Shown here: positions 1 to 33,226 of the stretch, piece by piece
How positions within the stretch are numbered: the stretch's first letter is position 1
How the letters are laid out: the number at the start of each line of letters is the position of its first letter
Assembly: GCA_014379515.1 (NCBI GenBank)
Contig: JACMLR010000373.1
Coordinates: forward strand, 1 to 33,226
Source: Chitinophagaceae bacterium
GTDB lineage: Bacteria; Bacteroidota; Bacteroidia; Chitinophagales; Chitinophagaceae
Length of the DNA: 33,226 nt
Direction of reading: 5' to 3'
The notes under the pieces: generated by a model
Seen by the model: the letters and a program-made list of their open reading frames with translations, nothing else
Database searches by the model: none
What the model was told of the DNA's origin: nothing
Position numbers and translations under genes: made by a program

Positions 1-1
1 A

Positions 2-1606
2 TTTTTTAATGAGATCTATGGTTTTCGGACGCAATATGCATCCGGAAAACTGGATACCCTCGTAACTCAAAAAAAGAGAGTTGTTGATTCGCTCAACAAT
101 CGGTTAAAGAATTATAAGGCGCAGATCGGGCCCACGAGCGGAGAAGCAAAAGCTACCGCGGCTATGTCCGTTGTGCAAGAGTTGTATGGTAAGTATCAGG
201 AAGAGACAAGCAACCTGAATCGGTTAAAGGCTGAGCTTCGCGCGATTGATGAGGAATTAAGAAACATTGGTGGCGGCGGAACAACCACTGCGCCGGTTAA
301 CAATAATAATCGTGAAATTAAGCGATTGCAGGATCGGAATCTTGCTTTGGATAACGAGAAGGAAGGCAAAACGGAGGATGAGCAAAAGCAAATCCAAAAA
401 GAAATCGATGATAATGTAACGAAGATTATCGCGCTATCCGGATCGAAAGGTGGTGGTGATCGCACAAAAGATGCCGATCGGAAAAACACAAGGCGTGATG
501 AATTGGTCAGCCGGAAAATCGGACTTCAACAAGAAATAATTGCAACGGAAGTTAACGTTAGGACCTTCGCAGGAGAAAAAAACAAGTATGAGAAGATGAT
601 CAATGAAGGTGGTGGTGATGAAGTCATGTTAAATGAAATGCAGCGCGACCTTGATCTTGCGTCACGAGAATATGAAGGCTTAAGAAACAGTTTGCAATCT
701 TCACTGGACTTGAACGTAAATCCTGAAAATAACTTTAAGCAAACCTTGATCGGTATGCCGGCTGAAAAAGCCAATCCTTCTCGTCGCGTAATCATGTCTG
801 GTCTCGCAGGATTTCTGATGTTGTTCTTTTCGTCGTTGATTATTCTATTATTGGAATTCCTTGACAACTCATACAAAACACCAACGATTTTCCAGCGTGC
901 TACAAAAATGAAGTTGCTTAGCAGTTTCAACGATATAGATCTGAAGAAAAAAAATCTGCAGGATTATTTCCTTGAAGATGGTCCGAAAAATTCGAGCGAA
1001 CGCATCTTCCTCGAGAATCTCCGCAAGCTCCGCTTCGAACTCGAGAACTCCGGTAAAAAGGTTTTCCTTATTACAAGCACAAGGCCGAAAGAAGGAAAAT
1101 CTACCATCATTGAAGCACTTGCCACAGGTTTCAGCAAATCACATAAGAGGGTATTGATCATCGATGCGAATTTTGCAAATAACACGTTGACTGAAAAGTA
1201 CGGCGTCACTCCGCAACTCGAACAGTTTAGCGTCAATGGCCAACCGAATGCGATGGATAAAATTCGCGCAGCTACGGGATCAACAACAATTCCAAATACT
1301 GATATCATAGGTTGTAATGAAGGAAATTATACCCCTTCAGAAATTTTACCAAAGAATCATCTTTTGGAAAGTATCGATAGAGTTGCTGCCAATTACGACA
1401 TTATTTTCATTGAAGCTTCTTCATTGAATCATCATCCCGATGCGAAAGAATTATCAAAATACGCTGATGGGATCATTGCCGTTTTTTCAGCTACTTCCGC
1501 TGCGGCCCAGGCTGATAAAGAATCAATCGAATACCTTAAAAGTACCGGCAATAAATTAGTCGGAGCGGTATTCAACAAGGTCCAGAAAGAAAACATGGAT
1601 CTTTAA
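2..1606 (+). CDS. Wzc/GumC-like polysaccharide chain-length determinant with BY-kinase-like ATPase domain (5' truncated by window edge)
   Basis: The frame is open from base 2 upstream of the listed Met at 164 (FFNEIYGFRTQYASGKLDTLVTQKKRVVDSLNNRLKNYK...). Coiled-coil region, then a TM segment (VIMSGLAGFLMLFFSSLIILLLEFL), then a P-loop-like STRPKEGKST and VLIIDANF. Confidence 0.85.
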   Translation, partial: FFNEIYGFRTQYASGKLDTLVTQKKRVVDSLNNRLKNYKAQIGPTSGEAKATAAMSVVQELYGKYQEETSNLNRLKAELRAIDEELRNIGGGGTTTAPVNNNNREIKRLQDRNLALDNEKEGKTEDEQKQIQKEIDDNVTKIIALSGSKGGGDRTKDADRKNTRRDELVSRKIGLQQEIIATEVNVRTFAGEKNKYEKMINEGGGDEVMLNEMQRDLDLASREYEGLRNSLQSSLDLNVNPENNFKQTLIGMPAEKANPSRRVIMSGLAGFLMLFFSSLIILLLEFLDNSYKTPTIFQRATKMKLLSSFNDIDLKKKNLQDYFLEDGPKNSSERIFLENLRKLRFELENSGKKVFLITSTRPKEGKSTIIEALATGFSKSHKRVLIIDANFANNTLTEKYGVTPQLEQFSVNGQPNAMDKIRAATGSTTIPNTDIIGCNEGNYTPSEILPKNHLLESIDRVAANYDIIFIEASSLNHHPDAKELSKYADGIIAVFSATSAAAQADKESIEYLKSTGNKLVGAVFNKVQKENMDL

Positions 1607-1646
1607 TACCGTAACCCCAACACTTCACTCTAAAACCTTATCAACA

Positions 1647-2876
1647 GTGTGGGACTTGCTATTTAACAGCCGTAAGATCCTTAGTCGGAACAGGTATCCC
1701 TGGATCGACTATGCGCGGGGAATTTGTATTATACTCGTCTGCTACCGACATATCTTCGGCGGTGTGATGACGGAGCATTACAGTCCGACAGATCATCCCG
1801 TACTTTCCTATATCAATATCTTCTTCTTCAGTTTTAGAATGCCTTTGTTCTTCATTGTATCAGGGATGTTTTATAAGCTAAGCCAGGAAAATAAAGGGAC
1901 ATCAAATTTTGTTCGAAATCGCGCCCAAACTATTTTATATCCACTGCTCTTATGGGGTACGATCCATATTACGTTACAGTTGCTTTTTGCAGATTATGTA
2001 AATGTTGTTCGGCAGCCCGCAGACTACTTAAAGCTATTATATGAGCCGCGTAGTATTGAGCAGTTTTGGTATTTAAATGCATTGTTTTTTGTTGGAGTTT
2101 CTTATGCCCTGATTTCGAAATATGCATCATTCAATACCGGAAAGCAGCTCGTTTTAGGAATTGTTCTTTACGGTGTGGCCGGGTATCTTCACATGCAGGG
2201 TATTGACGCAGGATTTATTACGGATGTGTTTTTCTTTTATTTCTTTTTCGCAATTGGTGATGCTGTTTCTGGTTTCATGCTCGACAAAAAGCAATTTAAA
2301 AATATTGCCTCCTGGAAAACGTTACTGCTAATACTGCCAGTCTTCATCTTATTGCAGCATTACTTTACAAAACTGAATTTTGATAGCAGTGATGACTACT
2401 ATGTACAAAACACTCAACCAGTTTTGTTTGCTGTTGCCGCGCTGGTTGGGGGAAGCTTCATTATCTGTTGTTCTTTCTTATTACAGAAATCGGGTAAGCT
2501 AAAATTTTTGCGTGTGGTCGGTTATCATTCGATGTACATCTATGTAACGAATTTGATAATCACTTCCGGTACAAGAACCCTGATGATTCGTGTTTTTGGA
2601 ATTGACAATATGTACCTCGTGCTTCTTGTGGGAACTATTGCAGGCATCGTTTTACCGATAATGTTTTATAATATAATGACAAGGGCAGGAGCATGGTGGT
2701 TATTTACCCTGCAGAAGCCACGCGCAATAGCGATGAGAGAGGAAAAAAAAACGATTTTCCGCGGCCTGACCGAGCCAGAGCACAAGCACGTTCAGGAAGC
2801 AATTGAACAGGAAAAACTTAAACAACCATCATGGATGAGTCAAGTAAAGACAGGTCGCCCATATTTGAAAAAATAA
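1647..2876 (+). CDS. Acyltransferase family 3 (OafA/WecH-like) membrane protein
   Basis: 409 aa, GTG start; N-terminal WIDYARGICIILVCYRHIFGG motif and multiple TM segments typical of acyltransferase-3 proteins. Confidence 0.85.
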   Translation: MWDLLFNSRKILSRNRYPWIDYARGICIILVCYRHIFGGVMTEHYSPTDHPVLSYINIFFFSFRMPLFFIVSGMFYKLSQENKGTSNFVRNRAQTILYPLLLWGTIHITLQLLFADYVNVVRQPADYLKLLYEPRSIEQFWYLNALFFVGVSYALISKYASFNTGKQLVLGIVLYGVAGYLHMQGIDAGFITDVFFFYFFFAIGDAVSGFMLDKKQFKNIASWKTLLLILPVFILLQHYFTKLNFDSSDDYYVQNTQPVLFAVAALVGGSFIICCSFLLQKSGKLKFLRVVGYHSMYIYVTNLIITSGTRTLMIRVFGIDNMYLVLLVGTIAGIVLPIMFYNIMTRAGAWWLFTLQKPRAIAMREEKKTIFRGLTEPEHKHVQEAIEQEKLKQPSWMSQVKTGRPYLKK

Positions 2877-2935
2877 GCACGCTATTCGTAATATTTTTTA
2901 TGGTAGCGATGTTTGTAAAATTTATGTTTTTTTAA
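2831..2935 (+). CDS. Candidate small single-TM protein (34 aa), absent from the supplied ORF track
   Basis: ATG at 2831 to TAA at 2933-2935 encodes MDESSKDRSPIFEKISTLFVIFFMVAMFVKFMFF. It overlaps the acyltransferase 3' end in another frame and abuts the TTG start (2936) of the next gene. Confidence 0.5.
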   Translation: MDESSKDRSPIFEKISTLFVIFFMVAMFVKFMFF

Positions 2936-4444
2936 TTGGAGAGGAATATCATATACAGGACGGGCAGTTTTGTGGAGGATTGGTTTAAACACAACTTCCT
3001 CGTTAGAAAACTAAATACACCAACTGGTGCAATTTTGCTTGCGTTGTTAGCGATCGCTATTGCCTATCTCGCAGTTGTTGTAGATATGAAATTTGCCGTT
3101 GCTATTGTTGCAGGACTGGCCGGTGTATTACTAATGGTGCTCTGCCTTCTATATCCAATATTTGGTTTTTACTTAACCTATTTTATTTCGCTTTTCGTAA
3201 CGCTTCCGGAGAAAATAATGAACGGAGGCGTTATACCGATGGGACTCGTTCCGGAATATTTTTCCTACATCACCTTAGTAGGAGTGATCACAAAGCAGGA
3301 ATTTCGTAAAGAAATAAGTCGGAAGTTTTGGACACATGGAATCACCATCTGGCTTGTCGTACTTCTTCTCTATTACCTGATGGAGTTTTTCAATCCTGCT
3401 ATGCTTGGTAAACTTGGCTGGTTTAATTTTATCCGGAAACAAGGAAGCCTGTTCGCATTTTTCTATATCAGTTATTGTATCATTCGCTCGCGAAAGGATG
3501 TTAAACATCTAACCAATTTTTGGATATGGGTCAGTATTCTTGAAGCTGCATATGCATGCAAGCAACAATGGTTCGGTCTTTTTTCGTTTGAAACAAGGTG
3601 GTTATTGAGTGATCCCATGAGGATCGATCTTTTTATCAACTGGGGCTTCACCCGAAAATTCGGCTTGCTGTCGGATCCTGCATCTTCGGGCGTATTGTAT
3701 GCGGCCTGTGGTAACTTTTTATTGGTGCTCGCCCTTCGCGCCGTGACGACCAAACGAAGAATCTTTTTATACGTCGCAGCAATTCTGAACTTGTTGGCTG
3801 CCTCGTATTCAGGTACCCGAACGGCAACAATGATGACCGTCGCGGGAATCCTTTTTTATGGGATCATGACATTGTATGAGAAACGCACGATCATATTTAT
3901 GGCGTTCTGCGGAGCAATGCTTACAATCGTAATGGTGTTGCCGATTTACAACAATCCGGTAATAAACCGGGTGAGGTCAACTTTCGAACCGTCGACAGAT
4001 AACTCCGCTTTAGTTCGTGATATCAACAGAAAGGGGGTTCAACCCTATATCTATCGTCATCCTATCGGTGGGGGGATCTATACATGCGGAAACCTCGGCG
4101 TTCTTTATAATCCGGGCCACTACTTATCTTTTGTACCCCCCGATAGCGGGTATATGCAGATATTAATGGACCAGGGCTATATAGGCTTAATCCTGACGCT
4201 GATCTTCTATTACGTTATCCTCAAAACGGGAATCCGGTATTTTTACAGGGTTAAGGATCCTGAGCTTAAAACACTCTATGCGGCAAACCTGGCTTTCATT
4301 TTTTCGCTTATGGCCGGCCAGATTTCGCAGATGGCAATTCCAATGTATCCAAGTGTATTTTATATGTACTCCGCATTTGCATTACTGTTAAAGATGCACT
4401 ATTTTGACACCGCCAAATCCGACGAAGAGCTACTACCCGCATGA
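2936..4444 (+). CDS. O-antigen ligase/polymerase-like (Wzy/WaaL) membrane protein
   Basis: 502 aa polytopic protein with a TRTATMMT-type segment and a periplasmic loop ending HPIGGGIYTCGNLG..YNPGHYLSFVPPDSGYMQILMDQGYIGLILTL, characteristic of O-antigen ligases. TTG start. Confidence 0.8.
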   Translation: MERNIIYRTGSFVEDWFKHNFLVRKLNTPTGAILLALLAIAIAYLAVVVDMKFAVAIVAGLAGVLLMVLCLLYPIFGFYLTYFISLFVTLPEKIMNGGVIPMGLVPEYFSYITLVGVITKQEFRKEISRKFWTHGITIWLVVLLLYYLMEFFNPAMLGKLGWFNFIRKQGSLFAFFYISYCIIRSRKDVKHLTNFWIWVSILEAAYACKQQWFGLFSFETRWLLSDPMRIDLFINWGFTRKFGLLSDPASSGVLYAACGNFLLVLALRAVTTKRRIFLYVAAILNLLAASYSGTRTATMMTVAGILFYGIMTLYEKRTIIFMAFCGAMLTIVMVLPIYNNPVINRVRSTFEPSTDNSALVRDINRKGVQPYIYRHPIGGGIYTCGNLGVLYNPGHYLSFVPPDSGYMQILMDQGYIGLILTLIFYYVILKTGIRYFYRVKDPELKTLYAANLAFIFSLMAGQISQMAIPMYPSVFYMYSAFALLLKMHYFDTAKSDEELLPA

Positions 4445-5172
4445 ACCACATCAAAATGAATAAAAAATTTCTTCTTATTGCACTTCTTTCGGCTTATTGT
4501 GGCTTTGTGAGCGCTCAAAGTCAACCACCGCGTAGACTTGGGTCGACTTATCACACCAATAATGACACTACGATTTTAATGGATATTCGGGAACGGCTAG
4601 TACAGCTTGCGATGCAAAACCCGAATTTTGAGGTTGCAGACCGCAGAGTAAGCGTAGCGCACTACCAATTGAACAGGGCAAAAGGCGAATGGCTTTCAGT
4701 TGTTGTACCAAGTATCAACTTAAACCCGCTTACTATCGCGCCAAAAAGCGACGGTAACCAGTTTCTTCCACTATGGAACGTCGGAGTCGCAATCCCTTTG
4801 AATTTTTACACGCAACGTACAAACGAAGTCAAGATAGCTCGTGAAAATATCTATATCGCCGAAGCTGAAAAAAATGAACGGTATCGTGATGTTCGCCTGA
4901 AAGTACTGACCCGTTATGAAGATTATCTTATGTACAAGGAGATGTATGATCTTCAAAGCCGCGTCACTGCCGATACTTACCTGGTATTTCGCCAGAGCGA
5001 AACCGACTTCGCCGATGGATTGATTGGGGTTGATATTTACAACAAAGCATTCGCTGCATATAAACAACAACAGGACGGGAAGTTAAAAGCCGGCCGCGAT
5101 CTTAAAGTTGCTGAACTGGAACTTGAATACATGATCGGCATCACGATCAACGAGGCGCTCGGTAAGAAATAA
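4441..5172 (+). CDS. Short TolC-family (OEP-like) outer membrane protein
   Basis: Signal peptide (MNKKFLLIALLSAYCGFVSAQ; the true start is possibly the Met at 4456), then a helix-beta-beta-helix TolC-like pattern. Only 243 aa. 4-bp ATGA overlap with the upstream gene. Confidence 0.7.
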   Translation: MNHIKMNKKFLLIALLSAYCGFVSAQSQPPRRLGSTYHTNNDTTILMDIRERLVQLAMQNPNFEVADRRVSVAHYQLNRAKGEWLSVVVPSINLNPLTIAPKSDGNQFLPLWNVGVAIPLNFYTQRTNEVKIARENIYIAEAEKNERYRDVRLKVLTRYEDYLMYKEMYDLQSRVTADTYLVFRQSETDFADGLIGVDIYNKAFAAYKQQQDGKLKAGRDLKVAELELEYMIGITINEALGKK

Positions 5173-5279
5173 GGTGTCCCATAAATGCAATCAATACAAA
5201 ATTTGTTGTCGGGAAAAACGTTTATCGGCAAGTATTGAGTCCGTGCAACTAAATCGCTCGATGCATTGCAATAACTGTT

Positions 5280-6488
5280 ATGAGACTGATTAAGTATTTT
5301 GAACGGAAAGCAAAGGGAAAACTAGTAGGCGAACTGGAAGGACTGCGCTTTCTTGCCATTGTACCAGTCGTAATTCAACACTATATCGAACGTTGGCATC
5401 GCAATGTCGATCCGTCGACACTGACGGAGTTCCAGCGCATAATGATCGATTATTTTCTTGGTGGCAGTTCGGGCGTTTATCTTTTTTACATCATCAGTGG
5501 TTTTATCCTCACGTTGCCATTTGCTGTTAGGGTTACTGAAAATAAACCCAAGCCTCTTGGTAATCTCAAACAGTATTTTGTTCGTCGCTTAACACGTCTC
5601 GAGCCCCCCTATATTGCTGTAATGCTGATAATGGCTTATGCAGCGTATTTTTTTGGTAAGATGGAGACCCGGGAGATCCTCGGCTATTTCTTTACCGGCA
5701 TCACTTACTCCACCAACCTGGTCTATCATCATTTTAATCAACTGAACCCAGTAATCTGGAGTCTTGAAGTTGAGATTCAGTTTTATATTCTCGCCCCTTT
5801 TCTTGCATGGGCTGTGTTCAAAATCAAAAGCTTTCAAAACCGCAACATTGCTCTTGTAAGCGCAATCGTTTTAGCGATCGTATTGCAGGATATTACCGAT
5901 ATAACAAACGGAGAAAATTTCCTTCGCTATACCATACTCGGGCAGGTACAATACTTCCTTGTCGGGATCATGATGGTCAATCTTTACCTAAGAAAGAAGT
6001 TGGTGCCAGATGGTCCGGATAAACAATTCTGGAATGTAGCCGCAACTGCTGCAGTATTTACCATGATTGGGTTTTATTGGGTTTATGGATTGATAAAAAC
6101 CCTGGTGTTTACAGCTGTTCTTACTATTCTATTCGTTGGTGCCTTTCGTTCGAGCTGGTTTAACCGGTTTATGAAATGGCCATGGATCATGGCGATCGGC
6201 GGTATGTGCTATAGTATTTATTTGCTCCATCTTGCAATCGCGCAAGCAAGTATGGAAGTGATGCTCCGTTTAAAGGACAATATCAAGAACGATTATCTTT
6301 GGTTCGCCGGTTATACAATCCTGTTTTTCGGTTTGCTCATCGTTATTGTTCCGATTTTTTACTTATTAATCGAGAAACCATGTATGGATCATAGCTGGCC
6401 TTATAAGCTGGCGGCGTTTTTTAAATCGAAAATGCCCTGGACCACCTCCGTACAGAAACGAGATCTCCCGGCATCGAAGGACATCTAG
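5280..6488 (+). CDS. Acyltransferase family 3 protein (second copy in the locus)
   Basis: 402 aa; ELEGLRFLAIVPVVIQHYIERW N-terminal motif, multiple TM, SGVYLFYIISGFIL, NPVIWSLEVEIQFY. Confidence 0.87.
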   Translation: MRLIKYFERKAKGKLVGELEGLRFLAIVPVVIQHYIERWHRNVDPSTLTEFQRIMIDYFLGGSSGVYLFYIISGFILTLPFAVRVTENKPKPLGNLKQYFVRRLTRLEPPYIAVMLIMAYAAYFFGKMETREILGYFFTGITYSTNLVYHHFNQLNPVIWSLEVEIQFYILAPFLAWAVFKIKSFQNRNIALVSAIVLAIVLQDITDITNGENFLRYTILGQVQYFLVGIMMVNLYLRKKLVPDGPDKQFWNVAATAAVFTMIGFYWVYGLIKTLVFTAVLTILFVGAFRSSWFNRFMKWPWIMAIGGMCYSIYLLHLAIAQASMEVMLRLKDNIKNDYLWFAGYTILFFGLLIVIVPIFYLLIEKPCMDHSWPYKLAAFFKSKMPWTTSVQKRDLPASKDI

Positions 6489-6533
6489 TTAAAAAAAACC
6501 TGTACCTATGCAATCTTAAACTAATGCGCTCGA

Positions 6534-8108
6534 ATGAAAAAAATACCTGAACCGTTAGTTGTTTTTGCAGCAACCTTCTTGTTTTTCCTGGCTACGCTGG
6601 CAGAGAACTTTTCCGGACCGCATGACTCCATCACCTACCTTACCGGTATCGTTGACGGCTACCCGCTCGTTAATCAACATCATCTTCTATATCATTATGC
6701 CGCATGGTGCTGGTTGCATTTATGGCAGCCGATATTTCCATCGGTTAAAGATTATTATATTATCGAAACGTTTTCGGCAATGTGGGGAAGCGCAAGTCTT
6801 GCTGTTGTATATAGTTTTTTTAGAAACCGTTTCTCTTTTAGCAGGCTCAATGCTGCAGTTGCAATCGCAGTCGTTGCCTTTTCTTACGGCTTTTGGTTTT
6901 ATAGCGTAAATATCGAGGTTTATGCACCGCCTTTATTTTTCGTTCTATTGTCATTATACATTCTTACAAAAAAGCAATTGTCAGCTGCCGATTGGTGGAA
7001 GGTGATTTTACTTCACTGCCTTGCAATTGTATTTCACCAGGTCAATGCACTTTTTCTTCCTGTAATTCTTTTTAAGATGTGGGAGCAGCGACGATTCATT
7101 TCCGTCCCTAAATGGTTTGCGCGATATGCTGCGACAGGGTTGTTATTCGTGGGTGGCGCTTACTTCATCGTTGGCTGGATTGTTGAAAAGCAGAACACAT
7201 TACCAAAATGGATCGATTGGATGCGCGGTTATGCTGGCGGAAGTGTATTCTGGTATCCTCTGAGCAAAAAAACTCCGGTAGATATTACTTACGGTTTTTC
7301 ACATGCTTTTCTTGGTGGTCACTATGTATTCCAGGTGCCACCCGTCAAGAAAATTATTGATGCTTCACTTTCTACCCATTCATTATCAGATGAACTTTAT
7401 ATCGCCCGAAACATATCTGCATCAATGTCTGTTTTTCTCCTTGTATTAACGATCATTCTTGCGGCTATCATGATCTGGTTACTCGTTCGCTTTATTAGAA
7501 ATTTTCGTACAATTAATCGAAGTCTTCCTTCGATATTGCCACCATTAATCATAACGTTTTTTGTATACAGTATTTTTTTCACGTTCTGGATGCCGGAAAT
7601 TCTCGAATTCTGGATTCTACAGACAGTTCTTGTATGGTTATTGCTAATCGGTTCGTTGAGTGCAGGTCGCAATCCATCGTCTAGAAAAACATTGGGAATT
7701 TCTGCTGCACTTGCAATCCTGCTTTTTTGTATTAATTACTTTGGAAGTATACGTTGGATGCAGGATAAAAATAATGATTGGTATTTCGTAAAAGCCAATA
7801 TTGTAAAAGAAACCGTTGCGCCTGCTGACCTCGTTATTTTGCAAGATGGATGGATTGTCAAAGATTTTATGAATTACTTCACTGACGTCCGCGTTCAGGC
7901 AGTTCCACTGAAGGATTCATCACATTCAAAAATAGATGCCTTATTCAACGAAGCACTGCAACAAGGCCATCGAGTATTCATCTTACCCGGAATAACAAAC
8001 AAACTCCAGGCGCCAACCACGGAATACCTCGATTCAATCCGAACTAAATATTCTACTCGCTTAAAACTTCACCGTAAGGATGAACCCGAAATGTGGGTGA
8101 TTCAATAA
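6534..8108 (+). CDS. Polytopic membrane protein, possibly a GT-C-type glycosyltransferase
   Basis: 524 aa; multiple TM, acidic first periplasmic loop (ENFSGPHDSITYL), C-terminal soluble domain; sits in the polysaccharide locus. Assignment is by topology and context only. Confidence 0.5.
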   Translation: MKKIPEPLVVFAATFLFFLATLAENFSGPHDSITYLTGIVDGYPLVNQHHLLYHYAAWCWLHLWQPIFPSVKDYYIIETFSAMWGSASLAVVYSFFRNRFSFSRLNAAVAIAVVAFSYGFWFYSVNIEVYAPPLFFVLLSLYILTKKQLSAADWWKVILLHCLAIVFHQVNALFLPVILFKMWEQRRFISVPKWFARYAATGLLFVGGAYFIVGWIVEKQNTLPKWIDWMRGYAGGSVFWYPLSKKTPVDITYGFSHAFLGGHYVFQVPPVKKIIDASLSTHSLSDELYIARNISASMSVFLLVLTIILAAIMIWLLVRFIRNFRTINRSLPSILPPLIITFFVYSIFFTFWMPEILEFWILQTVLVWLLLIGSLSAGRNPSSRKTLGISAALAILLFCINYFGSIRWMQDKNNDWYFVKANIVKETVAPADLVILQDGWIVKDFMNYFTDVRVQAVPLKDSSHSKIDALFNEALQQGHRVFILPGITNKLQAPTTEYLDSIRTKYSTRLKLHRKDEPEMWVIQ

Positions 8109-8164
8109 GTTTGAACGAATAATTTTTGCGATTTTTGTTTCCTGTTTCAAATCAGTAATCTTAA

Positions 8165-9589
8165 ATGGAAGTATCAACTGCAAGGTCGAGCTTAACTAAA
8201 AAGCATATCGAGCAATTTATAAAAATTGTAGGTGAAGAGTTTATTCTTGTAGATGATGAATCTCTTCTGCATTATGGACATGATGAAACGGAACGACTAT
8301 CATTCCCACCGGAAGTCGTTATCCGGCCGTTGACCGCCCAACAGATCAGTGAAATAATGATTATCTGCAATAATGATAAAATACCGGTTACGCCGCGCGG
8401 CGCCGGTACAGGATTAAGTGGTGGTGCATTACCGCATCTTGGCGGCGTATTGATTTCTACAGACAGGCTCAATGCAATTCTTTCCATTGACGAACGCAAT
8501 CTTCAAGTAACAACAGAACCTGGTGTTATTACTGAAGTATTGCAAAATGCCGTGAAAGAAAAGGGATTGTTTTATCCGCCTGATCCCAGTAGTCGGGGCT
8601 CCTGTTTCATCGGTGGAAATATTGCAGAAAATAGCGGCGGCCCAAAGGCCGTCAAATATGGTGTGGTACGCGACTATGTACTGAATCTTGAACTGGTATT
8701 ACCAACTGGTGAAATCATCTGGACGGGTGCCAATGTTTTGAAAAACTCTACCGGCTACAATCTTACCCAACTTGTTGTTGGAAGTGAAGGCACCCTCGGA
8801 ATCGTTACTAAAATAGTTTTGCGACTCATTCCATTTCCGAAATACGACCTGCTTATGCTTGCACCCTTCAACTCGTTGGAAAAGGCCGGCGAAGCGGTGA
8901 GTGCTATCTTTCGAGCGGGTTTTACTCCAAGTGCACTTGAACTTGTTGAGATCGACGCACTGAAAATTGTTAGCCGAATGGTAGATAGCTCCGCAGTTCC
9001 CGTTACCGATGAAATGGAAGCACATTTGATAGTAGAAGTTGATGGAAATGATACTGCTGTTTTGATGAATGATATGGAAGCAATCGGAGAATTGCTATCA
9101 CAGTACGGGGCAGGAGATTTATTTTTCGCGGATGATGCGCAACAGAAAGCAGAGTTGTGGAAATTAAGGAGACGGGTAGCCGAAGCCGTTAAAATGGATG
9201 GTTACACAATTGAAGAAGATACTGTGGTGCCGCGCGCAGAACTGCCCGCACTCATTCGCGGTGTAAAAAAGTTAGGCGAGGAACAAGGATTCCATGCGGT
9301 GTGTTACGGTCATGCCGGCGACGGTAACCTGCATATTCGCATTAAAAAAGAAGGTACGCCAAATAGTTATGGCGATGAATCAATGATGGCCTCGCTTCGG
9401 TCATTATTTGAATTAACGCAACGGCTCGGTGGTACAATAAGCGGCGAACATGGAGTAGGTTTGATTCAGAAAACATATATGGACATTGTAACGAATGAAG
9501 TCAATTTGAATTTGATGCGTGGAATCAAGCGAACATTTGATCCAAATAATATCCTTAACGCCGGAAAAATATTCGATGCACGATCTTAA
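8165..9589 (+). CDS. FAD-binding oxidase, glycolate oxidase subunit GlcD-like
   Basis: 474 aa; VTPRGAGTGLSGGALP, GGNIAENSGGPKAVKYGVVRDYV, VVGSEGTLGIVTK, CYGHAGDGNLHIR, GGTISGEHGVGL. Confidence 0.92.
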   Translation: MEVSTARSSLTKKHIEQFIKIVGEEFILVDDESLLHYGHDETERLSFPPEVVIRPLTAQQISEIMIICNNDKIPVTPRGAGTGLSGGALPHLGGVLISTDRLNAILSIDERNLQVTTEPGVITEVLQNAVKEKGLFYPPDPSSRGSCFIGGNIAENSGGPKAVKYGVVRDYVLNLELVLPTGEIIWTGANVLKNSTGYNLTQLVVGSEGTLGIVTKIVLRLIPFPKYDLLMLAPFNSLEKAGEAVSAIFRAGFTPSALELVEIDALKIVSRMVDSSAVPVTDEMEAHLIVEVDGNDTAVLMNDMEAIGELLSQYGAGDLFFADDAQQKAELWKLRRRVAEAVKMDGYTIEEDTVVPRAELPALIRGVKKLGEEQGFHAVCYGHAGDGNLHIRIKKEGTPNSYGDESMMASLRSLFELTQRLGGTISGEHGVGLIQKTYMDIVTNEVNLNLMRGIKRTFDPNNILNAGKIFDARS

Positions 9590-9600
9590 TAAATCTTACA

Positions 9601-10170
9601 ATGAAAAAAATAACTCTTGTGTTGATTGCTGTTCTTGGGATTCTAAGTGTGCGGGCCCAGGACGAAGAGCAAAAGCCGACGGGAAAGTTTGACAGAAGTA
9701 AATTGTTCATCGGTGGAAATTTCGGGTTGAGTTTCGGAGATTACACATTAATCAATATTTCCCCGCAACTCGGCTATCAATTTAATAATTTCTTCGCCGC
9801 TGGTGCCGGTGTTACTATGATCTATTCAAGCTTCCGTTATAGATATTCGGTCCCAGATTACCGTGAGAGCTATGGAGTAACCGGTTTAAATATCTTCGGA
9901 CGGGTTTACCCGATCCGGCACATCTTTGTCCAACTTCAACCCGAATTGAATTATACATGGGGCAAACGAAGATTTTATGATGGTGGTGGTGGCGAACAAA
10001 AACTGGACGGAAAATTTGTTCCGTCGTTACTTGGTGGAGTAGGTGGCTTAATACCAATGGGTGAACGCGGGGGACTTTTGATTATGGCTCAATATGATTT
10101 ATTGCAGCAACCTCGTAGCCCCTATGGAAACCGAGTATTCTATAATGTCGGTTTCAATTTTGGATTATAA
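9601..10170 (+). CDS. Small outer membrane beta-barrel protein
   Basis: 189 aa; signal peptide MKKITLVLIAVLGILSVRAQ, alternating aromatic/Gly strands, terminal YNVGFNFGL. Confidence 0.7.
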   Translation: MKKITLVLIAVLGILSVRAQDEEQKPTGKFDRSKLFIGGNFGLSFGDYTLINISPQLGYQFNNFFAAGAGVTMIYSSFRYRYSVPDYRESYGVTGLNIFGRVYPIRHIFVQLQPELNYTWGKRRFYDGGGGEQKLDGKFVPSLLGGVGGLIPMGERGGLLIMAQYDLLQQPRSPYGNRVFYNVGFNFGL

Positions 10171-10172
10171 GG

Positions 10173-10712
10173 TCAACCTATCTTGTTAAAAATTTCAACA
10201 GGTGTTTGACAAATAACGATTCGATCGGAAAGTTCTTCGTACAACATATCTTCCTTCTGCAGCATCTGGAGATGTTGAATCAGGTGGTGATAGAAATTAC
10301 CTGAATTTAAAATGTATATTTTTTTATCATGGATCTTCAACTGATTCCAGGTGAGCATCTCAAATAATTCGTCGAGTGTGCCAAATCCGCCAGGTAATAC
10401 AATGGCGGCATCACATAAATCATAAATCGTTTTTTTTCTTGCATGCATATCGGGGACGACAGCAAGTTCGGTAAGACCCTCATGTTTATGTTCCCACTCC
10501 AATAATAGTTTTGGTATAACGCCAATAATCTGACCACCATGTTGAATTGCCGAGTTAGCCAGGGCCCCCATCAAGCCAATATTTCCGCCGCCATAAATTA
10601 ATTTAAGATTGAGTGCCGCAATAAGTTTCCCGATTTCAGCGGCGTGTTGCATGTAGATAGGTTTTGTTCCCGTCTTTGAGCTGCAGAACACAGCAACAGA
10701 TTCAATATTCAT
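10173..10712 (-). CDS. LOG family protein (TIGR00730-like nucleotide phosphoribohydrolase)
   Basis: 179 aa; VFCSSKTG, LIYGGGNIGLMGALA and PGGFGTLDELFEMLTWNQLKIH (PGGxGTxxE). Confidence 0.92.
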   Translation of the reverse strand: MNIESVAVFCSSKTGTKPIYMQHAAEIGKLIAALNLKLIYGGGNIGLMGALANSAIQHGGQIIGVIPKLLLEWEHKHEGLTELAVVPDMHARKKTIYDLCDAAIVLPGGFGTLDELFEMLTWNQLKIHDKKIYILNSGNFYHHLIQHLQMLQKEDMLYEELSDRIVICQTPVEIFNKIG

Positions 10713-10798
10713 AGGATTTAATTGGAATGGAAATTCAATAATTTATTTTTTCTTACATTCAAACCTTCGTTCGAAAGTAATAAATATAAAATCAATAT

Positions 10799-12316
10799 AT
10801 GTCTCCAGGCCTGTTATTTAGTTTTGTGATTGGATATTTTGTTTTATTGCTTGGGGTCGCCTGGTTTACATCAAGAAATTCCAACAACGATTCTTTTTTT
10901 ATTGGCAACAAAAATAGCAACTGGATGCTTGTTGCTTTTGGCATGATTGGAACGTCGCTCAGCGGTGTAACCTTTGTTAGTGTGCCTGGTGGAGTTGGCT
11001 CAGGCAACTTCTATTACTACCAGATTGTAATCGGTTACCTCTTTGGGTATTCGGTAATTGCCTTCGTGCTGATACCGCTTTACTACCGAATGAATCTTAC
11101 AAGTATTTACACTTACCTCGAACGGCGGCTCGGCGTAAGCGCGCACAAAGCCGGCGCTTTCTTTTTTATTTTATCGAGAACTGTTGGTGCAACTGCGCGG
11201 CTATATCTTGTCATCAATATTCTTCAATTATTCATTCTCGATAGGCTCGGGATCCACTTCGTGGTGACCTCTCTCGTCATTTTGCTTTTAATATTGCTAT
11301 ATACTTTTGAAGGTGGAGTAAAAACTATTATTTATACCGATACGCTCCAAACCTCGGGCATGTTGATTGGATTAATCGCCTGTATCATCGTAATTGTGAA
11401 AGCACTTGGTACTGATTTTTCCGGCGCCTGGGAAATGATGTCGGACAAAGGCTACACTCAGATCTTCAATACAGATATAAAATCCGGATCTTATTTTCTC
11501 AAACATATCGTCGGAGGGATGTTTATTGCAATTGCAATGACAGGCCTCGACCAGGAAATGATGCAGAAAAACATCAGCGTAAAAACTCAAAAAGATTCAC
11601 AGAAAAATATCATGACGTTTACAGCTGTGTTGATGGTTGTAAACTTGTTGTTTCTCATACTCGGCGGTATTCTTTATTTATACGCCGCCCAACATGGTAT
11701 TAATGTCGCTCCCGACGATCTGTTTCCAACCATTGCATTAAGCGACGCGTTCAGTGGCGTCATCGGTGTCATATTTATCATCGCCCTTATCTCTGCATTG
11801 TTCCCAAGTGTCGACGGGGCAATTACATCCCTTACATCCTGTTTCTGCATCGATATCCTGGGAATCCAGACCAGCACTGCCACAGAAAAACAAAAGAAAA
11901 GAACACGATTAAAAGTTCACTTCACATTTGCGGTCGTGTTTTTTATCATGGTTTTAATTTTCAAAGGAATTAACGATAAACTCATTATCGACTTTATTTT
12001 GAAATTTGCCGGGGTCACTTATGGACCACTGTTAGGCCTATTCGCTTTTGGTATTTTAACCAGGCGAGTATTGAATCAGCGACTGATCTGGACAGTTTGT
12101 ATCATCGCGCCAGCGCTCGCACTTGGCATCGATGTACTCAGCAGCCCCGAATGGTATGAGAAAAAATTGCATGTTGAACTTGGTTTGGAGCAGCTCTCGC
12201 AAACTATTTTTCATGGATATAAAATCGGGAACGAACTGATACTGATAAATGGTATCCTAACTTTCGCCGGCCTGTTAAGCATTTCAAAAAAACAAGGCGA
12301 TTTGCAAACTAAATAA
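10799..12316 (+). CDS. Sodium:solute symporter (SSS family)
   Basis: 505 aa; GMIGTSLSGVTFVSVPG, LSRTVGATARLYLV, ALISALFPSVDGAITSLTSCFCIDI typical of the SSS family. Confidence 0.9.
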   Translation: MSPGLLFSFVIGYFVLLLGVAWFTSRNSNNDSFFIGNKNSNWMLVAFGMIGTSLSGVTFVSVPGGVGSGNFYYYQIVIGYLFGYSVIAFVLIPLYYRMNLTSIYTYLERRLGVSAHKAGAFFFILSRTVGATARLYLVINILQLFILDRLGIHFVVTSLVILLLILLYTFEGGVKTIIYTDTLQTSGMLIGLIACIIVIVKALGTDFSGAWEMMSDKGYTQIFNTDIKSGSYFLKHIVGGMFIAIAMTGLDQEMMQKNISVKTQKDSQKNIMTFTAVLMVVNLLFLILGGILYLYAAQHGINVAPDDLFPTIALSDAFSGVIGVIFIIALISALFPSVDGAITSLTSCFCIDILGIQTSTATEKQKKRTRLKVHFTFAVVFFIMVLIFKGINDKLIIDFILKFAGVTYGPLLGLFAFGILTRRVLNQRLIWTVCIIAPALALGIDVLSSPEWYEKKLHVELGLEQLSQTIFHGYKIGNELILINGILTFAGLLSISKKQGDLQTK

Positions 12317-12336
12317 CCTGAATTCCCGTTTTATTG

Positions 12337-12385
12337 AATGAATGCCATCCCGGTTTCGCCGAGCGCGACAAGGATGGCATTCATT
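12337..12385. promoter_or_regulatory. Large perfect hairpin (14-bp arms, 21-nt loop) between the SSS transporter and LOG genes
   Basis: AATGAATGCCATCC (12337-12350) and GGATGGCATTCATT (12372-12385) are exact reverse complements. Confidence 0.75.
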
Positions 12386-12411
12386 ATCTAACCCCTCTAA
12401 TTGATTGGTGT

Positions 12412-13110
12412 ATGAATGATACGATCAAATTGAATAAGCAACGCAGATGGTCAGAATCCAAGGCTCATTCGAGCTGGCAGATTTTTAAAATAATGGCTGA
12501 ATTTGTGGATGGCTTTGAAAACCTCGCCAAACTCGGCCCCTGTATTTCAATTTTTGGTTCAGCGAGAACGGAGGCGGGTCATCAATACTATGACCTGGCG
12601 ACAGAGATTGCCAAGCGTCTTTCTGAAGAAGGATTCGGAATTATTTCCGGTGGCGGCCCTGGCATTATGGAAGCTGCAAACAAAGGTGCACAGCTGGGTG
12701 GGGGCAAATCTGTTGGTTTAAATATTGAACTTCCATTCGAACAGCACTCAAATCCTTATATCGATCGTGATGCCAGTCTCAACTTCGACTATTTCTTTGT
12801 ACGTAAAACCCTGTTCACAAAATATTCCCAGGGCTTCGTCATGATGCCGGGAGGTTTTGGTACGATGGATGAATTTTTCGAAGTAGCGACGCTTATCCAA
12901 ACAGGTAAAATGTTACAGGTGCCGCTGATTCTTGTTAGCAAAGATTACTGGTCCGGGCTCCTTACCTGGATGAAAGAAACCATGCTCGACCGCAATAATT
13001 ATATTTCAGCAGCCGATCTTGATCTCCTGCAGGTTGCTGAGACAGCTGAAGAAGTGGTTGAGCAAGTGCTTACATTTTACACGAAACACCCACTTCAGCC
13101 GAACTTCTAA
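12412..13110 (+). CDS. LOG family protein (second, divergent paralogue)
   Basis: PGGFGTMDEFFEVATLIQTGK and ISGGGPGIMEAANKGA. The ATG at 12412 (MNDTIKLNKQRRW) is preferred over the TTG at 12334 because the extra 26 codons run through a 14-bp perfect hairpin. Confidence 0.88.
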   Translation: MNDTIKLNKQRRWSESKAHSSWQIFKIMAEFVDGFENLAKLGPCISIFGSARTEAGHQYYDLATEIAKRLSEEGFGIISGGGPGIMEAANKGAQLGGGKSVGLNIELPFEQHSNPYIDRDASLNFDYFFVRKTLFTKYSQGFVMMPGGFGTMDEFFEVATLIQTGKMLQVPLILVSKDYWSGLLTWMKETMLDRNNYISAADLDLLQVAETAEEVVEQVLTFYTKHPLQPNF

Positions 13111-13136
13111 GCGGCACAATGAACTGGGTTCCTGCT

Positions 13137-13144
13137 TATCTTTG
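13137..13144 (+). promoter_or_regulatory. Candidate Bacteroidota -7 element TATCTTTG upstream of the O-methyltransferase
   Basis: Exact match to TAnnTTTG; no clear TTG-type -33 at the expected distance. Confidence 0.4.
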
Positions 13145-13161
13145 CCGGAAACCACTACCTA

Positions 13162-13797
13162 TTGGATCCGATTCATCCGCTTGTCCAGTCCTATTCTGAT
13201 AAATTCACTACGGACCCCGAATCTCTTTTAGGGGAGGTAGACCGAGTTACGGCCGACCATCCGAAAGCCCACATGATTAGCGGTAAAGTTCAGGGAACCT
13301 TCCTTCAAATGCTTAGTACCTTGATGAAGCCGCGGCGTATCCTCGAAATTGGAACATTTACCGGTTATAGTGCACTTTGCCTCGCAAAAGGCCTTGCAGA
13401 AGATGGCGAATTGCATACCATTGAGTTACGAGAGGACGATGCAGCAAGTGCCAGCAGATATTTTAAGGTTTCAGATAGAGCCGAACAGATAATTTTACAT
13501 TTAGGAAATGCGTTAGAGATTATTCCAGAGTTGAAAGAAGCCTGGGATCTTGTATTTATTGACGCGGACAAGCCGGGCTATATTGATTATTATAAACTGG
13601 TATTGCCCAACCTAAGGCAAGGTGGAATTATCCTCGCCGACAACGTTTTGTTTCATGGCGAAGTGTTGGACGAGGGACGAAAAGGGAAAAATGCGATGGC
13701 GATTCAGGCGTTCAATGACTTTGTTCAGCAGGATGCAACAGTTAATCATGTGCTGCTCACCATACGTGACGGCTTAATGATGATCCAAAAAAAGTAA
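13162..13797 (+). CDS. Class I SAM-dependent O-methyltransferase (caffeoyl-CoA/catechol OMT-like)
   Basis: 211 aa; RRILEIGTFTGYSALCLAKGL, DLVFIDADKPGYIDYYKLVLPNLRQGGIILADNVLFHG. TTG start called. Confidence 0.92.
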   Translation: MDPIHPLVQSYSDKFTTDPESLLGEVDRVTADHPKAHMISGKVQGTFLQMLSTLMKPRRILEIGTFTGYSALCLAKGLAEDGELHTIELREDDAASASRYFKVSDRAEQIILHLGNALEIIPELKEAWDLVFIDADKPGYIDYYKLVLPNLRQGGIILADNVLFHGEVLDEGRKGKNAMAIQAFNDFVQQDATVNHVLLTIRDGLMMIQKK

Positions 13798-13811
13798 AAG
13801 ACATTCGTATT

Positions 13812-15032
13812 ATGCAAAGACTTCTATTTATTGCTTGCTTCATCTTTTCAGCAGCAATGCTTTCTGCCCAGAAATCTGAGTTCGTAATCGAATACATCAA
13901 CACTTATAAGCAACTTGCCGTTCAGGAAATGCTCCGTACGGGGGTACCGGCATCGATCAAACTTGCACAGGGAATTCATGAAACGGAGGCAGGCAGAAGT
14001 GATCTTGTTACAAGATCGAAGAATCATTTTGGTATAAAGTGCAAGACCGGCTGGGACGGCATGAAAGTGTATCATGATGATGACGAACGTGGCGAATGTT
14101 TCCGCAGCTATCAAAGTTCCGATGCTTCATACATGGATCATTCTAATTTTCTCCGCGCATCGCAACGCTATTCATTTTTATTTGAATTAGACCCTGCTGA
14201 TTATAAAGCCTGGGCATTTGGATTGAAAAAAGCCGGCTACGCGACGAACATAAAGTATTCGCATATTTTGATTCGCCTTATCGAACAATACAATCTTCAA
14301 CAGTATTCACTTATTGCATTGGGAAAAATTGCGGACGAAGAAGATTTATTGACCGGTATCCGTAAACCATTCGAAAATAAAGCCGGTACTACAGCGCCGG
14401 TGGTGCTTTCAGAACCGGAAGTTCAGACCCAGGTGATCGCAGAACCAGCAACCAATTATCCTTCAGGTGAATTTTCCATCAATAAAACAAGCGTCGTTTA
14501 TGCGAAAGCAGGAACAAGTTTATTGGCAATTGCGGAAGAGTTTGATGTATCGCTGAAGCGTTTGTTAGACTTCAATGACCTCGAACGTGAAGAAGTGTTG
14601 ATTCAAGGCCAACTCATTTATTTGCAACGCAAGCGGAAAACAGGTTCAGAAGAATTCCATATCGTTAAAGCTGGTGAAACACTGTATTCCATCGCGCAAG
14701 CGGAGGGTATTCGTCTCGAAAGTTTGTTAGAGTACAATATGCTACAGAAAGGAATGGAGCCCGCACATGGCGAAAGACTTGCTCTTCAAAAAGCATTAAC
14801 CGAACGCCCAAGGCTAAACGAAGATAATATCAGGAAGAATGGTGTTTCGGGTCCCGCGATGGAACAGGAAGAGGTTGAGATAGTTCCAACACGACATATC
14901 GTTCAGCCGAAAGGGACATTATTTGGGATCGCGCGAAATTACAACACAACAACTGAGAAAATTATAGAATGGAATAAACTCGGCAATACGAGTTTAAAGA
15001 AAGGCCAGGAGCTGATTATTTACAAAAACTAA
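13812..15032 (+). CDS. Secreted glucosaminidase-domain peptidoglycan hydrolase with LysM repeats
   Basis: Signal peptide; GVPASIKLAQGIHETEAGRSDLVTRSKNHFGIKCK (glucosaminidase); three LysM-like segments including FHIVKAGETLYSIAQAEGI and RHIVQPKGTLFGIARNYNT. Confidence 0.92.
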   Translation: MQRLLFIACFIFSAAMLSAQKSEFVIEYINTYKQLAVQEMLRTGVPASIKLAQGIHETEAGRSDLVTRSKNHFGIKCKTGWDGMKVYHDDDERGECFRSYQSSDASYMDHSNFLRASQRYSFLFELDPADYKAWAFGLKKAGYATNIKYSHILIRLIEQYNLQQYSLIALGKIADEEDLLTGIRKPFENKAGTTAPVVLSEPEVQTQVIAEPATNYPSGEFSINKTSVVYAKAGTSLLAIAEEFDVSLKRLLDFNDLEREEVLIQGQLIYLQRKRKTGSEEFHIVKAGETLYSIAQAEGIRLESLLEYNMLQKGMEPAHGERLALQKALTERPRLNEDNIRKNGVSGPAMEQEEVEIVPTRHIVQPKGTLFGIARNYNTTTEKIIEWNKLGNTSLKKGQELIIYKN

Positions 15033-15035
15033 TCT

Positions 15036-15572
15036 ATGCAACTGATACGTGTACACGATAAACAGTTTGAACCCTACCTGACTGCTGAAGAAATTGATTC
15101 CCGCATAAAAATGGTTGCCCAACAAATCAATCAGGATTATGCAGGGAAAAGGCCCCTGTTTATTGCTATTCTTAATGGCTCGTTCATGTTTGCTTCTGAC
15201 CTTTTCAAAGAAATTACGATTGATGCCGAAATTTGCTTTATCAAACTGGCTTCATACAAAGGAACTAAATCAACCGGGCATGTGATTACTGCAATCGGGC
15301 TCGATATGGACATCATCGGACGCGATATCATTATTATTGAAGACATTGTTGATACCGGGAAAACATTGAGTGAGTTTCTTCCACAGATCGATCACCAACA
15401 GCCATCGTCTGTGAAGATCGTCGCCCTTCTTCATAAACCCGAAGCAATGGTGTATCCCGTCAAGATCGACTACCTTGGTTTTTCGATTCCAAGTAAGTTT
15501 GTTGTGGGTTATGGATTGGATTATGACGGGCTTGGAAGAAATATCCGCGAGATTTATCGGCTAGCTGAGTAA
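15036..15572 (+). CDS. hpt: Hypoxanthine phosphoribosyltransferase
   Basis: 178 aa; PRPP-binding motif IIIIEDIVDTGKTL, LFIAILNGSFMFASDL, KFVVGYGLDYDGLGRNI. Confidence 0.93.
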   Translation: MQLIRVHDKQFEPYLTAEEIDSRIKMVAQQINQDYAGKRPLFIAILNGSFMFASDLFKEITIDAEICFIKLASYKGTKSTGHVITAIGLDMDIIGRDIIIIEDIVDTGKTLSEFLPQIDHQQPSSVKIVALLHKPEAMVYPVKIDYLGFSIPSKFVVGYGLDYDGLGRNIREIYRLAE

Positions 15573-15614
15573 CTTGTTGCTGGTCCTTACGTTCTATACA
15601 TCTTAACTATCCAA

Positions 15615-17369
15615 TTGAAAATCCTCCTTGTCATATGTTGCCTGCTTGTGTCCTCGATTGCTTCCGCTCAATACTATGTGCGGGGGGAAATTCGGGATGA
15701 GAAGAATATGCCGGTAATGAACGCAAAAATTCTCCTTCATTCTACGAATTATCTATACAGTTCTGGTGGAAGTGGTTCTTTCGGAATTCTAATCGGCAAG
15801 CCTGCTGATAGTATCACCATCTCACTCGATGGCTACCAAACACTCACACTTCGAGTTGAGGCTGCCCGGTATCAACAAATCGTTCTCAAGTCGCTCTATA
15901 CTTCTTCCACTGTAAACCGAAGCAGGCTTGTTTCAGTTACAAAAAATCTTAAACCCGAGGATCGGGAGAATTGGTCTACTGGAGGTGAAACCTATAGTTC
16001 GTTGGTTGAAAATGAGTTTGTCTCAGCACGTAAATTTCCTGAAACAGGGTTTTCGATACATACAGATAAAGCATCATACAGTAATATCCGGCGCTTTCTC
16101 AACATGAATACAATGGTACCGCCAGATGCTGTTCGAACAGAAGAAGTGATGAACTACTTCAACTTCACTTACGCTTCTCCGCCGAAAGATAGTGTGTTCG
16201 GCTTTCAATCTTATATCTCTGATTGCCCATGGAATATCGATAGCAAGCTGCTGTACCTGCACATGTGCGCGCGTAAACTTGATCCCGAAAAGATTCCTGC
16301 AAGTAATCTTGTTTTTCTTATCGATGTTTCTGGTTCAATGGATATGCCCAATCGATTGCCACTATTAAAATCCGCGTTTAAATTATTAGTAGACAACCTG
16401 CGTGAAAAAGATACGGTTTCAATTGTCGTTTACGGAAGTGCGATTGGTGTGTGGATGCAACCGACCTCCGGAAAAGAAAAAGAAAAAATCCGGAAATCAA
16501 TTGAAGATCTATATCCTGGCGGTTCCACTCCCGGCGAATCTGGAATACGCGCAGCATATCGCGTAGCAAAAAGTAAATTTATTCAAGGAGGAAACAATCG
16601 GGTAATCCTTGCTACCGATGGCGACTTCAATGTTGGGCAAACAAGCGAAGACGAATTGGACAAGTTGGTAACACAACATCAACAGTTTGGAATTTACCTA
16701 ACCTGCCTGGGAGTGGGTATGGGGAATTATAAAGACTCTAAGTTGGAAGTCCTGTCGAAAAAAGGCAATGGCAACTTTGCATATCTCGACAATGTTCTTG
16801 AAGCAGAAAAAGTATTGGTTAAAGAACTAACACAAACGCTGTACACGGTTGCTGACGATTCCTATTTTAGTATTCAGTTCAATCCAAGATTGGTTCGTGA
16901 ATACAGGTTAATTGGTTTTGATAATAAATTAAAAGCGCTTGCCGATACCTTAAGCGAGGTTGAAGGTGGTGAGGTTGGATCGGGTCATTCATTGCTTGCA
17001 CTTTTCGAATTGCGTACAGAAACAGGAATCGAGGAAAGAACCGGCAGCGATAAAATCGCTGAAGCAACAATTTCGTTTAAGCATCCAGGGGATTCGATTC
17101 CGCGTTTCACATCATATAAATGTCCCGCGATATTTACGGAATTTAATTCACTACCGGAATGTTACCAGTTTGGGACCTCCCTCGCAATGTTTACATCGAT
17201 TCTAAAAGATTCAAAGTATGCGAGGAGAATTGGGTGGGGCGATGTGCAGGAAATCGCATTGAAGTCGATGAACAAAAACGATGGTCTTCATAAAGAATAC
17301 CTCCAGATGATTGAGAAAGCAAAAAAGATTTACAATCGTTCCCGCAAAAAAAAGAAGGAAGAGGACTAA
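15615..17369 (+). CDS. VWA-domain protein (YfbK-like) with N-terminal carboxypeptidase-regulatory-like domain
   Basis: 584 aa, TTG start; signal peptide; MIDAS DVSGSMDMPNR; YGSAIGVWMQPT; ATDGDFNVGQTSEDEL. Confidence 0.87.
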   Translation: MKILLVICCLLVSSIASAQYYVRGEIRDEKNMPVMNAKILLHSTNYLYSSGGSGSFGILIGKPADSITISLDGYQTLTLRVEAARYQQIVLKSLYTSSTVNRSRLVSVTKNLKPEDRENWSTGGETYSSLVENEFVSARKFPETGFSIHTDKASYSNIRRFLNMNTMVPPDAVRTEEVMNYFNFTYASPPKDSVFGFQSYISDCPWNIDSKLLYLHMCARKLDPEKIPASNLVFLIDVSGSMDMPNRLPLLKSAFKLLVDNLREKDTVSIVVYGSAIGVWMQPTSGKEKEKIRKSIEDLYPGGSTPGESGIRAAYRVAKSKFIQGGNNRVILATDGDFNVGQTSEDELDKLVTQHQQFGIYLTCLGVGMGNYKDSKLEVLSKKGNGNFAYLDNVLEAEKVLVKELTQTLYTVADDSYFSIQFNPRLVREYRLIGFDNKLKALADTLSEVEGGEVGSGHSLLALFELRTETGIEERTGSDKIAEATISFKHPGDSIPRFTSYKCPAIFTEFNSLPECYQFGTSLAMFTSILKDSKYARRIGWGDVQEIALKSMNKNDGLHKEYLQMIEKAKKIYNRSRKKKKEED

Positions 17370-17387
17370 TGTGTACCTCTTCCTTCT
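17348..17387 (-). terminator. Intrinsic terminator of grpE-dnaJ, embedded in the 3' end of the opposing VWA gene
   Basis: On the minus strand AGAAGGAAGAGG...CCTCTTCCTTCT (12-bp perfect stem, plus coordinates 17353-17364/17376-17387) is followed by a T-run, the complement of GCAAAAAAAAG. Confidence 0.8.
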
Positions 17388-17407
17388 GAATTATTTCCAT
17401 CTATCTG

Positions 17408-18577
17408 TTAAGAAAACATCTCTCGCACTTTATCAAAAAAGCTTTTATCGGATTTTTCCGGCTTTGGTTGAAAGTTTGGTGAATCACTCATCTTTTCAAG
17501 CATCGATTTCTCTTCAGAAGAAACGTTTTGCGGCGTCCAGATATTAACGTAGATCAGTTGATCGCCTTTTTCGTAGGAGTTGACTGCAGGAAACCCTTTG
17601 CCTTTCAATCGAAATATTTTTCCGCTTTGTGTGCCAGGTGGAATTTTAATTTTCGCACGTCCATCAATGGTCGGCACTTCAGCTTGCGTTCCAAAAACGG
17701 CATCAGGAAAAGAAAGATGCAATTCAAACGCAACGTTTAATCCGTCACGATGCAATTCTTTATGTGGTTCTTCTTCTATTAATATAATAAGATCGCCTGT
17801 GGCACCACCACGTTCACCGGCATTGCCTTTTCCGCCGACACTTAATTGCATGCCTTCCTGCACACCTGCAGGAATGTCGATCGAAACCGTTTCCTCACCA
17901 TAGACTCTTCCTTCACCTTTGCAGTTTGCGCACTTTGCGGTAATCACACTTCCTTCACCACTACAGGTTGGACAGGTTGTTACAGTTTGCATTTGCCCGA
18001 GGAAGGTGTTTGATACTTTGCGAACCTGGCCACTACCTCCACAGGTTCCGCAGGTTTGCATACTGTTTTTATCTTTTGCGCCGCTTCCAGCACAGGTTTG
18101 ACATCCAACGTATTTCTTGACTTTTATTTGCTTTGTAACACCTTTAGCAATCTCTTCATAATTAAGTTTCAGTTTTACGCGAAGATTACTCCCTCTTGTC
18201 CCGCGATTGCGTTGACCGCCCCGGCCACGACTGCCGCCAGCGCCGCCACTGAAAAAGCTACCAAAAATATCGTCTCCGAAAATATCGCCGAACTGGCTGA
18301 AAATATCTTCCATGTTGGAAGCACCTGCGCCACCATTGCCGCGGCCTGTACCGGTCACCCCGGCATGACCGAAACGATCGTATTGCGCTCTTTTATCACT
18401 GTCGCTAAGAACCTCGTAAGCTTCGGCCGCTTCTTTGAATTTTTCTTCGGCCGGTTTATCACCGGGATTGCGATCCGGATGGTATTGCATCGCAACCTTG
18501 CGATATGCTTTTTTGATCTCATCCGCGGTGGCGCCTTTTGCAACCCCCAATATTTCATAATAATCTCGCTTTGCCAT
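17408..18577 (-). CDS. dnaJ: Chaperone protein DnaJ
   Basis: [42 protein letters not shown] region, four CxxCxGxG-type zinc motifs. Start moved from 18619 to the ATG at 18577, which has AGGAG upstream. Confidence 0.96.
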
Positions 18578-18608
18578 AGTATTTATCTCCTTTCTGCGCT
18601 TGTTGCTT

Positions 18609-19166
18609 TTACTTGCCAACTACAACTTTAGCGAACCGAATGATTTTATCATTGAGGTAATAGCCTTTCTCTACTTCGTCCACCACTTTGCCCTTTAAAT
18701 CATCGCCCGCCGGGATTTCAGTGATTGCTTCGTGAATATCGGGATTGAATTCAAGACCTGCGGTTTCCATCGGCTTCAGGCCTTTAGCATGCATCGTTTT
18801 TCTAAGTTTTTGAAAGACGAGTTGAACGCCATCCTTTATTGCCTGAACATCTTGTGCAGCGGCGATCTGTTTTTCTGCACGTTCGGTATCATCAAGTACT
18901 TCAAGAAGAGAAACGATAACATCTTTGCCAGCCGTTTGGATAAGTTCCATTCGTTCTTTACTGCTGCGTTTTCTGAAGTTATCGAATTCAGCTGCCTGGC
19001 GAAGGTATTTGTCCTTCAACTCACCGATTTCGGTATTAAGCCTGGAAACCTGGTCCTCTTCCGCTATTTCTTCCTTTAAATGAGAAGTTCCGGCAACATT
19101 TTCATCTGTATTAATATCAATCTGCATTTCCGACTGCTCTGTTGCTTCCTTTTGAGTATTATCCAT
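18609..19166 (-). CDS. grpE: Nucleotide exchange factor GrpE
   Basis: 185 aa; [59 protein letters not shown]. Confidence 0.95.
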
Positions 19167-19204
19167 TGATTACAGTTTTAATTACCGTCCTTTAAAATTG
19201 ACCG

Positions 19205-19234
19205 CAAAGGTAAGCCAGACAATTAGTTTGCCAA
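19205..19234 (-). promoter_or_regulatory. Bacteroidota-type promoter for grpE-dnaJ
   Basis: Minus strand reads TTG-N19-TACCTTTG: -7 at 19212-19205, TTG at 19234-19232. Implies a short 5' UTR before the ATG at 19166. Confidence 0.65.
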
Positions 19235-19591
19235 GCATCAAATACAAGACAAATTGACCTGTTGAACGAGAAGTGATGAATACTTTCGGATCGGAACTCG
19301 TAGACGTGCAGCAATCGCGGAAAGGCATCACGAAACAAATCCATTTTTATTGCCGATTCGAACTCGTAGTTGAAACACTACAATAAAGATCTTCTTTCAA
19401 AGTTGAGGCATGAATTGAAACTGCTTATTTTTTGAGATGTAATGATTCAATTGTAAGAGCAGCGTTTGCTTCGAATTATTAATCTAGTACTTGGATAGAG
19501 TGTTTTCAATGTGTATGCGTTACACAAATAGACGTTAGCATTGGGAAATGAATGAATTCGATGAAACGTAGAGTGCATCAGCGATTGCCGG

Positions 19592-19664
19592 TTTTTTTAA
19601 ATGCATCAAATTTTTTTGAGTTTTTCTTATATCGATTTTTTTTCGATTAATTCAAAAAAAATTT
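19592..19664. promoter_or_regulatory. Phased A/T-tract, inverted-repeat-rich region upstream of susC
   Basis: T7 (19592-19598), AAAT7 (19608-19617), T8 (19636-19643), A8T3 (19654-19664), with short inverted repeats around the last three. Confidence 0.45.
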
Positions 19665-19676
19665 GAAACACAATTT

Positions 19677-19692
19677 AATTTAACGTTAAATT
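19677..19692. promoter_or_regulatory. 16-bp perfect palindrome AATTTAACGTTAAATT, candidate operator for susC
   Basis: Self-reverse-complementary; 51 bp upstream of the susC ATG and just upstream of a -7-like TTATTTTG (19705-19712). Confidence 0.5.
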
Positions 19693-19743
19693 TATACGCC
19701 ATATTTATTTTGTACACACAACCTTAATCAAAACTCAATTATT

Positions 19744-22700
19744 ATGCCCTCAAAGCTGACTGCCGCAAGGTCGTGGTTAGTAGCGTGCCTGCTACTTTTT
19801 ACCACAGTTTCTTTCGCTCAACAAAAAACCGTGACTGGAAAAGTGGTAAACGACAAGGACAAATCTCCGCTTGTTGGTGCCACAATTACTGTCAAAGGTG
19901 GAACAGTAGCCACTTCTACTGGTGCTGATGGAAGTTTCACTATCAGCGTTCCCAGTGCTACAAGCACACTTGTTATTTCTTCCGTTGGATTTGGTACACT
20001 TGAAGTTGAACTCGCGGGCCGTGATGCCGTAAGTATCGAAATGAAGGAAGGCGGATCCACGCTGAATGAAATCGTTGTTACCGGTTACACCGCTCAACGT
20101 AAAAAAGACATTATCGGTGCAGTATCCGTTGTTAATACAAAGGATCTTCAAACAACTCCATCATCAAGTATCGGCGTTCAATTGCAAGGCCGTGCTGCAG
20201 GTGTTCAGGTGAGTAGCTCAGGTGAGCCAGGTGCGGGCGCAATTGTCCGTATCCGCGGTTTTGCTTCTGCCGCTCAGAACGGACCACTGTATATTATCGA
20301 TGGAGTACCTACTACAGATGCCAACAAATTCAACCCGCAGGATGTAGAATCTTTGCAGGTGTTGAAAGATGCAACATCAGCTTCTATCTATGGAGCTCGT
20401 GCTGCAAACGGTGTTGTAATCATTACTACCCGCCAGGGTAAATTGGGAAAGTCGACAATCTCTTATGATGCATACATGGGTACTCAGCGTATTACGGATA
20501 AAATGATTCCGGATTTGTTGAATACACAACAGTATGTTGATTACCTGACTCGCACACAAACAACAGGGTATTCACACCCGGTGTTTGGTAATTATGGAAG
20601 CTTTTCAATTCCAGACTTTATCGTGATTGGTGGTGGTTTCAAAGGCGGCGTTGCTGCAAACGATCCACGTGCAGACCCAGCCAAATACTCAATCGAGAAT
20701 TACGGAAATATCTACCAGATCATGAAAACAAGTCCTGGAACAAACTGGTTTCAGGAGATGATGCAGCCAGGTTATATGATGAGTCACCAGTTATCTGCTT
20801 CTGGCGGAACTGATAAAGCGACTTATTCTGCAAGCGTCAACTATTTTGATCAGAAAGGTACTTTCATCGAAACAAAATACAAGCGTTATACAGTACGTGC
20901 TAACTCGAGCTTTAGACCAAAATCATTCTTCCGCATGGGAGAAAATATGCAGATCAGCTTTGAAGACAGAGTTGGTGGTGCAAACCGTGGTGAAGGTGAT
21001 GCGTGGGCTTCTGCCTTCCGTATGGTGCCTTATATTCCTGTTTACGATATCAAAGGTGGTTATGGTGGTAATGGTGTGGGAACTTCCGGTAACGGTAGTA
21101 GCCCGATTGCAAACTTGCAACGCGCATCAGATAATACCAACAAATGGCTTCGCCTTTTCGGTAACGTATTCGGTGAAGTAACATTCGCACCATGGTTGAC
21201 AGCACGTACTTCGTTTGGTGTTGACTACGGAAATCAGTACGAGCGTTTTGTTACTAAGAAAACATACGAGCGTTCTGAAAATGTTGCAACAACTCAATTG
21301 ACAGAACAAAGCTATTATTACTTTACCTGGACCTGGACAAACACATTGAACTTCCAAAAAACATTTGCGGAAGATCATGATGTTAAGGTACTCGTAGGTT
21401 CTGAAGCAATCAAAGAAAACCCACGTGGGGTTGGAGCATTTGCTCAAAACTTCGACTTTGAAACTCCAGACTTCGTATCGTTGAATACTGCAGTTGCAGG
21501 AAGTTTGGGTGACAGAGGAGTTTATAACTACAACTTCGAAAGAGCAAGCTTGTTTTCCTATTTCGGAAGACTTGATTATGCATACCAGGGCAAATACTTG
21601 TTGAATGCAACAGTTCGTCGTGATGGTAGCTCACGTTTCGGACCAAACGTCCGTTATGCTGTATTCCCATCAATCGGTGTGGGTTGGAGAATTTCTGACG
21701 AGGAGTTCATGAAAGGAATTCCCTGGTTGAATGATTTGAAACTTCGTGCAGGTTGGGGACAAATGGGAAGCCAGTCGAACGTTCGTGCTGCTAACTCATT
21801 CTCTACATTCACTTCAGGTGCAGGAAGTACAAACTATGATATCAATGGTGGAAACACATCTACCACACAGGGATATCGTGCGAATTTCCAGGGTAACCCA
21901 GATACTAAATGGGAAACTACTGAAACAACGAACGTAGGTATCGATGCAACGATCTTCAACAACATGTTTGAAGTGTCATTGGATGTTTACACAAAAAATA
22001 CAGAAGACCTCCTTGTTGAGCAACTTCGTAACGGTCTTGAAGGACTTATTGGCAAACCATTCATCAACCTCGGAACAATGCAGAACCGTGGTGTTGACCT
22101 TGCAATCACAAGCCATCACACAATCGCTCGTGACTTCAGATTGGATGCAACGCTCACCTTCACTCGTTACAAAAATGAGTTGACAAAACTGAATAACGAA
22201 GGAACTCCGGACATTATCGGTCTTGAAAGATTGGGTAATGCAGTTCGTTCGGATATCGGTCAACCAATTTCATCTTTCCATGGTTTTGTACTTGATGGAT
22301 TTTATAATTCTGCTACTGACGTTACTAAGGGACCACTCATTCAGGGTGCACCTGCAATCGTTGGTACATGGAAATATAAAGACGTTAATGGCGATGGTGA
22401 CATCACTGACGCAGATCGTACCTATCTTGGAAGCCCGCACCCCGATTTCCAAATGGGTCTTAACCTGAACCTTGCATATAAAAGTTTCGACTTCCAGGCA
22501 TTCTTCTTCTGGAACCAGGGCAACGAAATCTATAACTACACAAAATATTATACTGATATGCGTGTGTTCGTAGGTGGTGTTAGCACAAGGGTTTTAAATG
22601 ATAGCTGGACTCCAACAAATCAAAATGCAAAACTTCCTCAGTTGGGTGCAACTGTAGCTACAAACGGATTTACTCCTTTTGCTACAGGAGTCTCAAATTC

Positions 22701-22977
22701 TTATTATGTTGAGGATGGTTCTTATTTCAGAGCTAAGAATATTCAGTTAGGATATTCTTTACCTAAAGCGCTTCTTAATAATTGGAAAATAGAGAATGTT
22801 CGTTTTTATGTACAAGCTGTAAACCTGTTTACGCTCACTAACTACAGCGGTGGCGATCCGGATTTGAATATCATCTCCCGTGATCCAGGTGGCAGAGGTG
22901 ACCGTTACATAGGTGTTGACCTTGGTGGTTTCCCGAATCCTAAACAGGTGTTCTTCGGATTAAACGTTACATTCTAA
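19744..22977 (+). CDS. SusC/RagA-family TonB-linked outer membrane transporter
   Basis: 1077 aa; signal peptide, CarboxypepD_reg-like domain (VTGKVVNDKDKSPLVGATITVKG), LNEIVVTGYTAQRKKDIIGAVS, PLYIIDGVP, DATSASIYGARAANGVVIITTRQGK. Confidence 0.96.
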   Translation: MPSKLTAARSWLVACLLLFTTVSFAQQKTVTGKVVNDKDKSPLVGATITVKGGTVATSTGADGSFTISVPSATSTLVISSVGFGTLEVELAGRDAVSIEMKEGGSTLNEIVVTGYTAQRKKDIIGAVSVVNTKDLQTTPSSSIGVQLQGRAAGVQVSSSGEPGAGAIVRIRGFASAAQNGPLYIIDGVPTTDANKFNPQDVESLQVLKDATSASIYGARAANGVVIITTRQGKLGKSTISYDAYMGTQRITDKMIPDLLNTQQYVDYLTRTQTTGYSHPVFGNYGSFSIPDFIVIGGGFKGGVAANDPRADPAKYSIENYGNIYQIMKTSPGTNWFQEMMQPGYMMSHQLSASGGTDKATYSASVNYFDQKGTFIETKYKRYTVRANSSFRPKSFFRMGENMQISFEDRVGGANRGEGDAWASAFRMVPYIPVYDIKGGYGGNGVGTSGNGSSPIANLQRASDNTNKWLRLFGNVFGEVTFAPWLTARTSFGVDYGNQYERFVTKKTYERSENVATTQLTEQSYYYFTWTWTNTLNFQKTFAEDHDVKVLVGSEAIKENPRGVGAFAQNFDFETPDFVSLNTAVAGSLGDRGVYNYNFERASLFSYFGRLDYAYQGKYLLNATVRRDGSSRFGPNVRYAVFPSIGVGWRISDEEFMKGIPWLNDLKLRAGWGQMGSQSNVRAANSFSTFTSGAGSTNYDINGGNTSTTQGYRANFQGNPDTKWETTETTNVGIDATIFNNMFEVSLDVYTKNTEDLLVEQLRNGLEGLIGKPFINLGTMQNRGVDLAITSHHTIARDFRLDATLTFTRYKNELTKLNNEGTPDIIGLERLGNAVRSDIGQPISSFHGFVLDGFYNSATDVTKGPLIQGAPAIVGTWKYKDVNGDGDITDADRTYLGSPHPDFQMGLNLNLAYKSFDFQAFFFWNQGNEIYNYTKYYTDMRVFVGGVSTRVLNDSWTPTNQNAKLPQLGATVATNGFTPFATGVSNSYYVEDGSYFRAKNIQLGYSLPKALLNNWKIENVRFYVQAVNLFTLTNYSGGDPDLNIISRDPGGRGDRYIGVDLGGFPNPKQVFFGLNVTF

Positions 22978-22996
22978 ATTTTAAACAAGATTGTTT

Positions 22997-24721
22997 ATGA
23001 AAACAAATAACAAATTATTTATCACCATCCTGGCGGGTTCAATGATCTTTGGCGCTTGCAAAGAGTCATTCCTCGAAATACCTCCCCAGGGTGTATATGA
23101 TGAAGCATCCCTTTCCAATAAAAAGGGTTTAAACGGGATGCTGATCAATGCTTACGCTACGTTAGATGGACAGGAAGGAACCTGGTATGCAGGTGCAAGT
23201 AACTGGGTTTGGGGAAGCGTTGCCGGTGGCGATGCTTACAAAGGAAGTGAAGAAAGCGATCAGGTGGATGTTAACCCTGTCGTTCGCTTCGTTCACCAGC
23301 CAAGCAATCCAATCATCCTCAACAAATGGAACGGAACCTATGATGGTATTCGCCAGGCGAACCTCGTTCTCCGGATTCTTCCAAACGTAACTGACATCAC
23401 TGCTGGTGAAGCAACTCAAATCGGAGCAGAAGCTCGTTTCCTCAGAGGTCATCACCATTTCGAAGGAAAGAAAATGTGGAAGAATATTCCTTATGTAGAT
23501 GAAACAGTTACTGATTTCAAGATCCCTAATACTAGTGGTGCTGATTACGTTAACATCTGGCCTCAAATCGAAGCAGATCTAAAATATGCTTACGATAACC
23601 TGGATGAAACGAAACCAAACGCTGGTCGTATCAACAAATGGGGAGCTGCTGCATACCTTGCAAAAGCGTATATGTTCCAAAAGAAGTTCACAGAAGCGAA
23701 AGCACTTTATGACCTTATCATTGCTAACGGTAAAACGACTAAAGGCGATAAATATGGTTTGATGGATAACTACGGCGGAAATTTCCGTGTGACTTCCGAA
23801 AACAATAAAGAAACCATTTTTGCAATCCAGTCTTCTTATGGAGACGGATCAAACACAAACGGTAACTACGACAATGCGCTGAACTTCCCTCACAACTCTG
23901 GACCAAAACCTGGTGGATGCTGCGGATTCTTTCAGCCTTCACAGTCATTTGTGAATTCATTCAAAACTGATGCAGGTGGACTTCCAACTCCAACTACGTT
24001 CAACGCAACGAATGTAACAAGTGATGAATTGGTTACCTCTGCGGCGCCATTCGTTCCGTACGCAGGTACACTTGATCCACGTTTAGACTGGAGTGTTGGT
24101 AGAAGAAGCGTTCCTTATTACGATTGGGGTGTACACCCAGGTCGTGATTGGATCCGTGATGTAATCTTCGGTGGTCCTTACAGTCCAAAAAAGAATACCT
24201 ATTATAGGGCTGATCAGGGTACTACGGCAGGTGTTGTTGGTTGGGGTTGGGCGAATACTGCGCTTAACTATACAATCATGCGTTTTGCTGACGTATTACT
24301 GATGGCTGCAGAAGCAGAAATCGAAGTAGGATCTTTGGCAACTGCGACTAACTATGTCAACATGGTTAGAACAAGGGCTAAAAATTCGCCAGTTCTTAAT
24401 GGCGCAGTTGATGCTGCGAACTACCTGGTAAATACTTATCCTGTATTTGGATCACAGGCAGCAGGTCGAACAGCAGTTCGTTTCGAGCGCAAACTCGAAC
24501 TCGGAATGGAAGGTCATCGTTTCTTTGACCTCGTTCGTTGGGAGATTGCCGATACCGAAATCAATCCTTACCTCACTATCGAGGGAACACGCCGTCCTGG
24601 TCCTCTTGCTGGCGCAACCTTCGTAAAAGGAAAGCATGAGTATTTCCCGATTCCCGACTTTGTAATCAGTCAGAGTTTCAAAGATGGTGCTGCAACTATT
24701 AAGCAGAATCCTGGTTATTAA
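22997..24721 (+). CDS. SusD/RagB-family nutrient-binding outer membrane lipoprotein
   Basis: Lipobox MIFGAC; ADVLLMAAEAEIEVG, FERKLELGMEGHRFFDLVRW. ATG at 22997 preferred over the TTG at 22991. Confidence 0.95.
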   Translation: MKTNNKLFITILAGSMIFGACKESFLEIPPQGVYDEASLSNKKGLNGMLINAYATLDGQEGTWYAGASNWVWGSVAGGDAYKGSEESDQVDVNPVVRFVHQPSNPIILNKWNGTYDGIRQANLVLRILPNVTDITAGEATQIGAEARFLRGHHHFEGKKMWKNIPYVDETVTDFKIPNTSGADYVNIWPQIEADLKYAYDNLDETKPNAGRINKWGAAAYLAKAYMFQKKFTEAKALYDLIIANGKTTKGDKYGLMDNYGGNFRVTSENNKETIFAIQSSYGDGSNTNGNYDNALNFPHNSGPKPGGCCGFFQPSQSFVNSFKTDAGGLPTPTTFNATNVTSDELVTSAAPFVPYAGTLDPRLDWSVGRRSVPYYDWGVHPGRDWIRDVIFGGPYSPKKNTYYRADQGTTAGVVGWGWANTALNYTIMRFADVLLMAAEAEIEVGSLATATNYVNMVRTRAKNSPVLNGAVDAANYLVNTYPVFGSQAAGRTAVRFERKLELGMEGHRFFDLVRWEIADTEINPYLTIEGTRRPGPLAGATFVKGKHEYFPIPDFVISQSFKDGAATIKQNPGY

Positions 24722-24742
24722 TTGACTTCACATATCAATAGT

Positions 24743-24772
24743 AAAAGACCGCAGCAATGCGGTCTTTTTTTT
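24743..24772 (+). terminator. Intrinsic terminator downstream of susD
   Basis: AAAAGACCGCA-GCAA-TGCGGTCTTTT (11-bp stem with GNRA-type loop) followed by T residues. Confidence 0.9.
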
Positions 24773-24820
24773 ATGCGATTATTTTCTTCCAGCTAAATTG
24801 CAGTCTCAATAATTAATAAG

Positions 24821-26371
24821 TTGCTCAGGCTAAACAAACTCCCCCGAATTCTCTTTTTTAGTTTCTGTTTACTCGCTGCTTTAACTGTATACGCGTGCAG
24901 AAACACGAACAACGCAGAGAAGGGAAGTGAACTTTCTAAAACCTATTGCGGATCCTGTCATCAGTATCCAGCTCCAGAACTACTGGACAAACAAACATGG
25001 AGGGAACTCGTACTTCCTGTGATGGGCAATTTTTTTGGTATTGAAACGGAAAGTCAATCAAGCGGCTGGGATAAAAAGCCCACACCACTTGCAACCAACG
25101 GCAAGCAGCAAACGCTAAGCAAAGAAGATTGGAAACTCATTGTCGATTTTTATGTGAGCAATGCACCCGACACTCTTTCCCGACCAGAGAAGGACATTGT
25201 TATTGCTGATACAATTCCGGGCTTTGAGATTTTCCAGTCACCTGCGGCATATGGCAGCCCATCCTTATCCTATATTGGTATTGACACATCATCCAAAACG
25301 TCAACGCTGCTTATTGCCGATTTAAGCCAACAATATATTTATCGTTATAGTAGTAAGTTGAAAGTGATAGATTCAGTTCGAATAGCTGATGGTGCTGTTG
25401 TGAACCTGGACATTCATCAAAACCGAATTGCTGTTTGTAATGTGGGCCAACTTAGCCCGAACAATGGAAAGTCGGGAAAAGGTCAGCAGCTCTTGCTTTC
25501 GAATACGGGCAGCATGGAGTGGAACAATGATTTTAATCTACCCTCTCTGGCCCGACCAGTAGAATTACGTTCGCTCGATTTGGATGGTGATGGAGATGAC
25601 GATTATCTCGTGTCTGAATTCGGCCATAATTCCGGGGCGCTTTCATGGAGACGTAGCCTGGGAAATAACCAGTATGAAGTCCGTTCGCTTCGGGCCTTAC
25701 CTGGTTGCATTGAAACAATCATCCGTGATGTGAATGCTGACGGTCGACCAGATATATTCGCTTTGTTTACACAGGCGGACGAGGGAATCTTTTTATTTAC
25801 TAATCTTGGGAATGGTGAATTTAAAGAACAACGCATTCTTCAGTTTCCTGCATCATACGGATCTTCTTCATTTGAGTTGATTGATATCGACAAGGATAAT
25901 GATGAAGACATTGTTTATACCTGCGGGGACAATTCTGATTTCTCACCCATTCTGAAACCTTACCACGGCGTTTATATCTATCTCAACGATGGAGCACTTA
26001 ATTTCAGTCGAAAATTCTTCTTTCCAATAAACGGATGTTACAAATCGCGCACGGCAGATTATGATCACGATGGAAATTTAGACATAGCTACGATTTCTTT
26101 TTTTGCAGATTATGCAAATTTACCGGAAGAAGGATTTGTGTACCTGCATAACAACGGAAATTTAAACTTCAGTGCCTATTCTTTCAAACAGTCCGTTTTA
26201 GGCCGATGGCTAACGATGGATGCTGGCGATCTTGATGGAGATGGAAATATTGATCTTGTTCTCGGTAATCTCTCCATCGGTCCCTACAATTCAAGGCCAA
26301 AAAATGAATGGGTGAATGGACCCCGGTTCTTCTATCTAAGGAATAAATCAAAGCCTGCGAATTACAAGTAA
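24821..26371 (+). CDS. Lipoprotein with c-type heme motif and FG-GAP/VCBS repeats
   Basis: Lipobox-like LTVYAC; single CxxCH (YCGSCHQ, codons at 24947-24961); DLDGDGDDD, DVNADGRPD, DIDKDNDED, DYDHDGNLD, DLDGDGNID Ca-binding-type repeats. TTG start. Confidence 0.85.
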   Translation: MLRLNKLPRILFFSFCLLAALTVYACRNTNNAEKGSELSKTYCGSCHQYPAPELLDKQTWRELVLPVMGNFFGIETESQSSGWDKKPTPLATNGKQQTLSKEDWKLIVDFYVSNAPDTLSRPEKDIVIADTIPGFEIFQSPAAYGSPSLSYIGIDTSSKTSTLLIADLSQQYIYRYSSKLKVIDSVRIADGAVVNLDIHQNRIAVCNVGQLSPNNGKSGKGQQLLLSNTGSMEWNNDFNLPSLARPVELRSLDLDGDGDDDYLVSEFGHNSGALSWRRSLGNNQYEVRSLRALPGCIETIIRDVNADGRPDIFALFTQADEGIFLFTNLGNGEFKEQRILQFPASYGSSSFELIDIDKDNDEDIVYTCGDNSDFSPILKPYHGVYIYLNDGALNFSRKFFFPINGCYKSRTADYDHDGNLDIATISFFADYANLPEEGFVYLHNNGNLNFSAYSFKQSVLGRWLTMDAGDLDGDGNIDLVLGNLSIGPYNSRPKNEWVNGPRFFYLRNKSKPANYK

Positions 26372-26394
26372 GCTCTACGCGAATTTTTAAGTAT

Positions 26395-26402
26395 TACTTT
26401 TG
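26395..26402 (+). promoter_or_regulatory. Candidate -7 element TACTTTTG immediately upstream of the rlmI-like gene
   Basis: Exact TAnnTTTG match ending 4 nt before the ATG at 26407; no good -33. Confidence 0.35.
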
Positions 26403-26406
26403 CCGG

Positions 26407-27579
26407 ATGATCAAAGTGATATTAAAAAAGAAAATCAGTAACCGTGTGGTCAACGGTCATCCCTGGATTTTTAATAACGAGATAAATATTGTAGAAGGTG
26501 AACCCGAAGGTGGCGAAATTGTTGAAGTGCAAACACACGATAAAAAATTTCTTGGTAAAGGATATATCAACCCGAAGTCGCAAATTGTTGTTCGGTTGCT
26601 CACGCGCGATCGCAATGAAGCAATTGATGACTCTTTTTTTTACAATCGGCTTCTTGCTGCTTGGAATTACAGGAAGCAAATTGGGTATAGTGATAACTGT
26701 CGACTGATTTTCGGCGAGGCCGATAACATGCCGCAATTAGTCATCGATAAGTTTAATGATTACTTCGTGATCCAAACGCTTGCATTGGGGATGGATAAAT
26801 GGAAGCCTGCGATTGTAGGTGCTATTGAAAAGATATTTCAGCCTAAAGGTATTTACGAGCGCAATGATGTTCCCGTTCGTGAACTGGAAGGAATGCAGCA
26901 ACAAAAAGGTTTTCTGTCGGCAGGTTTTGATACTAAGATCAGGATTACTGAGAACGGGCTAAAGTTCAATGTAGACATCGAGAATGGGCAGAAGACCGGT
27001 TATTTCCTTGACCAACAAGATAATCGCCGTGCAATACAGCACATCGTGAAAGGTGCTGATGTTCTTGGAGCTTTTACATATACCGGCACCTTCGAAATCC
27101 ATGCTGCGCATTATGGTGCGAAATCCGTCCTTGGTCTCGATATTTCGGAGAATGCTGTGAAACAGGCAAACGAGAATTCAGCATTAAATGGCTACTCAGA
27201 TATCTGTCGCTTCGAGGCTGTGAATGCCTTTGACGTATTGAAGCAATGGGGAAAAGATGGAAGAAAGTACGATGTCGTGATGCTCGATCCGCCTTCGTTC
27301 ACAAAGACAAGGGAAAATATTCAAAAAGCAATTGCAGGATACAAAGAGATTAATCTTCGGGGGATGAAGCTGATCCGACCGGGTGGGTTTCTTGTAACGT
27401 CGAGTTGTACGAACCTTATTGAACCGAGTTTATTCCTGGACATCATCCAGGATGCGGCACGTGACGCGAGAAGAAAGTTGAGACAGGTGTGTTTCCAGGC
27501 GCAATCTGCAGATCATCCAATAATTCGCGAATGGGAGAATACACAATACCTGAAATTCCTGATCACACAGGTACAGTAA
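26407..27579 (+). CDS. rlmI: Class I SAM-dependent rRNA methyltransferase, RlmI-like (PUA + methyltransferase)
   Basis: 390 aa; NRVVNGHPWIFNNEI PUA start, ENGQKTGYFLDQQDNRRA, DVLGAFTYTGTFEIHAA, DVVMLDPPSFTK, LVTSSCTN. Confidence 0.88.
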   Translation: MIKVILKKKISNRVVNGHPWIFNNEINIVEGEPEGGEIVEVQTHDKKFLGKGYINPKSQIVVRLLTRDRNEAIDDSFFYNRLLAAWNYRKQIGYSDNCRLIFGEADNMPQLVIDKFNDYFVIQTLALGMDKWKPAIVGAIEKIFQPKGIYERNDVPVRELEGMQQQKGFLSAGFDTKIRITENGLKFNVDIENGQKTGYFLDQQDNRRAIQHIVKGADVLGAFTYTGTFEIHAAHYGAKSVLGLDISENAVKQANENSALNGYSDICRFEAVNAFDVLKQWGKDGRKYDVVMLDPPSFTKTRENIQKAIAGYKEINLRGMKLIRPGGFLVTSSCTNLIEPSLFLDIIQDAARDARRKLRQVCFQAQSADHPIIREWENTQYLKFLITQVQ

Positions 27580-27597
27580 AAAAGAGAAATAAATTGA

Positions 27598-27939
27598 TTA
27601 TTTAGAAACCTGGAACTTACCCGAGTCGACAACCTTGCCGTTCTTGTCGCGTAACTGGAAGATATAAACGCCACGGAAGAAATCAGCAACACTTACAACT
27701 GTTTTTGGAGTTACATTATTTACTTCGAAGACCTTTTTTCCGAGGAAATTGAAGATCTGAAAGTTGTATGATTTATCGTATGCTTTTTGAAACTCGAAAT
27801 TGATAAATGAAACTGCTGGGTTAGGATAGAACTTGATAATTTTTGTTGTAGGATCGCCTGCAGGAGAAGGCGTAGTTCTGTCCTGGCTTTTCGCCGTGAC
27901 TGATATGAAAAGGATTATGGATAATGTGTAAAAAATCTT
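27598..27939 (-). CDS. Small secreted protein consisting mainly of a T9SS type A C-terminal sorting domain
   Basis: MKIFYTLSIILFISVTAKSQ signal peptide, ~15-aa linker, then KFYPNPAVSFINFEF...YNFQIFNFLGKKVFEVN...FFRGVYIFQLRDKNGKVVDSGKFQVSK. Met at 27939 preferred over the start at 27972. Confidence 0.85.
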   Translation of the reverse strand, partial: KIFYTLSIILFISVTAKSQDRTTPSPAGDPTTKIIKFYPNPAVSFINFEFQKAYDKSYNFQIFNFLGKKVFEVNNVTPKTVVSVADFFRGVYIFQLRDKNGKVVDSGKFQVSK

Positions 27940-28080
27940 CATCAAGGATGATAGTTTACTTTGAGTGTTCAAGGTAAATCCTTTAAAACGAATTTACAAC
28001 TAGTTACCATAAAAATCCTGCCCGCTAAGCATAAGAGCTTAGTGGAATTCCGGTCAAATCCTTGAAAATCAACAACCTTA

Positions 28081-28560
28081 TTATTTACCTTCCGTTAAGA
28101 CCAGCAAAATTTTTTCAATTGCCTCAAAATCGGGAACCTCATTGGCGTTTTCCAGCACTTCCGCATACCGAATAATACCTTCCCGATCAATGACAAACGC
28201 AGCACGTTTGGGCACATTCTGCATTTCCATGCTGAAAACCGGGTATAGGCTGTCATATGCCAACGAAGCGGAACGGTTGAAATCGCTCAACAATGTAAAG
28301 TTCAGCGACTGCTCCTCTTTGTATTTGCGTAAAGAATAAGGAGAATCCGCGCTGATGCCGAGTACTTCAGCATTTGCATCGTTGTACAGCGTGATATTAT
28401 CCCGAACAGAACATAATTCCTTTGTACAAGTACTCGTGAATGCTAACGGAAAGAAGAGTAAAAGAACATTGCGTTCCCGGAAATCACTGAGGTTTATTTT
28501 CGTCTTGGTTGTATCAAACAACGAGAAAAGAGGAGCTACTTGCCCAACACTGATGGTCAT
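28081..28560 (-). CDS. Peroxiredoxin (AhpC/TSA, AhpE/Bcp-like)
   Basis: 159 aa; LLLFFPLAFTSTCTKELCSVRD (peroxidatic Cys motif), AFVIDREGIIRYAEV. Confidence 0.92.
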   Translation of the reverse strand: MTISVGQVAPLFSLFDTTKTKINLSDFRERNVLLLFFPLAFTSTCTKELCSVRDNITLYNDANAEVLGISADSPYSLRKYKEEQSLNFTLLSDFNRSASLAYDSLYPVFSMEMQNVPKRAAFVIDREGIIRYAEVLENANEVPDFEAIEKILLVLTEGK

Positions 28561-28579
28561 GAACTTAATTTACGGTGAA

Positions 28580-29617
28580 TTAAAATTTCGGGCAAAGGAC
28601 TTTATTGCGACTGCTATTATCTCTATCAAGAAATGCGATGTAGGCAACGGAAAGTTCAAATCCACCACGGCCCATGCTCGCCGTTTTTAACTGCGATACG
28701 TTTACATCATAACTGATCGCAATAGAAAGTTTATCTACGTCAATCTTGAGTACGGGTATCAGGGCGTCTTTCCAACGAAGAAATGCGCCTGCATGAAGCG
28801 TATAATATGGATTGTCGGGATCGCCGCCCAGTTTGTAAGAATACAGGGCACCACCAATCGTTTCATTAAACGTTCCCTGGATCGATTGATCTGCCTGTAT
28901 AGTGAAATAGGTATAATCATCAACGTTGAACTTAACACCCGCAGAGAAAACATACTTAGGTTTCAGTTCGATCTTTGGATCCCGATAAAAGGAATTCTTT
29001 GGTCGATTAAGATGATGAGAAGCCGCACCTACAAATAACATGTTTGCCTGGTTTTCACCAAAACTTGAATTGAAACTCATACCGACACTTGCATCCCAGG
29101 TTGTAAAATTTGGCGAGGTAATGATTTCTCCCGTTGGTAAAGTTGGATCGAACCCGCCACCATTGTATTGATTGTTTGTGGTCATTTTTGCGATGTCTAT
29201 ACTTTTTCGAATCATACCGCCCATGAATCCTAACGATAGATAACTCGTCCTTTCACTACTCAGCGACTTGTGATAATTTATTGCCGGCAGAAGATGCGTT
29301 GATGTCAACCCAACCGTGCCGGCCTTATCAAATAATACCTGGATTCCTGTTGTAATGAAATCATCTCCTTTACCAACAGGCATTTTATATTCCCCATTGA
29401 ATGAGCCTGTGCGATATGCATTTGTAAAACTATTCCACTGATCTCTAAAAACCCCCTGTACACGAATGTCGCCGGTAAATATCCCTGCAAGCGATGGGTT
29501 ACGCAATAAAGGTGCTTCGAAGAATTGGGAAAAGTGAATATCCTGACCATTGCTGAGGTTGACGAAACAACACAGTCCCAATGCACATAGAAACCGGAAT
29601 GCCTTTTTTGGTTTCAT
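28580..29617 (-). CDS. PorP/SprF family T9SS-associated outer membrane protein
   Basis: QDIHFSQFFEAPLLRNPSLAGIFTGDIRVQGVFRDQWNSF is the family hallmark. Met at 29617 starts the signal peptide; the 29650 start is an alternative. Confidence 0.93.
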   Translation of the reverse strand: MKPKKAFRFLCALGLCCFVNLSNGQDIHFSQFFEAPLLRNPSLAGIFTGDIRVQGVFRDQWNSFTNAYRTGSFNGEYKMPVGKGDDFITTGIQVLFDKAGTVGLTSTHLLPAINYHKSLSSERTSYLSLGFMGGMIRKSIDIAKMTTNNQYNGGGFDPTLPTGEIITSPNFTTWDASVGMSFNSSFGENQANMLFVGAASHHLNRPKNSFYRDPKIELKPKYVFSAGVKFNVDDYTYFTIQADQSIQGTFNETIGGALYSYKLGGDPDNPYYTLHAGAFLRWKDALIPVLKIDVDKLSIAISYDVNVSQLKTASMGRGGFELSVAYIAFLDRDNSSRNKVLCPKF

Positions 29618-29646
29618 AATAGTTCGTTTAAATTTTATTATCCTCC

Positions 29647-32600
29647 TCATCGTATCAGTGTGACATTTCCTTTAAATGGTATTATTACAGAGTTGTCGCA
29701 GACAAATTCAATGATATACACATACGCATCGGATTCAGCAGTCTTCCCATTAAAGGTACCATTCCATCCAACGGTTGCATCATTTGCCGTAAAGTTTTTC
29801 CGTTCGTAAACCATCTGTCCCCAGCGATTAAAAATACGCATCGACTGAACGCGCGTTAATCCGCTGCCTCGAGGATAGAATACATCGTTTACACCATCGT
29901 TATTTGGGGTGAATGTATTTGGTACGAAATAATTCTTGTCATTACATACTACCGTTATAGTAACATCATTTGAACCTCTACAACCATATATATCCGTTAC
30001 ATCTACTTTATACTTGATCGTGGATTTGGGAGTTGCAATGGGGGTGGGACAATCTGTGCAATCAAGCCATTTTGTTGGTGTCCAATTATAGGTCGCTATG
30101 TTCGGACTGTAGGTCACTGGTAAACTGACACTGCTTCCAACAGGAATCACCGGATTGTTTAATACCGTAACGACAGGCGTTGGTGGAACAAAAACAGTTG
30201 CTGTTGTACTTGCCCGACAACCAAAATTATTGGCAGCATCAAGCGTAATGGTAAAACGTCCGGATGTTGAATAACTCGTGGATGGATTCTGGGCAACAGA
30301 CGTAGCGCCATTACCAAACGTCCAGTTCCAGGCTATTGAAGTATCCGCCAACGCGAGTCCACCCTGCAATAATAAAACATCGTTAATACAAACAACGGTA
30401 TCGGCAGTTATTATTGGCGAAGGAGTTGCGTACACTCTTAAAGTGTCCACGAGGGTTTTCGAACAACCGGTTAGCGTATTTACAGTTAGAGAAGGATAAT
30501 ATGTTCCCGGTGTCGAGTAAGTATGAACAGGATCGGGATCAGTCGAGCCGTTGCCGTCACCAAAATCCCAAACACTGCTAACCACGGGATCATTACCGAT
30601 TGTGAAGTTTGCAAAAAGAACAGTTCCGGTATCACAGAATGCTTTTTTATCCATTCCAAAAAGTGGCTCGGCACCAAGTATTCTTATTTGAGATGGACCG
30701 CCAATGTATACTAAACACTGGAGACTGTCCGTCAGTTGAATGAGTGGCGAATAATAACCGAACGTCGGATAGAAATGCTGAAATGTTTTCCGTTGTGTTG
30801 TGTCGACTGTTCCATCACCGGGATAAAAAATAAATTTCGTTGACGGTGGAGTTGTTAATGTATAATCTACCATCAATGAATTACACGCTGTGGTTGGGCC
30901 ATAAATTAGCGAAGTTGTAATCAAAGGATCATACACATTTACCTGTGCACTCGCGCTATCTATGCAGCCACCATATCCAAACACATATAATTTAGGAATG
31001 AAGTTTCCATAGTTGTTATAAAAGTGGTTTGGGTTAGCGAGGGTTGACGTACTGCTATCGCCAAAATACCATAGAAACGATTCGTAATCGCTGCCGCGGA
31101 ATGTAAACTTTGTTTCAAGCGGTGGGCAAATGCTTGTTGTGTCCTGAATATCAAATGCGGGTTTCGGACGCCTTGCAGTTATATAACTGAGTCGTGTTAC
31201 TGAATCCGTGCAGCCAAGGCTATCCGTAATCACAAGTTTGACGGAATAAATGCTATCACTTCCTGCATAGGTGTGTATTGGATTCTGGAGTATTGAAGAG
31301 TTGCCATCACCAAAATCCCAACGATAGGAAAGAGGATACCGTGATATGGATGAATCATTGAATTGCAACGGTGCCCCCGGACAAATTCTAGTACTTACGG
31401 CTGCAAAAGCTGGAACAGGTTTGCTAATTATTATTGGAGTGGCCAGCAGCTGCGTATCGGTACAGCCATCCGCATCTGTTACCATTAAATTGACAAAATA
31501 AACGCCGGTGTCGGTATATGTATGAGTGAATGGTGCTCCGGTGAAATTCTGAATAATTGCATCTCCAAAATCAAAGCGCCATTGATTAATGCCTGCTGGA
31601 GTAGATAAATCATTAAAAGTGATGGTCGTGTTTGCGCAACCGCCGGTATTGGCTGCAGTAAAATCGGCCGTAGGCCCGACGATCATTATAACTGCGTTGC
31701 GTACAATTGTGTCTGTACATCCATTGATATCTGTTATCACAAGGCCGATACTGTGGGGACCGTTCGTTGTGAATGCGTGAGTTGTTGTTGCAGTAGCTGC
31801 GATATAAGCACCGCCATCAAAAGACCATGCATATGACGCAATATTTGCCGGGCTGCTTCCAACTGCAGTTAAGGAGATGACTTCATTTTTGCACGCAGTT
31901 GTTTTGCTGATTGTAAATCCGGCTGTATCCGTATTCAGCGTTATGGTTCGTTGATACAAATGCGAACAACTACCATTGGTAACTGTCAGTGAGACGGAAT
32001 AGGATCCGATAGCAGGATAAACGTGAACTGGATTTTGAAGATTAGATGTAGGGGAACCATCTCCGAAATTCCATGAATAACTAATTAGCCCATAGCCCGC
32101 GTCAACTTTCGATCGATCGATAAAAGTTACTTGTCGCTTATTGGTGCACGTAACAGCAATGTCAAAATCGGCGATTGGTGGCTTCACATGTACATAAAGG
32201 TTTTTTGTTACCGTTTGAGCACATCCATTATTGTAAGCAATTAACACGATGTTAAATGAACCAGTGTCGGAAAATACATGTGACGGGTTTTCAAGACCCG
32301 AAGTTCCTCCATCCCCAAAATTCCACGACCACTGGTCGGACGCTGTTGAAGTAGTTGTAAAAAATACTGTGTCTGTTGGACAAACATCCAATGGCGATGC
32401 GGTAAAATCTGCGTTTGGTGTTGTTCCTATGCGAATGTTATTTGCATAAACTACAGAGTCCGTACAACCGCCTACAGTAGTAATAATCAAGCGCAACGTA
32501 TAGTTTCCTGTAGCAGCATAAGAGTGCGAAGGGTTTAACACCGTACTTGTAAATCCATCTCCAAAATCCCAAAAATAACTTGCAACACCATCGAGTGAAT

Positions 32601-33226
32601 TGATATTTGCAATTGGTGAATAGGCAACGCCCACACATAAACCTATTGGTGCATTTGTAACAGCCACGGTTGGTTTTACGATTCTGACGAAAGAGGATTT
32701 AGTAGTTGAGTTCGTACAACCACTTCGGTCGACAATCGTCAACGTAACATTGTATTGTCCTTCTGCAGTATAATTATGAACAGGGTTTTGACTTGTTGAT
32801 GTATTGCCATCGCCGAAATCCCATTGCCAACTAGCTGAATTAGGCGATAGATCCTGGAAAGCAACCGAGAATGGTGCCTGGCATGCAATCGTATTCGCGG
32901 CAGTAAAGTCAACGGTAGGTCGTGGACGAACTACAATATTTTTAAAAACAGAGTCAACGCATTCGGCATAGGTATTTATGAGCCTGACCTGGTAGGTGCC
33001 CGGCGCCGCGTAAGATGTTGAATCGCTAAGCTTATCAGATTGTATCGCGTTTCCGAAATCCCAAACTGATGAAACAGGGAGAGGAGCGGAGCCATTTTGG
33101 AAATTGACTACGGTATTCAAACAAACCGTATCAGGACTGGAAATCGTTGTAGCAGTTGAGTTGATTGTAATATCGCGGGTAATGGTATTGGAACATCCAA
33201 ATTCACTTGATGCAGTTAAACTAACG
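29647..33226 (-). CDS. Giant multi-PKD adhesin with T9SS type B / gliding motility-associated C-terminal domain (5' truncated by window edge)
   Basis: About 12 PKD-like modules (WDFGDGNTS..NPVHNY..), C-terminus YFVPNTFTPNNDGVNDVFYPRG...MRIFNRWGQMVYERKNF...GWNGTFNGK...GNVTLIR. The frame stays open past the listed TTG at 33120 to the window edge (VSLTASSEFGCSNTITRDITINST...). Confidence 0.95.
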   Translation of the reverse strand, partial: VSLTASSEFGCSNTITRDITINSTATTISSPDTVCLNTVVNFQNGSAPLPVSSVWDFGNAIQSDKLSDSTSYAAPGTYQVRLINTYAECVDSVFKNIVVRPRPTVDFTAANTIACQAPFSVAFQDLSPNSASWQWDFGDGNTSTSQNPVHNYTAEGQYNVTLTIVDRSGCTNSTTKSSFVRIVKPTVAVTNAPIGLCVGVAYSPIANINSLDGVASYFWDFGDGFTSTVLNPSHSYAATGNYTLRLIITTVGGCTDSVVYANNIRIGTTPNADFTASPLDVCPTDTVFFTTTSTASDQWSWNFGDGGTSGLENPSHVFSDTGSFNIVLIAYNNGCAQTVTKNLYVHVKPPIADFDIAVTCTNKRQVTFIDRSKVDAGYGLISYSWNFGDGSPTSNLQNPVHVYPAIGSYSVSLTVTNGSCSHLYQRTITLNTDTAGFTISKTTACKNEVISLTAVGSSPANIASYAWSFDGGAYIAATATTTHAFTTNGPHSIGLVITDINGCTDTIVRNAVIMIVGPTADFTAANTGGCANTTITFNDLSTPAGINQWRFDFGDAIIQNFTGAPFTHTYTDTGVYFVNLMVTDADGCTDTQLLATPIIISKPVPAFAAVSTRICPGAPLQFNDSSISRYPLSYRWDFGDGNSSILQNPIHTYAGSDSIYSVKLVITDSLGCTDSVTRLSYITARRPKPAFDIQDTTSICPPLETKFTFRGSDYESFLWYFGDSSTSTLANPNHFYNNYGNFIPKLYVFGYGGCIDSASAQVNVYDPLITTSLIYGPTTACNSLMVDYTLTTPPSTKFIFYPGDGTVDTTQRKTFQHFYPTFGYYSPLIQLTDSLQCLVYIGGPSQIRILGAEPLFGMDKKAFCDTGTVLFANFTIGNDPVVSSVWDFGDGNGSTDPDPVHTYSTPGTYYPSLTVNTLTGCSKTLVDTLRVYATPSPIITADTVVCINDVLLLQGGLALADTSIAWNWTFGNGATSVAQNPSTSYSTSGRFTITLDAANNFGCRASTTATVFVPPTPVVTVLNNPVIPVGSSVSLPVTYSPNIATYNWTPTKWLDCTDCPTPIATPKSTIKYKVDVTDIYGCRGSNDVTITVVCNDKNYFVPNTFTPNNDGVNDVFYPRGSGLTRVQSMRIFNRWGQMVYERKNFTANDATVGWNGTFNGKTAESDAYVYIIEFVCDNSVIIPFKGNVTLIR

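Follow-up and report, generated by a model that had tools for sequence, protein, structure and literature searches.

A conserved small membrane protein gene beside a WaaL-fold polymerase or ligase gene in Bacteroidota: a candidate accessory subunit

A 34-codon open reading frame on the forward strand of a Chitinophagaceae genome, at positions 2831 to 2935 of the window (the whole 33,226-nucleotide stretch of DNA that was analysed), is almost certainly a real gene. There is also very little doubt, judging by the company its homologues keep, that it is linked to the polymerase/ligase-like gene downstream of it and not to the acyltransferase gene upstream. We hypothesize, with a probability of roughly 0.6, that the small protein is an accessory subunit of this downstream enzyme, and we propose a mechanism by which it may act. 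A subunit of the polymerase is the simplest reading because the protein is a lone helix without a soluble domain, lies beside one polymerase clade, and has a sequence under selection. The control of Wzy and WaaL enzymes is poorly understood, and a tiny gene carried throughout a clade of them across a phylum would provide a direct handle on it.

The reading frame from ATG2831 to TAA2935 codes for MDESSKDRSPIFEKISTLFVIFFMVAMFVKFMFF (34 aa). This frame, and the abutment of its TAA on TTG2936, had been reported in a preliminary description of the same DNA and were confirmed in the sequence; the small ORF and the ligase-like ORF are in the same frame. TTG2936 is probably the true start of the ligase-like gene, because its nearest relatives have ATG starts at position 1 of the alignment. 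At its upstream end the small ORF shares 46 nt, in a different frame, with the tail of an acyltransferase ORF (1647 to 2876, forward strand; PF01757), a neighbour only, whose place is filled by other families in most relatives. The overlap with this gene, also part of the preliminary description, is present; it is the longest found in 98 loci and looks incidental. Without comparison to relatives the small ORF is within chance: these 33 kb contain 13 frames of 28-60 aa that open with ATG and include a TM-like segment. The preliminary description expected annotation to miss the ORF, yet the length floors of some annotation programs lie below 34 codons.

Ligase-like relatives were gathered from genomes of the family, the order and the phylum; the named ones belong to Chitinophagaceae and other Bacteroidota, and include Pseudobacter, Pseudoflavitalea and Paraflavitalea. 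Almost all of them, in several Bacteroidota families, have a small ORF of 29-53 codons immediately in front. In a jackknife analysis a profile was rebuilt for each locus without its own sequence and without relatives of at least 50% identity, and up to 650 nt around the junction were scanned. At E<=0.01 this recovered a match in 113/144 upstream regions on the forward strand versus 1/144 on the reverse strand, and at E<=1e-4 the figures were 109 and 0, in a set of 144 records that includes a few duplicates of the same genome. The window protein itself was found with an E-value of 2.7e-12 when its close relatives were left out. The pooled pN/pS across 20 independent pairs was 0.26 (280 differences at 429 synonymous sites, 275 at 1623 nonsynonymous sites), a value taken from difference counts without correction for multiple hits, at sites that are partly non-independent, which makes the formal p-value a rough guide. 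Together with its relatives the ORF lies far beyond chance, and judged from its sequences the small protein is under purifying selection. The preliminary description would have been refuted by relatives that lack such an ORF at this junction; that test was applied here, and the small ORF came through clearly.

The distribution of the small gene follows that of one group of ligase-like genes. In a ligase tree of 142 rows, 121 of the 126 rows of one clade carry the small gene (113 by profile and 8 by eye), five have no recognisable copy, and none of the 16 rows outside the clade has one. Support for the fork that sets this clade apart is moderate (93). Presence and absence on the tree can be explained by 6 changes, as opposed to 19.8 for shuffled labels. 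Among 200 family-level genomes, 71 of the 73 strong profile matches lie upstream of a ligase on the same strand, although some of these matches had served to train the profile; the small gene and the ligase occur together in 70 genomes, the small gene alone in 2 and the ligase alone in 12. One exception among the 73 (G068) is a match within 200 nt of a contig end, and the other is an orphan small gene in G147, a genome in which a search found no ligase. Other genomes of the order gave 25 matches, two of which (G448 and G463) are copies of training sequences. The remaining 23 comprise 19 upstream of a ligase, 2 inside long ORFs (G395 and G424) and 2 elsewhere (G297 and G439). This near one-to-one linkage across the phylum supports the earlier suggestion of a small membrane partner of the ligase or polymerase. 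The sister species G001, the only other congeneric genome compared, has neither the ligase-like gene nor the small gene, and the locus is therefore variable within the genus.

The homologues are proteins of 29-53 aa with a short polar N-terminus and, by hydropathy, one TM helix. In the window protein the helix is predicted at residues 15-34 (2873 to 2932, forward strand), right up to the C-terminus, on the basis of family hydropathy and AlphaFold2; AlphaFold2 applied to the small protein alone places a helix at residues 10-33. The family ending is F-h-K-h-L-F-[F/L], represented in the window by F-V-K-F-M-F-F (2912 to 2932, forward strand), in which Lys30 is fifth from the end. Counted across 102 homologues, Lys occurs at -5 in 93, Phe at -2 in 88, and Phe or Tyr at -7 in 89. 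In 95/102, the part of the last 20-21 residues that precedes position -5 contains no D, E, K, R, N or Q. The window protein fits the family as defined on alignment A1 by a single TM segment with the end F-h-K-h-L-F-[F/L] and a position immediately before the ligase gene of the clade. A topology with the N-terminus inside is a guess, hinted at in the more basic members by the positive charges that precede the helix; over all members the charge bias is weak, with K+R exceeding D+E before the helix in 48/102. If the topology is N-in, the conserved lysine would lie at the periplasmic side, the side on which the lipid-pyrophosphate donor binds. One subgroup (loci such as L079, L082, L085, L088 and L096) has a longer N-terminus that starts M-R-h-x-P; the gene upstream of this subgroup encodes a glycosyltransferase-like membrane protein whose conserved tail reads ‘SVAT.H’.

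The downstream gene (2936 to 4444, forward strand) encodes a homologue, with a predicted WaaL fold, of the Wzy_C ‘O-antigen ligase’ family (PF04932, E 4e-11, 43.3 bits versus a curated cut-off of 31.7). For structure prediction the small ORF was read through its TAA into the ligase, with an alignment of 39 naturally in-frame pairs, and the AlphaFold2 model of this fusion has a mean pLDDT of 87.3 and a pTM of 0.86. Its best Foldseek match in the PDB is WaaL (7tpg_B, E 1.9e-5, probability 1.00), with FtsW a weak second; sequence searches of the PDB with the ligase or fusion profile returned nothing, or only designed helical proteins. The predicted fold and the family of the partner are those common to WaaL/Wzy_C (PF04932) and the inverting polysaccharide polymerases of clan GT-C1. 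Conserved arginines, and an acidic residue where the ligase has its His, are described for that clan (PMC10920833), and Meitil et al. report that Asp or Glu replaces the O-ligase His in nearly all of its polymerase families (PMC10920833). The invariant residues of the partner include Arg295, Arg361 and Asp403, the last of which (PPDSGY) sits in the region corresponding to the catalytic His of O-ligases, matched by region and not residue by residue. We favour a Wzy-type polymerase over an O-antigen ligase because of this Asp/Glu pattern and because of the locus, which here holds a Wzc-like gene and an OEP gene and in relatives has flippase-like and glycosyltransferase-like neighbours. The Wzc-like gene (164 to 1606, forward strand; TIGR01007, CbiA/AAA_31) encodes the C-terminal part of a chain-length/tyrosine kinase protein and is open to the left end of the window. 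The OEP gene (4441 to 5172, forward strand; PF02321, E 7.9e-18) encodes an outer-membrane protein of a short TolC type, and in 51/66 relatives an OEP protein likewise follows the ligase.

We propose that the product of the small gene would be a 34-aa single-pass inner-membrane protein dedicated to the adjacent WaaL-fold (GT-C) polymerase or ligase of an exopolysaccharide locus of the Wzx/Wzy type. The small gene and the polymerase gene would be translated together, and the helix would insert with its N-terminus in the cytoplasm. Once in the membrane, it would pack on the TM bundle of the polymerase and stabilise or activate the enzyme, and the C-terminal F-x-K-x-L-F-F would bring a single lysine to the periplasmic surface, close to the site of the undecaprenyl-pyrophosphate-linked sugar. 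Expression, coupling, topology, physical contact and activation are all steps that we infer. AlphaFold2 confidence was considered as evidence of docking and rejected: the block means for residues 11-30 were 96 and 96 in the fusion and 91 and 96 for the protein alone, and because helix confidence is high in both settings the prediction is uninformative on contact. Inter-protein mutual information across 102 pairs gave a top z of 5.9 versus shuffled maxima of up to 5.7, no better than shuffled. More tentatively, and with rather less than an even chance of being right, the protein may be an obligate subunit of 30-50 aa for a phylum-wide clade of WaaL/Wzy-fold polymerases, its C-terminal lysine helping to handle the lipid-pyrophosphate substrate. 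If so, an enzyme class for which we found no such partner described would have a small dedicated subunit of its own.

An arrangement of this kind has a precedent in RodA, on whose TM8 and TM9 the single TM helix of PBP2 packs; this helix on its own stimulates the polymerase activity of RodA (PMC10449877), and SEDS proteins and O-ligases belong to one structural subclass (PMC10920833). Both cases have a single-TM partner beside a GT-C-fold polymerase that uses undecaprenyl-pyrophosphate, contact being presumed for the small protein. However, PBP2 is itself a large enzyme and has a periplasmic domain, whereas the small protein is a helix with a short tail and stands beside an enzyme of the WaaL/Wzy type.

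Among known small proteins of Wzy-dependent pathways the nearest is RmpD of Klebsiella, also a one-helix protein tied to the synthesis of a polysaccharide (PMC10294653). RmpD is a TM protein of 49-58 aa that binds Wzc and alters capsule chain length (PMC10294653), and by analogy the small protein could regulate chain length through the Wzc/Wzz-like co-polymerase of the locus, any effect on the polymerase being indirect. A Wzc-like gene is present in the window locus and is the direct upstream neighbour in 17/98 loci; the constant neighbour, however, is the ligase-like gene. The architectures differ as well. RmpD has an N-terminal TM segment followed by a basic cytoplasmic C-terminal part with conserved positive charges; the small protein has its TM segment at the C-terminus, without a basic tail, only four residues follow the lysine in 93/102, and the linked gene is that of the polymerase/ligase. 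We therefore regard a regulator acting on Wzc as unlikely.

The spacing of the two genes raises another alternative, namely that translation of the small ORF mainly serves to bring ribosomes to the start codon of the ligase-like gene (TTG in the window), the peptide itself being of minor importance. From the stop of the small gene to the nearest in-frame start codon of the ligase is -8 to +25 nt in 93/102 loci, which is consistent with translational coupling, and the small gene overlaps its upstream neighbour in 27/98. A pure leader, however, would need neither purifying selection on its amino acids nor a fixed hydrophobic C-terminus with a lysine, and this possibility is improbable.

A subunit of the polymerase must also be distinguished from a detached piece of it. 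The two ORFs are in the same frame and immediately adjacent in the window and in 38 other usable loci, as they would be if the small protein were the split-off N-terminal TM helix of the ligase-like protein. In other relatives, however, the two are out of frame or farther apart. Because ligases without a small gene show no additional N-terminal TM segment in a hydropathy comparison, the small protein does not resemble a split-off part of the enzyme, and we give such an origin a very low probability.

The preliminary description had also offered the acyltransferase as a possible partner, the two genes overlapping in the window. Across 98 loci the upstream neighbour is glycosyltransferase-like, of two kinds (24 and 21 loci), an acyltransferase (17), Wzc-like (17), flippase-like (8), methyltransferase-like (4), acetyltransferase-like (3) or one of several single others; these family names come from a reading of the sequences, except for the groups that hold the relatives of the window's acyltransferase and Wzc-like proteins. 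The constant partner is therefore the ligase-like gene, since the upstream gene varies. With the small gene tracking the ligase clade and the acyltransferase upstream in so few loci, a small membrane partner of the acyltransferase is scarcely credible. A functionless chance ORF, of which the 13 short TM-like ORFs of the window might be a reminder, has next to no probability and is ruled out by the jackknife, its reverse-strand control and the pN/pS of 0.26, and the linkage to the ligase clade and within the 200 genomes stands against it too.

Searches of the open-licence literature turned up no account of a small partner dedicated to Wzy or WaaL in Bacteroidota, and 69 members of the small-protein family gave no consistent or significant match in Pfam, NCBIfam or PHROG. 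The family could well have an entry already, whether as an anonymous cluster in catalogues of small proteins or as a genome annotation of a hypothetical protein. The case shows that a gene can be conserved beside an enzyme of a well-known kind and yet be missing from Pfam and NCBIfam. Should these polymerases depend on the small protein for activity, expressing them in a foreign host may call for the small gene as well.

Several loci depart from the common arrangement. At L203 (G147:C34:57500-61088) an orphan small ORF occupies the frame 2838-3065 on the minus strand with no ligase after it, and at its end the small reading frame overlaps an ATP-grasp-like gene encoded on the other strand; this looks like a recombination or deletion joint. 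L204 (G297:C27:1-4000) has a good homologue at 194-301, near the contig start, followed by an ATP-grasp-like gene, and the ligase is on another contig. Tandem ligase-like genes occur within one locus in G239:C6, G321:C20 and G592:C5, and in G592 the first copy has a small-protein match upstream. In the window itself, the OEP gene codes for just 243 aa, roughly half the usual length of a TolC-type protein, and farther along two LOG-type genes (Lysine_decarbox, PF03641), at 10173-10712 on the reverse strand and 12334-13110 on the forward strand, flank a sodium:solute symporter gene.
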